Positions 1 to 50,158 of a DNA stretch of 50,158 nt are shown in pieces (the first letter of the stretch is position 1; each line of letters opens with the position of its first letter). The notes under the pieces were generated by a model. That model did no database searches. It saw only the letters and a list, made by a program, of their open reading frames with translations, and was not told where the DNA came from. The DNA comes from Clostridia bacterium (GTDB taxonomy: Bacteria > Bacillota > Clostridia > Oscillospirales > Acutalibacteraceae). The translations under genes were made by a program, and so were the position numbers. The stretch spans positions 1 to 50,158 of the forward strand of contig JAFTWB010000016.1 of NCBI GenBank assembly GCA_017465505.1, given 5' to 3'.

Positions 1-77
1 TCGGTCAGCGTGAGCTTACTCTAAACTCAACATTTTTCAACTATTTTTCAACTATTTATAATTTTTTCTAAAAAATC

Positions 78-109
78 AACCGAGGTCCACCTTTTCGTGA
101 ACCTCGGTT
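78..109. terminator. Hairpin, probable bidirectional terminator
   Basis: An inverted repeat (AACCGAGGT / ACCTCGGTT, with an inner CAC/GTG pair) is followed by T-rich sequence on the plus strand and by GATTTTTT on the minus strand. It lies just beyond the 3' end of the minus-strand tRNA, which it could terminate. Positions 1-77 to its left are AT-rich and show no gene. Confidence 0.6.
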
Positions 110-117
110 TTAATTTC

Positions 118-143
118 GGGCTGTTTTTTTACAGCCCCTTTTT
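118..143 (+). terminator. Short rho-independent terminator-like hairpin
   Basis: GGGCTGT at 118-124 pairs with ACAGCCC at 131-137 over a T6 loop and is followed by CTTTTT on the plus strand. It sits between the tRNA and the preceding hairpin. It would best stop a plus-strand transcript entering from left of the window. Confidence 0.5.
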
Positions 144-144
144 A

Positions 145-221
145 TGGTCCGAGTGACAGGAGTCGAACCTGCGGCCTCTTGAACCCCATTCAAGCGCGCT
201 ACCAAACTGCGCTACACCCGG
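145..221 (-). tRNA. tRNA-Pro (anticodon GGG)
   Basis: The minus strand folds as a cloverleaf. The acceptor stem is CCGGGTG / CACTCGG with one G-U pair. The anticodon stem CTTGA/TCAAG encloses the loop ATGGGGT, giving anticodon GGG, which reads the Pro codon CCC. A GGTTCGACTCC T-arm is present and the 3' CCA is encoded at 145-147. Confidence 0.95.
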
Positions 222-238
222 ATTGGACAACGTAAGAG

Positions 239-267
239 ATTATATCACTATTCTTTCGAAAAATCAA
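239..267 (-). promoter_or_regulatory. Promoter of tRNA-Pro
   Basis: On the minus strand TTGATT (267-262) and TATAAT (244-239) are separated by 17 nt. The -10 box ends 17 nt before the tRNA 5' end. Confidence 0.8.
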
Positions 268-373
268 GTGTTTTTTGAAACTTTTTGAAAATTTTATTTC
301 AACAGTTTTTTTGAGTTTTTCTAAACATTTTATAAGTCAGCGGTATCGTTAAAAAAAGCGTATACCTACAACA

Positions 374-402
374 AACCCCACGCATTATCACAACGTGGGG
401 TT
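374..402 (-). terminator. Terminator downstream of rqcH
   Basis: AACCCCACG (374-382) pairs perfectly with CGTGGGGTT (394-402), 11 nt beyond the rqcH stop. The T-tract on the minus strand is modest (TTTGTTGT). Confidence 0.65.
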
Positions 403-413
403 AATAATTATTT

Positions 414-2156
414 CTAAACTTTCGGTGTCACATAAAGGGTTTTCTGCTCGGTGTAGATTACCTTGCCCGGCTTGGCACCCTGAGGCTTGTTCACTCTCCT
501 GATAAGGGTATAGTCCACAGGCACCTGAGAGGAATCCTTAGCCTTGCTGAAATATGCGGCAATCTGTGCTGCCTTAAGAATCGCCTCGTCGCTTACCTCT
601 CTGCCCTCGGTGATTATAACAGTGTGGCTTCCGGGGATGTCCTTGGTATGAAACCAAAGGTCATTTTTATTTGCGGTTTTCAGGGTGAGCAAATCGTTCT
701 GGCGATTATTTCTGCCCACAAGAATTTTGAATCCGTCCTCTGTTTCAAACTCACGGAAATCGGACTTCAGCTTCTGGGGTCTGCGGTTGTTTTTCTCGCC
801 CTTATTCTCCTTGAGATAGCCCTCAGAAATAAGCTCTTGTCGGATTGAGCTTAAGTCCTGCTCGCTTTCGGCACGGTTGATTTCGTCGGCTACGGTTTCA
901 AGATAGCTCAGCTCCTCTGAGGAGTTCTCAATCTGGACACGGAGCATTTTGTCGGCGGTTTTTGCCTTGGCGTAGTCCTTGTAATACTTCTGGGCATTCT
1001 GCTGAGGCGTCTTGGTAACGTCCAGAGCAATGCGGATTGTCTTTGCCTCTTCGTCGTAGAAATTGATTACATCCGCAAAGGGTGCACCCTTCTTTATAAG
1101 GTGCATATTTGCACCAATTAAGTCGCCCTTCTGCCTGAGAATTTCTCTGTCCTGACATTTCTCAAGCTCTATTCTCTGCACAGAAACCTTGCGGGATAAA
1201 CGCTCGATATTATTTGACACAAGCTTTGAAAGTGCGTGGGATTTCACCCTCATACGCTCAAAGCTTTCTTTTGCGTGATAGAAGGAATCCAGTGCTTTGC
1301 AGAAGCTTTCAAACTCATTTTTCTGCACGCTGTCGCCGTACTGATTTATGGGCATAAAGGAAAAATCGAAGAGCTTGCCCTGCTGATTCTTAAGAGTGAC
1401 GACGTAGCTTTTTGGAGAGCTCACCTCTTCCTTAAGCTTTGCTATGTTTTCTTCAAGAGCCTGCCATTCGGCCTTGCTCATTAAGTCCTTGTCGGTGTCG
1501 GCTTCGCCTGTGGCAAGGAATGAGAGCTCTCGGCAGATTATGGGAGAAACACCTGTGAGGGTGTTTAAAATCGCCTTATTCAGCTTGCTTTCAGGATTAT
1601 TCTCAATGGCATAAACAAGGCTTTCTACGCTCTCTTTTTCAATGCTCAGCTTGTCCTGAGAAGGTGGCATTTCGTAAATAAGAGAGGGCAGAACAAGTCG
1701 CTTTGAAGAAAGGGTAACATCAACTCTTTTAAGTGCGTCCACAATAACACCATCGCCGTCAATAAGGACGATGTTACTGTGCTTGCCCATAATCTCAACG
1801 GCTAAGGAAAGCTTCACCTTGTCCCCAAGCTCGTTGACACAGTCAAAGTCAAAGAATAACATTCGCTCCAATTGAGGCTGACGGATAGAGGTAAGCTTTG
1901 CTGAGGTCAGCTTCTTTCTCAGAAGCATACAGAACATAGGCGGCTTCTCTGGGTTTTCCACGCTGTACTCGGTGATTCCCACTCTGGGAGAATCCGCACG
2001 GGTGGAAAGGAGAAGCTTTTTGTTGCCCTCAAAAGTTCTTAAATTTATAATAAGCTCGTCGCGGTTAGGCAGATACACCTGACTAACTCTGGAGTCAATA
2101 AGCACCTTTTCCAGCTCTGTTTTTATATGTCGTAAAAATATTCCGTCAAGTGCCAT
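414..2156 (-). CDS. rqcH: Rqc2/NEMF-family ribosome quality-control protein RqcH (NFACT)
   Basis: A 580-aa NFACT-family protein, formerly annotated as fibronectin-binding protein A. In B. subtilis RqcH binds stalled 50S subunits and recruits tRNA-Ala to add C-terminal alanine tails that mark nascent chains for degradation. The NFACT-N domain covers the first part, a helical and charged middle follows, and NFACT-R lies near residues 470-560 with the hallmark NDLWFHTKDIPGSH. The ATG at 2156 is preferred because AGGAGGG lies 8 nt upstream; an ATG 18 nt further upstream lacks such a site. At the position of the tRNA-contacting Asp97-Arg98 pair of B. subtilis this protein has Glu97-Arg98. It is the last gene of a minus-strand run murA, walJ, rlmH, rqcH. 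Confidence 0.93.
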   Translation of the reverse strand: MALDGIFLRHIKTELEKVLIDSRVSQVYLPNRDELIINLRTFEGNKKLLLSTRADSPRVGITEYSVENPEKPPMFCMLLRKKLTSAKLTSIRQPQLERMLFFDFDCVNELGDKVKLSLAVEIMGKHSNIVLIDGDGVIVDALKRVDVTLSSKRLVLPSLIYEMPPSQDKLSIEKESVESLVYAIENNPESKLNKAILNTLTGVSPIICRELSFLATGEADTDKDLMSKAEWQALEENIAKLKEEVSSPKSYVVTLKNQQGKLFDFSFMPINQYGDSVQKNEFESFCKALDSFYHAKESFERMRVKSHALSKLVSNNIERLSRKVSVQRIELEKCQDREILRQKGDLIGANMHLIKKGAPFADVINFYDEEAKTIRIALDVTKTPQQNAQKYYKDYAKAKTADKMLRVQIENSSEELSYLETVADEINRAESEQDLSSIRQELISEGYLKENKGEKNNRRPQKLKSDFREFETEDGFKILVGRNNRQNDLLTLKTANKNDLWFHTKDIPGSHTVIITEGREVSDEAILKAAQIAAYFSKAKDSSQVPVDYTLIRRVNKPQGAKPGKVIYTEQKTLYVTPKV

Positions 2157-2320
2157 TAAACCACCCTCCTGCATTAAAAATCCAAATTTGTTTTTTCAAA
2201 AGATGAACCTTGTCTTTTAACGTTGCTATACGGGACGTCGAGGCGCCGTCCCCTACAATAAGAGTCGCTCAAACTTTTAACTTCGCCGTTAATTAAAGAT
2301 TCAATTTATAGCCAATCTGT

Positions 2321-2354
2321 CAAAAGGCGGAATTGCCAACCCGTGGCTAACGGG
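2321..2354 (-). repeat. GTTAGCCACGG-type intergenic repeat, copy 1 (inverted)
   Basis: Read on the minus strand this gives CCCGTTAGCCACGGGTTGG, then CAATTCCGCCTTTTG. It matches copies at 5298-5374 and 32679-32722. Its edge touches the rlmH stop codon at 2355. The rest of the rlmH-rqcH gap also holds a GGGACG/CGTCCC hairpin at 2232-2252. No gene is visible in the gap. Confidence 0.7.
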
Positions 2355-2837
2355 TTATTTGTGATACTTGCCTCCTGTGCTTATCTGAAAAGCACGGTAA
2401 ACCTGCTCCAGAATCATCACCCTGAAAAGCTGATGAGGGAAGGTCATAGGGCTTACGGAGAGCCTTAAATCCGCTCTCTTTTTCACTTCATCACTCAGTC
2501 CGAAGGAGCTTCCGATGATAATATCCACGTGGCTTTTGCCTTCAACGCTCACCCTGTCAATCAGCTTTGAAAAATCCTCGCTGGAGTACATTTTGCCCTC
2601 AATGCACATAGCTATAACGTAAGAATCCTTGCTTATTCTGGCAAGGATTTTTTCACTTTCGCTTTTAAGGGCAGAAGCTATCACACTCTCCCCTGCTTTC
2701 TCAGGGAGCTTGGTTTCGTCAAGCTCTGTGATACTGAGCTTGCAGAAAGCCGAAAGCCTTTTGGAGTATTCCTTAACCGCTTCTGTCAAAAACTTCTCCT
2801 TAAGCTTTCCTACGCAGATTATGTTAACGTTCAGCAT
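2355..2837 (-). CDS. rlmH: 23S rRNA (pseudouridine1915-N3)-methyltransferase RlmH
   Basis: 160 aa, the usual length for this SPOUT-class enzyme, which methylates pseudouridine 1915 of 23S rRNA helix 69 on assembled 70S ribosomes using SAM. The N-terminus has the typical hydrophobic start with VGKLKEKF. The trefoil-knot SAM site reads IIGSSFGLSD, and the protein ends in the family GKYHK (usually GxYHR) segment needed for catalysis. The ATG follows GAGGT by 6 nt. It lies 17 nt downstream of walJ, so the two are probably co-transcribed; walJ-rlmH neighbourhoods are common in Bacillota. Confidence 0.96.
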   Translation of the reverse strand: MLNVNIICVGKLKEKFLTEAVKEYSKRLSAFCKLSITELDETKLPEKAGESVIASALKSESEKILARISKDSYVIAMCIEGKMYSSEDFSKLIDRVSVEGKSHVDIIIGSSFGLSDEVKKRADLRLSVSPMTFPHQLFRVMILEQVYRAFQISTGGKYHK

Positions 2838-2854
2838 AAATTACCTCAGATACA

Positions 2855-3643
2855 TCAGAAAATTATAGACTTGCCGTTGGTGTCAGGCGGAGCAACCTCA
2901 AGGGTAAAGTCCAGCCCTTCCTTCATTCCTGCTTCGGTAAGAGCCTTCAGGGAAGTGTTGTAGGCAAGGGTTGGGGTGTTGTTTTCTTTGCTTAAATGTC
3001 CCAGCACAATACGGCTCACACCGCTCTTTACAAAATCAGCCAGCTCATCGGCACAAGCCTGATTGCAAAGATGACCTTTATTTGAAAGGATACGCTGCTT
3101 TAAAACATAAGGATAAGGGCCGAACTTAAGCATTTCAATATCGTGGTTTGACTCGATAACCGCAAGGGTGGATTTTTTTATAGCTTCACGGATATTGGGA
3201 AGCATTATGCCCATATCTGTTGCCACAATGGCACGGCTGCCGTCGGGAGTGATTACGGAATAAGCACAACTCTCGGCACTGTCGTGAGGAGTGTTGTGAC
3301 GTTCAATAAGCATATCCCCTATGGACACCTTGCTCTCAATTACGTCGGCAGTAAAACGGGAGCTTAACCTGTCGGCACGTTCAAGAGCATTGAGAGTGCC
3401 TTCGCTTGCATAAACCGTAAAGCCGTAACGGCTTGCCAACACCTTAAGCCCCTGACAATGGTCACTGTGCTCGTGGGTAACAAACACCGCCTGCACCCTT
3501 CTTAAGTCAAGGTTATTGCTTTGCATTGCCAGCTCAATCTGCTTGCAGCTTCTGCCTGCGTCAATTAAAACGCCCTGACCCGATGAGCCTATGTAATAAC
3601 TGTTGCCCGAACTTGAGCTGAATAAAGTAACGAATTTTGCCAC
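2855..3643 (-). CDS. walJ: Metallo-beta-lactamase-fold hydrolase WalJ/YycJ
   Basis: 262 aa from a GTG start at 3643, chosen because AGAGG lies 8 nt upstream; the reading frame extends further but without a ribosome site. The protein begins with the family SSSSGN motif, and the metal-binding motif THEHSDH is near residue 60. Further His/Asp ligands follow (HNTPHDS, TDMG, LGHLSKENN). WalJ (YycJ) proteins are cytoplasmic MBL-fold nucleases. In B. subtilis walJ sits in the WalRK cell-wall operon and affects replication/cell-wall coordination. Here no walRK is adjacent, but murA lies upstream and rlmH downstream. Confidence 0.9.
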   Translation of the reverse strand: MAKFVTLFSSSSGNSYYIGSSGQGVLIDAGRSCKQIELAMQSNNLDLRRVQAVFVTHEHSDHCQGLKVLASRYGFTVYASEGTLNALERADRLSSRFTADVIESKVSIGDMLIERHNTPHDSAESCAYSVITPDGSRAIVATDMGIMLPNIREAIKKSTLAVIESNHDIEMLKFGPYPYVLKQRILSNKGHLCNQACADELADFVKSGVSRIVLGHLSKENNTPTLAYNTSLKALTEAGMKEGLDFTLEVAPPDTNGKSIIF

Positions 3644-3661
3644 CTTGATTACCTCTTTGTA

Positions 3662-3689
3662 TAAAAAACGGGAGTACAAGCGTACTCCC
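3662..3689 (-). terminator. Terminator downstream of murA
   Basis: On the minus strand GGGAGTAC-GCTT-GTACTCCC is followed by GTTTTTT. It lies between the murA stop and the walJ ribosome site, so walJ-rlmH-rqcH would be expressed by read-through or from an unseen promoter. Confidence 0.85.
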
Positions 3690-3705
3690 TGTTTTGTTAT
3701 TGAAA

Positions 3706-4998
3706 TTATGCAGTTGTTGCCACGTCTTCGTCGGGAACATACTGCTTTCTGATATCTGCACCAAGAGCACGGAATTTGTCGATAATCTCTTCGTATCCTC
3801 GCTCGATGTAGTTGATTGAGCCGATTTCGGTTTCGCCGCTTGCAACTAAACCTGCAATAATAAGAGCAGCACCTGCTCTCAGGTCAGTCGCCTTAACAGG
3901 AGCACCGTGAAGCTCCTTAACGCCCTCAACAACAGCAACTCTGCCTTCAACAGAAATCTTCGCACCCATAAGCAGAAGCTCTCTGACATACTGGAATCTG
4001 TTATCCCAAACGTTTTCCGTCACAATACTTGTGCCTGCAAGAGTGCTGAGCATAGCCACAAACTGAGGCTGACAGTCAGTAGGAAAGCCGGGATGAGGCA
4101 TTGTCTTGATGTTACAGCCCTTGAGAGGTCTTTTAGAGGCGTCAATTCTAACTGCCTCGTCGTACTCTTCAACCTCAACACCGATATCGCTGAGCTTTGC
4201 AGTGATGGAGTCAAGGTGCTTGGGAGTAACATTCTTAACAAGGATACTGCCTCTTGTTGCAACGGCAGCTGCCATATATGTGCCTGCCTCAATCTGGTCG
4301 GGGATGATTGAGTAAGTAACGCCGTGAAGATACTCCACACCGCGGATTTTAATAACGTCAGTACCTGCACCTCGGATATTTGCACCCATAGAGTTGAGGA
4401 AGTTTGCAAGGTCAACAATATGAGGCTCCTTGGCTGCATTTTCGATAATTGTCTGACCCTCTGCCTTAACAGCTGCCAGCATAATGTTCATAGTAGAACC
4501 AACGGAAACCGTGTCAAAATACACGTTGCCGCCGTGAAGCCTTGCTTCAGACTTTGCCTCAACAATGCCGCCGCTTACTAAGTTGCACTCTGCACCCAGT
4601 GCCGCAAAGCCCTTAAGGTGCTGGTCAATGGGACGTACACCGAAGTTACAGCCGCCGGGAAGAGCAACCTTTGCGTTGTGAAATCTGCCCAGAAGAGCAC
4701 CGATAAGGTAGTAAGAGGCACGCATACCTCTTACGGAGTCGTCAGTTGCACTGAAGGTATTTATAGGACGAGCGTCAATCTCAAGGGTGTGTTTGTTAAC
4801 CCTTTTAACGATTGCGCCTAAATTTCTGAGAATATTGCCGATAAGAGTAACATCGCTGATGTTAGGTATATTTTCAATGCGGCAGGGCTCATCACAAAGA
4901 ATAGCCGCAGGAATAACTGCAACAGCGGCATTTTTTGCACCGCTGATGGTAACTTCACCCTGTAAGGGTTTGCCGCCGGTAATTATATATTTATCCAA
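3706..4998 (-). CDS. murA: UDP-N-acetylglucosamine 1-carboxyvinyltransferase MurA
   Basis: 430 aa. Transfers enolpyruvate from PEP to UDP-GlcNAc, the first committed step of peptidoglycan synthesis; the target of fosfomycin. The EPSP-synthase fold is complete, with SGAKNAA near residue 20 and the catalytic Cys at about residue 117 in GGCNFGVRPID. Because the residue is Cys and not Asp, fosfomycin sensitivity would be expected. The start is taken as TTG at 4998, with GGAG 9 nt upstream; an in-frame TTG at 5013 would place that site inside the gene. A good promoter lies about 190 nt upstream, leaving a long leader, and a terminator follows the gene. Confidence 0.96.
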   Translation of the reverse strand: MDKYIITGGKPLQGEVTISGAKNAAVAVIPAAILCDEPCRIENIPNISDVTLIGNILRNLGAIVKRVNKHTLEIDARPINTFSATDDSVRGMRASYYLIGALLGRFHNAKVALPGGCNFGVRPIDQHLKGFAALGAECNLVSGGIVEAKSEARLHGGNVYFDTVSVGSTMNIMLAAVKAEGQTIIENAAKEPHIVDLANFLNSMGANIRGAGTDVIKIRGVEYLHGVTYSIIPDQIEAGTYMAAAVATRGSILVKNVTPKHLDSITAKLSDIGVEVEEYDEAVRIDASKRPLKGCNIKTMPHPGFPTDCQPQFVAMLSTLAGTSIVTENVWDNRFQYVRELLLMGAKISVEGRVAVVEGVKELHGAPVKATDLRAGAALIIAGLVASGETEIGSINYIERGYEEIIDKFRALGADIRKQYVPDEDVATTA

Positions 4999-5186
4999 AT
5001 TTGCACACTCCAATAACTAAGTTATATAGGTTTATGCTTATTGTGTTATTAACAAGCTAAGGTGAAACGCCTCGACGAAATATGAGAAGCTGAGTTTTTA
5101 TTATGGCGTTTTCTAATGTATTTATTAAATCTAAACAAATGATGTGGACGCACTTTGGCATTATTGCCATTTTAACTTATACCAAA

Positions 5187-5215
5187 ATAATAATATATAA
5201 AGAACTCAATGTCAA
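5187..5215 (-). promoter_or_regulatory. murA promoter
   Basis: On the minus strand TTGACA (5215-5210) and TATTAT (5192-5187) are separated by 17 nt. Transcription would start near 5180, giving a leader of roughly 180 nt before murA. The leader holds small hairpins such as GGCAATAATGCC and an AACGCC/GGCGTT pair. Confidence 0.8.
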
Positions 5216-5297
5216 CCGATATTTTATTTTGTAATACTTTTTGGTAAACTTGTCGTGAATTTCTTTATTGAAGCAGAAATTTAATGTAAATTGCCAG

Positions 5298-5374
5298 TCG
5301 TTAACCACGGGTTTGCCACCCGAGGGCAACTCCGCCTTTTGACCGTTAGCCACGGTGGGCAATTCCGCCTTTTG
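5298..5374 (+). repeat. GTTAGCCACGG-type repeat, two tandem units
   Basis: Two head-to-tail units, 5298-5341 (diverged) and 5343-5374, both end in TCCGCCTTTTG. The second reads CCGTTAGCCACGGTGGGC, then AATTCCGCCTTTTG. The copies at 2321-2354 and 32679-32722 share this core. An open frame crosses the region on the minus strand, but it is built of repeat sequence, has no ribosome site and is not called. Confidence 0.75.
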
Positions 5375-5404
5375 AAAGTAAAGATGAAACTTTAACCAAT
5401 CATC

Positions 5405-5621
5405 AACGGCGGAAAACAACAAAGTTGAAAATTGAAAGTTGAAAGTTGAAAATTTCAGGTCGCTTTGCTCCGATTATTAAATAAAATAGGATTGCACGCA
5501 GTATGCGTGCCACATTAACGTTTGCCAATGGCAAACACATCATTTGCGTAGCATACATCATTAGCATAAGCGACATCATTTCGCCACTGGCGAAACATCA
5601 CCCCGACCATCGGTCGGCTGT
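5405..5621 (+). repeat. Modular hairpin array A with conserved 5' block
   Basis: The first half (5405-5512) is about 108 bp, contains tandem GTTGAAA-type motifs and is nearly identical to 46263-46366. It ends in the hairpin GCACGC-AGTAT-GCGTGC. Then come palindromes GTTTGCC-AAT-GGCAAAC (5520-5536), TGC-GTA-GCA, TCGCC-ACT-GGCGA (5581-5593) and CCGACC-ATC-GGTCGG (5603-5617), joined by CATCATT-type linkers. No gene lies between 5014 and 5631. Confidence 0.8.
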
Positions 5622-5631
5622 GCCTCATTTA

Positions 5632-7158
5632 TCAGCTTGCCCAATACTTCTTGTCCAGCGTTCTGTACTGCACAGCCTCTAAAATATGAGGTGCTCCTAT
5701 TATCTCGCACCCTTCTAAATCTGCAATGGTTCGTGCAACCTTAAGGACTCTGTCGTAAGCTCGGGCAGAGAGCTTAAGCTTTTCAAATGCTTTTTTAAGA
5801 ATCACCTCTGCCTCTTCGTCCATAACGCAGACTTCCCTCAGAAGTGCCGATGTAATACGAGCGTTACAGGTTATACCTGTACCTGAAAATCTTTTGTGCT
5901 GAATAAGTCGTGCCTTATTTACACGCTCTTTTATTTTTTCAGAAGCTTCTCCCACAGGAGCTTTGCCGCTGAGCTCGTCGTATTCAACGGGAGGTACTTC
6001 GATATGTATGTCAATTCTGTCCAGCAAAGGCCCTGAAACCCTGCCCAGATATCTGTCAATCGCCTTCTGATTGCAGGTGCATTTGCGTGTGGGATGACCG
6101 TAAAAGCCGCAAGGACAGGGATTCATCGCCGCAATAAGCATAACAGAGCAGGGGTAGCTCACCGTTGCGTGAACTCTGGAAACGGTAACAACCGAATTCT
6201 CAACAGGCTGACGCAGAACCTCAAGAGCCGAACGGGAAAATTCGGGCAGCTCATCTAAAAATAAAACTCCTCCGTGAGCAAGTGACACCTCACCGGGTTT
6301 GGGAATTGTTCCGCCGCCTGAAAGTCCCACAGGAGAAACGGTGTGGTGAGGACTTCTGAAAGGTCTTGTTCTTACAAGAGCCTGTCCATCCTCGAGAATG
6401 CCTGCCACGGAATGAATCTTAGAGGTTTCAATCATCTCCTCAAAGGTCATATCAGGCAGGATTGAGGGCATACGCTTTGCAAGCATACTCTTACCTGCAC
6501 CGGGAGGCCCTATAAGCAAAACATTGTGACCTCCAGCGGCGGCAATCTCAAGAGCTCGCTTAGCCTCGTACTGACCCCTTACTTCAGAAAAATCCGGCAT
6601 AGGAGCATTTATGATACTTTCATTTTTCGCCTTGGCTTTTTCAATGAGCTTTTTGCCTTCAAGGTGGTCAAAAAGCTGGCGGATATTTTCGACAGGGTAC
6701 ACGTCAATCCCATCAACAACAGAACCCTCACAAGCGTTTTTTGAAGGTACAAAAACAGAGCCAATGCCTTTTTCTCTTGCTTTTATAACCATAGGCAGAA
6801 CGCCGTTTGTACGGCGAACCTCACCGGAAAGAGAAAGCTCACCCATAAAAGCACAGTCAGAAATCTCTGCTGAAATCTGATTTGTCGCCTTGAGCAAAGC
6901 CACAAGAATAGGCAAATCATAAAGAGGGCCTTCCTTGCGGATATCCGCAGGGGCAAGGTTTACTGTAATATGCTCAGTGGGGAAAACAAAGCCGCAATGA
7001 ACCATAGCAGAGCGAACTCGTTCCTTGCTCTCTTTAACAGCGGCGTCAGGCAGACCCACAATCTCAAAAGCACTCAAACCTTTTGAAACGTCCGCCTCAA
7101 CCTCAACTATGTAACTGTCCATTCCGAAAAGCCCCATACTGTTGCATTTTACTACCAA
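5632..7158 (-). CDS. comM: YifB/ComM-family AAA+ Mg-chelatase-like ATPase
   Basis: 508 aa, the family's usual length. It has an N-terminal ChlI-like domain (MDSYIVEVEADVSKGL), an AAA+ core with Walker A GPPGAGKS and Walker B LFLDELPEF, a Cys-rich insertion (CPCGFYGHPTRKCTC) and a C-terminal Mg-chelatase domain. ComM in naturally transforming bacteria is a hexameric helicase that promotes branch migration during integration of incoming DNA. The gene is nearly universal, so competence cannot be inferred. The TTG at 7158 is preferred because GAGGTG lies 6 nt upstream and the N-terminus then matches the family. Confidence 0.93.
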   Translation of the reverse strand: MVVKCNSMGLFGMDSYIVEVEADVSKGLSAFEIVGLPDAAVKESKERVRSAMVHCGFVFPTEHITVNLAPADIRKEGPLYDLPILVALLKATNQISAEISDCAFMGELSLSGEVRRTNGVLPMVIKAREKGIGSVFVPSKNACEGSVVDGIDVYPVENIRQLFDHLEGKKLIEKAKAKNESIINAPMPDFSEVRGQYEAKRALEIAAAGGHNVLLIGPPGAGKSMLAKRMPSILPDMTFEEMIETSKIHSVAGILEDGQALVRTRPFRSPHHTVSPVGLSGGGTIPKPGEVSLAHGGVLFLDELPEFSRSALEVLRQPVENSVVTVSRVHATVSYPCSVMLIAAMNPCPCGFYGHPTRKCTCNQKAIDRYLGRVSGPLLDRIDIHIEVPPVEYDELSGKAPVGEASEKIKERVNKARLIQHKRFSGTGITCNARITSALLREVCVMDEEAEVILKKAFEKLKLSARAYDRVLKVARTIADLEGCEIIGAPHILEAVQYRTLDKKYWAS

Positions 7159-7186
7159 AACAAACACCTCGCAGTTTATTTTTTTA

Positions 7187-7214
7187 ATTATACCACTTAT
7201 TTTTATGAACTCAA
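7187..7214 (-). promoter_or_regulatory. comM promoter
   Basis: On the minus strand TTGAGT (7214-7209) and TATAAT (7192-7187) are separated by 16 nt. It diverges from the sigma-factor promoter at 7289. Confidence 0.75.
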
Positions 7215-7288
7215 ATGCTATTTTTGCTTTTTTTGGCAAAAAACTATAAAATATTTTACAAAATAGAGTATATTTTATAAAATTTTCA

Positions 7289-7317
7289 TTGACTTCTTTG
7301 CCCCTTGGAGTTATTAT
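7289..7317 (+). promoter_or_regulatory. Promoter of the SigH-like gene
   Basis: TTGACT (7289-7294) and TATTAT (7312-7317) are separated by 17 nt, about 50 nt upstream of the start codon. Confidence 0.8.
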
Positions 7318-7367
7318 AGTATAGGTATAAAACGTATAAAGGTAAATTAGCAAGAGGTGAAGGTGCG

Positions 7368-7940
7368 ATGTGTCCTGTCCCTGACCATAATTTTGCGTCC
7401 CTCAGCGATTCTGATTTGTGTACTTTGGTGTGCAAAGGCAACGAACCTGCCTTTGAAGAAATCACCAAACGTTACAAAGGACTTATCCGCACTATCTCCA
7501 AGGAGTATTCCTACCCCGGCTTTGACTCAGCAGATTTTATGCAGCTCGGTCTTATGGGGCTTTACAGTGCCTGCAAAAGCTACTCTGAAGAAAAAGAGGC
7601 CAGCTTCAAAAACTTCGCCGCTCTTTGCATAAGACGCCGCTACATCTCCCTTGTGCGTTCACTTTCAAGCCAAAGGGTTATACCACCCTCTGCAGTGGTT
7701 TCCATTGACGACTCCGCTTTGAAAGAACTGAGCAGTGACCCCGAGGCAGTGCTTCTGGACAAAGAAGCGGACAAAAGCTTTCTTGAATTTGTCAGAAACA
7801 GGCTTTCTTTTATGGAGCTTTGTGCACTTAAAGGCTATGTAAACGGTATGACCTATGAGCAAATCGCCCAAAGCACAGGCCTTGACACCAAGGCTGTGGA
7901 CAACGCCCTGCAAAGAGTCCGCAAAAAACTTATAAGGTAA
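7368..7940 (+). CDS. Sigma-70 family RNA polymerase sigma factor, SigH-like
   Basis: 190 aa. Region 2 reads FMQLGLMGLYSACKSY with the following FKNFAALCIRRRY, which resembles the DNA-melting and -10-binding segment of SigH/ECF-like factors. Region 4 is a helix-turn-helix (MTYEQIAQSTGLDTKAVDNAL) near residues 160-185. Regions 1 and 3 are short, as in sporulation/starvation sigma factors. B. subtilis SigH is 218 aa, so this is somewhat shorter. The ATG at 7368 has AGAGGTGA 7 nt upstream. The context (comM on one side, a zinc-ribbon gene on the other) does not match the usual sigH locus, so orthology is uncertain; no anti-sigma gene is adjacent. Confidence 0.82.
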   Translation: MCPVPDHNFASLSDSDLCTLVCKGNEPAFEEITKRYKGLIRTISKEYSYPGFDSADFMQLGLMGLYSACKSYSEEKEASFKNFAALCIRRRYISLVRSLSSQRVIPPSAVVSIDDSALKELSSDPEAVLLDKEADKSFLEFVRNRLSFMELCALKGYVNGMTYEQIAQSTGLDTKAVDNALQRVRKKLIR

Positions 7941-7944
7941 TACG

Positions 7945-7981
7945 TCCCGACAAGGATTGGCGGTGCAATTCCGCCACGGGA
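7945..7981. other. Nested hairpin after the sigma-factor gene
   Basis: An outer stem TCCCG (7945-7949) / CGGGA (7977-7981) encloses GGCGG / CCGCC around TGCAATT. The CAATTCCGCC half resembles the intergenic repeat seen at 2.3, 5.3 and 32.7 kb. There is no T-tract, so it is a weak terminator at best. Confidence 0.5.
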
Positions 7982-8018
7982 TAAAATATTTATTATTTCC
8001 AAAGCGAGGTAAAATCAA

Positions 8019-8306
8019 ATGTACGAAGACAAGACACTCACTTGCAAAGAATGCGGTAACGAATTTATTTTCTCCGCCGGCGAACAGGAGTTCTACGCAG
8101 AGAAAGGCTTTGTAAATGAGCCCCAGCGTTGCAAGGAATGCAGAATTGCACGCAAGAACGCAACAAGACCTGCAAGAGAGATGTTCACTACCGTTTGCGC
8201 TGAGTGCGGTGGCGAAGCAACTATCCCCTTCAGACCTATGGAGGGTAAGTCCTACTATTGCAGCGAATGCTTTGCCAAGAAGAAAGAGGCAGAGGCAGCA
8301 GAATAA
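8019..8306 (+). CDS. Zinc-ribbon domain protein (zf-trcl-like plus CxxC domain)
   Basis: 95 aa, cytoplasmic. Two zinc-binding modules are visible: CKEC near residue 10 paired with CKEC near residue 40 and separated by a FxAGEQEFYAEKGF helix, typical of the probable-zinc-ribbon family; then CAEC near residue 62 paired with CSEC near residue 82. The tail is rich in Glu, Ala and Lys. Biochemical function is unknown; such proteins are assumed to bind RNA, DNA or protein partners. A GAGGT site lies 8 nt before the ATG and a terminator follows. Confidence 0.85.
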   Translation: MYEDKTLTCKECGNEFIFSAGEQEFYAEKGFVNEPQRCKECRIARKNATRPAREMFTTVCAECGGEATIPFRPMEGKSYYCSECFAKKKEAEAAE

Positions 8307-8345
8307 TTTTTTCGGACTTTGATTCGATATATTATTTGTGAACAG

Positions 8346-8370
8346 GCACCCTGATTTTTCAGGGTGCTTT
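8346..8370 (+). terminator. Terminator after the zinc-ribbon gene
   Basis: GCACCCTG (8346-8353) pairs with CAGGGTGC (8360-8367) over a 6-nt loop, followed by a short T-rich tail. Confidence 0.75.
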
Positions 8371-8417
8371 CTGCATAATATTGCCAAGAAAAATATGTAG
8401 CTTTTTTTGTCAATATA

Positions 8418-8426
8418 TGCTATACT
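8418..8426 (+). promoter_or_regulatory. Extended -10 promoter of the DUF1858 gene
   Basis: TGC-TATACT forms an extended -10 element. The -35 region (TAGCTT at 8398-8403, 17-nt spacing) is poor, which fits an extended -10 promoter. Confidence 0.55.
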
Positions 8427-8461
8427 TAAAAAGTAAATTATAAAATTGGAGGAATTTTATT

Positions 8462-8662
8462 ATGGCAAAGATTACTAAAGATTCTATTATCGGTGACGTT
8501 CTTGATATGTACCCTCAGACTGCTGAGTTCTTTCTTGAAATCGGTATGCACTGCTTAGGCTGCCCCTCTGCAAGAGGCGAGTCTATCGAGATGGCTTGTG
8601 CAGTTCACGGCACAGACGCTGAGGCTCTTATTGCAAAAATCAACTCCGCTATCGGCGAGTAA
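8462..8662 (+). CDS. DUF1858 (hybrid-cluster-associated redox disulfide) protein
   Basis: 66 aa, a single DUF1858 domain. Members have a short alpha-helical fold and a redox pair, here HCLGCPSARGES near residues 30-40, and resemble the N-terminal domain of iron-sulfur repair protein ScdA/RIC. They are proposed to act in redox or iron-sulfur chemistry, but the partner is not known. No hybrid-cluster protein gene is in the window. The ATG is preceded by GGAGG with a 9-nt spacer. It is followed after 17 nt by trmK, probably in one transcript. Confidence 0.88.
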   Translation: MAKITKDSIIGDVLDMYPQTAEFFLEIGMHCLGCPSARGESIEMACAVHGTDAEALIAKINSAIGE

Positions 8663-8679
8663 GGTTAGTAAGGTTAGCA

Positions 8680-9339
8680 ATGCGTCCCCTTTTTACTCTT
8701 AACAACCGCCTCTCTCTTTGTGCACAAATGGTGCGTAAGGGAGTAAGAATTGCCGACATCGGCACAGACCACGCTTATCTGCCCGTATGGCTTGTCCGTG
8801 CGGGCTTTGTGCCCTTTGCTTTAGCCTGCGACATTAAGGCAGAGCCTCTTAAAGCAGGAGAGCTGACCATCAAAAAATACCACGCAGAGGATATGGTACA
8901 GACCCGCCTTTGCGACGGCCTTGACGATGTGAGAGCAGACGAAGTGGATGACATAATCATAGCAGGTATGGGCGGCGAAACCATTGTCCATATTCTCAGC
9001 AGTACAAGCTGGCTCAAAGACACCGAAAAGAGGCTGATTCTTCAGCCGATGTCAAAGCACGAATTGGTTATTGACTATCTTTACCAGAACGGCTTTGAGC
9101 TTAAAGAGCACCACTGCACAGTTTCTGAGGGCAAGATTTACACTGCCTTCTCGGCTCAATTTACAGGAAACAAAAAAGACTTTGATGAGCTTTTCACCTA
9201 CACAGGCCTGCTCAATAAAGACAATGAAGACCACCTGCGTTTTCTCCATTCAATCATAAATCATCTTGAGAAAAAATCAAAGGCAAACCCTCACTTCGGT
9301 GAGATTGCAAAAGAAATCAGAGAGAGGTTTTCCCTATGA
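8680..9339 (+). CDS. trmK: tRNA (adenine(22)-N1)-methyltransferase TrmK
   Basis: 219 aa class I SAM-dependent methyltransferase that makes m1A22 in tRNA in Gram-positive bacteria. The SAM motif is ADIGTDHAYLP near residues 25-35, with CDIK at the acidic end of strand 2 and IAGMGGETI near residue 95 as the family signature. The C-terminal coiled region is normal for the family. It overlaps the following Nif3-like gene by 4 nt (ATGA), a pairing (trmK-yqfO) also common next to sigA in Bacilli. The ribosome site is weak (AAGG). Confidence 0.93.
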   Translation: MRPLFTLNNRLSLCAQMVRKGVRIADIGTDHAYLPVWLVRAGFVPFALACDIKAEPLKAGELTIKKYHAEDMVQTRLCDGLDDVRADEVDDIIIAGMGGETIVHILSSTSWLKDTEKRLILQPMSKHELVIDYLYQNGFELKEHHCTVSEGKIYTAFSAQFTGNKKDFDELFTYTGLLNKDNEDHLRFLHSIINHLEKKSKANPHFGEIAKEIRERFSL

Positions 9340-10091
9340 CTAAAATCTGTGATATTGTAGATTTCTGCGAGGAGTTTGCTCCCTTTGACACCGCCGCAAG
9401 CTTTGATAACGTTGGGCTTTTAGTAGGAAGCGAAAACACAGAAATAACCAAAGCACTCCTTGCTCTGGACATCACCAAAGAAGTTATTGAGGAAGCAAAA
9501 GAAAAGGGTGCAGAGCTTATCATCAGCCACCACCCCGTTATCTTCACCCCTCTTAAAAGTATGAGTAGCAATAGCCTTCCTTATCTTCTGGCTAAAAATT
9601 CTCTCTCGGCACTGTGCCTGCACACTAACCTTGACATTGCTGTTAACACAGGGGTAAACCTCTGCCTCGCAGAAGCCCTTGAACTCACTAACATCACTTT
9701 TTACGAAGGAGAGTTTCTTGTTTCGGGCACTCTCGAAAAGGAGATGAGTGCAGAGAACTTTGCAAAATTTGCAAAGGAAAAGCTGGGCGCAAAGGCAGTG
9801 ACCTGTACCCTTAAGGAAAATATGGTTAAAACCGTGTTTATGTGCAGCGGAGCAGGCGGCAGTGAATTTATGAAAGCCGTAGAGCTTGGCGCTGACGCCT
9901 TTATTACAGGAGAAGCTCACCACCACAACTACCTTGAGAGTATCCACGAAAACGTCCCCTTAATTGTTGCAGGGCATTTCGAAACCGAAGACGTGGTTAT
10001 CACCCCTCTTAAAGACAAGCTCCAAAAGGAATTTAAAGACGTGGAGTTTATTAAATCCGAAAAGCTCAACTCTCCCCTTTATTTTCTTTAA
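9336..10091 (+). CDS. Nif3-like dinuclear metal-centre protein (YqfO family)
   Basis: 251 aa. The metal ligands of the Nif3 fold are all present: HHPVIF near residue 65, HTNLDIA near residue 97, and the C-terminal GEAHHHNYL and HFETE. Family members form toroidal hexamers with a di-metal site. Some are reported as GTP cyclohydrolase 1 type 2 (annotation transfer), but the physiological role is unclear. This protein lacks the central PII-like insertion of longer YqfO proteins. It is translationally coupled to trmK by the ATGA overlap and is followed by a strong terminator. Confidence 0.92.
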   Translation: MTKICDIVDFCEEFAPFDTAASFDNVGLLVGSENTEITKALLALDITKEVIEEAKEKGAELIISHHPVIFTPLKSMSSNSLPYLLAKNSLSALCLHTNLDIAVNTGVNLCLAEALELTNITFYEGEFLVSGTLEKEMSAENFAKFAKEKLGAKAVTCTLKENMVKTVFMCSGAGGSEFMKAVELGADAFITGEAHHHNYLESIHENVPLIVAGHFETEDVVITPLKDKLQKEFKDVEFIKSEKLNSPLYFL

Positions 10092-10115
10092 AATTTGCAT
10101 ACAATTAGTTTACCT

Positions 10116-10146
10116 ACCGCCGTTAGAAATTAACGGCGGTTTTTTC
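10116..10146 (+). terminator. Strong terminator after the trmK-nif3 operon
   Basis: ACCGCCGTTA (10116-10125) pairs with TAACGGCGGT (10131-10140) and is followed by six T. Confidence 0.93.
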
Positions 10147-10260
10147 GCCCTTTCCATTATGATAACTGACTAAAACGTTAATCTGAAATTTGTGTATATA
10201 ATCAATTGAATCTGCATTTTCAAATTGATATTATTAAACTAAAGAACAGAGGGTGAAATA

Positions 10261-10986
10261 ATGCAAATCTCAAAGAAAAAGTTTTACAAATCAGCAAAAA
10301 TCATTACATCAATTTTGTTTTTATTGATTTTAGTATACCTCTCTGTTGTGAATGTTTTTTCAGCAACTTTTTCTTCTAAAAATGATACCGATGTTGAAAG
10401 AATATGGAAAGACGTAGCTATTCAATCAGCAGAAAACAGGCTCTCACAAGATATGATTGTAAGCTTTGATATTTCTGAAAGCGAAAACATTCTCATTGCA
10501 ACAGAAAACGAAATGATACACTTGATGGATTCCAACGGCAATTTGTTGAGTACTTTTACTTTCTATATGGATGGAAGTTATTATGTTCAATGGGCTGAAA
10601 ATAATATAATGTTACTTGCAGAAAGAGGTCGTTTTGCTATTGAATTTACTTCAGAAGGAGAACTTATCGATATATACACTATGGATGATTCTTCGGCAGG
10701 TTCTTATCTGCGAAATTTAAGAGAAAAGAAAACCATTACTGTTAACGACAACACCTATGCCGTATCCAAGGATATGGGCTTTATCTCCGCATTTTTAAGC
10801 GGATATTCATACACCACACTCACAAAAACAGACAGCACAGGTAATCAACTCAGACTCTACGACGTCAGTGCTACTCAGTCACGAAATTCCGCAATTAAAT
10901 GGATTGTTATTTTCAGTTTCGTAGCTTTGGTTGTGCTTATCTTTGTGGGAAGTATGGTTTCTTATTTCAAAAACAGAAGACGATAA
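10261..10986 (+). CDS. Uncharacterised membrane protein, paralogue 1 of a tandem pair
   Basis: 241 aa, function not recognised. A transmembrane helix spans about residues 12-34, a large region predicted to be outside the cell follows (35-210), and a second helix lies at about 213-233 before a basic tail (KNRRR). The outer part shows repeated strand patterns (LIATENEMIHLMDSNGNLLS, then a similar AERGRFAIEFTSEGELI) resembling blades of a beta-propeller. It shares order and motifs with the next gene: an ERIWKD/HKVWDS start, SGYSYTTLTKTDSTGN, and a C-terminal helix. The region is more AT-rich and uses codons differently from its neighbours, hinting at later acquisition. The ATG has GAGGGTGA upstream. 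Confidence 0.75.
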   Translation: MQISKKKFYKSAKIITSILFLLILVYLSVVNVFSATFSSKNDTDVERIWKDVAIQSAENRLSQDMIVSFDISESENILIATENEMIHLMDSNGNLLSTFTFYMDGSYYVQWAENNIMLLAERGRFAIEFTSEGELIDIYTMDDSSAGSYLRNLREKKTITVNDNTYAVSKDMGFISAFLSGYSYTTLTKTDSTGNQLRLYDVSATQSRNSAIKWIVIFSFVALVVLIFVGSMVSYFKNRRR

Positions 10987-11010
10987 CAAAAAACGGCGGT
11001 GGAAATGATA

Positions 11011-11742
11011 ATGACTTACGCTAAAAAAAGAATTGTTGTTTTTGTATTTTCTTTTTTATTTTTGTGTTTATTTATCGCACCTGTTTGCAAAGCGTCAACA
11101 GAATATGGCTACGAAGTATATTCTCTTGATAATGAAAAAATCCATAAAGTCTGGGACTCTTTTGATATCGTTTTAACCAATGAAATCACAGCCGATTGTG
11201 CAGTTGTGAATTTTGCCGTTTCTACGGACGAATATGTTGCAATTCTCACAACCAATGATAGAATCACCGTCTTTGATGAAAGGGGAAATATTTACAGAAG
11301 ATTTTCCTTTTCCGACCCTGGAACTTCTTACGTCGGCTGGAACGGCAACAACCTGTTGTTGTTTACAGTGAGAGGAGATAAAATTATCGAGTTTACTTTA
11401 GAAGGAGAATGTGTTAACGTTGTCGGTTTAAGTCAGGATTACGGCATAAGTATATGGGAAAACATAAAGAAGCAAACGTCAGTTCAAACCCCAAAATACA
11501 AGTATGAGCTGACTAAAGATATGGGCGGATTATTCAATTTCTTTTCAGGGTACACATATAACACTCTCTCAAAAACAGATAATTCAGGAAACACCACCAT
11601 TATATATGATGTAAACTCTTTTCAGACCGGCAAATCAATTGTGATTCTGGGGATTATTGCTCTTATTGCCTGCACAGTTCCTGTTATTGTAGTTTATAAA
11701 GTCAGAGAATTTAAAGCACAGAACAAACAAAATAACCGATAA
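11011..11742 (+). CDS. Uncharacterised membrane protein, paralogue 2 of a tandem pair
   Basis: 243 aa, function not recognised; a diverged duplicate of the gene at 10261. A signal-like helix (about residues 7-27) precedes the outer domain, with strand repeats VAILTTNDRITVFDERGN and LLFTVRGDKIIEFTLEGE. The shared YTYNTLSKTDNSGN segment is followed by a C-terminal helix (about 210-230) and a polar tail. Both copies have the layout helix, blade-like repeats, Tyr/Thr motif, helix. The ATG at 11011 is chosen because GGTGG lies about 8 nt upstream; a GTG at 10999 has no site. Only 24 nt separates the genes, so they form one operon closed by a terminator. Confidence 0.75.
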   Translation: MTYAKKRIVVFVFSFLFLCLFIAPVCKASTEYGYEVYSLDNEKIHKVWDSFDIVLTNEITADCAVVNFAVSTDEYVAILTTNDRITVFDERGNIYRRFSFSDPGTSYVGWNGNNLLLFTVRGDKIIEFTLEGECVNVVGLSQDYGISIWENIKKQTSVQTPKYKYELTKDMGGLFNFFSGYTYNTLSKTDNSGNTTIIYDVNSFQTGKSIVILGIIALIACTVPVIVVYKVREFKAQNKQNNR

Positions 11743-11773
11743 TAATGAATCTCCGATTCTGACGCTGAAACAC

Positions 11774-11812
11774 GCGGCTGCCTCACCGATTTGTTGAGGC
11801 AGTCGCTTTTTT
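11774..11812 (+). terminator. Strong terminator after the tandem pair
   Basis: GCGGCTGCCTCA (11774-11785) pairs with TGAGGCAGTCGC (11795-11806) with one G-U pair and is followed by six T. Confidence 0.93.
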
Positions 11813-11873
11813 ATACAAAAATTAAAAATATTTAAGAACTGAAAAAATACTGTAACAAAATATGCAAAAAAGA

Positions 11874-11902
11874 TTGCAAAAACCACTACATTTTGATATA
11901 AT
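11874..11902 (+). promoter_or_regulatory. trmB operon promoter
   Basis: TTGCAA (11874-11879) and TATAAT (11897-11902) are separated by 17 nt, about 52 nt before trmB. Confidence 0.85.
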
Positions 11903-11954
11903 TACTTTATATAAGTGTAACTATATCTCAAAATATTGTGTTTAAGGTGATTTT

Positions 11955-12614
11955 GTGCGAATCCGTAAAAAGAAATGGGCAAGACCTGAGCTTGACGCCT
12001 GCGATTTCTTCGTTAACAACCCCGAAGAGCACAGGGGCAAATGGGCAGATTTTTTCTGTGAAAAGAAACCTGTTGAGCTTGAGGTTGGCTGCGGCAAAGG
12101 CACTTTTGTTGCTGAAAAAGCCCTGAGAAATCCTGATATAAATTTCATTGCTATGGACATCAAAAGCGATATGCTGGGTGTTGCAAGGCGTAACATTGTA
12201 AAACGCTTTGAAGCAGAAAACCGTGAGGTAAAAAACATCGCTTTGGTTGCTTTTAATGTCGATTTGATTTTCAAAGTTATTTCCGAAGATGACAAAATTG
12301 ACAGAATTTATATAAACTTCTGTAACCCTTGGCCCCGTGGCAAACACAACAAGCGTCGCCTCACTCATCCTACCAAGCTTGAGCTTTACAAGTCCTTCCT
12401 TAAAAAAGGCGGCGAGATTCACTTCAAAACCGACAACGACCAGCTTTTCGACGACAGCCTTGAGTATTTCAAGGAGTCAGGCTTTGAGCTTGTAAGGGTT
12501 GAGCGTGATTTACACTCAAGCGATGTTCAGGGCAATATTGTAACCGAGCACGAAAAGATGTTCTCCGACGAGGGCATTTTAATCAAATATCTTATTGCAA
12601 GGTATCCTCTATGA
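11955..12614 (+). CDS. trmB: tRNA (guanosine(46)-N7)-methyltransferase TrmB
   Basis: 219 aa SAM-dependent enzyme that forms m7G46 in the variable loop of tRNA. The SAM motif EVGCGKGTF is near residue 47, AMDIKSD gives the acidic ribose contact, and the family signature FCNPWPRGKHNKRRL lies near residues 127-141. The GTG start at 11955 is preceded by AAGGTGA. The last 4 nt overlap the start of the next lipoprotein gene (ATGA), so they are translationally coupled, although no functional link is obvious. Confidence 0.95.
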   Translation: MRIRKKKWARPELDACDFFVNNPEEHRGKWADFFCEKKPVELEVGCGKGTFVAEKALRNPDINFIAMDIKSDMLGVARRNIVKRFEAENREVKNIALVAFNVDLIFKVISEDDKIDRIYINFCNPWPRGKHNKRRLTHPTKLELYKSFLKKGGEIHFKTDNDQLFDDSLEYFKESGFELVRVERDLHSSDVQGNIVTEHEKMFSDEGILIKYLIARYPL

Positions 12615-13918
12615 AAAAGAAAATCTTAAGTCTTATAGGGACAGGGCTTTTGTCTCTGTCTTTGGCAGGGTGTTCCTCGGTGGGGCTTTCTGTGGACAAG
12701 CTTATGCACCCACCCAAGGCTGTGGGTGATAAGGCGGAAATCCAGACCCTTATCGACTCTGTGGCAGGAGAGGGTTACACCCTTAAATATCCCCAGAGCG
12801 GCTCTTACCGCTCGGCAATTACTATGAAGGATATCGACTCCGACTCCGAGGAAGAGGCTATTGCCTTTTATCTGCCTCAGGGAGATATCGCCACTGTCCA
12901 TATGCTTGTTATGGATAATATTGATGAAAAGTGGCAGTCTGTGGGTAACTTCAAAAGCCAGAGCACTGCGGTGGAAAGCCTTAATTTCTGCGACCTTGAC
13001 GGCAACGGACTTCTTGAAATCGTAACAAGCTGGAAGACCTTTACCGCTAACGTAAACCAGCTCAGCTACTGTATTTACGAAGAAAACAAAACCCGTGAAG
13101 TTCCCTGTGAGTACACTGCCTCAAGCATTCTGTGGGGTGACTTTACAGAAGAGAATGGTGACGAGCTTATGCTTCTCTCCCTTGCTTCCACAGAAACTCA
13201 GGCAAGTGCAACTCTTCTTGACTTAAACGAAAACAAAAGCGAGCTCACTTTAACAGGCACAACAGAGCTTAACGCAGATGTTGCTTCCTACGCCTCTTTG
13301 CAGGTGGGCAATGTTTTCGAAAATCAGGTGGGTGCGGTTATTGACGGCTGTACCCTTACGGGAGAATACACCACCCAGCTTCTATACTTCAACAGTTATT
13401 TCGATTCTTTGGAGCGAATCAGCTTTACAGAGGACGTTGTGTATAACCAGAAGCTGAGAAGCTACCCTGTTATGTCCGAGGATGTAAACAACGACTCTGT
13501 TATTGAAGTACCCTCGGCTTTCAAACACAAGATTGAAAAGGACCGCACCGATGTTGCGGCGGCTGCCGACCTTTACTGGTGTCAGCAGACTCAGTCGGGC
13601 ACTGTGCTCCTTATAAAACGTGAAACCGCAAGCTTTGCCTACGGCTTCACCTTTGAGATTCCCAAGAGCTGGGATTTTGAATTTACCGCTCTGACTAATC
13701 ACGACACAGGCGAGGTCACCTTCTACAAATGGGAAAAGGACATGTGCTCCTCCCCTATGCTTACTTTCAGAATCTTTGACAAAGAAAAGGCTGAAAGCAC
13801 CACGGGCTACACTGTTTTGCAGGAAACCGACACACGCATTTATACCTATATAACTTACGAAGATACAGACCTTAACCTAAAGGAAAGCGAGATTAAAAAC
13901 GCTTTCGCTCTTATGTAA
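12611..13918 (+). CDS. Uncharacterised secreted lipoprotein (FG-GAP/VCBS-like repeats)
   Basis: 435 aa. A lipoprotein signal peptide with lipobox LSLAGC places the mature N-terminal Cys at residue 21, so the protein is tethered to the outer face of the membrane. The N-terminal half contains Asp-rich strand segments such as MKDIDSDSEEEAIAFY, FCDLDGNGLLEIV and WGDFTEENGDELML, which look like calcium-binding FG-GAP/VCBS beta-propeller repeats. The C-terminal part (about 340-430) is a separate domain of unknown type. It lies between trmB and a two-component system, with 39 nt to the response regulator, so it may be a sensor-associated or regulated lipoprotein; that is inference. Confidence 0.8.
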   Translation: MKKKILSLIGTGLLSLSLAGCSSVGLSVDKLMHPPKAVGDKAEIQTLIDSVAGEGYTLKYPQSGSYRSAITMKDIDSDSEEEAIAFYLPQGDIATVHMLVMDNIDEKWQSVGNFKSQSTAVESLNFCDLDGNGLLEIVTSWKTFTANVNQLSYCIYEENKTREVPCEYTASSILWGDFTEENGDELMLLSLASTETQASATLLDLNENKSELTLTGTTELNADVASYASLQVGNVFENQVGAVIDGCTLTGEYTTQLLYFNSYFDSLERISFTEDVVYNQKLRSYPVMSEDVNNDSVIEVPSAFKHKIEKDRTDVAAAADLYWCQQTQSGTVLLIKRETASFAYGFTFEIPKSWDFEFTALTNHDTGEVTFYKWEKDMCSSPMLTFRIFDKEKAESTTGYTVLQETDTRIYTYITYEDTDLNLKESEIKNAFALM

Positions 13919-13957
13919 AAATATATCCCTATAAATGAACGAAACGGAGGTTATGAT

Positions 13958-14659
13958 ATGAAAAAAATTCTTGTTTGCGAGGACGAGGCGGCTATCCGTG
14001 ATTTTGTTGTTATCAACTTAAGACGTGCAGGCTACGACGTAGTAGAGGCTGACTGCGGTGAGGTTGCCTTGCAGAAATACGAAGAGCACAAAGGCGACTT
14101 TGACGTTGCCATTCTTGACATTATGATGCCCGGTATTGACGGCTTGCAGGTTTGCAAGGAGCTGAGAAACAAAAACGGCAACATCGGTATTATTATGCTC
14201 TCTGCAAGAACTCAGGAAATGGACAAGGTAACAGGTCTTATGCTTGGTGCAGACGACTATGTGACAAAGCCCTTCTCTCCCTCTGAGCTTACCGCCAGAG
14301 TTGACTCTCTTTACCGACGTGTTGCACTTTCCGAGCAGAAAAACGAGAACAACTTCAAGGAAGAGCTTAAGTCGGGTATCTTCACCCTCAACTTAAGAAA
14401 CCGCACTCTCACCAAAAACGGCACAGTTATCGAGCTGACTCAGGTGGAGTTTCAGATTATGGAATATTTCTTCTCCAATCCTCAGATGGCTCTGGACAGA
14501 ACCGACATCCTAAACCACGTCTGGGGTGAGGCTTACGTTGGCGAAGAAAAAATCGTGGACGTAAACATCCGCCGCCTGAGAATGAAGGTAGAAGACGAAC
14601 CCTCTAACCCCAAGTTCATTGTTACAGTATGGGGTCTGGGCTATAAATGGGACGCTTGA
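13958..14659 (+). CDS. OmpR/PhoB-family response regulator
   Basis: 233 aa. The receiver domain (1-120) has the acidic pocket CEDE, phospho-acceptor Asp54 in AILDIMMPG, Ser82 and Lys104 in VTKPFSP. The winged-helix DNA-binding domain (about 135-232) ends with the family VTVWGLGYKW. A GGAGG site precedes the ATG. The cognate kinase is almost certainly the gene at 14834, but the pair is split by a 174-nt gap filled with a hairpin array whose first stem includes the stop codon of this gene. PhoP/WalR-like cell-envelope or phosphate control is possible; the target cannot be told. Confidence 0.93.
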   Translation: MKKILVCEDEAAIRDFVVINLRRAGYDVVEADCGEVALQKYEEHKGDFDVAILDIMMPGIDGLQVCKELRNKNGNIGIIMLSARTQEMDKVTGLMLGADDYVTKPFSPSELTARVDSLYRRVALSEQKNENNFKEELKSGIFTLNLRNRTLTKNGTVIELTQVEFQIMEYFFSNPQMALDRTDILNHVWGEAYVGEEKIVDVNIRRLRMKVEDEPSNPKFIVTVWGLGYKWDA

Positions 14660-14795
14660 GCCTGACGCCACGGTTGGCTCAGGCGTGATGTATTGCTTAC
14701 GCAATATGATGATGGCTGACACCATATGATGTTTTGCTTCGCAAAATGATATATTTGCCCATAGCAAATATTAAGGGTCGCTTCGCTCCAGATTT
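14657..14795 (-). repeat. Modular hairpin array B between response regulator and kinase
   Basis: It begins with TGAGCC (14657-14662, including the TGA stop) pairing with GGCTCA (14676-14681). Then come ATTGC-TTAC-GCAAT, ATGG-CTGACA-CCAT, TTTTGC-TTC-GCAAAA and ATTTGC-CCATA-GCAAAT, joined by ATGATG-type linkers (the reverse complement of CATCAT). It ends in GGTCGCTTCGCTCC, a module also found in array A. Confidence 0.8.
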
Positions 14796-14833
14796 ATAAT
14801 TTTTTAATCACATCCGCTTTTTGGAGGAAATAA

Positions 14834-16237
14834 ATGTTCAAAGGCATTACCAAGCGTTGGGTGCTCAACACCCTGCTTGTTGTTATTGTGGTTGTTTTGT
14901 TTGTTGTGTTCTGCCTTTCCTACGGTGTAAGGATTTACTACTACCACTCCGTCAGCCAGACTCTTAATTCTGCCAGTGCAGAATTTTCCGATGTGCTGGA
15001 GGACTACACAACAGATTACTCAACCTTCATTTCCACCGCTCGGGGTTATGTAGAAAACTTCGACGGCAAGGAGAAAATGGAAATCACCGCCATCGACTCC
15101 TTTGGTAAGGTTATTATTACATCAACAGGCTTTACTCCCGACTCTACGGAGCAAATGCCCGACTATCAGAAAGCCATAAACGAAAACCTCAGCTTTTACG
15201 AGTGGACAGGCAGGCTCTCTTCAAAAGAAAACGTCAAGGCAATGACCCGACTTGTGAGAGATTCCGATGGTGAGGTTATAGGTGCAGTAAGGTGTGTTAT
15301 CTCTCTTGCTGACATTGACCGCACAGTAAGCGTTGCCATTATCAGCTTTTGCTGTGTGGGTCTTCTGGTTATTACCCTTGTGGTTTTCTCAGGGCTTTAC
15401 TTTATCCGCTCAATTGTTAACCCTGTCAGGGAGCTTTCCGAAACTGCAAAGAAAATCGCTCAGGGCGACTTCAACGCAAAAATCGAGAAAAGCCACGACG
15501 ACGAAATCGGCGATTTGTGCGACTCTATCAACTATATGGCCACAGAGCTTGCCGCTTCCGACAGACTTAAAAACGACTTTATCTCAAGTGTTTCCCACGA
15601 GCTGAGGACTCCTCTCACCGCCATTAAGGGCTGGGCTGAAACTATGCAGTACTGCGGAAGCGTGGACAAGGAAACCTTCGACAAGGGTATGGACATTATA
15701 GTCAAGGAATCCTCCCGTCTTACATCAATCGTTGAGGAGCTTCTGGACTTTTCACGTCTTCAGAGCGGCAGAATGGTGCTTATGCGTGAAAAGCTGGACA
15801 TTCTGGCAGAGCTGGACGAGGTTCTGTATATGATGAAAGACAGAGCCATAAGCGAAGAAAAACATCTTCTCTACGACAAACCCGAAATTATGCCACCTGT
15901 TTTTGGCGACAAAAACAAGCTCAGGCAGGTTTTCATAAATATTATTGACAATGCCCTCAAGTACACACAAAACGAAGGTGTGGTAGGTATTCAGGTGCTG
16001 GATTTTACCGACTCTGTTCACGTTGTTGTTACAGACACAGGCTGCGGTATTGCTCCCGATGACCTGCCAAGAATCAAAGATAAGTTCTACAAAGCAAACC
16101 AAAATGTCCGAGGCTCAGGTATCGGTCTTGCCATTGCTGATGAGATTATCGCTCTTCACGGCGGCACTCTTGAAATCGAAAGCGGTATCGGCGTTGGCAC
16201 AACAGTGACAATCGCTATTCCCACCGCCAAGGACTAA
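14834..16237 (+). CDS. Membrane sensor histidine kinase
   Basis: 467 aa. Transmembrane helix 1 (about residues 11-35), an extracytoplasmic sensor of about 130 residues (PAS/Cache-like; not recognised further), transmembrane helix 2 (about 166-191), HAMP (192-245), HisKA with phospho-acceptor His255 in SSVSHELRTPL, and a HATPase domain with N box NIIDNALKYT, G1 DTGCGIA and G2 GSGIGLAIA. It is the cognate of the OmpR-type regulator just upstream, resembling PhoR/WalK-type kinases in layout. TTTGGAGG precedes the ATG. Because array B separates it from its partner, read-through or an internal promoter must supply its mRNA. Confidence 0.93.
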   Translation: MFKGITKRWVLNTLLVVIVVVLFVVFCLSYGVRIYYYHSVSQTLNSASAEFSDVLEDYTTDYSTFISTARGYVENFDGKEKMEITAIDSFGKVIITSTGFTPDSTEQMPDYQKAINENLSFYEWTGRLSSKENVKAMTRLVRDSDGEVIGAVRCVISLADIDRTVSVAIISFCCVGLLVITLVVFSGLYFIRSIVNPVRELSETAKKIAQGDFNAKIEKSHDDEIGDLCDSINYMATELAASDRLKNDFISSVSHELRTPLTAIKGWAETMQYCGSVDKETFDKGMDIIVKESSRLTSIVEELLDFSRLQSGRMVLMREKLDILAELDEVLYMMKDRAISEEKHLLYDKPEIMPPVFGDKNKLRQVFINIIDNALKYTQNEGVVGIQVLDFTDSVHVVVTDTGCGIAPDDLPRIKDKFYKANQNVRGSGIGLAIADEIIALHGGTLEIESGIGVGTTVTIAIPTAKD

Positions 16238-16260
16238 TAAACGAAAGGAAGGTATGTGTT

Positions 16261-17250
16261 ATGGCACAGGAAAACACAAAGAAAATCACCAGTATCGGCG
16301 GCAGTGCTCTTATTGAAGGCATTATGATGAGAGGCCCCAAGAAAACTGTTGTTGCAGTACGCACCGCTCCCGATAAAATCGAAACAGAAGAGCTTGAGGT
16401 AAAATCCTTAGCTCAGAAAAGCAAATTCTTCAGGATTCCCTTTATCCGCGGTATCGCAGGTATGATCGACTCTCTGAAGCTCAGCTACAAATCCCTTATG
16501 CTTTCTGCCGACAAGGCTATCAACGCCATTGATGTTAAGGAAGAGGAAATGAGCAAGTTTGAAAAATGGCTCAACGACAAGCTGGGCGAGAAGATGATGA
16601 ACGTTATTATGACCATCGCTTCCGTTTTAGGCGTTATCCTTGCCGTTGTGCTTTTTGTGTGGGTACCCTCACTTCTTTACGGACTCCTTCAGCCTCTTCA
16701 CCCTGTTTTTGACAATCAGCTTTTACGCTCCACCTTTGAGGGAGTGCTCAGAATTGCTCTCTTCCTGGGCTACATAATCATTGTTTCTCAGATGGAAGAT
16801 ATGAAGAGGGTCTTTATGTATCACGGTGCTGAGCACAAGACAATTTTCTGCTACGAGGCAGACGAAGAGCTCACCGTTGAAAATGTAAGAAAGCACAAGC
16901 GTTTCCACCCCAGATGTGGCACAAGCTTTATGATTATTATGCTTCTTCTTGGTATCTTAATCGGTTTGTTTGTTCCCTCTTTCTCTTATCTCGGAATCTG
17001 GGGCACAATGCTCAGAGCTGCTATTAAAATTTTACTTCTCCCTGTTTCTGTTGGTGCAGGCTACGAGCTTATCAAGCTTTGCGGCAAGTACAATAACTGG
17101 TTTACCCGTATTATCGCCGCTCCCGGTATGTGGGCTCAGAGAATCACCACCCGTGAGCCTGACGACTCTATGATTGAAATTGCCATTGCCGCTCTCACCC
17201 CTGTTATTCCCGAGGACGGCTCCGACATTGTAAATAATTGTTGCAAATAA
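16261..17250 (+). CDS. DUF1385 membrane protein (YqhQ family)
   Basis: 329 aa. Starts with the family motif IGGSALIEGIMMRGP near residues 12-27 and carries the conserved FMYHGAEHKTIFCYE and RFHPRCGTSF segments near residues 180-220. Several membrane helices are visible (about 115-140, 155-175, 220-240, 245-265). Function is unknown; YqhQ proteins are widespread in Bacillota, often beside prmC-prfA or efp. Here it precedes prmC by one nucleotide, and no prfA follows. The conserved His/Cys residues suggest a metal site, but that is inference. Confidence 0.9.
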   Translation: MAQENTKKITSIGGSALIEGIMMRGPKKTVVAVRTAPDKIETEELEVKSLAQKSKFFRIPFIRGIAGMIDSLKLSYKSLMLSADKAINAIDVKEEEMSKFEKWLNDKLGEKMMNVIMTIASVLGVILAVVLFVWVPSLLYGLLQPLHPVFDNQLLRSTFEGVLRIALFLGYIIIVSQMEDMKRVFMYHGAEHKTIFCYEADEELTVENVRKHKRFHPRCGTSFMIIMLLLGILIGLFVPSFSYLGIWGTMLRAAIKILLLPVSVGAGYELIKLCGKYNNWFTRIIAAPGMWAQRITTREPDDSMIEIAIAALTPVIPEDGSDIVNNCCK

Positions 17251-17251
17251 A

Positions 17252-18100
17252 ATGAAAATTTCAGACGCTTTTAATTTAATTACAGAAAAGCTCACCGAGG
17301 CAGGAGTTGACTCTCCTGCCTTTGACACATCAGAGCTTATTTCTTTCATTATGGGCAAGCCCTACTCAAAGGCTTTTCACGGCAATGATGAGCTTTGTGA
17401 AGATGATTTTGCAAAGCTTTCAGACCTTGCAAGCCGAAGAGCCAAGGGTGAGCCTTTGCAGTATATTTTAGGATACTGGGAGTTTTACGGCTTTCCATTT
17501 AAGGTGGGCAAGGGTGTGCTTATTCCAAGGGACGACACCGAGGTTTGCTTAAGGGCAAGTTTTTCTCATCTTGATAAAATCAGCAGTCCGAAAATCCTTG
17601 ACCTGTGTGCAGGCAGCGGCACTCTTGCCGTAACCTTAAAAAAGCTTTATCCAAAGGCAGAGGTTACTGCCGTTGAAATAAGCGAAGACGCCTTTTACTA
17701 TTTAAAGGAAAATGCAAAGCTTAATGAGGCTCACATAAATCTCATAAATGGCGACATATTTAATGTATACAAGGATTTCGAAGATTCTTACTTCGACCTT
17801 ATAATCTCAAACCCGCCTTACCTTACCAAAGAAGAGCTTAAGACTATGCAAAAAGAGCTTTACTTTGAGCCTGAGCTTGCTCTTGACGGTGGAGAAGACG
17901 GTCTGGACTTTTACAGAGGCATAATAAACTTCTACACCTCAAAGCTGAAAATCGGCTCTCAGCTTATTTTTGAGCTGGATTCTCTCCAGGCTGAGTACAC
18001 CCAAAGCCTTATGGAAAAGAAAAATTTCAGAGAAATTGAGATTTTTGACGACCTTGGGGGTATTCACAGGGCGATAAAAGGGACTTTGTTCGAAGTTTAG
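17252..18100 (+). CDS. prmC: Peptide chain release factor N5-glutamine methyltransferase PrmC
   Basis: 282 aa. Methylates the Gln of the GGQ motif in RF1 and RF2. An N-terminal helical domain (1-85) binds the factor; the SAM domain has [11 protein letters not shown] near residue 115, AVEIS at the end of strand 2 and the substrate-binding SNPPY motif near residue 190. The start lies 1 nt after the yqhQ stop, so expression is coupled. The stop codon lies within the region upstream of recA that carries repeated TTTGTTCGAA motifs. Confidence 0.95.
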
Positions 18101-18161
18101 AAAATTTGTTCGAAATTTTTACCTTGTTTTTATTGATTTTAAGAAAAGTTTATTTTATAAT
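18099..18161 (+). promoter_or_regulatory. recA promoter with possible LexA (SOS) operator
   Basis: TTGATT (18133-18138) and TATAAT (18156-18161) are separated by 17 nt. Upstream, 18099-18112 (AGAAAATTTGTTCG) has one perfect GTTCG half and a degenerate other half of the Gram-positive SOS box CGAAC-N4-GTTCG. TTTGTTCGAA occurs twice (from 18085 and from 18106), as a direct repeat. The promoter is convincing; the operator is tentative. Confidence 0.65.
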
Positions 18162-18203
18162 ATTGTTGTAACAAAAACACATTCCCGTAAAGGAGAAATA
18201 AAT

Positions 18204-19307
18204 ATGGCACTTGATAAAAACAAAGCATTGGAAACTGCCCTCGGTCAGATTGAAAAACAGTTCGGCAAAGGTGCGGTTATGCGTCTTGGTCAGAACTCCA
18301 CTCTTAACGTTGAGCACGTTTCTACAGGCTCTCTTTCTCTTGACATAGCCCTTGGCATAGGCGGACTTCCCAGAGGCAGAATTATTGAAATCTACGGACC
18401 TGAATCTTCAGGTAAAACCACCCTTTCCCTGCACTGTATTGCAGAGGGTCAGAAGGACGGCGGCAACGTTGCTTTTATCGACGTTGAACACGCTCTCGAC
18501 CCTGTTTACGCCGCAGCTCTTGGCGTAGACGTTGACTCTCTCTTAGTTTCTCAGCCCGACACAGGCGAGGACGCTCTGGAAATTGCCGAGGCACTTATCC
18601 GCTCAGGTGCTATTGACGTTATTGTTATCGACTCCGTTGCGGCTCTTGTTCCCAAGGCTGAAATTGAGGGTGAAATGGGCGACAGCCACGTAGGACTTCA
18701 GGCACGTCTTATGTCCCAGGCTTTAAGAAAGCTGGCAGGTGCTATCTCCAAGTCCAACTGCGTTGCAATTTTCATTAACCAGCTGAGAGAAAAGGTTGGC
18801 GTTATGTACGGCAACCCCGAGGTTACTCCCGGTGGTCGTGCTCTTAAGTTTTACAGCTCCGTCCGTCTTGAGGTAAGAAAAGGTGAAATACTCAAGCACA
18901 ATGGTGAAATGATTGGTGCAAGAACCCGTGTTAAGGTTGTTAAAAACAAAGTAGCTCCTCCTTTCAAAGAGGCAGAGTTTGACATTATGTACGGCGAGGG
19001 TATCTCCAAGGTTGGCGAGCTTGTTGACCTTGCGGCCAAGGCTGATGTTATCCAGAAAGCCGGTGCTTGGTTCAGCTACGGCGAGCGTAGACTTGGTCAG
19101 GGCAGAGATAATGTAAAAATCCTCTTCCAGCAGGACACTGAGCTTGCCGCTGAAATTGAAAAGAAGCTCTGGGAAAATATCGATAAGCTTACCTCCAAGA
19201 CAGGTAAGGCAGCTAAGCCAACAGGCTCTGTCAAAGCAGTTGAGGCTGCTCCTGCCGAAGCTCCCAAGGCAAAAGGCGGCAAAATCGACATCTTAGTTGA
19301 AGACTGA
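18204..19307 (+). CDS. recA: Recombinase RecA
   Basis: 367 aa. ATP-dependent strand exchange in homologous recombination and LexA co-protease in the SOS response. Walker A is GPESSGKTT near residues 65-73, Walker B is in [12 protein letters not shown], loop L2 and the [16 protein letters not shown] segment are intact, and the C-terminus is a flexible Ala/Lys/Pro stretch ending in an acidic tail (DILVED). AAGGAG precedes the ATG by 8 nt. recX follows with TGATG overlap, so RecA and its modulator are co-expressed. Confidence 0.98.
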
Positions 19308-19924
19308 TGACAATTACAGCAATTGAGCCCCGACGTAAGGGGCTCTCTGCCCTTTTTATTGACGGCGAATACGCCTTAAAGCTTGACACGGAAGTGCTGA
19401 TAGCTCAAAGAGTGAAGGCAGGGTTGGAAATAGATGACAACCGCCTTTTGGAGCTTATTAAAGCCTCCGACGCCAAACGTGCCAAGAACAAAGCGATGTG
19501 GCTAATCTCTTACCGTGACCACTCTGTAGGAGAGCTGAGGCAGAAGCTATTAAAGGATTACTCCGAAGAAGCGGTGGAGCTTGCCATAAATAAGCTTATT
19601 GACCTTGGGCTTATGAGCGACGAAAACTTTGCCAGAAAGTACGCTGAGTCCTTAAGCCACAAGCACCTTTCAGGCAGAGCCATTGAGCAGAAATTAAGGC
19701 AAAAGGGTATTGACAAGGAAATAACAGAAGATACAATAGAAGAGCTGGATTTGGACGAAAAGGACGAAATCCGTGCTCTTATAAATAAAAAATACATCCG
19801 CAAACTCTCTGATGACGCTGATTTAAGACGGACGGTTGCTTCTCTTCAGAGGCGAGGCTTCAACTACTCCGACATCAAATCGGTTATTGCAGAGTTTACC
19901 GAAATCGAGGATTATTATGAGTGA
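19307..19924 (+). CDS. recX: Regulatory protein RecX
   Basis: 205 aa. RecX binds RecA filaments and controls their extension. The protein is helical with three-helix repeats; the family pattern RDHSVGELRQKLLKDY and LIDLGLMSDENFARKYAES is clear near residues 65-115. It overlaps recA by 1 nt at its start and rimO by 8 nt at its end, so all three are translationally linked. Confidence 0.93.
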   Translation: MTITAIEPRRKGLSALFIDGEYALKLDTEVLIAQRVKAGLEIDDNRLLELIKASDAKRAKNKAMWLISYRDHSVGELRQKLLKDYSEEAVELAINKLIDLGLMSDENFARKYAESLSHKHLSGRAIEQKLRQKGIDKEITEDTIEELDLDEKDEIRALINKKYIRKLSDDADLRRTVASLQRRGFNYSDIKSVIAEFTEIEDYYE

Positions 19925-21248
19925 ACCAATCAAGGTGTCCATTGTTTCTCTGGGCTGTGCCAAGAACCGTGTGGACGCAGAAATGATGTTATACAAGCTT
20001 AAGGAAGCAGGCTTTGTCCTCAAGGACGACCCTGCCGACGGCGACGCAGTTATTGTAAACACCTGCGGTTTCATCGAAACTGCCAAGCAGGAAAGCATTG
20101 AGGAAATTCTTGAGCTTGCAAAGCTTAAGGAAGAGGGCAAAATCAAGGCCATTATCGTCAGCGGTTGTCTTGCCGAAAGATACAAGGAAGACATAAAGCG
20201 AGAGCTTCCCGAGGTTGACGCAGTTATAGGTCTTGGTGCTAACGGCGACATTGTAGAGGCTGTGGAGAAAGCCCTGAGCAAAGAGGATTTTCAGAGCTTC
20301 CCTGACAAGGAGCTTATGCCCCTTAATGATAAGCGAATCGGCTCTACTCTTCCCCATTATGCTTACCTCAAGGTAGCCGACGGTTGTGACAACAAGTGCA
20401 CCTACTGTGCCATTCCTATGATAAGAGGACGTTTTCGCTCACGCACTATGGAGAGTATTCTCTCAGAGGCAGAAGAGCTTGCCCGGCGTGGGGTTAAGGA
20501 GCTTAACGTTATTGCTCAGGACACCACACGCTACGGCGAAGATATTTACGGCTCTCTTATGCTTCCCACCCTTTTAAAAAAGCTTTGCAAAATAGAGGGT
20601 ATTCAGTGGATAAGAGTTCTTTACTGCTATCCCGACAGAATCACCGACGAGCTTATTGACACAATTGCAAGTGAAGAAAAAATCTTAAAATATATTGACC
20701 TGCCCTTACAGCACTGTAACGAGCGTGTGCTTAAGGCAATGAACAGACGAGGAAGCAAAGAAAGCCTCACTGCTTTAATCCAAAAAATCCGCCGGAGAAT
20801 CCCCGGAGTTATTCTTCGCACAACTCTTATCACAGGCTTTCCTACCGAAACAGACGAGGAGTTTGACGAGCTTGCAGAGTTTGCCAAGGAGCTTAAATTT
20901 GAGCGTTTAGGGTGCTTCCCTTATTCTACCGAAGAGGACACCCCTGCCGCAGAGCTTGAGCAGGTTGACAAAGAAGTAAGAGGCTACCGAGCTGATGCCA
21001 TTATGCGTAGTCAGGAGCTTGTTATGGAAGAATGGTGTCAGTCCAGAATCGGCTCAAAGGTAAAGGTGCTGGTTGAGGGCTTTGACAGATACGCAGAGTG
21101 CTTCTTCGGCAGAAGCTACGCCGACGCACCTGAGGTTGACCCCAACGTATTTTTCACAAGCGAGAGTAAGGTCACCATCGGCGAATTTGTAGAGGTTGAA
21201 ATCACAGATTATCTTGAGTGCGACCTTATTGGCGAGGTGGTAAAATGA
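19917..21248 (+). CDS. rimO: Ribosomal protein uS12 methylthiotransferase RimO
   Basis: 443 aa radical SAM enzyme that adds a methylthio group to Asp89 (E. coli numbering) of ribosomal protein S12. An N-terminal UPF0004 domain has Cys ligands in SLGCAKN, NTCGF and SGCLAE. The radical SAM CX3CX2C motif is CDNKCTYC near residue 155, and a C-terminal TRAM domain lies at about 375-440. The ATG at 19917 is chosen because GAGG lies 6 nt upstream and the protein then starts like the family; the reading frame extends further into recX. It overlaps pgsA by 4 nt. Confidence 0.95.
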   Translation: MSEPIKVSIVSLGCAKNRVDAEMMLYKLKEAGFVLKDDPADGDAVIVNTCGFIETAKQESIEEILELAKLKEEGKIKAIIVSGCLAERYKEDIKRELPEVDAVIGLGANGDIVEAVEKALSKEDFQSFPDKELMPLNDKRIGSTLPHYAYLKVADGCDNKCTYCAIPMIRGRFRSRTMESILSEAEELARRGVKELNVIAQDTTRYGEDIYGSLMLPTLLKKLCKIEGIQWIRVLYCYPDRITDELIDTIASEEKILKYIDLPLQHCNERVLKAMNRRGSKESLTALIQKIRRRIPGVILRTTLITGFPTETDEEFDELAEFAKELKFERLGCFPYSTEEDTPAAELEQVDKEVRGYRADAIMRSQELVMEEWCQSRIGSKVKVLVEGFDRYAECFFGRSYADAPEVDPNVFFTSESKVTIGEFVEVEITDYLECDLIGEVVK

Positions 21249-21829
21249 ACTTACCCAACAAACTGACTATCTTAAGAATTATTTTAGTTCCCTTTATGAT
21301 TGCGGCTTTGCTGATTCCCTTTCCTCACCACGTTTTAGTGGCAGGGCTTATTTTTGGTGCGGCTTCAATTACCGACTGCCTTGACGGTCAGATTGCCAGA
21401 AAGAGAAACTTAATCACCGCTTTCGGCAAATTTGCCGACCCTCTGGCTGACAAGATTCTGGTTATCGCCTGCCTCGTGTGCTTTGTGTCCCTTGGCTGGT
21501 GTGACCCTATCCTGCCCATTGTTGTGCTTTTCCGTGAGTTTGCAGTTACTTCCGTGCGACTTGTGGCGGCTTCAAAGGGCACCGTTGTGGCGGCTAATTT
21601 CTGGGGCAAGCTCAAGACGGTTTCTCAGATTGTTGCCATTGCCGCAATTTTTGCAATGCAGTATTTCAAGGAACTTTGCACCCTCGGCATTATTCCCCTT
21701 GAGAGTGCTTTGCTGAACACAATTTTCTTTGTAATCGGCGAGGTGTTATTGTGGATCACCGGCGTTGCAACCATTGTTTCAGGACTTATTTACATACTCC
21801 AGTGTAAAGAATATATATCTGATTTTTAA
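21245..21829 (+). CDS. pgsA: CDP-diacylglycerol-glycerol-3-phosphate 3-phosphatidyltransferase
   Basis: 194 aa integral membrane enzyme that makes phosphatidylglycerol phosphate, the first step to phosphatidylglycerol and cardiolipin. The CDP-alcohol phosphotransferase motif D-G-x2-A-R-x8-G-x3-D-x3-D is exact (DCLDGQIAR, then GKFADPLADK) near residues 48-75. Several hydrophobic helices follow. The ATG at 21245 overlaps the rimO stop and has GAGGTGG upstream. Last gene of the recA-recX-rimO-pgsA run. Confidence 0.94.
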   Translation: MNLPNKLTILRIILVPFMIAALLIPFPHHVLVAGLIFGAASITDCLDGQIARKRNLITAFGKFADPLADKILVIACLVCFVSLGWCDPILPIVVLFREFAVTSVRLVAASKGTVVAANFWGKLKTVSQIVAIAAIFAMQYFKELCTLGIIPLESALLNTIFFVIGEVLLWITGVATIVSGLIYILQCKEYISDF

Positions 21830-21835
21830 TTTTTG

Positions 21836-21864
21836 TTGCATTTTCCGCTGAAAATGTATATAAT
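21836..21864 (+). promoter_or_regulatory. Promoter of the T-box cysE-cysS operon
   Basis: TTGCAT (21836-21841) and TATAAT (21859-21864) are separated by 17 nt. Transcription would begin near 21871, just before the T-box leader. Confidence 0.85.
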
Positions 21865-21879
21865 GTTATAAAACATAAG

Positions 21880-22110
21880 CGTTGAACGGGAGAAGTAGTT
21901 GACAAACGGCACTTCACAGAGATTGCGGTAGGAGCTGAAATCCGCAAAAGAGTCGGCAACGAAATGCACCCGTGAGCTTCCTCGGGGAAAGTTTTATCGA
22001 GTATCTGAGGTCGGTTGACTCCGCTAAAGGTCATAAAGGGCTGTGTTTTTTTACATAGCTGAATCTGGGTGGAACCACGGTATAGCCGTCCCTTTGTGGG
22101 ACGGCTTTTT
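21880..22110 (+). promoter_or_regulatory. T-box riboswitch, cysteine-specific
   Basis: A tRNA-sensing leader. The T-box core TGGGTGGAACCACGG is at 22066-22080, followed by a terminator (AGCCGTCCC 22084-22092 / GGGACGGCT 22098-22106 and a T-tract). In the stem I specifier region GAAATGCACC, TGC at 21965-21967 is a Cys codon followed by A. The TGGA bulge pairs with the UCCA end expected for tRNA-Cys (discriminator U). Uncharged tRNA-Cys would stabilise the antiterminator and switch on cysE-cysS. Confidence 0.94.
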
Positions 22111-22147
22111 ATATTTTCATCGGAAATATAAAAAGCCGAACCACAAC

Positions 22148-22222
22148 ATTTGCCATTGGCAAATACATCATTTTGCTTGAGCAAAATATCATTTCTCATT
22201 GGTCATTGGCAAACATCATTTA
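22148..22222 (+). repeat. Modular hairpin array C in the cys operon leader
   Basis: ATTTGCC-ATT-GGCAAAT (22148-22164) and TTTTGC-TTGA-GCAAAA (22171-22186), then an imperfect unit, with ACATCAT/CATCATT linkers. It lies after the T-box terminator and before the cysE ribosome site, so it is transcribed in the mRNA. The remaining bases to 22262 show only the AATATGGAGG ribosome site. Confidence 0.75.
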
Positions 22223-22262
22223 ACCCAAACTATCGCTCTCACTTAAATATGGAGGTATATAT

Positions 22263-22901
22263 ATGTTCGACACACTCAAGTCCGACCTTAACGCATATAT
22301 GGAACGTGACCCTGCGGCGAGGTCCCGCTTTGAGATTTACTTTTTATATTCAGGCTTTAAGGCAGTAAGAGCCTATCGCCGTGCAAACTGGTTTTACAGG
22401 CACAATATGAAGTTTCTCGCCCGTTGGATTTCTCAGAGTGCAAGAAGAAGAACAGGCGTTGAAATCCACCCCGGTGCAACCATCGGCAAAGGCCTTGTAA
22501 TCGATCACGGTATGGGCGTTGTTATCGGCGAAACCACCGAAATCGGCAATGACTGCACAATTTACCAGAACGTAACCCTTGGCGGCACAGGTAAAGACCA
22601 CGGCAAGCGTCATCCCACTCTGGGCAACAACGTTCTGGTGGGTACAGGTGCAAAGGTTCTTGGCCCTTTTAAAGTAGGAGATAACGCAAGAATTGCCGCT
22701 GGTGCGGTTGTGCTTTCGGAAGTTCCCGAGAACGCCACTGCGGTGGGCGTTCCTGCAAGAATCACAAGGATTAACGGGGTCAAGGTGAACAACAGCACCC
22801 TTGACCAGATTCATATTTCCGACCCTGTTTCCCAGCAGCTTTGCAAGCTTGAGCACGAAATAGCGGTTCTTAAAAAACAGTTAAAGGAGTTAGAAAAATG
22901 A
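22263..22901 (+). CDS. cysE: Serine O-acetyltransferase CysE
   Basis: 212 aa. Acetylates serine with acetyl-CoA to O-acetylserine, the precursor of cysteine. A helical N-terminus is followed by left-handed beta-helix hexapeptide repeats (GATIGKGLVIDHGMGVVIG, residues about 75-180) containing the family TGKDHGKRHPTLGNNVLVG. The C-terminus ends in a short coiled coil. Length fits the short epsC/cysE type of Bacillota. The Cys T-box upstream links supply of cysteine to charging of tRNA-Cys, and a 4-nt overlap couples it to cysS. Confidence 0.95.
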   Translation: MFDTLKSDLNAYMERDPAARSRFEIYFLYSGFKAVRAYRRANWFYRHNMKFLARWISQSARRRTGVEIHPGATIGKGLVIDHGMGVVIGETTEIGNDCTIYQNVTLGGTGKDHGKRHPTLGNNVLVGTGAKVLGPFKVGDNARIAAGAVVLSEVPENATAVGVPARITRINGVKVNNSTLDQIHISDPVSQQLCKLEHEIAVLKKQLKELEK

Positions 22902-24316
22902 TACTTTACAATACCCTCGGCCAGCAGAAGCAGGAGTTTGTCCCCTTTGAAGAGGGCAAGGTAAGAATGTATACCTGCGGCCCTACAGTTTATCACTTTG
23001 CTCACATCGGAAATCTTCGCACATATATTATGGAAGACGTCCTGGAAAAGCACCTGCGTTACTCAGGCTACGACGTTAAGAGAGTTATGAACATCACAGA
23101 CGTAGGCCACCTTTCCAGCGACGCCGACACAGGCGAGGACAAAATGCTCAAGGGTGCAAAGCGTGAGCACAAGACAGTTCTGGAAATCGCTGATTTCTAC
23201 ACAAAGGCTTTCTTCTCCGACTGTGATAAGCTCAATATCAAAACTCCTGACGTTGTTGAGCCTGCTACTCAGTGCGTTCCCGAGTTTATCGAAATGGTTC
23301 AGACTCTTCTGGAGAAAGACTACGCCTACATTTCAGAAGGCAATGTTTACTTTGACACCTCAAAGCTTGACAACTACTACGTTTTCGGCAATCAGAGCGA
23401 GGACGATTTAGCCGTTGGTGTTCGTGACAGCGTTACCGAGGACACCGCAAAGAGAAATAAAACCGACTTCGTTTTATGGTTTACAAAATCCAAGTTTGAT
23501 GACCAGGAGCTTAAGTGGGACAGCCCTTGGGGCAACGGTTACCCCGGCTGGCACATTGAGTGCTCTGCCATAAGCGTTAAGCACCTGGGCGGATATCTTG
23601 ACATCCACTGCGGCGGCGTTGACAACGCTTTCCCACACCACACCAACGAAATCGCCCAGAGCGAGGCCTACCTCGGCCACAAATGGTGTAACCACTGGTT
23701 CCACGTTCTTCACCTCCTTGACTCCACAGGCAAAATGAGCAAAAGTAAGGGCGAGTTCCTTACAGTTTCGCTTTTAGAGAGCAAGGGCTACAATCCCCTG
23801 GCTTACCGTATGTTCTGCTTACAGAGCCACTACCGCAAACCCCTCACATTTACTTACGAAAGCCTGGATAACACCACCCTTGCCTACAACAAGCTTGTGG
23901 CAAAAATCGCAAATATGACCCCAGAGGGTGAGGTTGACGAAGCTAAAGCTCAGGAGTACATCAGTAAGTTTAAAGAGGCACTGGACAACGACCTTAACAC
24001 CTCTCTTGCTCTTACCTGCGTTTATGATGTTCTCAAGGCTGACACAAACGACGCCACAAAGCTTTACCTCATCAAAGATTTTGACAGAGTCTTAAGCCTT
24101 AACCTTATTGAAGAGGCTGAGAAAATCAAAGCCGAAAAGGCAGAAAAAACTTCATCTGTTGACGCAGAAAAGGTAGAAGCTCTTATTGCTCAGCGTACTG
24201 AAGCAAGAAAGAACAAGGACTGGGCAACTGCCGACAGAATCCGTGACGAACTCAACGCAATGCACGTTGTAGTAACCGACACACCCGAAGGAATCAAGTG
24301 GCACGTTGCAAATTAA
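22898..24316 (+). CDS. cysS: Cysteinyl-tRNA synthetase
   Basis: 472 aa class I synthetase. HIGH-like motif AHIGN near residue 38; zinc-binding residues include Cys28 in TCGPTVY, Cys in HIECSAIS and the His/Glu of [15 protein letters not shown] motif in [10 protein letters not shown] near residue 280. The C-terminal helical and anticodon-binding domain carries a Lys/Glu-rich stretch before [20 protein letters not shown]. The stop codon TAA (24314-24316) lies inside the palindrome AATTAACC-TAG-GGTTAATT that opens the downstream hairpin array. Confidence 0.97.
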
Positions 24317-24447
24317 CCTAGGGTTAATTTGCGGTGATGTATCGTCTTTGACGATGTGATGTCGCTGCCGCTAATGATGTTTTGCTAACGCAAAATGATG
24401 TATTTGCCACAGGCAAATTATGGTGGTGGCACGTTTCACGTGCGATT
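24311..24447 (-). repeat. Modular hairpin array D after cysS
   Basis: AATTAACC-TAG-GGTTAATT (24311-24329, includes the cysS stop), ATCGTC-TTT-GACGAT (24341-24355), TTTTGC-TAAC-GCAAAA (24380-24395), ATTTGCC-ACA-GGCAAAT (24402-24418) and GCACGT-TTC-ACGTGC (24429-24443), joined by GTGATGT/ATGATGT linkers, so oriented opposite to array A. The last hairpin with GATT after it corresponds to the GCACGC/GCGTGC module of arrays A and F. Confidence 0.8.
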
Positions 24448-24465
24448 GATAATACTATAAAATTA

Positions 24466-24500
24466 AACCTCGCTGCTAATTAAAACAGCGAGGTTTTGTT
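24466..24500 (+). terminator. Terminator of the cysE-cysS operon
   Basis: AACCTCGCTG (24466-24475) pairs with CAGCGAGGTT (24486-24495), followed by TTGTT. Confidence 0.85.
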
Positions 24501-24540
24501 ATATAATATTTGCGATTTTCTTCTGGATATATATTGAAGA

Positions 24541-24571
24541 CCCTGAGCAAATAACACTCAGGGCTTTTTTT
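24541..24571. terminator. Second terminator, convergent position
   Basis: CCCTGAG (24541-24547) pairs with CTCAGGG (24557-24563) followed by seven T on the plus strand. It also lies directly beyond the stop of the minus-strand gene at 24570 and may serve both directions. Confidence 0.75.
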
Positions 24572-24791
24572 AATCGTATCTTGTGTTTTCAATTGCGGAC
24601 TTAACGGCAAATTTAAGCTTTTCAAGAGGGCTTACCTGTGTATCTGTCAAATCCAGCATTTTAGGCGGAAGATTTGAGGCAGAGGTAAAGGAATGCATAC
24701 GAATATCAATTTTTTCTCTCTGAACAAGCTCAAAAAGCTGGGCAATGGTTTCTACTGCGTCCACGGCTTTTAAAAGCTCAAACTTATTCAC
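24570..24791 (-). CDS. Small uncharacterised protein
   Basis: 73 aa, not recognised. Predicted to be soluble and mainly helical at the ends, beginning VNKFELLKAVDAVETI, with a middle stretch containing SASNLPPKMLDLTD. The GTG start at 24791 is preferred because AGGAGG lies about 7 nt upstream; the open frame extends to 24857 without a comparable site. It has its own promoter and a terminator, which supports a real monocistronic gene. No partner is suggested by the neighbours. Confidence 0.7.
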   Translation of the reverse strand: MNKFELLKAVDAVETIAQLFELVQREKIDIRMHSFTSASNLPPKMLDLTDTQVSPLEKLKFAVKSAIENTRYD

Positions 24792-24821
24792 AGGCACTCC
24801 TCCTCTCATTATACTACCTAT

Positions 24822-24850
24822 ATTATAAACAAAATAAGGGCTCATTGCAA
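24822..24850 (-). promoter_or_regulatory. Promoter of the small protein gene
   Basis: On the minus strand TTGCAA (24850-24845) and TATAAT (24827-24822) are separated by 17 nt. Confidence 0.75.
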
Positions 24851-24942
24851 TTGTCATATTACCTCAACTTGCATATTTACAGTAACAAAAATTTGTGGTA
24901 TCCTGTCTATATGCAAACAATTTTTACAGGAAGGTATGAAAT

Positions 24943-25962
24943 ATGACAGAAAATTTATCTCCTCCTGCTGCAACTCAGGAATCTTCTTCGCCTCAATCTC
25001 CCCCGGAAAGGAAAAATACTGAGAAAAAGCCCAAAAAGCTTCCCTTTAACCTTTCCAAAAAGGCTTTTGCTCTTCTTTGTGTGTTGCTTGGAGTGATTAT
25101 TCTCTTAACTTCTACACTGTCTGTGTGCTTTGTAATGCTTTATCAGAGCAGACGCCACGGTGCGGTTTATGAGATGGACTCACCTCTTACCTACGCTCAG
25201 AAAGGGGACAGAGTACCTATATGGAATCCCGACTTCGGCTACGGTGCACTTCCTGCTCTTGAAGATGTGGCAATATCCACTTACAAAGGGGAAAACTTCC
25301 GTACAGACTCCAAAGGGCTCAAATATTACTACGAAAACGACCAGCTCGCCTCTTACACAGGTATTGATATATCATCCTTTAACGGCGACATTGATTTTCA
25401 GACCGTCAAGAATTACGGCATTGACTTTGTAATCGTCCGTTTAGGCGGCAGAGGCTACGGTGCTGAGGGTGTGATTTTTGAGGATGACTACGCTATGCAT
25501 AACCTGAAAGAAGCCAGAAAAGCAGATCTTATGGTTGGTGCTTACTTCTTCTCTCAGGCAATTACCGTGGACGAAGCCATTGAAGAAGCACAGTTTTGCC
25601 TCGACCTTTTAGATGGCTTTTATCTTGATTACCCCTTGGCCTTTGACTGGGAAAACATCGACCCCAGTGAAAATCCCAGAACAGAAAATGTAGACGCAGA
25701 AACTCTGACAAATTGTGCACGGGCTTTCTGCCATACTGTAAATGAGGCAGGCTATATTCCCTGTCTTTACACCGACAGCAAAAAGGCATATATGAAGTTT
25801 GACCTCAGCAAGCTTGAGAATGTTGACATCTGGTACGCCTTTTACAACGATGAACCCGATATGTACTACAACTATATGATGTGGCAGTATTCCTGCACAG
25901 GCTATGTTGAGGGTATTGAAGGGGACGTTGACCTTAACATTTGTTTCAAAAATTATAAGTGA
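24943..25962 (+). CDS. Membrane-anchored GH25 lysozyme-like hydrolase
   Basis: 339 aa. A Pro/Ser/Lys-rich cytoplasmic N-terminus (1-40) precedes one transmembrane helix (about 44-68). The GH25 muramidase domain covers about 140-335: GIDISSFNGDIDFQTVK, FVIVRLGGRGYG, VGAYFFSQA, then YPLAFDWENI with the putative catalytic Asp/Glu, and a WQYS strand near the end. GH25 enzymes cleave the MurNAc-GlcNAc beta-1,4 bond, so a role in cell-wall turnover is likely. The enzyme is type II anchored, not released. luxS follows after 10 nt, probably in the same transcript. Confidence 0.92.
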   Translation: MTENLSPPAATQESSSPQSPPERKNTEKKPKKLPFNLSKKAFALLCVLLGVIILLTSTLSVCFVMLYQSRRHGAVYEMDSPLTYAQKGDRVPIWNPDFGYGALPALEDVAISTYKGENFRTDSKGLKYYYENDQLASYTGIDISSFNGDIDFQTVKNYGIDFVIVRLGGRGYGAEGVIFEDDYAMHNLKEARKADLMVGAYFFSQAITVDEAIEEAQFCLDLLDGFYLDYPLAFDWENIDPSENPRTENVDAETLTNCARAFCHTVNEAGYIPCLYTDSKKAYMKFDLSKLENVDIWYAFYNDEPDMYYNYMMWQYSCTGYVEGIEGDVDLNICFKNYK

Positions 25963-25972
25963 GGATATTATT

Positions 25973-26425
25973 ATGGAAATGATTGCAAGCTTTCAGATTG
26001 ACCACAACAAGTTAAACCCCGGCGTGTATGTGTCCCGTATTGACGGCGACATCACCACCTACGACCTTCGTTTTATCAAGCCCAACACTCCACCCTATCT
26101 TGACACAAAAGCTCTGCACACCATTGAGCACCTTTTTGCCACCTATGCACGAAATAGTCGTTTTGCACAAAACATAATCTACTTCGGACCTATGGGCTGC
26201 CGCACAGGCTTTTACCTTATTGTTCGTGAGCTTTCCTCTCAGGATACTCTCACACTTATTCGTGAAACCCTTGAAAATGCTATAAATCATCAGGGTGAAA
26301 TCCCCGGCTCTCAGCCTGTTGAGTGTGGCAATGCAGCCGAGCACGACCTTGAAGGAGCAAAAATTGAGATGACAAAATATAGCCAGATTATCAAAAACAA
26401 GACAATTTTTGACCTTCAGTATTAA
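25973..26425 (+). CDS. luxS: S-ribosylhomocysteine lyase LuxS
   Basis: 150 aa. Cleaves S-ribosylhomocysteine to homocysteine and DPD, the precursor of autoinducer-2, in the activated methyl cycle. The metal site HTIEH is near residue 51 and the catalytic Cys lies in GPMGCRTGFY near residue 80; a further His/Cys region ends in VECGNAAEHDL. The ATG at 25973 has GAGG 8 nt upstream and gives the family N-terminus. No pfs/mtnN gene is adjacent. AI-2 signalling itself cannot be inferred. Confidence 0.97.
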   Translation: MEMIASFQIDHNKLNPGVYVSRIDGDITTYDLRFIKPNTPPYLDTKALHTIEHLFATYARNSRFAQNIIYFGPMGCRTGFYLIVRELSSQDTLTLIRETLENAINHQGEIPGSQPVECGNAAEHDLEGAKIEMTKYSQIIKNKTIFDLQY

Positions 26426-26506
26426 AAATCAATCGTTAAACTGCACAAACCTGCCCTACAAGTTCTATGCAAGGGTATGGTATTTCCCAAAAAAACTTCA
26501 AAAAGG

Positions 26507-26535
26507 TTGCAAAACTGTGTTAATTTAGGTATAAT
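26507..26535 (+). promoter_or_regulatory. Promoter of the M23 peptidase gene
   Basis: TTGCAA (26507-26512) and TATAAT (26530-26535) are separated by 17 nt. Confidence 0.85.
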
Positions 26536-26611
26536 ATGCCTTGTGTTACAGTTTTGTAACCTTTCTTTTTGTTAAGGACTTTTTTGAAATTACCGTTAAA
26601 GGAGAATTTTT

Positions 26612-28060
26612 CTGAGTACAAAATTTATCGGAAACGAGGGTTTTAACAAAATCCCCTCTCTCAAGAAAAACAAAAAACTCAAAAAATTTAATAAGAAACT
26701 TTCAAGATTTTTCAGACGTATGGGCACAGAGATTAAAAACGACGCCGCCCATATCTCCAAAAAATTCAAGGATATCACCTGGGAAACACTTACACTTAAG
26801 AAGTTTTTCTGCGGTGTTCGCAAAATTTGTCTGCCCACCTCAAGCTTCAAGCAGCTTACAACTCCCAGAGGCATTTTCAATCTGGCAGTTCCTGTTCTTG
26901 CTTTGGTTTTGCTTGTTTTCACAGTCTGCTACTGGACAATGGGCGACTACTCTCTTACTCTCACCTACGACGACAAGTACCTCGCCACAATCTCCAACGA
27001 GGCTGTGCTTACAGAGGCTACCGCTCAGGTTAACAACGCACTTTCCGGTGCTAAGAACAACGACTCCACCATTACTCCCACAATGCAGATTTCCTCGCCT
27101 TACTCCGCTAACTCAAAGAGCGGTGCAAAGGACGTTTACACAAAGCTTGTAAACCTTAACGAAGGTATTGTAAATGACGCAACAGGTCTTTACATAGACG
27201 ATGTTTTCATCGGTGCAACTTTAAGCTACGATGAAATCAACACAATGCTCACTTCTTATCTGGACGCCGCCAAAGAAGGCTACGACGGCACAACCACCAC
27301 AAGCTTTGAAAACAACGTTGTTCTTAAGAAGGACGTTTACGCCGTAGGCACATTGATGAACAGCGAAAACCTTTTCGAAACTGCCAAGCCTTACCTCAGC
27401 GTAAGACTTGAAACAGACTTTATCATCACCTACGACAGAGCATACGACACTGTTTTTGAATATGACCACACTCAGACCGATGATTACCGTGAGGTAATTC
27501 AGGAGGGCAAAAACGGCACTCAGGAGGTTTACTACCGTCTGGTTTATGTTGATGGTGTGCAGACTGACGCTATCATTAAAAACAGCACAACTCTTGAGGA
27601 AACCGTTGAAGAAATCGTTGTTGTAGGCACTATGGAGTCAGGCAAAGGCACAGGTACTTTTGACTGGCCTGTTCCCTCAGCAAACAACATCTCAAGCCTT
27701 TTCGAGTACCGTTGGGGTTCTTTCCACAAGGGTATCGACATTGCCGACGTTGGCATTTACGGTGCCGGTATCGTCGCTTCTGACACCGGCGTTGTTACCT
27801 TCTCAGGCTGGGACGACGCAGGCTACGGCCTTATGGTTATTATCGACCACCTCAACGGCTACCAGACAATGTACGCTCATTGTGACGAGCTCTTTGTTGA
27901 AGAAGGCGAAACAGTTACTCAGGGCGATGTTATTGCCTCTGTTGGCTGCACAGGTATGTCCACAGGCGACCACCTTCACTTTGAAATCTGGGAAGACGGC
28001 ACTGCCGTAAACCCCTGCGACTATATGTGGTACGACGGCTACACAACCATCGACTATTAA
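26612..28060 (+). CDS. M23 (LytM) peptidase with G5 domain, membrane-anchored; probable CTG start
   Basis: 482 aa if translation starts at CTG 26612, which has AAAGGAG 7 nt upstream. The first in-frame ATG (26720) has no ribosome site. The resulting N-terminus is Lys-rich (KKNKKLKKFNKK), as expected for the cytoplasmic side of a membrane anchor, and a transmembrane helix follows near residues 90-112. A G5-type domain is recognisable by GKNGTQEVYYRLVYVDG, and the C-terminal LytM domain has metal ligands in FHKGIDIA and GDHLHFEIW. Zinc peptidases of this class cut peptidoglycan cross-links or activate other hydrolases. Confidence 0.9.
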   Translation: MSTKFIGNEGFNKIPSLKKNKKLKKFNKKLSRFFRRMGTEIKNDAAHISKKFKDITWETLTLKKFFCGVRKICLPTSSFKQLTTPRGIFNLAVPVLALVLLVFTVCYWTMGDYSLTLTYDDKYLATISNEAVLTEATAQVNNALSGAKNNDSTITPTMQISSPYSANSKSGAKDVYTKLVNLNEGIVNDATGLYIDDVFIGATLSYDEINTMLTSYLDAAKEGYDGTTTTSFENNVVLKKDVYAVGTLMNSENLFETAKPYLSVRLETDFIITYDRAYDTVFEYDHTQTDDYREVIQEGKNGTQEVYYRLVYVDGVQTDAIIKNSTTLEETVEEIVVVGTMESGKGTGTFDWPVPSANNISSLFEYRWGSFHKGIDIADVGIYGAGIVASDTGVVTFSGWDDAGYGLMVIIDHLNGYQTMYAHCDELFVEEGETVTQGDVIASVGCTGMSTGDHLHFEIWEDGTAVNPCDYMWYDGYTTIDY

Positions 28061-28098
28061 GTCACAAGGGCTCCTCCCTCTTATAAATCAATATTTAA

Positions 28099-28136
28099 TC
28101 CCGTCGTTACGTTACTAACGACGGGATTTTTGTTTT
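28099..28136 (+). terminator. Terminator of the M23 gene, overlapping the agcS 3' end
   Basis: CCCGTCGTTA (28100-28109) pairs with TAACGACGGG (28116-28125), followed by ATTTTTGTTTT. Part of the stem is the last codons and stop of the convergent agcS gene. Confidence 0.9.
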
Positions 28137-29452
28137 CCGTATATACTAAAAAGTGCCGTCACATTTGGCAAAACCAAAAACACATTCACCGTATCGGCAA
28201 TGCTCCACACAAGCTCAGAGTTTATAAAGGCTGACACAAACACCGCACCTACCCACAGAAGCTTATAGAGCTTTACACCCTTTGTTCCCAGAATAAATTC
28301 AACGCACCTTTCTCCGATATATGACCAGCCGATAATGGTAGAAAAGGCAAAGGTTACCAAAGAAAAGAAAAGCACAGGTCTGCCAAACACAGGCAAAGTA
28401 TCAAAGGCAAGGCTTGCCAGCATATCCCCTTTTACAAGAGCCGCCTCTTCGCCCTTAGAAAGCATTGCAGTCACAATAGCCAGCCCCGACACCATACACA
28501 CCACCGCCGTGTCCCAGAATGCTGCTGTCATTGTCACCAAAGAGAGGTTTTCCTTTGTGTCGCCCTCTGCTGCAGCACTTACTACCGAGGTAGTACCTAC
28601 TCCTGCCTCGTTGGTAAAAAGCCCTCTTGCCATTCCGAAGCGGCAGGCACTCATTATTGTAGAGCCTGCAAAGCCCCCAAAAGCCGCTTGCGTTGTAAAG
28701 GCAGAGGTAAAAATAAGCTTTATCGCCTCAAGAATATATCCCCTGTTTACAACCATAACAGCTACACAAGCCAGCATATAGGCAATGCCCATAAAAGGCA
28801 CAAGAACCTGGCACAGACTGCCTATTTTCTTAACTCCACCTACTATTACAAGGGCTGTCAGCACCGAAACGATTATTCCCAGAAGCGCTGAAGTTAAATC
28901 CAGCTCGAAGGCAGAGTCGCTTTTTTCTAACCTGAAAAAGCCCTGTACGGCGGTTTTTATGGCGTTGCCCTGAAGAAGTGCACCTGTCACCAATCCACCC
29001 AGAGAAGCCGCCACGGCGTAAAATAGCCCCAAGCCCTTTGAGCCCATACCTCGGCTTATGTAATACATAGGCCCACCTACAAAGACCCCGTCTTTGTTTC
29101 TTGTTCTGCACGTTATTGCAAGGAGTGACTCTGCGTACATAGTCGCCATTCCAAGTAACCCCGTTATAAAGCACCAGAAAAGAGCTCCTGCTCCACCAAG
29201 TGCAACGGCAGTACCCATTCCGATTATATTGCCTGTGCCCAGAGTTGAGGCAAGGGCAGTGCAGAGAGTCTGAAAGGGGCTTATGTTTTTTCCCTGACAC
29301 TCTTTATTTTTAAGAGAAAGAGAAATCCCCTTGAAAAGCTTTTTCTGGACAAAGCCTGTTCTGGCAGTGAAAAAAATGTGAGTAAAAAGCAAAAAAGCTA
29401 TCATTGGGAAACCCCAAAGATAGCTGTTAAGCGTGGTAAAAAAAGCGTTCAT
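28115..29452 (-). CDS. agcS: Sodium:alanine (AGCS family) symporter
   Basis: 445 aa polytopic membrane protein with about eleven helices. The AGCS signatures are present: FQTLCTALASTLGTGNI near residue 60 (the consensus reads ALSGTVGTGNI), GGPMYYISRGMG near residue 125, and FTNEAGVGT near residue 275. It takes up alanine or glycine with sodium or protons. It ends close to the M23 terminator and is preceded by the citrate synthase gene on the same strand, 51 nt upstream, so the two may share a transcript. Confidence 0.94.
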   Translation of the reverse strand: MNAFFTTLNSYLWGFPMIAFLLFTHIFFTARTGFVQKKLFKGISLSLKNKECQGKNISPFQTLCTALASTLGTGNIIGMGTAVALGGAGALFWCFITGLLGMATMYAESLLAITCRTRNKDGVFVGGPMYYISRGMGSKGLGLFYAVAASLGGLVTGALLQGNAIKTAVQGFFRLEKSDSAFELDLTSALLGIIVSVLTALVIVGGVKKIGSLCQVLVPFMGIAYMLACVAVMVVNRGYILEAIKLIFTSAFTTQAAFGGFAGSTIMSACRFGMARGLFTNEAGVGTTSVVSAAAEGDTKENLSLVTMTAAFWDTAVVCMVSGLAIVTAMLSKGEEAALVKGDMLASLAFDTLPVFGRPVLFFSLVTFAFSTIIGWSYIGERCVEFILGTKGVKLYKLLWVGAVFVSAFINSELVWSIADTVNVFLVLPNVTALFSIYGKQKSRR

Positions 29453-29503
29453 TCTACCCTCAGGTTTAAATACTGACTTTTTCTTCCCTTATTTTAAATT
29501 ACC

Positions 29504-30883
29504 TTAGTTTTTTCTGTCCTTAAGAGGAGTGTACTCCTTCTCAACGCAAACGCTCATATATGCAGGACGGATAATCTTGCCTGCGTTAATAAGCTCTTCC
29601 ATTCTGTGAGCAGACCAGCCTGCGATTCTTGCAATAGCGAAGAGAGGTGTGTAAAGCTCAGTGGGAAGACCGAGCATACTGTAAAGGAAGCCGCTGTAAA
29701 AGTCGATGTTAGCGGAAACGCCCTTGTAAATTTTCTTCTCCTCGGCAATAACCTGTGGTGCAAGCTCCTCAACCTTTGCGTAAAGGTTGAACTCCTTCAT
29801 AGAGTCAGACTCAACAGCAAGACGCTCAACGTACTTCTTAAGCACCTTGGCTCTTGGGTCTGAGATAGAGTAAACTGCGTGGCCCATACCGTAGATAAGG
29901 CCTGCCTTGTCGTATGCTTCCTTGTGAAGAAGCTTTCTCAGGTAGTCACGGATTTCGTTTTCGTCGTCCCAGTTCTTTACTGTTTCCTTAAGCTCGTTGA
30001 ACATACCCACAACCTTGGCGTTTGCACCGCCGTGCTTGGGACCCTTAAGAGAAGAAAGAGCCGCAGCAATGGCAGAGTATGTATCGGTACCTGAAGAAGT
30101 TACAACTCTTGTGGTGAAGGTAGAGTTGTTACCGCCGCCGTGCTCTGCGTGAAGCACAAGGGCAATGTCAAGCACCTTAGCCTCAAGCTCGGTGTACTGC
30201 TTGTTGGGTCTGAGCATTCTCAGGATATTCTCCGCAGTAGAAAGCTCAGGCTTGGGATTATGGATATAAAGGCTCTTGCCCTGTGCGTAGTGGTTATATG
30301 CGTGGTAGCCGTAAACCGAAAGCAAGGGGAAGATAGAAATAAGCTGCAAGCACTGACGGAGAACATTCTCCAGAGTAATGTCGTTTGCATTCTGGTCGTA
30401 ACAGAAAAGTGTCAGCACACTTCTGGCGAGAGTGTTCATCATATCTGCACTGGGAGCCTTCATAACAACGTCACGGACAAAATTCTTGGGCAGGGTACGA
30501 TAGCTTGCAAGAAGATTCTTAAAGCCTTCCATATCGCTTACTGTAGGAAGCTCGCCAAACATAAGCAGATAAACAATTTCTTCAAAGCCGAAGCGATTGT
30601 CCTTTGCAAAGCCCTCAATCAAATCTGTAATGTTATAGCCTCTGTAGAAAAGCTTGCCGTCTGTGGGCACTGCCTCGCCGTCGACAATTTTGTTCTGACG
30701 AATTTCAGAAACATCGGTAAGACCTGTAAGAACGCCCTTACCCTTAAGGTCACGAAGACCTCTCATAACATTATGCTTACCGTAAAGAGAGGGGTCAATC
30801 TGAGAGTTGCTTATGCACTTTTCACACAGAGTCTTTACCTCCTCTGTTGTTACGGAGTACTCGTTTGTAACTGAATTATTCAC
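29504..30883 (-). CDS. gltA: Citrate synthase
   Basis: About 459 aa. Condenses acetyl-CoA and oxaloacetate to citrate. Catalytic segments: LHAEHGGGNNSTF with the first His, GMGHAVYSISDPRA with the second His, and the Asp in NIDFYSGFLYSMLG. The N-terminus has about 60 extra residues typical of the long clostridial type. The start is uncertain: GTG 30892 lies only 2 nt from AAAGG, so GTG 30883 (11-nt spacer) is used. No aconitase or isocitrate dehydrogenase gene is nearby; a role in glutamate synthesis is likely. Confidence 0.94.
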   Translation of the reverse strand: MNNSVTNEYSVTTEEVKTLCEKCISNSQIDPSLYGKHNVMRGLRDLKGKGVLTGLTDVSEIRQNKIVDGEAVPTDGKLFYRGYNITDLIEGFAKDNRFGFEEIVYLLMFGELPTVSDMEGFKNLLASYRTLPKNFVRDVVMKAPSADMMNTLARSVLTLFCYDQNANDITLENVLRQCLQLISIFPLLSVYGYHAYNHYAQGKSLYIHNPKPELSTAENILRMLRPNKQYTELEAKVLDIALVLHAEHGGGNNSTFTTRVVTSSGTDTYSAIAAALSSLKGPKHGGANAKVVGMFNELKETVKNWDDENEIRDYLRKLLHKEAYDKAGLIYGMGHAVYSISDPRAKVLKKYVERLAVESDSMKEFNLYAKVEELAPQVIAEEKKIYKGVSANIDFYSGFLYSMLGLPTELYTPLFAIARIAGWSAHRMEELINAGKIIRPAYMSVCVEKEYTPLKDRKN

Positions 30884-30958
30884 AGCTTTCACAACCTTTC
30901 TTTTATACTTTCCTTTTTCATATACTTTGTTGCTGTGATACTAAAATATATATGACTT

Positions 30959-30988
30959 ATTTTACCATAATATACTGCATAAAATCAA
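30959..30988 (-). promoter_or_regulatory. Citrate synthase promoter
   Basis: On the minus strand TTGATT (30988-30983) and TAAAAT (30964-30959) are separated by 18 nt. Confidence 0.6.
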
Positions 30989-31075
30989 GTTTTATTTCTA
31001 AAAACTAAAAAACATTAACGGTTTTTGCATAATTGGTTTCAAAATTATTCATTTTTCGTCGATATTCACATAGTT

Positions 31076-31918
31076 TCAGCTGTTTTCAAAGAGTTCGGGG
31101 TGAAGTCTTGCGTAGTGAAAGATGTATTGCTGGGCAATTCCTGCAAATTCGCCAAAGTCCTCGCCCTTATTTTCAGGAAACAAAACAGCCATAGCACGCT
31201 TCATCCACACGTCCATAGGAAAGCCCTCAAGCCTGTGAAAGCCGTAAAGAAGCACACAGTGTGCCACCTTTTCTCCCACTCCTTTGATTTTCATAAGCTC
31301 TGCCTTAGCACTGTCAAAGCTCATCTCAGGAATAGCCTCAAGACAAACCTCACCGCTTCTCACCTTTGCCACGGCGTCCACAATGTACTTTGCACGAAAG
31401 CCTGCTTTTATGGGAGCCAAATCTTCCACGCTGAGCTTTGCCATAGCTTCAAGCGTCGGAAATGCGTAAACTCCATCTCCGATTTCTTCCCCACAAAGAG
31501 AGCAAAGCTTCTCCACAATGCCCGAAATCCTCTTGATATTGTTATTCTGGGAAATAATAAAGGAGATAAGGGCTTCAAAAGGCTCCTGACGGAGAATTCT
31601 TATTCCGGGAGCAAACTTTGACGCCTCGGCAAGTGTGGGGTGGATTTTACTCAGGCTTTCTTTGATTTTACCATAGTCGGTATCCAAGTCAAAATAAGTC
31701 CGCCAAAGCTTAAAATCCTCACCGCTGCAAAAAAGCGTGAGGGTGTCGCCGTCTTTTCTGAGGGTAATTTCCTTACCCATAGCCACACCGAAAAAAGAGC
31801 CGTCTTCTCTTTCTTTAAAGCGGAAGCACTGACCGCACATAAGGGTGTCGGCAAGCTCAAAATCCTTAAGGGGCGAAACCTCTACCCTGTTTTCAAAAAT
31901 TTTATATTCCAAAATCAT
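31076..31918 (-). CDS. 8-oxoguanine DNA glycosylase/AP lyase (OGG1 type)
   Basis: 280 aa. An N-terminal OGG_N-like domain (DTLMCGQCFRFKEREDGSFFGVA) is followed by the helix-hairpin-helix glycosylase domain. The hairpin reads MKIKGVGEKVAHC, supplying the catalytic Lys, and the activating Asp is in FPMDVWMKRA. FISQNNNIKRI is the typical helix. It removes 8-oxoG from DNA and nicks the abasic site. The ATG at 31918 has GAAGG 5 nt upstream and is preferred to the TTG at 31930. No iron-sulfur Cys cluster is visible, which separates it from Nth/MutY. Confidence 0.92.
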   Translation of the reverse strand: MILEYKIFENRVEVSPLKDFELADTLMCGQCFRFKEREDGSFFGVAMGKEITLRKDGDTLTLFCSGEDFKLWRTYFDLDTDYGKIKESLSKIHPTLAEASKFAPGIRILRQEPFEALISFIISQNNNIKRISGIVEKLCSLCGEEIGDGVYAFPTLEAMAKLSVEDLAPIKAGFRAKYIVDAVAKVRSGEVCLEAIPEMSFDSAKAELMKIKGVGEKVAHCVLLYGFHRLEGFPMDVWMKRAMAVLFPENKGEDFGEFAGIAQQYIFHYARLHPELFENS

Positions 31919-31995
31919 CCCTGCCTTCAAAAAAGCATAGCATTATTATTTTAAGTGTGTTATACTGAATTTATAAATATTTAGGAGCATTATTT

Positions 31996-32685
31996 ATGAA
32001 AGAAACAATCTGCACAATTCCTATTAACGATATTTTTAACCTTCACGACGGCTGTCCCTTCTGCCGTATGTACGAAATGCTTGAAAATCAGTACGCAACC
32101 TTTGTAACAGGCTCTGCGATGATGGACCCTCCCACAAGAGTTGCTACCAATCAGAAGGGCTTCTGCCCAAGGCATTTTGAGAAAATTATGGAAGTAGGCA
32201 AAAGACTTCCCGTGGCTCTTATTCTTGAGACACATCTGGCTCACATCAGCGACGAAATTCTCCCCAAAAAAGCAGGCAGGCCCGACAAAAAGGCTCTTGC
32301 AAAGGTGGACGCTATTAACGACTCCTGCTATATCTGTGACCGTATCCGGTTTGACGTGGAGCATTTTTTGCAGACAGTTTTTGTAGAATGGGCAAACTCT
32401 CCTGAGTTTAAGGAGCTTTACAAATCTCAGGACTTTATCTGCCTGCACCATTACTCACAGGTAATGAAATACGCAAATGCAAAAATGCCCTCAAAGCACC
32501 TTGGAGATTTTCACGCAGACACTCTTGCCCTTACTAGAAATTATCTTGACACCCTGCAAAAAGACACCACCCACTTCTGCCGTATGTTTGATTACAGAAG
32601 CAGAGGCGAGGACTGGGGCGACAGCAAGGACGCCATAGAAAGGGACATAAACTTTCTATCTTCCTACCACGACAGAAACCGTTAG
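31996..32685 (+). CDS. DUF6062-like Cys-rich protein
   Basis: 229 aa. The pattern DGCPFCRMYEMLENQY near the N-terminus, GFCPRHFEKI near residue 55, SCYICDRI near residue 112 and FICLHHY near residue 145 gives paired CxxC and C/H sets, resembling a two-site metal-binding protein of the DUF6062 type. No catalytic signature is known. The stop codon TAG lies inside CCGTTAGCC, the first bases of an intergenic repeat, so the last codons come from repeat sequence. TTAGGAG precedes the ATG. Confidence 0.8.
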   Translation: MKETICTIPINDIFNLHDGCPFCRMYEMLENQYATFVTGSAMMDPPTRVATNQKGFCPRHFEKIMEVGKRLPVALILETHLAHISDEILPKKAGRPDKKALAKVDAINDSCYICDRIRFDVEHFLQTVFVEWANSPEFKELYKSQDFICLHHYSQVMKYANAKMPSKHLGDFHADTLALTRNYLDTLQKDTTHFCRMFDYRSRGEDWGDSKDAIERDINFLSSYHDRNR

Positions 32686-32722
32686 CCAACCGTTAGCCAC
32701 GGTGGGCAGTTCCGCCTTTTGG
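32679..32722 (+). repeat. GTTAGCCACGG-type repeat, copy 3
   Basis: A partial unit CCGTTAGCC (32679-32687) is followed by a full unit CCGTTAGCCACGGTGGGC with TTCCGCCTTTTG. The first unit contains the stop codon of the DUF6062 gene. A further AACGGCGGAGTC block follows, as in the copy at 5.4 kb. Confidence 0.75.
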
Positions 32723-32774
32723 CAGGTTTCATCTGACTTTTAACTACATCAACGGCGGAGTCAAAAGTAAAACT

Positions 32775-32906
32775 GTCCGTAAGGACAATACCACTGCGTA
32801 GCAATACCACTGGCAAAGCCAATACCACTGCGAAGCAATACCACTGGCAAAGCCAATACCACTCGCCAAAGGCGAAACATCATTCCGACCAAAGGTCGGC
32901 TGTGCC
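32775..32906 (+). repeat. Modular hairpin array E with AATACCACT linkers
   Basis: Palindromes GTCC-GTAA-GGAC, GC-GTA-GC, GGC-AAA-GCC, GC-GAA-GC, GGC-AAA-GCC and CGCC-AAA-GGCG are separated by five exact copies of AATACCACT (32787, 32803, 32821, 32837 and 32855). The last linker switches to AAACATCATT before CCGACC-AAA-GGTCGG (32885-32899) and CTGTGCC, the same end as array A. No gene is present in 32686-32979. Confidence 0.88.
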
Positions 32907-32940
32907 ACTTCTTAACTCTTCACTATCACTTCTTACTTAA

Positions 32941-32978
32941 ACAAAAGCTCCCCGTTCAGGGGAGCAAGCTTTTGTTTA
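32941..32978 (-). terminator. Terminator of the AraC-type regulator gene
   Basis: GCTCCCC (32947-32953) pairs with GGGGAGC (32959-32965); flanking AAAAGC/GCTTTT extends the stem. On the minus strand it is followed by TTTTGTTT. Confidence 0.88.
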
Positions 32979-32979
32979 A

Positions 32980-33858
32980 CTATATTCTTCTTATTTCCGA
33001 AATAGAGGGTACATCGTGATACTGCTTTATATACTCGCTGAGAGTGCAGTTGTAAACACTCTTAAAGGCGGCAATAAACGCCTTAACACTTGGAAAACCG
33101 TTCTCTAAAGCGGCTCTTGTTTCAGAAATGCCCGAGGTCTGGATATCTCTCAGTGCGTTTTCAAGTCTGATAAGGTTAAGATACTGCTTGAAAGTTTTAC
33201 GGGTATTCTGCTTGAAGTATCTTGAAAAATAAGTGGGAGTAAGACCAACGTGAGAGGCAATCTCACCAAGGGTGATACGCTCCTTGAAGTTAAGCTTGAT
33301 ATAATCAATTGCCTTTTTGGCGTACTCCAGCTCTTCGTGCTCGGGAGTAATCTGGGTACGGGTTCTCTCCTCTTTGCAGGAAACGAAAAGGTGCACCAGA
33401 ATCCTTGACATAGAGGTGGAAATCTTAAGGTCGGAAAACTCTGTCTGGTCCTGAGTTTCCTCCACTATCTCCTTTAACAGCTTTGTAATCTCAGCCTTGG
33501 CAGCGGCACTTTTGTCAACATTGAAGCTGTATGACTCAAAGTTCTCAAAGTAAGCCTTGATGTAGTTATAAGAAAACTGAACCACAAGATACTTAACGTT
33601 TTCGTTAGGGACTTTGCCGCAGGTCTGGTGGATGTCGTCGTTATTTATAACGATAAAATCTCCTTCTGTCAGGTCGTTATCCACACCGTTAATCATAACC
33701 CAGAAGTTGCCCTTGATAATATAGATAACCTCAATATTTTTGTGCCAGTGTTTGTTTGTGTAACACTCCTGACCGGGTTTGTCAAAAAGCACAACCTTGC
33801 CGGGCAAGTTATCGTCAGCAGAAATAATCTCGTACTTGTATCGGTAATTCTTCGGCAT
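32980..33858 (-). CDS. AraC-family transcriptional regulator with cupin sensor
   Basis: 292 aa. The N-terminal cupin-type domain (about 20-110) contains KHWHKNIEVIYIIKG and GDFIVINNDDIH, as in sugar-sensing regulators. The C-terminal pair of helix-turn-helix motifs (about 185-285) reads ITLGEIASHVGLTPTYFSRYFKQ and ENGFPSVKAFIAAFKS in part. It probably binds a carbohydrate or related effector and activates nearby or distant genes. The neighbour transcribed divergently is a ComEC-like lipoprotein, not an obvious sugar gene, so the target is unknown. AAGGAG precedes the ATG. Confidence 0.93.
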   Translation of the reverse strand: MPKNYRYKYEIISADDNLPGKVVLFDKPGQECYTNKHWHKNIEVIYIIKGNFWVMINGVDNDLTEGDFIVINNDDIHQTCGKVPNENVKYLVVQFSYNYIKAYFENFESYSFNVDKSAAAKAEITKLLKEIVEETQDQTEFSDLKISTSMSRILVHLFVSCKEERTRTQITPEHEELEYAKKAIDYIKLNFKERITLGEIASHVGLTPTYFSRYFKQNTRKTFKQYLNLIRLENALRDIQTSGISETRAALENGFPSVKAFIAAFKSVYNCTLSEYIKQYHDVPSISEIRRI

Positions 33859-34039
33859 TGTACTTACTCCTTTATGTTAATTTCTTATCCTTATTTTACA
33901 TTGTACCTGTTAAGATAAATTTTGTATACCCTTAATTTATCTTTAAAATTTGCTTTTTACCTGATATTATCCTATTTTTTCTAAAACAAGAAAATTTTTT
34001 TGAAAACTTTATCCAAATTTTTAGAAAGACGGTGAAATT

Positions 34040-35104
34040 TTGAAAACAAAAGCCTCTATCCTGCTATTGTCGTTTTTTATCCTTATAACATTTTGGCTAA
34101 GCGGTTGTGAGCTTTCTGATATTTTAGGCTCTTCTCAAATCTCAAATAACTCAGACGCACCTCTTACCATCTCCTTTATAGATGTGGGTCAGGGCGACTC
34201 CACCCTCATAGAATGTGAAAACGAGGCTATGCTTATAGACGCAGGGCTTTACGGCAACAGAGAAAAGGTTATCAACTACCTCAGCAGCCGAAACATCAAA
34301 AATCTCCGCTACTGCGTGGCAACTCACCCTCACAGCGACCACATAGGCGGTATGGACGCAGTTATTTACACCTTTGACGTGGACACTCTGGTTTATCCCG
34401 AGGTCAAGTCCGAGTCAGCAAGCTGGAATTACCTTCTTGACGCCTGCGACGAAAGAGGCGTCAGCTATTATAACCCGGAAGTGTCCGACACCTTTACATT
34501 AGGCGGAGCAGAGCTTACTGTCCTCTCGCCTGCCAAGGGTGCAGAATACGAAAACACAAACAACACTTCTCTTGTGCTAAAGCTCACCTACGGTGACGTT
34601 TCCTTTATGTTTACGGGAGACGCCGAAAAAGAGGTTGAGCGTGAGCTCTTAGAAAGCTCCTTTGACCTCAGAGCAGATGTCCTTAAATGCGGTCATCACG
34701 GAAGCTCCACCAGCACCACCAAGGAATTTCTTGAGGCGGTAAACCCTTTCTCGGCGGTTATTTCCTGCGGAAAAGGCAACGATTACGGCCACCCTCACAG
34801 TGAAACCGTCACCAATCTTAAAAATCAGAATGTTCAGATTTACCGCACAGACAAAAGCTCCACAATAGTGGCTCAGTCAGACGGCAAGGAGATAACTTTC
34901 TTTTCTGCCTCGGGCTCGGAAATCACCCAGAGCAAAACCGAAACTACTCTTTTTGAGTACATCGGCAACACCTCAAGCTATGTTTTCCACCGAAGCGACT
35001 GTGCCTCTGTAAAAGATATGAAAGAAAAAAACAAGATGTATTTCATCACTAAAACCGAAGCGGTGCTTATGGGCTACACGCCTTGCGGTGCCTGCAAACC
35101 TTAA
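34040..35104 (+). CDS. Extracellular ComEC-like metallo-beta-lactamase lipoprotein with Ada-like C-terminal domain
   Basis: 354 aa from a TTG start with GGTGA upstream. A lipoprotein signal peptide (FWLSGCEL) puts the modified Cys at residue 23. The MBL domain resembles the C-terminal domain of ComEC/Rec2: FIDVGQGDSTLIE, the metal motif THPHSDHIGG, FTGDAEKEVERELL and KCGHHGSSTST. The C-terminus (about 313-354), YVFHRSDCASVKDM and GYTPCGACKP, resembles the metal-binding DNA-repair Ada-type domain. The surface location and MBL fold suggest a nuclease or phosphodiesterase acting outside the membrane. No membrane channel domain is present. Confidence 0.88.
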   Translation: MKTKASILLLSFFILITFWLSGCELSDILGSSQISNNSDAPLTISFIDVGQGDSTLIECENEAMLIDAGLYGNREKVINYLSSRNIKNLRYCVATHPHSDHIGGMDAVIYTFDVDTLVYPEVKSESASWNYLLDACDERGVSYYNPEVSDTFTLGGAELTVLSPAKGAEYENTNNTSLVLKLTYGDVSFMFTGDAEKEVERELLESSFDLRADVLKCGHHGSSTSTTKEFLEAVNPFSAVISCGKGNDYGHPHSETVTNLKNQNVQIYRTDKSSTIVAQSDGKEITFFSASGSEITQSKTETTLFEYIGNTSSYVFHRSDCASVKDMKEKNKMYFITKTEAVLMGYTPCGACKP

Positions 35105-35108
35105 AGCT

Positions 35109-36164
35109 ATGAATTTGAGTATTACCGAAAAAATCGCAAAACACCCAAGTGTATGGGAAAAACTAAAAGAAGAAACCCGACCCCTTGTCCTTTACGGCAC
35201 AGGCAACGGAGCAGATATAGTTCTTGATATTTTCCAAAGTCTGGGCATAAAAGCTCAGGGCGTTTGTGCCAGCGACGGCTTTGTCCGCAAACGGACTTTC
35301 CGTGGCTTTGAGGTTATGAGCATACAAGACGCCAAGGATAAGTTTGAAAGCCCTCTTTTCTGTCTTTGCTTCGCCTCTTCCATTGATGAGGTTATGAAAA
35401 ATATAAAAGCTCTCGACCCTGTTGTCCCCGTGGTGCCTGTTTTCGGAAAAGACTACATTGACAGAGATTTTCTGCAAAAAAATAAGGCAGAAATTGATTC
35501 TGCCTACTCCTTGCTTGCAGATGAAAAAAGCAAAGAAATTTTTGAAAATATTCTCACATTTGAGTTTACAGGGGAGCTTTCTTACCTTACAAAAACCGAA
35601 ACAGACCGTAAGGAAGCCCTCACAGGCCTTCTAGGCTTAACAGACAAAGAGCACTACGCAGATTTGGGTGCGTACCGGGGAGATACAATAGAGGAGCTTA
35701 TAAATCTTTGCGGCGGCTTTGAAAAAGCATACGCCTTTGAGCCCGACAAAAAGACCTTTGAAAAGCTCAAAGAAAACACAAAGCACCTTAAAAACCTCAC
35801 CCTTTACCCCTATGCTCTCTGGAACAAAAATACCGCCCTCACCTTTTCAGGCGGAGGCGGCAGACAAAGCACATTGAGCGAAACAGGCTACACCGTGCAG
35901 GCGGTTTCTCTGGACAGTATCCTGAAGGACACAAAGCTCACCTACATCAAAGCAGATGTTGAAGGCGTTGAGAAAGAAGCCCTGGAGGGTATGAGCAAAA
36001 TTTTAAAGGAGCAAAAGCCCAAGCTTTGTATCAGTGCCTATCATAAGAGCTCAGATATTTTCAGGCTCATTCTCCGGATACACAGCATAAATCCCCACTA
36101 CAAAATCCATCTCAGGCACCACCCCTACATCCCTGCCTGGGACACTAACCTGTACTGTATTTAA
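35109..36164 (+). CDS. FkbM-family SAM-dependent methyltransferase
   Basis: 351 aa. An N-terminal Rossmann-like part (VLYGTGNGADIVLDIFQSLG, residues about 25-45) is followed by a linker and a C-terminal FkbM methyltransferase domain (YADLGAYRGDTIEEL near 195, AFEPDKKTFEKL near 220, YIKADVEGVEKEALEG near 285). Such two-part proteins occur in polysaccharide and glycan gene sets. The ATG at 35109 lies 4 nt after the preceding stop but has no clear ribosome site; a GTG at 35088 is an alternative. Substrate unknown. Confidence 0.82.
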   Translation: MNLSITEKIAKHPSVWEKLKEETRPLVLYGTGNGADIVLDIFQSLGIKAQGVCASDGFVRKRTFRGFEVMSIQDAKDKFESPLFCLCFASSIDEVMKNIKALDPVVPVVPVFGKDYIDRDFLQKNKAEIDSAYSLLADEKSKEIFENILTFEFTGELSYLTKTETDRKEALTGLLGLTDKEHYADLGAYRGDTIEELINLCGGFEKAYAFEPDKKTFEKLKENTKHLKNLTLYPYALWNKNTALTFSGGGGRQSTLSETGYTVQAVSLDSILKDTKLTYIKADVEGVEKEALEGMSKILKEQKPKLCISAYHKSSDIFRLILRIHSINPHYKIHLRHHPYIPAWDTNLYCI

Positions 36165-36166
36165 AA

Positions 36167-36571
36167 TCAATCAGCAGGAATAAAAGGAAGCTCAATGACT
36201 GTTCCTTTCTGAGTTTCCTGCTCATATTCTTCAGTCGCCTGCTGAGTTTCTTCAAATACCTCTGTGGCGGTTTCCCTTACGGCTTCAGTGCCTACAGTTG
36301 CATTTTCATTGCTTTCTGTATCAGGCATAGTAAAAATCTCAACAGCATTGCCCTTTTCATCCGTGGGCATAACAAGCTCTTTGCTTGCCTCGGTGCTTTC
36401 TGTTTTCTTCTCATCAAAAGAGGTTGAGGCTTCAGGTTTCTCGGTTTCAACAACCGAAGAGGCGGCAACACTCTCATCAACCTTGCCGGCATTTTCGCTG
36501 CTACAGCCAAAAAGCACAGCCATAACAGCAACAGCAACAAAGCCCACCCAAAGCTTCTTAAAATTAACCAT
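36167..36571 (-). CDS. Small Thr/Glu-rich lipoprotein with C-terminal IELPFIP motif
   Basis: 134 aa. A signal peptide ends in lipobox VLFGCSS, with Cys at about residue 23. The mature chain is a low-complexity, acidic stretch rich in Glu, Thr, Ala and Ser with no predicted fold, and it ends VIELPFIPAD. The same ending, IELPFIP plus two residues, closes the dockerin protein at 40243, which is otherwise unrelated. Its stop lies 2 nt from that of the convergent fkbM gene. Function unknown. Confidence 0.75.
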   Translation of the reverse strand: MVNFKKLWVGFVAVAVMAVLFGCSSENAGKVDESVAASSVVETEKPEASTSFDEKKTESTEASKELVMPTDEKGNAVEIFTMPDTESNENATVGTEAVRETATEVFEETQQATEEYEQETQKGTVIELPFIPAD

Positions 36572-36644
36572 AAAATCAACTCCTTGTTATATACAAAATT
36601 TTATCACAACCAACCCAAAAAGGCAAACACTTCATAACACTTCA

Positions 36645-36684
36645 AAAAAACACCACCCGAAAAAGTTAATCTTCTTCGGGTGGT
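36645..36684 (-). terminator. Terminator beyond a gene remnant
   Basis: ACCACCCGAA (36652-36661) pairs with TTCGGGTGGT (36675-36684); on the minus strand it is followed by GTTTTTTTG. It lies directly after the stop of the remnant at 36690. Confidence 0.88.
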
Positions 36685-36689
36685 TTGTC

Positions 36690-36908
36690 TTATACCCAAT
36701 CAGGAACGCTTATAACATCGGTCTGATTATTTCTCAACGTGAACTTAAGTGCCGAGCCATTATCACCGTCACCGCTGGCGGCAAGAACATCCTTTTTGCC
36801 AAACATTACAACAGAAATCTCAACCTTATACAAATCGCCACAAACAACACCAATTTCAGAGGCTTTTGAAAAAGGGGCTTTTATTCTCTCGTCCCCAAAA
36901 AACGCCTT
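36690..36908 (-). pseudogene. 5'-truncated gene remnant
   Basis: A 72-codon open frame on the minus strand runs from after a TAA at 36911-36909 to TAA at 36690. It reads like true protein (IGVVCGDLYKVEISVVMFG, AASGDGDNGSALKF, ending DVISVPDWV) and is followed by a strong terminator. It has no start codon with a ribosome site near its 5' end, so the front of the gene has been lost. The family is not recognised. The 456-bp gap between 36571 and 37028 otherwise contains only the terminator and the start site of the next gene. Confidence 0.55.
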
Positions 36909-37027
36909 TTATCCCAAAAACTTGAAGCAAAAGCACTCCTGTGCTAAGATGTAGCCACAGTCAGAAAACAATCAAACACAACAAACCCGACCAAAGCAAA
37001 AATCTTGGAAAGGTTTTGAGGTATGAA

Positions 37028-37900
37028 ATGAAAAACATAAAAAGCACACCAAATAAAACCACGGCACTGCTCAAAATGTTAGTTCTGACTCTGGTGACTG
37101 TTTTAGTGTTGACGGGTTCTTCTCTTGCTTTCTGCAAGGCAAATTACGCAGCTCTCAGAAAAATGGCAGAAACCCAAAGCAAGCCTGTCAGTGTATCTGC
37201 AATTGAGCCCAACACCTGCCTTAATATTACCTTAAACGGCCACAACATTTATCGTATTGAAAACACCTGCACAGGCCGACCAACCTGTATTTCGGTCAGC
37301 AAAACCGCCTTGGGTGCACAGCTTCAGCTTTTTGACAGTGACCTTAACCCCATTGACGAAGCCATCCCCAAAGCCACAGCAGACGGCTCGGTTTTTCTGG
37401 AAATTCCTATGAGTGCCGACAACGGCAAATTCTACTTTGTAGACATCAGCCACGACAAGGCAAGCTCAGACGAGGTCTGCACAGTGATGTACACAGATGA
37501 CTCTGCTTCATCCATTGGCGACGCTCCTCGTTACGACATTGGCCGCACGGTTCATCTCAGCACCAAAGGTAGCTACGCAGAAACCGTTGACGGGCGTATC
37601 GAAAACTTTGACGCCACAAAAGGTGTTTACAGCTTTGCAGTTGAAAAAAGCGGTGATTATTACCTCAACTTCAACGCAACAGGTGAGTGTAACTACAGCT
37701 TCATTATCCGAGAGGCAGGAAGCACTAATAATCCTGTTTACGCAAACTCAGGTATTCTCTACGCTGAATCCTTGGGCAAAGACCGTGTTCAGCTTAAGGC
37801 AGGAGTAGTTTACCATATATTCTACAACGCACACATCCGACAGGGTGGTGATTTGGAGTTTTCCATAACTCCCGTTTACCGCCCCAACTCAAAAAGCTGA
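37028..37900 (+). CDS. Uncharacterised secreted or membrane-anchored protein
   Basis: 290 aa, not recognised. The ATG at 37028 is preferred for GAGG 6 nt upstream. A hydrophobic segment (about residues 15-38, LVLTLVTVLVLTGSSLAF) is a signal peptide or anchor. The outer part is predominantly beta and contains two related halves, one around GHNIYRIENTCTG to KFYFVDIS, the other around YAETVDGRIENFDATKGVYSF to YYLNFNATGE, like two jelly-roll or pre-peptidase C-type domains. A TTCG-loop hairpin begins at the stop codon. Confidence 0.72.
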   Translation: MKNIKSTPNKTTALLKMLVLTLVTVLVLTGSSLAFCKANYAALRKMAETQSKPVSVSAIEPNTCLNITLNGHNIYRIENTCTGRPTCISVSKTALGAQLQLFDSDLNPIDEAIPKATADGSVFLEIPMSADNGKFYFVDISHDKASSDEVCTVMYTDDSASSIGDAPRYDIGRTVHLSTKGSYAETVDGRIENFDATKGVYSFAVEKSGDYYLNFNATGECNYSFIIREAGSTNNPVYANSGILYAESLGKDRVQLKAGVVYHIFYNAHIRQGGDLEFSITPVYRPNSKS

Positions 37901-37920
37901 TAAAGCTTCGGCTTTATTAT
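37900..37920 (+). terminator. TTCG-loop hairpin at the stop codon
   Basis: ATAAAGC (37900-37906) pairs with GCTTTAT (37911-37917) around a stable TTCG tetraloop. The first base of the stem is the last base of the stop codon. The T-tract is poor, so terminator strength is doubtful. Confidence 0.5.
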
Positions 37921-37922
37921 AC

Positions 37923-37995
37923 AGAGGCACAGTAAGCTGCCTCCAAAGGCAGGACTTCACCTGTTCAAAAGCTCCTGCCTCACAAAACAGGATAT
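37923..37995 (+). other. Three mutually exclusive stems in a gene-free stretch
   Basis: GAGGCA/TGCCTC, CTGCCT/AGGCAG and AGGCAGGA/TCCTGCCT share bases, so each stem excludes the next. No downstream plus-strand gene is close, so a switch is unlikely; it may be a decayed repeat. The rest of 37996-38129 is T-rich without a visible gene. Confidence 0.4.
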
Positions 37996-38129
37996 AAAGA
38001 TTCGAGGAAAAGCAAAATTTACTTACATAATTCTCCCCCCTTTTATAATTTTACATACCCAAGTTTATTTTAATTTCGTTCCTTTAATTTCCCCTTTCTT
38101 TCTGCTTTCCCAATAATCTTTTATATATA

Positions 38130-38167
38130 GCAAAGCCGCCGACGGTTAACTCCATCGGCGGCTTTGC
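38130..38167. terminator. Bidirectional terminator downstream of the MutS-like gene
   Basis: GCAAAGCCGCCGA (38130-38142) pairs perfectly with TCGGCGGCTTTGC (38155-38167). T-rich sequence lies on the plus side; the minus side has TATATATA. Confidence 0.75.
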
Positions 38168-38177
38168 ATTTTTATTT

Positions 38178-39893
38178 TCAGTTTGATTTTTTGTCGATTT
38201 TTTCTTTGATACTGTTAAAGGTTACGCCGTATTTTTCGGCAATATCTTTGGCGTAGCTGACACCCTGAGGCGGTGCTATGGAGATTTTAAAAGAACGATT
38301 GCCGTTTTCTACTCCTGTGACCATACTCTCAATTCGGCTCTTGCCCTCTATTTTATCGTTGATGTCCCCAAGGTTTCTGGCAAGGTCGTGCATATGGGTG
38401 TTGAAAATACACCTCACCCCCAGATACCTCATAGCCTTGATAACATCTCTTGCTATATAAAGGCCCTCGCTTACGTTGGTGGTAGCAAGGCTTTCGTTAA
38501 GAAGCAGTAGGCTGTTTTCGCTGGCGTTTGAGAAAATCTCAGAGAGGCGTTTGCTCTCTTCGCCAAGTCTGCCAAGGTCCACGGTGTCGTTTTCGTCAGC
38601 AGGAAAGTGAGTGTAAATATTATCCGAAGGGCTGAGGCTGAAGCTTTCAGCAGGCACATAGATACCATTCTGAGCCAATAAAAATGCAAGTCCCACTGCC
38701 TGAGTGATGGTAGTTTTACCGCCTCTGTTTGGTCCTGTGAGGATGTAGATTCTGGCTTTTTCGTCAAAGGCAAAATCGTTGGTAACAATATCCTCTGCCT
38801 TTGTGTCCTCAAGTCCTGCCACAGCTTTAAGTGCAAGCTTTACATTATAAATCCCCTGTGCCTTTGTTAATCTCAGGTCTTTGCTTAAAATTTCGGGCTT
38901 GCACAGAGCAAAGCCCTTGGCTCTTATTTTGTCACAAAGCTCAGCAAAGCGGATATAAAAGGTAATCTCGGGCATAAGGGTGATAAAGGTGTAGCCGCTG
39001 TTACCCACATATTTGTTGAGGGTGGATTTAAGGTTATTCACGGTGCGTTTTAAAATATCAGACACAACCTTTTTCAGAGCGTCGGAAAGAGGGTCTGCAC
39101 CTGTAAGGCCTGAAGTGGCAATGGTGTTGTCCTTCTGAGCACCTGTAACCGTCACACCCAGACCGAAGTTTGAGGTTGAGGGGTTACTGGGATGATAATG
39201 CAGAAAAGATGACACATCAGTGCCGTGGTTGAGCTCGCTCTGGTTTGAAGCAAATTTCATAAACTTCTTCAGCAGGCCGCTGTCTGTAAAAGCTTTGTCG
39301 TTTATGGAAATGACGCCAACGGTTTTAGGTCTGAGAAGGCTGTCAAGGTTAACACCCAGAGTGATACTTTTTATATCCCTCACCATCGAAAACATCTCGG
39401 TGATATCGGCTTTCAAATCGGTAAAGCCACTGTCAGCGTAAATTTCCTGTACCATTTCCCTGAGGGTAATAAGTCCCTGAGATTTAATGTCCAGCCCTTC
39501 CAGAGTATCCTTAATGGCGCTAATGCAGTCAACGTATCCGTCAAGCTCACGGAGTCGGTTAATAAGCTGCCACAAAGAAGAAGCTTCGGTGTCCTTCTGA
39601 AAACGCTCGATTTCTCTTAAATCCTTCAGCTTTAAAAGCAAAGCGGTAAGGTCATCTCTGAGTTTTGGAAAGTTGAGAAAATCCTCAAAAATCTCTGTGC
39701 GGTAACGGATAACCTCTTCATCGGCGGTGATATTTATAAGAAGATTCTTGATAATGTTAAGCTCGTAGGGGTCTTTTGTCAGGGTTTCGCAGATAAAATC
39801 CACAGAAAGGTCGTTCTGTGCCTCTTTGCCAAGAGTCATATAAGTTGCCTGTGAGCCTGAGGGCTTGAAAAGGCTGAAATCGGGATTTCTCAT
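38178..39893 (-). CDS. MutS-family ATPase (domain V), not MutS1
   Basis: 571 aa. The ATPase domain (about 390-560) has Walker A GPNRGGKTT, Walker B region LLLLNESLATT and IFNTHMHDLA. The N-terminal half is the helical core/clamp of the MutS family. The mismatch-binding domain I (FxE) and the C-terminal Smr nuclease of MutS2 are absent. Such short MutS paralogues are common in Bacillota; their role (recombination control, R-loop or ribosome rescue) is not settled. The ATG at 39893 has AAGGAAG upstream; the longer frame lacks a site. Confidence 0.87.
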   Translation of the reverse strand: MRNPDFSLFKPSGSQATYMTLGKEAQNDLSVDFICETLTKDPYELNIIKNLLINITADEEVIRYRTEIFEDFLNFPKLRDDLTALLLKLKDLREIERFQKDTEASSLWQLINRLRELDGYVDCISAIKDTLEGLDIKSQGLITLREMVQEIYADSGFTDLKADITEMFSMVRDIKSITLGVNLDSLLRPKTVGVISINDKAFTDSGLLKKFMKFASNQSELNHGTDVSSFLHYHPSNPSTSNFGLGVTVTGAQKDNTIATSGLTGADPLSDALKKVVSDILKRTVNNLKSTLNKYVGNSGYTFITLMPEITFYIRFAELCDKIRAKGFALCKPEILSKDLRLTKAQGIYNVKLALKAVAGLEDTKAEDIVTNDFAFDEKARIYILTGPNRGGKTTITQAVGLAFLLAQNGIYVPAESFSLSPSDNIYTHFPADENDTVDLGRLGEESKRLSEIFSNASENSLLLLNESLATTNVSEGLYIARDVIKAMRYLGVRCIFNTHMHDLARNLGDINDKIEGKSRIESMVTGVENGNRSFKISIAPPQGVSYAKDIAEKYGVTFNSIKEKIDKKSN

Positions 39894-40013
39894 AATTTGC
39901 ACTTCCTTTTTCGTTATGGGTTTATAATAACACATTAAAAAAAGCAATTCAATGACTTGAAATACAAATAAATTATGTTATTATAAATAGTATAAAAAAT
40001 AAAAGGTGATTTT

Positions 40014-40217
40014 ATGGATAAAAAGATGATTGAACGCATAAACCAGCTTGCCCGTAAGAAAAAAGCTGAGGGACTTACTGAGGCTGAAACCAAGGAGCAA
40101 AAGGAGCTTTACAAGGTTTATTTGGCTGAAATCCGCGGTCAATTTTCTCAGACTTTGGAAAATGTAAGCATTAAAGAAGCCGACGGCTCTGTTGTGCCTC
40201 TTAAGAAAAAAGATTAA
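40014..40217 (+). CDS. DUF896 (UPF0291/YnzC-like) small protein
   Basis: 67 aa, highly charged. The family pattern MIERINQLARKKKAEGLTEAE and KELYKVYLAEIRGQF is exact. Members form a short two-helix hairpin and are linked in B. subtilis (YneB-YnzC) to the SOS response, but the function is not known. AAAGGTGA precedes the ATG. A TTGAAA (39957) and TTATAA (39981) pair is a weak promoter candidate. It is followed 25 nt later by the dockerin gene. Confidence 0.92.
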   Translation: MDKKMIERINQLARKKKAEGLTEAETKEQKELYKVYLAEIRGQFSQTLENVSIKEADGSVVPLKKKD

Positions 40218-40242
40218 GATTACCTGACAGGAGTACTGTACG

Positions 40243-41133
40243 ATGAAAAAGTTATTTTCTGCACTGATTATTTCTGCACTCTTACTCTCTCTCGGCACGG
40301 TCATTGCCTTTGCCGACAACAACACCACCGAAATTATCCCCGGCAATTTTTACAAGCAGGGTGATGTTAACCTTGACTCAAAGGTAAACATCAAGGACGC
40401 CACTCTTATTCAGAAGCACCTTGCTAAAATCAAGGAAATTTCAGAGCTTCAGCTCAGCCTTGCCGATGTTGACAGCAAAAAGGGCGTCAACGTAAAAGAC
40501 GCAACCTACCTTCAGAAGTGGCTGGCAGGCATTGTAGAGGAGCTTCACAAGCCTCAGGGTGATTCTCAGCCTTCAACAATCACAATAAGTACCAATGAAA
40601 CAGGCGAGCAGACAACTGCTTCTTCTGTAAAAGAAAGCCAATCTGCCGAAGCTACCACTGTTAAGCCAAGTTCAGTTGCTACAAAGCCTACTGAGACGAC
40701 CACTGTAAAACCAAGTGCAATTGTCACTGACCCTACCGAAGTTACTACTATTAAGCCAAGTGCAATTGTCACTGACCCTACTGAGGCGACTACTGTTAAG
40801 CCAAGTTCAATTGTCACCGACCCTACCGAGGCTACCACTGTTAAGCCCAGTACAGTTGTCACCGACCCTACCGAGGCTACTACTGTTAAGCCCAGTACAA
40901 TTGTCACCGACCCCACCGAGGCTACCACTGTTAAACCCAGTACAATTGTCACCGACCCCACCGAGGCTACTACTGTTAAGCCCAGTACAATTGTCACCGA
41001 CCCTACCGAGGCTACCACTGTTAAGCCCAGTACAATTGTCACTGACCCTACCGAAGCTCCAACCACAGAGGCAACCAAGCCAACCCGTGACCCCAACAAG
41101 CCTATTGAGCTTCCTTTTATTCCTGTAAAATAA
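40243..41133 (+). CDS. Secreted type I dockerin protein with Thr/Pro repeats and IELPFIP C-terminus
   Basis: 296 aa. A signal peptide (1-24, cleavage near AFA-DN) is followed by a type I dockerin (about 38-98) with two EF-hand-like repeats, GDVNLDSKVNIKDATLIQKHL and ADVDSKKGVNVKDATYLQKWL in approximate form. Residues 135-269 are nine tandem 15-residue repeats (consensus TEATTVKPSTIVTDP) that resemble a cell-surface or glycosylated linker. The protein ends PIELPFIPVK, like the lipoprotein at 36167. No enzyme domain is attached and no cohesin is visible in the window. A dockerin with only a repeat spacer could be a structural cell-surface protein. Confidence 0.88.
   Translation: MKKLFSALIISALLLSLGTVIAFADNNTTEIIPGNFYKQGDVNLDSKVNIKDATLIQKHLAKIKEISELQLSLADVDSKKGVNVKDATYLQKWLAGIVEELHKPQGDSQPSTITISTNETGEQTTASSVKESQSAEATTVKPSSVATKPTETTTVKPSAIVTDPTEVTTIKPSAIVTDPTEATTVKPSSIVTDPTEATTVKPSTVVTDPTEATTVKPSTIVTDPTEATTVKPSTIVTDPTEATTVKPSTIVTDPTEATTVKPSTIVTDPTEAPTTEATKPTRDPNKPIELPFIPVK
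40645..41049 (+). repeat. Nine tandem 45-bp repeats inside the dockerin gene
   Basis: Nine in-frame 45-bp units encode residues 135-269. The later units are nearly identical (IVTDPTEATTVKPST) and the first ones more divergent, as expected for slippage or unequal exchange at the 3' side. The repeat opens long frames in other phases and on the other strand; these are side effects. Confidence 0.95.
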
Positions 41134-41153
41134 CATTCACAGCAAAAAAATCG

Positions 41154-41186
41154 CCGCTGAGGATCGCCCTCAGCGGTTTCTTTTTA
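41154..41186. terminator. Bidirectional terminator
   Basis: CCGCTGAGG (41154-41162) pairs with CCTCAGCGG (41168-41176), with TTTCTTTTT on the plus strand and a T7 tract on the minus strand. It serves the dockerin gene and the convergent Spx/ArsC-like gene. Confidence 0.92.
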
Positions 41187-41534
41187 CTTCAGAGTATTGT
41201 ATTTTTCTTCCTTAAAGCCTATAAGTACTTTATCCTCTGTAACAATCAGAGGCCTTTTCACCAACATACCGTCACTAGAGAGAAGCTCAAGCATTTCGTC
41301 CTCATTCATTGTCTTGAGCTTATCCTTAAGCTCCATAGAGCGATACAAAAGACCGCTGGTGTTGAAAAACTTCTTAAGAGGCTCACCGCTTAAGCTGTGC
41401 CAGAGTGAGAGCTCTTCTTTGGTGGGGTTTTCTTCCTTAATATTTCTCAAGGTATAAGGTATGTTGTTCTCCTCAAGCCACGCCTGAGCCTTTTTGCAGG
41501 TGGTACACTTGGGATAGCAGATAAAAGTAACCAT
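41184..41534 (-). CDS. Spx/ArsC-family thioredoxin-fold protein
   Basis: 116 aa. The thioredoxin-like fold begins FICYPKCTTCKKA with a CxxC at residues 10-13; ArsC-type enzymes have one Cys here, while Spx/MgsR proteins have CxxC. DGMLVKRPLIV is the conserved RPhi-P loop near residues 90-98. It may be a Spx-like transcriptional regulator or an arsenate reductase relative (YffB/ArsC group). The RNA polymerase contact residue of Spx cannot be confirmed. AGGAG precedes the ATG, and the gene ends at the bidirectional terminator. Confidence 0.9.
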   Translation of the reverse strand: MVTFICYPKCTTCKKAQAWLEENNIPYTLRNIKEENPTKEELSLWHSLSGEPLKKFFNTSGLLYRSMELKDKLKTMNEDEMLELLSSDGMLVKRPLIVTEDKVLIGFKEEKYNTLK

Positions 41535-41636
41535 AAAAAATTCTCCTTTCCTGTATGTTTATTTTACCACAGAGTCCTTTTCACGGCAACTTTAAAATTT
41601 CCTTGTATTTCAGGATAAATTTTTGCCTCTGCTTTA

Positions 41637-41665
41637 TTGACTTTGAGGAAAAAAAGGACTAAAAT
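41637..41665 (+). promoter_or_regulatory. mgtE promoter
   Basis: TTGACT (41637-41642) and TAAAAT (41660-41665) are separated by 17 nt. Transcription would start near 41672, giving a leader of about 209 nt before mgtE. Confidence 0.8.
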
Positions 41666-41736
41666 TATAAAATAGCGGATAAATTTTATTTTTCGCCAAT
41701 ACTAATTACTAAACTATTTCAGAGAGGTGAGAGTTA

Positions 41737-41829
41737 ATGGACGCAGGAAGTAGCAACGGCACGGTTCCCGGTCGAAGTTGCAAGGTAGCTTTTGCAGATT
41801 TTTCTGCGTTTGGTTACCTCTTTGCATAA
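41737..41829 (+). CDS. mgtE leader ORF (30 codons)
   Basis: A short open frame with AGAGAGGTGA 6-7 nt before its ATG, stopping at 41829. It encodes 30 residues starting MDAGSSNGTVPGRSC and ending FGYLFA. It overlaps the RNA structure described for 41746-41855 and lies 51 nt upstream of mgtE. The strong ribosome site and the position inside a long mRNA leader suggest a regulatory leader peptide, analogous to MgtL/MgtP in enteric bacteria but unrelated in sequence. Whether the peptide or the RNA is under selection cannot be told from one sequence. Confidence 0.6.
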   Translation: MDAGSSNGTVPGRSCKVAFADFSAFGYLFA

Positions 41830-41875
41830 TACACCGAACAAGTGCCTTTACTTCCGCCTATTACTTTTAGGAGGA
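41740..41875 (+). promoter_or_regulatory. Structured leader RNA of mgtE, candidate attenuator
   Basis: Long-range pairing closes the leader: GGAAGT (41746-41751) with ACTTCC (41850-41855), and GGCAC (41758-41762) with GTGCC (41842-41846). Inside are AGGTA/TACCT and GCAGA-type stems. CTTCC (41851-41855) could instead pair with GGAGG (41870-41874), the mgtE ribosome site, so the two folds are exclusive. The sequence does not match the conserved parts of the M-box Mg riboswitch that I can recall. Confidence 0.6.
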
Positions 41876-41880
41876 AAACT

Positions 41881-43257
41881 ATGGAAAGGAACTTTGTGAC
41901 TGTTGATGTTACCATCAACAAGCTTCTTGACGACAAGAAGTATAAAACTCTCAGGGACATCCTTACCACAATGAACGCCTACGATATTGCCTGTCTTTTC
42001 GGCGATATCCACGACTCCAAGGTGCAGATTTTATTCAGAATGTTACCAAAGGAGCTTGCGGCTGACGTTTTTGTTGAAATGGACGAGGATACTCAGGAGT
42101 TTCTTATTAAAGGCTTTTCGGACAGCGAGCTTAAGGATGTTGTTGATGAACTTGCTGCCGACGACGCCGTTGACATTATCGAAGAAATGCCTGCCAACGT
42201 TGTAAAAAGAATTTTACGTCAGGCAGACGCTGAAACAAGAAAACAGATTAACGAGCTTTTAAAATACCCCGACGACAGTGCAGGCTCTATTATGACCACG
42301 GAGTTTGTAAACCTGCGACCCAGTATGACGGTAGACCAGGCAATTCTGCGAATTCGCCGCACAGGTATTGACAAAGAAACCATCTACACCTGCTACGTTA
42401 CAAGGGACGACTCCACCTTGGCAGGTGTTATCACAATCAAGGACATTCTCCTTGCCGATGAGGACGACATCATCGAGAATCTTATGGAGGAAAACGTCAT
42501 CTCCGTAGGAACTTTAGACGACCAGGAGCAGGTTGCTCAGATTATCCGCAACTACGACTTTCTGGCGGTTCCCGTTGTTGACACAGAAAACCGTCTTGTA
42601 GGTATCGTTACTTTCGACGACGCCGTTGACGTTATGGAAGAAGAAACCACCGAAGATATCCAGAAAATGGCGGCTATTACTTCTTCTGACAAGCCCTACA
42701 CCAAAATCGGTGTTATGGAAACCTGGTGGCACAGAATCCCTTGGTTATTATTGCTTATGATTTCTGCCACTTTTACGGGTATAATAATTTCAAGCTTCGA
42801 ACACAAGCTTGAAGGTCTTATTATACTGACAGCCTATATCCCTATGCTTATGGGTACAGGCGGTAACGCAGGCAGCCAGTCCTCTGTTACCGTTATCCGT
42901 GCACTTTCTCTGGAAGAAATCGAGTTTAAGGATATTCTGTGGGTTATTTTCAAGGAATGTCGAGTTTCCATTATCTGCGGTATCACCCTTGCAGTTGTTA
43001 ATTTTGTGAAGATGATACTTGTGGACAATATGCTTTTCCAAAACCCTGCAGTAACTCCTATGGTTTCTCTTGTTGTCAGCCTTACGACCTTAGTTGTAGT
43101 AGTTGTGGCAAAAATCGTCGGTTGTTCTCTGCCGATGATTGCAAAGAAAGTCGGTATGGACCCTGCGGTTATGGCCAGTCCCTTTATCACAACCATAGTT
43201 GACGCAGTTTCCCTGTTGGTATACTTTGCCATTGCCACTCAGATACTTAATATTTGA
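41881..43257 (+). CDS. mgtE: Magnesium transporter MgtE
   Basis: 458 aa. An N-terminal MgtE_N superhelical domain (about 15-130) is followed by two CBS domains (about 135-255) that act as a cytosolic Mg sensor, then a plug helix and five transmembrane helices (about 285-458) with the pore segment MLMGTGGNAGSQSS. Mg is imported when low; bound Mg closes the channel. The ATG at 41881 is selected for AGGAGG 6 nt upstream; the frame extends further without a site. The leader upstream probably adjusts its expression. Confidence 0.96.
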   Translation: MERNFVTVDVTINKLLDDKKYKTLRDILTTMNAYDIACLFGDIHDSKVQILFRMLPKELAADVFVEMDEDTQEFLIKGFSDSELKDVVDELAADDAVDIIEEMPANVVKRILRQADAETRKQINELLKYPDDSAGSIMTTEFVNLRPSMTVDQAILRIRRTGIDKETIYTCYVTRDDSTLAGVITIKDILLADEDDIIENLMEENVISVGTLDDQEQVAQIIRNYDFLAVPVVDTENRLVGIVTFDDAVDVMEEETTEDIQKMAAITSSDKPYTKIGVMETWWHRIPWLLLLMISATFTGIIISSFEHKLEGLIILTAYIPMLMGTGGNAGSQSSVTVIRALSLEEIEFKDILWVIFKECRVSIICGITLAVVNFVKMILVDNMLFQNPAVTPMVSLVVSLTTLVVVVVAKIVGCSLPMIAKKVGMDPAVMASPFITTIVDAVSLLVYFAIATQILNI

Positions 43258-43270
43258 GAGGGTCGTCAGC

Positions 43271-44440
43271 TTGAAAAAAAGACTAATTTCACTTTTTATC
43301 GCCACAGCGGCCATTATTTCGGCCAGCTGTGGTGTTTTTTATGCCCAAAACATCGGCAAAAAACCTGCTGTTTCACAAAACACAACAGAAAACTCATTTA
43401 CCTTCAGCCTGAAAACCGCAAAATCAGCCCTGCGGCTTTGCTCTTTGTGGGAAAGCGAAGAGGGGCTCAAAGCCTGCCTTGAGAAAAAAGGGTATGAAAA
43501 CATCAGTATTATGCATACTGAACCGTCCCTTAAATCCGACAACAAAGCAGGGCTTTTGCTGGCTTTTAAAGACAATACCCTGCTATGTCTTATAAGAGGC
43601 ACAAAGGGCGAAGAGTGGTACTCTAACTTTTATGTAGGCGAAGGTGCTCAGCACGCAGGCTTTTCTAAGGCAAAGGACCTTTTCGCTGAGGATATAGACG
43701 CCTACCTTGAAAACTTACAAATCTCAAAAGAAAGCACAGAGGTTTTTATTTCGGGACACTCCCGAGGGGCTGCTGTGGGAAATCTTTTGGCCGCAGAGCT
43801 TATTGATTCTCAGGCTTTCAAAAGTGTAAGTGCCTACACCTTTGCCTGTCCCAACACCACAACTCTTGAAGTTGCTGAAAACAGCAGGTACCAAAGCATT
43901 GTGAACATTATAAATCCTCAGGATTTTATCTGCTATATTCCTCTGCCTCAGTGGGGCTACCGCAGATACGGGGTAAGCATTGAGCTGCCAACCTACGGCA
44001 CCGAAAATTTTGAGAGCCTTTATGCTCAGATGGAAAGCTCCTATGTGGCAGACAACTGCACCGCTCTTCGCACCTTTCCTCACAAAGGCAAAGACGTGGA
44101 AAACATCATAAGCTATCTTGCCTACCTTGCTCCATCACCTCGGGACTATTATGAAAAAGAAATACCTGTGGGCAGCTTCAGGCTGAGTATGTATGACTAT
44201 ATGATGAAGCTTGCCGCAGTTATGAGCGGCGAAAATCCCATTTTGCACGGGCTTTTTATGCTCAGTTGTGAGTCTGTGCCCGAGGTTTCGGCAATTACAG
44301 AGTTTGTTTTCGGTACACTGAGTGAGGAGGAGCTTAAATCTCCCAAGTCCCTGGAGGCTTCTCCTGTAGTCGCCAATCACCTGACCCCTGCTTATGAAGC
44401 GTGGCTTACTGTTCTTGATGAAGAATACTTTACAAAATAA
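43271..44440 (+). CDS. Secreted class 3 lipase-like alpha/beta hydrolase
   Basis: 389 aa from a TTG start with GAGAGGG 8 nt upstream. A signal peptide covers about residues 1-25 (KRLISLFIATAAIISASC). It has a lipase 3 pattern: LIRGTKGEEWYSNFYVG (oxyanion region), nucleophile Ser in ISGHSRGAAVGNLLAAEL near residue 162, and YTFACPNTTT followed by NIINPQDFICYIP with the putative acid. The final His of the triad may be in TFPHKG or NHLTPAY. Substrate unknown. It is 13 nt after mgtE and 11 nt before ldh, so all three may form one transcript. Confidence 0.85.
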   Translation: MKKRLISLFIATAAIISASCGVFYAQNIGKKPAVSQNTTENSFTFSLKTAKSALRLCSLWESEEGLKACLEKKGYENISIMHTEPSLKSDNKAGLLLAFKDNTLLCLIRGTKGEEWYSNFYVGEGAQHAGFSKAKDLFAEDIDAYLENLQISKESTEVFISGHSRGAAVGNLLAAELIDSQAFKSVSAYTFACPNTTTLEVAENSRYQSIVNIINPQDFICYIPLPQWGYRRYGVSIELPTYGTENFESLYAQMESSYVADNCTALRTFPHKGKDVENIISYLAYLAPSPRDYYEKEIPVGSFRLSMYDYMMKLAAVMSGENPILHGLFMLSCESVPEVSAITEFVFGTLSEEELKSPKSLEASPVVANHLTPAYEAWLTVLDEEYFTK

Positions 44441-44451
44441 CGGAGGTTTAT

Positions 44452-45405
44452 ATGAATACAAAACGAAAAGTCGGGCTTATCGGCACAGGAATGGTGGGTA
44501 TGAGCTTTGCTTACTCTGCCCTTAACCAAAGCCTTTGCGACGAGCTTGTGCTTATTGACATTGACAAAAAACGTGCTCAGGGAGAGGCGATGGATTTAAA
44601 CCACGGTCTTGCTTTTTCTCATTCGAGTATGAAAATTTACGCAGGAGAGTACTCAGACCTTAAAGACGCCGCAGTGGCGGTAATATGTGCAGGAGTGAAT
44701 CAGAAGCCGGGAGAAAGCAGGCTTTCTCTTCTGAAGCGAAATTCTGATGTTTTTCGCTCTGTGGTAACCTCCATAACCCAGAGCGGATTCAAGGGGATTT
44801 TCCTTGTTGCCACCAATCCCGTTGACATTATGACCCGACTCACCTGTGAGCTTTCGGGCTTTGAGCCTCAGTTTGTTCTTGGCACAGGCACAACTCTGGA
44901 CACCGCCAGACTAAGGTATCTTTTGGGAGATTATTTCGGTGTTGACCCCAGAAACGTTCACGCCTATATTATGGGTGAGCACGGCGACAGCGAGTTTGTC
45001 CCCTGGAGTCAGGCGATGATTTCCACAAAGCCCATTACAAAAATTCTTGAAGAACACCCAAAAAAGTTTTTTCCATCGGATATGGAGCTTATTGCCGCCG
45101 AGGTGCGTGAGGCTGCACAGAAGATTATCAGTGCCAAAAACGCCACCTACTACGGAATCGGCATTGCCATAACCCGAATAATCAGGGCTATTCTCAATGA
45201 CGACAGGACTGTCCTTACGGTTTCTTCTCAGCTTCAGGGTCAGTACGGCAAAGAGGGTGTTTTTGTGGGCACTCCCTGTATAGTAGGCAGGCAGGGGGTA
45301 ACAAGACTGATTGAGCTTGACCTTACAAGTGATGAGCTTCAGAGCTTTCATAACTCCTGCTCTGTTCTTGAAGGCGAATTTGACAGTTTAAAATCAAAAA
45401 AATAA
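44452..45405 (+). CDS. ldh: L-lactate dehydrogenase
   Basis: 317 aa. NAD-binding Rossmann motif GLIGTGMVGMSFA near residue 8; acidic VLIDID near residue 35; substrate-specificity Gln in GVNQKPGESR (marking lactate and not malate), catalytic Arg and Asp segments in TNPVDIMT and DTARLRYLLG, and the active-site His in MGEHGDSEFVP near residue 178. It reduces pyruvate to L-lactate in fermentation. A GGAGG site precedes the ATG. Confidence 0.95.
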   Translation: MNTKRKVGLIGTGMVGMSFAYSALNQSLCDELVLIDIDKKRAQGEAMDLNHGLAFSHSSMKIYAGEYSDLKDAAVAVICAGVNQKPGESRLSLLKRNSDVFRSVVTSITQSGFKGIFLVATNPVDIMTRLTCELSGFEPQFVLGTGTTLDTARLRYLLGDYFGVDPRNVHAYIMGEHGDSEFVPWSQAMISTKPITKILEEHPKKFFPSDMELIAAEVREAAQKIISAKNATYYGIGIAITRIIRAILNDDRTVLTVSSQLQGQYGKEGVFVGTPCIVGRQGVTRLIELDLTSDELQSFHNSCSVLEGEFDSLKSKK

Positions 45406-45427
45406 CACAAAATATAGAAATTAACAG

Positions 45428-45456
45428 TTTACAAGCCACAAGATTTATGATATAAT
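45428..45456 (+). promoter_or_regulatory. Promoter of the DivIVA-like gene
   Basis: TTTACA (45428-45433) and TATAAT (45451-45456) are separated by 17 nt. Confidence 0.75.
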
Positions 45457-45522
45457 TTTTGCATATATTGAAGTATTATCGAAAATTGTGCCACTAAAGG
45501 CAATTATCGGAGTGTAAAAATT

Positions 45523-45930
45523 ATGAGAATCTCCCGAGCACAAATCGAAGGCTACGAGTTTACCGTTAAAAAAGGAAAATATTACGAGGGCAAAGGCGTT
45601 GACGCCGCACTGGACGAAATCGCAGACGGTGTTGAAGAGCTTTTAGACGAGCTTTCCGAGAAAAATCGCCGTATCCGTGAGCTTGAAAATCGTGAAAAAG
45701 ACGTTACCGAGGCACTTCTGATGGTCAAGAAGCTTTCAGAAGAGATTATCGAGAGGTCCAAAAACGAAGCCGAAAAGGCAGTTATGGAAAAGGCCGCTGA
45801 GGTGCTTACTCTCAAGGAAGAAATTGCAGAGCTTAAGACTCTTCGTGACAACTACAAAAAAGAGCTTCTGGAGGAAATCTCCCTAATCTCTGCAAAGACA
45901 TCAAAAGCCGTTGAAAACATAGGCGAATAA
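45523..45930 (+). CDS. DivIVA-like coiled-coil protein (tentative)
   Basis: 135 aa, mostly charged coiled coil. The beginning, ISRAQIEGYEFTVKKGKYY followed by VDAALDEIADGVEELL, resembles the lipid-binding N-terminal domain of DivIVA/GpsB proteins, although the Phe/Arg tip is altered. The rest is a coiled coil rich in Glu, Lys and Arg (RELENREKDVTEALLMVKKL). It may organise division or polar growth, but the match is weak; any coiled-coil protein could look similar. It is monocistronic, with a clear promoter and terminator. Confidence 0.6.
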   Translation: MRISRAQIEGYEFTVKKGKYYEGKGVDAALDEIADGVEELLDELSEKNRRIRELENREKDVTEALLMVKKLSEEIIERSKNEAEKAVMEKAAEVLTLKEEIAELKTLRDNYKKELLEEISLISAKTSKAVENIGE

Positions 45931-45943
45931 TTCAGCGAACATT

Positions 45944-45977
45944 GAGCTTTCTCATTTTTGAGAGAGCTCTTTTTTTC
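45944..45977 (+). terminator. Terminator of the DivIVA-like gene
   Basis: GAGCTTTCTC pairs with GAGAGAGCTC (one G-U) and is followed by TTTTTTT. Confidence 0.9.
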
Positions 45978-45983
45978 GGCAAA

Positions 45984-46022
45984 GGAACAACCCCTGAGTC
46001 ATTGCGGCTCAGGGGTCGTTCC
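45984..46022. terminator. Second hairpin, terminator between convergent genes
   Basis: GGAACAACCCCTGAG (45984-45998) pairs with CTCAGGGGTCGTTCC (46008-46022). It lies after the plus-strand gene and 49 nt beyond the stop of the remnant at 46072, so it may serve both strands. Confidence 0.8.
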
Positions 46023-46071
46023 TTTTGTATGAAAAGGTTATTGAGAAAGCTTAGTAATCAGCCTTTAAGGC

Positions 46072-46260
46072 TTAAACAAACATTTCTTCGTCGATTTCCT
46101 CATCAGAGGGAGTGTAGCTGAACTCAGGGTCAATCTCTTCTTCTGCGTCCTTAAAGCCGATGTTTAAGTCCTCGCCGCTAAAGGGGTCGGAAAAGCTGAT
46201 AAGGTTAAGACCATCTTCAAGGCTAAGCTTGGAAAGGTTTGATGTAACTGTAACGCCAGA
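46072..46260 (-). pseudogene. 5'-truncated gene remnant cut off at the repeat array
   Basis: A 62-codon frame on the minus strand runs from just inside the repeat block at 46261 to TAA at 46072. It reads like a genuine C-terminal segment (GVTVTSNLSKLSLEDGLNL, SFSDPFSGEDLNIGF, then a very acidic end, EIDEEMFV). No start codon or ribosome site precedes it: upstream, the sequence changes at 46261 to the AACGGCGG block that opens repeat array F. The gene was apparently truncated at this boundary. The family is not recognised. Confidence 0.6.
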
Positions 46261-46262
46261 TT

Positions 46263-46455
46263 AACGGCGGGAAATAACAAAGTTGAAAATTGAAAGTTGA
46301 AAGCTGAAAATTTCGGGCTGCCTTGCTCCGATTATTAAAAAAATAGGATTGCACGCACAGCGTGCCACCGCAATGTTTGTGTTTACACAAACACATCATT
46401 TTGTGTCAGCAAAACATCATCAGCATAAGCGACATCATTTCGTCAAAGGCGAAAC
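46263..46455 (+). repeat. Modular hairpin array F with conserved 5' block
   Basis: The first 104 bp (46263-46366) is nearly identical to 5405-5512 of array A (GTTGAAA-type tandem motifs, TTGCTCCGATTATTAAA, ATAGGATTGCACGCA hairpin). Then come GTTTGTG-TTTA-CACAAAC, TTTTGTGTCAGCAAAA, AGCATAAGC and TTTCGTCAAAGGCGAAA, joined by CATCATT linkers. Confidence 0.8.
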
Positions 46456-46460
46456 ATCTT

Positions 46461-46597
46461 TCCCACCAAGCTCCCTCCGAGAGGGAGCTTGCAACCGTAG
46501 GTTGACTGAGGGAGAGTGCGAACTTTTAAAATACATCTTCTCAATAATGTTCGCACTCTACTTCCACCACTTCGTGGTCCCCCCTCCTCTCGGATAA
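46461..46597. repeat. Fold-back element (MITE-like)
   Basis: Several stems in a row: AGCTCCCTC (46469-46477) / GAGGGAGCT (46481-46489); CAACC-GTA-GGTTG; AGAGTGCGAAC (46513-46523) / GTTCGCACTCT (46549-46559); ACCAC-TTC-GTGGT (46566-46578); and an outer TCCGAGAGG / CCTCTCGGA pairing. It directly follows array F. An open frame across it is not convincing. Confidence 0.7.
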
Positions 46598-46615
46598 AGG
46601 TTTTTAACGCAAATG

Positions 46616-47041
46616 TTAAAAAAAGCCTTTCATTGTCTGAATATTTCTTTCTTCTGTGCTTAAAAGCTTATCGGAGAGGCTCATTATATCCTCGTCGTTT
46701 CCGTCATAATCGCCTCGGTTTTTCATCAGCTTGGTAACGCCCATAGTACTTCCCTGAATCATCATCTCGGCAATTTTCGCAGCCGAGTGGTCTGTCATAG
46801 TCTTCATAGCAGAGGTCATCTCAGAGCCGATTTTTGCCATAGGGCTCAGGTGCTGCACCTGGGCATTTCTGGCTTTTAACATCTCTACAGCCTCGGCGTA
46901 AATTTTGTCGTACTCCTTTGCCTGCACCCTGAGAGCTTCTCGCATACGCTCGTCCTTGGTGTAATCCATAACCGAGTCAATACCAACCTTGCCCATTTCT
47001 GCATTTTTTGAAATAAGATTTAAGAATTCTGTATCGTTCAT
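46616..47041 (-). CDS. Uncharacterised helical (ferritin-like bundle) protein
   Basis: 141 aa, soluble and nearly all helical: helix 1 NDTEFLNLISKNAEMGKVGI, helix 2 DERMREALRVQAKEYDKIYAEA, helix 3 MAKIGSEMTSAMKTMTDHSAAKIAEMMIQGS, helix 4 SDKLLSTEERNIQTMKGF, each given approximately. It resembles a common clostridial protein of unknown function with a ferritin-like four-helix layout; the diiron ligands of ferritins are not evident. Its ribosome site lies inside the terminator stem of the upstream PLAT gene, and a TTTTTAAC/GTTAAAAA hairpin covers its stop codon. Confidence 0.7.
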   Translation of the reverse strand: MNDTEFLNLISKNAEMGKVGIDSVMDYTKDERMREALRVQAKEYDKIYAEAVEMLKARNAQVQHLSPMAKIGSEMTSAMKTMTDHSAAKIAEMMIQGSTMGVTKLMKNRGDYDGNDEDIMSLSDKLLSTEERNIQTMKGFF

Positions 47042-47087
47042 AAAAAAATCACCTCTCTGCCATTATTTGCAGAAAGGTGATTTTTAT
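47042..47087 (-). terminator. Terminator of the PLAT gene that sequesters the next ribosome site
   Basis: On the minus strand AAAATCACC and CTGC pair with GCAG and GGTGATTTT. The second arm contains GAGGTGA, the ribosome site for the gene starting at 47041, and its T7 tract runs directly into that ATG. Confidence 0.85.
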
Positions 47088-47099
47088 GTAAAATTAAAC

Positions 47100-47906
47100 T
47101 CAGAAGCTAAACTTATATACGCCGTGACCGTCTTCAAGCCACTGGTCAATAACCTTGGTGCAGCTTGCACCCTGAGAAAAGCCTGATACATTTGTAATTG
47201 TAATGCTGTATAAGTACCAGTCAGCACCGAAGCCGAAGATACCGTCGCCGCCTGAAAGAATCTCAATGCTCTTTACTGCACCGAAATCAGCACCTGCGTA
47301 AACATAGAATGTGGAGTCATCCTTACGCTCAAAAGCGTCACTGTCGGGATGAATGGAAGAAAGGTTTGCAAAGGTTGTGGTCTGCTTGTTGTTAGTATCC
47401 TTAAATCTGATTTTAACATCACCGTTTGTACCTGCGTAGGTTACATCGCCTGTAACAACCTGAACCTTAAGCACTGTGTCGGTTACGTTCATTGTCACTT
47501 TTTTTCCATCATCAACCCATCTGCCACAGTAAATAGTCTCTGTATCGGTAGAAGTGGATACATTGATATACTCGGGATACCAGCCGTCGTTGATACCGCT
47601 GATAACATCAACTGTAACACCTGTGATTTCACCTACGTTAACGTCTGTGAAGGAAGCTGTCTGCAATTTCTGAGAATCGCCAACCTCACCTACGTTGTGA
47701 GCACTTGTAGAACCAGCTGTACCGTGCACTGTGATTACAACATCACCGTTTGTTGTGCCCTGAGAGCCTGCTGTCTTAAACTCAAGGTTATAATTTACAT
47801 CTCCTGTTGCGGCAGAAGCTGTACCCACGGATACAACCATAACTGAGAGCACTGTCATTACTGCGAGAACCAATGATAAGGTTCTTTTCATCATTTTGTT
47901 TTTCAT
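47100..47906 (-). CDS. Secreted protein with two PLAT/LH2-like domains
   Basis: 268 aa. A clear signal peptide (about 1-32, ending TASAAT). Two PLAT-like beta-sandwich domains follow (about 36-150 and 152-258). The second has the typical LKVQVVTGDVTYAGTNGDV start, GAVKSIEILSGGDG and FGADWYLYSITI near its end; the first has YNLEFKTAGSQGTTNGDV, GEITGVTVDVISG and WYPEYINV. PLAT domains bind lipids or proteins and may depend on calcium. No enzyme is attached, so an extracellular binding protein is likely. GGAGG precedes the ATG. Confidence 0.82.
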   Translation of the reverse strand: MKNKMMKRTLSLVLAVMTVLSVMVVSVGTASAATGDVNYNLEFKTAGSQGTTNGDVVITVHGTAGSTSAHNVGEVGDSQKLQTASFTDVNVGEITGVTVDVISGINDGWYPEYINVSTSTDTETIYCGRWVDDGKKVTMNVTDTVLKVQVVTGDVTYAGTNGDVKIRFKDTNNKQTTTFANLSSIHPDSDAFERKDDSTFYVYAGADFGAVKSIEILSGGDGIFGFGADWYLYSITITNVSGFSQGASCTKVIDQWLEDGHGVYKFSF

Positions 47907-47968
47907 TTTTTATACCTCCAAAAAAGTTTTAAATATACAGTTGCTTTTTCTCAAGCGACTATGCCTTT

Positions 47969-47996
47969 ATTATAGCCTCCTTTCTTTTTCTTTCAA
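47969..47996 (-). promoter_or_regulatory. PLAT gene promoter
   Basis: On the minus strand TTGAAA (47996-47991) and TATAAT (47974-47969) are separated by 16 nt. It is divergent from the sortase promoter. Confidence 0.75.
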
Positions 47997-48110
47997 TTAT
48001 TTGGGACGAAAGCAGAATTTTAGGGACAAAAGGAAAATATGCTTTTATGGCTTTATTTTGTGACGGTTTTGGGAAATTTTGCCTAATTACCCTTTGCAGG
48101 TTGAAATGAA

Positions 48111-48140
48111 AAGTAAATTCTGTTATTATATATCTATAAT
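48111..48140 (+). promoter_or_regulatory. Sortase operon promoter
   Basis: TTGAAA (48111-48116) and TATAAT (48135-48140) are separated by 18 nt. Confidence 0.7.
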
Positions 48141-48198
48141 GGGTAATTTGCCTGTTTTGACGTGTTTTAAATAAATTATACAGAAGTGAGGTATATTT

Positions 48199-49524
48199 AT
48201 GGAAGATAAAAATCTTACACCTGAAGAAAACCAGAACACTCCCGAAACCGAAGCTGTTAAGGAAGAGGCTGCAAAGGGCGGCTTTCTTGAGCTTTTCAAG
48301 AAAAAGAAAGGTCTGGTTATTGCTATTGCAGTGCTGGTTGTGGTGCTTGTTTGCACACTTGCAATTCTGCTTGTAAACCTTTTCGGTGTTGACACATCCG
48401 TGGCTACTCCCGACGAGTCCACCGTTGAAACCACCACTACAGAAACCGTACCTGCCACCACCGAGGTTCAGGGTCTTGAAGACACCACCTGGCCTGACGG
48501 CTCTCCTTACGAGGAAAAGCAGGATTGGGCAGCCCTTAAGAAAATCAACACGGACATCAAGGGTTGGATAACCTTTAAAAACACAGTTATCAACTACCCT
48601 GTTCTTAAGTCCGAAGAGGACGGTGTGGGCTATCAGTACTACATTCACCGTGCCTACGACAAATCTGACGATTACGCAGGCAGTATCTTCATTGACTACC
48701 GTTCAACCAAGGGCGTAAAGAGCAAGAACATCCTCACCCACGGTCACTCTCAGGGCGATGGTACTATGTTTATGTCCCTTATTGACTACGGCAAGTGGGA
48801 GCCTGATATGGACTTCTACAAGAAGAACCCCACATTCTTCTTCAACACACCTGAGGGCAACGAGCAGTGGATTGTCTTTGCAGTTGTAAAGACCAACACC
48901 CTTGAGGCTCACGGTGACTTCTTCAACTACCTTATGGGCGACTTTGACAGCGAAGCTCAGTTTATGAACTACATTTACAATATGAAAGTCCGCTCTATTA
49001 TCGACGTTCCCGTTCCCATTAACGAGGACGATGATATTATCACACTTTCCACCTGCTCTTACGAGTTTGACGAGTTCAGAACAGTTGTGTGTGCAAGAAA
49101 GCTCCGCAACAACGAAAAGGTTACAGATTACATCAACAAGGCAAAGCCTGCCGAAAATCCTGTATGGCCTGACGTTTACTACAACAACTTCGGCGGTGAG
49201 CGTCCCGAAATCACCACCTTCCAGACAGAGCTTAAGAAAAACAACATCAACTGGTATGACGGTGAAGGCAAGCTTGAAGGCAACGAGTGGCTCAAGCTTA
49301 CAGCAGGCAGCCAGAGCTTCACAGTTACTTATGTAAACTACGACGGCTCTGTTATCAGCACACAGACTGTTCCCAGAGGCGGCACCGCCATTGAGCCCGA
49401 AGACCCCGTTAAGCCCGATTCCAACGGCTACACCTACATCTTTAAGGGCTGGCAGTACGACCCTTATGACATCCGCTACAATATGATGAACGCTCCTATC
49501 TTTGAAGCAGTACCTATAGAATGA
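48199..49524 (+). CDS. srtB: Class B sortase with C-terminal InlB-like beta-grasp repeat
   Basis: 441 aa, about 200 residues longer than a usual sortase B. An acidic cytoplasmic N-terminus (1-35), a transmembrane helix (about 38-63), a Thr/Glu-rich linker, then the sortase domain (about 110-305): catalytic His in LTHGHSQGDGTMF, Cys in TLSTCSYEFDEF and Arg in RTVVCARKL. Residues about 370-438 form an InlB B-repeat/Flg_new-like domain (TVTYVNYDGSVISTQTVPRGG, then YIFKGWQYD, abbreviated). Sortases covalently link proteins to peptidoglycan or to pili. No protein with a typical sorting signal is encoded in the window. The ATG is in weak ribosome context (GTGAGG). Confidence 0.92.
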   Translation: MEDKNLTPEENQNTPETEAVKEEAAKGGFLELFKKKKGLVIAIAVLVVVLVCTLAILLVNLFGVDTSVATPDESTVETTTTETVPATTEVQGLEDTTWPDGSPYEEKQDWAALKKINTDIKGWITFKNTVINYPVLKSEEDGVGYQYYIHRAYDKSDDYAGSIFIDYRSTKGVKSKNILTHGHSQGDGTMFMSLIDYGKWEPDMDFYKKNPTFFFNTPEGNEQWIVFAVVKTNTLEAHGDFFNYLMGDFDSEAQFMNYIYNMKVRSIIDVPVPINEDDDIITLSTCSYEFDEFRTVVCARKLRNNEKVTDYINKAKPAENPVWPDVYYNNFGGERPEITTFQTELKKNNINWYDGEGKLEGNEWLKLTAGSQSFTVTYVNYDGSVISTQTVPRGGTAIEPEDPVKPDSNGYTYIFKGWQYDPYDIRYNMMNAPIFEAVPIE

Positions 49525-50021
49525 TGAAAAACATTGTACTTGTGGGTATGCCCGGCTGCGGCAAAAGCACCGTAGGCGTTATCCTTGCCAAGACTCTGGG
49601 TATGAGGTTTGTGGACACAGACCTGCTTATCTGTGAAAAAGAAGGCACTACACTTCAGAATATTATCGAATCAAAAGGTATTGAGTATTTTGAAAATGTA
49701 GAATGTCAAATCGGCGAAAGCCTACAGGCAAAGAACACGGTTATTGCCACAGGCGGCTCTATGATTCACTACGAAAGTGCAATGAAGCACTTAAAGGAAA
49801 TCGCCACGGTAATTTACATCGACGTCAGTTTAGAAGAACTTAAACGCAGACTTGTAAACATCAAAACCCGAGGTATCACCTTTGGCAAGGGTCAGACTAT
49901 TTCGGATATTTTTGCTATCCGTACTCCTCTTTACGAAAAATTTGCCGACATCAGGGTAAACGCCGATGAGTTTTCCATTGAGGAAACCGTCACAAAGCTT
50001 ACTCAGACATTAACCGAATAA
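49521..50021 (+). CDS. aroK: Shikimate kinase-like P-loop kinase
   Basis: 166 aa. The P-loop GMPGCGKST (9-17) and acidic DTD (32-34) fit shikimate kinase, and RTPLYEKFAD matches the substrate-binding arginine region near the C-terminus. However, the Arg of the FRxxE motif is replaced (FENVE, Glu at position 58) and the GGG motif is GGS (78-80). These changes affect shikimate binding, so the substrate may differ. The ATG overlaps the sortase stop (ATGA), and the final base of the stop codon coincides with the start of the group II intron end. Confidence 0.8.
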   Translation: MMKNIVLVGMPGCGKSTVGVILAKTLGMRFVDTDLLICEKEGTTLQNIIESKGIEYFENVECQIGESLQAKNTVIATGGSMIHYESAMKHLKEIATVIYIDVSLEELKRRLVNIKTRGITFGKGQTISDIFAIRTPLYEKFADIRVNADEFSIEETVTKLTQTLTE

Positions 50022-50158
50022 TCGAGTAGGAGGCTACCCATTAGTTGAGTAGCCGACCTCTCACACCACCGTGCGTACCGTTCAGTACACGGCGGTTCAA
50101 TCATATTGAGTGCATAGACTTGTACGCTTCGGATATATCATAGTATCCACGGCGTGCA
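50021..50158 (-). mobile_element. 3' end of a group II intron (domains V and VI)
   Basis: On the minus strand the sequence reads ACCGCCGTG-TACT-GAAC-GGTA-CG-CACGGTGGT, a domain V hairpin with a 2-nt bulge, then a domain VI hairpin (GGCTACTC/GGGTAGCC) and the 3' end CTACTCGAT at 50029-50021. The element runs out of the window to the right; its reverse-transcriptase gene, if present, lies beyond. It starts in the last base of the aroK stop codon. Confidence 0.8.

Follow-up and report, generated by a model that had tools for sequence, protein, structure and literature searches.

The closest named relatives of the repeats described here are the S23p/intervening-sequence (IVS) elements of 23S rRNA. 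According to the available part of the published account, the Coxiella IVS occupies helix 45 of 23S rRNA, is called selfish, has a decaying open reading frame (ORF), and carries two or three copies of the heptameric repeat GACAGAT just upstream of this S23p ORF (PMC4990558). The same excerpt reports the S23p protein of Xanthomonas as a pentamer (PMC4990558). Heptameric repeats whose origin was left unexplained in the available portions of two further papers have been described as direct repeats of GGGAATC in Xanthomonas and Nostoc (PMC4692102) and as repeats of TAACTGA in Beggiatoaceae (PMC4679880). In the former source, again as far as its text was available, two Xanthomonas genomes contain 70 and 75 cases of paired, close convergent repeat sites (PMC4692102). 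The terms "four helix" and "S23" are absent from the main texts of PMC4692102 and PMC4679880 in their accessible form, and within the accessible portions of the open-licence PMC literature, no paper was found that joins PF05635 genes outside rRNA to intergenic arrays or heptamers.

Our analysis concerns a stretch of 50,158 nucleotides (the window), which is the whole of contig C14 from the 1.9 Mb draft genome of a gut-dwelling Clostridia bacterium (G000, 84% complete). A preliminary description of this DNA had reported six hairpin arrays for which it knew no named family; the S23p/IVS elements turn out to be a partial one. An IVS lies within 23S rRNA and is excised by RNase III, whereas the window arrays are intergenic, and an IVS has short-unit repeats beside an ORF, whereas the window arrays show such repeats without an ORF. 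The arrays look like dispersed leftover ends of a rarely noted form of mobile DNA with a single small four-helix-bundle gene, so far familiar mostly from insertions in rRNA genes.

Results

Hairpin arrays in the window

At 5.4, 14.7, 24.4, and 46.4 kb of the window, the heptamer CATCATT (or ATGATG from the opposite strand) alternates with short palindromes. All of the window arrays are intergenic and have one arm each, with an inverted second arm around an ORF being present at none of them. The arrays and two neighboring heptamer runs are as follows:

5424..5451, plus strand: four tandem GTTGAAA/ATTGAAA heptamers, then a GGTCGCTTTGCTCC hairpin; probably what is left of a heptamer-type arm
5494..5617, plus strand: one-armed hairpin array; CATCATT at 5538, 5556, and 5574, CATCAC at 5596
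14685..14771, minus strand: one-armed hairpin array; plus-strand GTGATG/ATGATG linkers at 14685, 14706, and 14726
22148..22220, plus strand: short degenerate array; CATCATT at 22166 and 22214
24308..24443, minus strand: one-armed hairpin array; GTGATG/ATGATG linkers at 24334, 24356, 24374, and 24395
32774..32899, plus strand: array with AATACCACT linkers at 32787, 32803, 32821, 32837, and 32855; final unit CATCATT
46282..46302, plus strand: GTTGAAA/ATTGAAA heptamer, three copies in tandem; probably what is left of a heptamer-type arm
46351..46454, plus strand: one-armed hairpin array; CATCAT linkers at 46394, 46415, and 46433

The array at 5494-5617 contains the palindromes GCACGCA-GTA-TGCGTGC, GTTTGCC-AAT-GGCAAAC, TTTCGCC-ACT-GGCGAAA, and CCGACC-ATC-GGTCGG together with two weak units, and the heptamers at 5424-5451 closely resemble the stretch immediately upstream of a PF05635 gene in a genome of the same genus (L199). 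The 22.2 kb array separates a T-box leader from the beginning of a serine acetyltransferase-like gene (21873-22220), and the 24.4 kb array is located downstream of a cysteinyl-tRNA synthetase gene. A PF05635 match is absent from the window, as the three matches in G000 all sit on other contigs; one of these resident genes (C5:24547) has an arm with the same AATACCACT linker as the 32.8 kb array.

To count hairpins, we required a stem of at least 5 and a loop of 3 to 6 and compared each array with 200 dinucleotide shuffles. Three of the six arrays exceeded every shuffle, namely those at 5.4 kb (4 hairpins vs. a shuffle maximum of 2), 24.4 kb (5 vs. 4), and 32.8 kb (3 vs. 2). Two equaled the maximum (14.7 and 46.4 kb, each with 3 vs. 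3), and the 22.2 kb array alone was not above chance (2 vs. 3). The plus-strand RNAs of the arrays yielded minimum free energy (MFE) z-scores of -2.5 to -5.2, and CATCATT is mildly enriched in the window (15 occurrences vs. a shuffle mean of 6.69, with 15 reached in 1 of 100 shuffles). The preliminary claim of six arrays with one architecture therefore holds insofar as the arrays are real, except that the 22.2 kb example does not go beyond chance and the 32.8 kb example differs in its linker. CATCATT had also been described as near-constant, but the 32.8 kb array has five AATACCACT units and a single CATCATT. Rather than one constant linker, there are several linker families, each of which is largely constant within an element. 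The reading as a known RNA was set aside, because an Rfam scan of the six arrays returned no family at its gathering score. A CRISPR reading was likewise set aside; instead of a constant palindromic repeat with variable non-palindromic spacers, the linkers are constant and the palindromes variable, which is the CRISPR arrangement reversed, just as originally stated.

Several other features were observed in the window. A 45-nt tandem repeat with nine register-shifted copies (40553-41108) lies within a plus-strand ORF (40243-41133), and a group II intron Rfam match is located at the contig end (50021-50097). A second dispersed element, CCGTTAGCCACGGTGGGCAATTCCGCC...AACGGCGG, is often found beside arrays (5300-5411, 2284-2351, and 32689-32760 of the window; also L394/L395), and sequences resembling it occupy three sites in the relative G026 where the window carries arrays. 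A CTCCCTCCGAGAGGGAGC..GACTGAGGGAG repeat adjoins the 46.4 kb array (46470-46600) and is also present beside an array at L007.

The arrays are a dispersed repeat in the host genome

A search of G000 with CATCATT-N-CATCATT-N-CATC identified 37 exact, partly overlapping matches at ~18 loci vs. 0 for the reversed pattern, which rejects a chance level of occurrence. Among 19 loci inspected, 17 largely keep one slot order: a GCACG..CGTGC- or GCAGG..CCTGC-like head, TTTG..CAAA, TTTGC..GCAAA, AGC..GC, and TCGCC..GGCGA, often followed by CCGACC..GGTCGG; the remaining two are of the core type described below. Thus, the palindromes do differ in sequence, as had been noted, but they are not freely variable. 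From the genome-wide matches and the common slot order, we can conclude that the arrays are a dispersed repeat rather than six independent curiosities. One contig (C1) contains three tandem array copies at a spacing of ~320 nt.

Each of the three PF05635 matches in G000 has a hairpin array upstream bearing its own linker, which is CATCATT on C1, AATACCACT on C5, and TACTTCAT on C11. PF05635 is the sole Pfam hit of the resident protein, for which a match to PDB chain 2rld_A was obtained at 1.2e-29. After merging the listed pattern hits into loci, the same genome was found to carry ~42 gene-less arrays with these linkers, consisting of ~19 with CATCATT, ~14 with AATACCACT, and ~9 with TACTTCAT, the last including some loci with two linkers only and having no chance control because TACTTCAT reads the same backwards, which voids the reversed-pattern control. 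ATATCGC is a fourth linker, for which G000 has orphan arrays and no resident gene (the genome being 84% complete); an intact element with this linker was found in G038, and matches to the ATATCGC pattern include many non-array hits within the same genus.

The design recurs in relatives as well. Across 59 genomes, G000 included, the CATCATT pattern was matched in 18, of which 11 hold real arrays as judged by eye. All 11 also have a PF05635 match, vs. 40 of the 59 overall. Of the 35 congeners of G000, three contain CATCATT arrays (G010, G020, and G025), whereas the AATACCACT pattern, with 30 matches in G000, has none in any of them. In G038, G046, and G056, 10 loci with AATACCACT arrays were checked, and none contains a PF05635 ORF.

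Three proteins of G026, the nearest relative found, have 96%, 95%, and 89% identity to those of G000, but the genome is further away in DNA than the best two of them suggest (76-86% identity in blocks syntenic with 0.5-28 kb of the window). The 32.8 and 46.4 kb sites fall outside the G026 contig, hence four sites are comparable, and arrays are absent from G026 at all four of them (5.4, 14.7, 22.2, and 24.4 kb). At the 5.4 kb site, 345 nt of the window around the array are replaced by 53 nt in G026, while the other three sites contain other sequences, all with a CCGTTAGCCACGGTGGGC-like motif; the 22.2 kb site retains a head-like hairpin and is devoid of linkers. Neither the CATCATT nor the AATACCACT pattern was matched in G026, and its one PF05635 match is partial and below cut-off. 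Dispersed similar copies that are absent from the orthologous sites of a relative (4 of 4, at 76-86% DNA identity) are a MITE-like trait, although at this level of DNA identity the site differences need not be recent.

Two-armed arrays and their predicted fold

Genomes from other families of the order carry CATCATT in two-armed arrays of ~150-190 nt (core type), which are laid out as a terminator, an AATGATG arm, the core GGCAAACATCGCATCATT, and a CATCATT arm. The core pattern is present in at least 118 stretches of named genomes, and the 80 titles among the matches listed are mostly Clostridia/Oscillospiraceae MAGs, many of them from herbivore gut, with a few chance hits elsewhere. At least two further linkers were found at 108 of 120 core-pattern places among the matches listed; the other 12 were left out before the core-type count, even though at least L108 looks real and is cut by a contig end. 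The core pattern was also observed in eight viral-collection stretches (L420-L427), three times in L421, which could be host DNA.

The core-type elements have a directional position relative to tRNAs. Among the matches listed, 43 of 87 elements with enough left flank have a tRNA <200 nt upstream on the same strand, and one further element has a tRNA on its other side, such that 43 of the 44 near a tRNA are downstream of it on the same strand; overall, these loci contain ~1 tRNA per 7.5 kb. Folding of the terminator palindromes back into the tRNA end was considered and rejected, as it held in only 4 of 34. A -10-like hexamer is located ≤60 nt after the array in 49 of 91 among the matches listed, which is a raw count without a control.

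For 63 core-type elements among the matches listed, stem pairing in 12-nt slots was 0.88 vs. 0.63 with shuffled partners (maximum 0.69), while the 14-, 17-, and 18-nt slots exhibited 0.77, 0.72, and 0.71, respectively, each exceeding every shuffle. A sample of 25 elements had a mean RNA MFE z-score of -5.1, and 76% of their left-linker nucleotides were predicted to pair with right-linker nucleotides. Because left linkers pair with right linkers in this prediction, the predicted fold of the two-armed element is a ladder. Such linker-linker pairing is to be expected from complementarity and does not prove function. The beads-on-a-string RNA that was originally proposed fits the one-armed copies of the window, but not their more complete two-armed relatives, for which the ladder is predicted.

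Linker type tracks the relatedness of an adjoining four-helix-bundle protein

Directly after many core-type arrays is an ORF of ~117 aa (start MKENKL) that corresponds to PF05635 (23S_rRNA_IVP) and TIGR02436 (four helix bundle protein). Among the matches listed, 85 core-type loci had ≥600 nt downstream, and a PF05635 ORF was found ≤400 nt downstream on the same strand in 24 of them (5 partial), whereas it was missing within 400 nt in the other 61. Most core-type copies are therefore gene-less. An integron-like gene-cassette reading was also considered, given the promoter-like site and the varied genes after core-type arrays, and it was dropped because the immediate downstream gene is PF05635 in 24 of 85.

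In the 59 genomes, PF05635 genes are often behind arrays with other linkers, such as CTTCAC, GATTTCAT, ATTTAGCT, AATATAACT, CAATTCAT, and more. A 6-mer repeated at least 5 times within 280 nt upstream was found for 40 of 93 PF05635 genes vs. 15 of 186 other ORFs from the same loci, in a comparison in which some PF05635 genes were entered twice (L195 and L255 are one gene; L208 appears twice) and the control ORFs are often preceded by coding DNA. The remaining 53 of 93 fall below this mark and, by reading, many of them are preceded by simple heptamer runs of short length. When 55 PF05635 genes with arrays were compared pairwise, the same linker was shared by all 151 pairs at ≥80% protein identity, 105 of 136 at 70-80%, 34 of 157 at 60-70%, 3 of 452 at 50-60%, 20 of 558 at 40-50%, and 0 of 31 at <40%. 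Likewise, in the set found via the protein family, the nearest-neighbor protein had the same linker in 17 of 28 cases, whereas permutation gave 3.0 on average and at most 10. Linker type thus tracks protein relatedness, an agreement that would fit recognition, although much of it would also be expected from common descent alone. Three Clostridial elements (L228, L231, and L428) have inverted hairpin-bearing arms on either side of the ORF and link the heptamer-arm and hairpin-arm styles.

Complete elements in plasmids, rRNA, and RNase P RNA genes

A PLSDB plasmid search with a PF05635 protein returned 23 records, 21 of them cyanobacterial, and all 23 were analyzed. The typical layout is a 7-nt tandem array upstream of the PF05635 ORF and its reverse complement downstream. 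The inverted arms exceeded all 40 shuffles at 17 of the 23 loci and failed to do so at 6, with the best upstream repeat lag being 7 in 18 loci and 8 in 3. At 11 of 18 independent sites, the element's own downstream arm was the single best match, while at 7 it was not. By reading, the Nostoc plasmids contain reciprocal sites: where L297, L329, and L332 carry an element, L304 has none, and vice versa; L332 also has, again by reading, an ORF-less copy with the same heptamers nested inside its PF05635 gene. No clear target-site duplication was apparent in the Nostoc filled/empty pairs. Three PF05635 elements on cyanobacterial plasmids (L294, L296, and L301) lie between CRISPR-associated genes (cas10/cmr3, cas6/cas4).

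PF05635 elements were also found inside 23S rRNA at six loci and within a bacterial RNase P RNA gene at two near-identical loci (L278 and L280), where the RF00010 match spans the insertion; inverted heptamer arms can be read at L278. Among seven rRNA and RNase P RNA loci inspected, both arms are readable in six, and the second arm is absent at L286.

Discussion

The arrays of the window are probably non-autonomous, ORF-less arms of mobile elements that encode a small four-helix-bundle protein (PF05635/TIGR02436), and the mobility of these elements is well supported. PF05635 genes often adjoin such arms, related proteins tend to have the same linker type, related Nostoc plasmids differ in which sites are filled and which are empty, and the orphan arrays of G000 share linkers with its three resident genes, while a relative is without arrays at comparable sites.

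A complete element would have two arms, both made of repeats of a 7-9 nt linker that is specific to the element, with one arm reading as the reverse complement of the other. Linker copies follow one another directly in the cyanobacterial and rRNA elements, whereas in these Clostridia varied palindromes separate them. Owing to the inversion of its arms, the transcript could fold into one long stem or ladder in which linker pairs with linker and the palindromes protrude, and this fold would explain both the constant linkers and the palindromes that drift by paired changes. We infer that the PF05635 protein or a partner recognizes the folded linker arms, perhaps as a pentamer like that of Xanthomonas S23p, and that intact elements may supply the protein in trans to orphan arms. 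Orphan arrays cannot fold as a ladder in cis because they are one-armed, and the constancy of their linkers may be caused by recent copying. New copies would enter transcribed gaps, such as those after terminators and tRNAs or between cistrons, as well as rRNA loops. No recombinase or transposase was identified for the elements; a reverse transcriptase acting in trans is a guess based on the similarity between Avd and L263, a member of the wider family.

Other origins were weighed against this one. The palindromes might be REP/REPIN-like sequences moved by a Y1 (RAYT/IS200-type) transposase, as they are short and intergenic, G000 has two good Y1_Tnp matches, some Y1_Tnp match occurs in 6 of the 11 CATCATT-array genomes, and an E. 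coli RAYT is reported to recognize single-stranded REP DNA in the available part of PMC3733652. We nevertheless regard this origin as highly improbable, since the linker repeats while the palindromes differ, and by reading, the bases of the array palindromes have no GTAG or CGTC tag and are flanked by CATCATT or AATACCACT instead. The conserved part is the linker, and the preliminary view of the arrays as the opposite of REP elements was accurate in this respect. Furthermore, a Y1_Tnp match is absent from array-bearing G020, G046, G050, G054, and G058, and from G038 despite its AATACCACT/ATATCGC arrays; some of these genomes are incomplete, although completeness reaches 98-99% in G038, G050, and G054. 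Nor is it at all likely that the arrays were created in place by tandem-repeat slippage and hairpin-templated mutation, with the PF05635 association reflecting repeat-rich gaps near those genes. Constant-linker repeats could expand by slippage, and the three tandem copies on C1 at ~320 nt would suit such a process. However, the succession of distinct hairpins is largely the same in 17 dispersed copies, the inverted arms on the two sides of the ORF match, filled and empty sites exist in the Nostoc plasmids, and the array-less sites of G026 would be left unexplained.

A further explanation is that the arrays are selected intergenic modules of regulatory or mRNA-stabilizing RNA, spread by recombination and unlinked to a mobile gene. 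Their stable hairpins, the directional placement downstream of tRNAs, and the one array located between a T-box leader and its gene all speak for a regulatory role. We still judge it very unlikely, because G026 has no array at any of the four comparable sites, CATCATT arrays were found in 3 of the 35 congeners and none of these 35 has AATACCACT arrays, Rfam matches are absent at the arrays, and the inverted arms around an ORF remain unaccounted for.

If the arrays are indeed the orphan arms of PF05635 elements, a broader proposal can be entertained more tentatively. These elements could possibly constitute a large mobile superfamily, so far overlooked, whose sole gene encodes a small Avd-like four-helix-bundle protein, with lineage tags in the inverted arms, a folded RNA or single-stranded DNA read by the element's own protein, and no recognizable recombinase. 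It would include the 23S rRNA IVS, the RNase P RNA inserts, the cyanobacterial heptamers, and the arrays of gut Clostridia. Three questions are thereby joined, concerning the role of S23p four-helix-bundle genes, the origin of heptamer and hairpin arrays, and the spread of rRNA intervening sequences. Each is testable, because every element bears a distinct tag that its own protein alone should recognize.

Among known systems, the Avd protein of diversity-generating retroelements is resembled through L263, which hits bAvd (PF22296) at 5e-14, above cut-off, and NF033474 below cut-off, whereas the resident G000 protein hits PF05635 alone in Pfam. REP/REPIN sequences are similarly small intergenic palindromes and probably non-autonomous mobile DNA, but in the available text they form a conserved palindrome family with a GTAG/CGTC tag, as opposed to the conserved linker and varied palindromes of the arrays (PMC3733652). 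The heptamers of Xanthomonas, Nostoc, and Beggiatoaceae are, in the accessible parts of their descriptions, 7-nt units that are dispersed and mostly intergenic, and this unit size is the same as that of the PF05635 arms in cyanobacterial plasmids. Lastly, the Coxiella IVS, to the extent that its published account was available, agrees in the name of its protein family (ribosomal S23, four-helix bundle) and in having short repeats before the ORF, while the arrays described here differ from it in being intergenic, with element-specific linkers, interposed palindromes, and many ORF-less one-armed copies.
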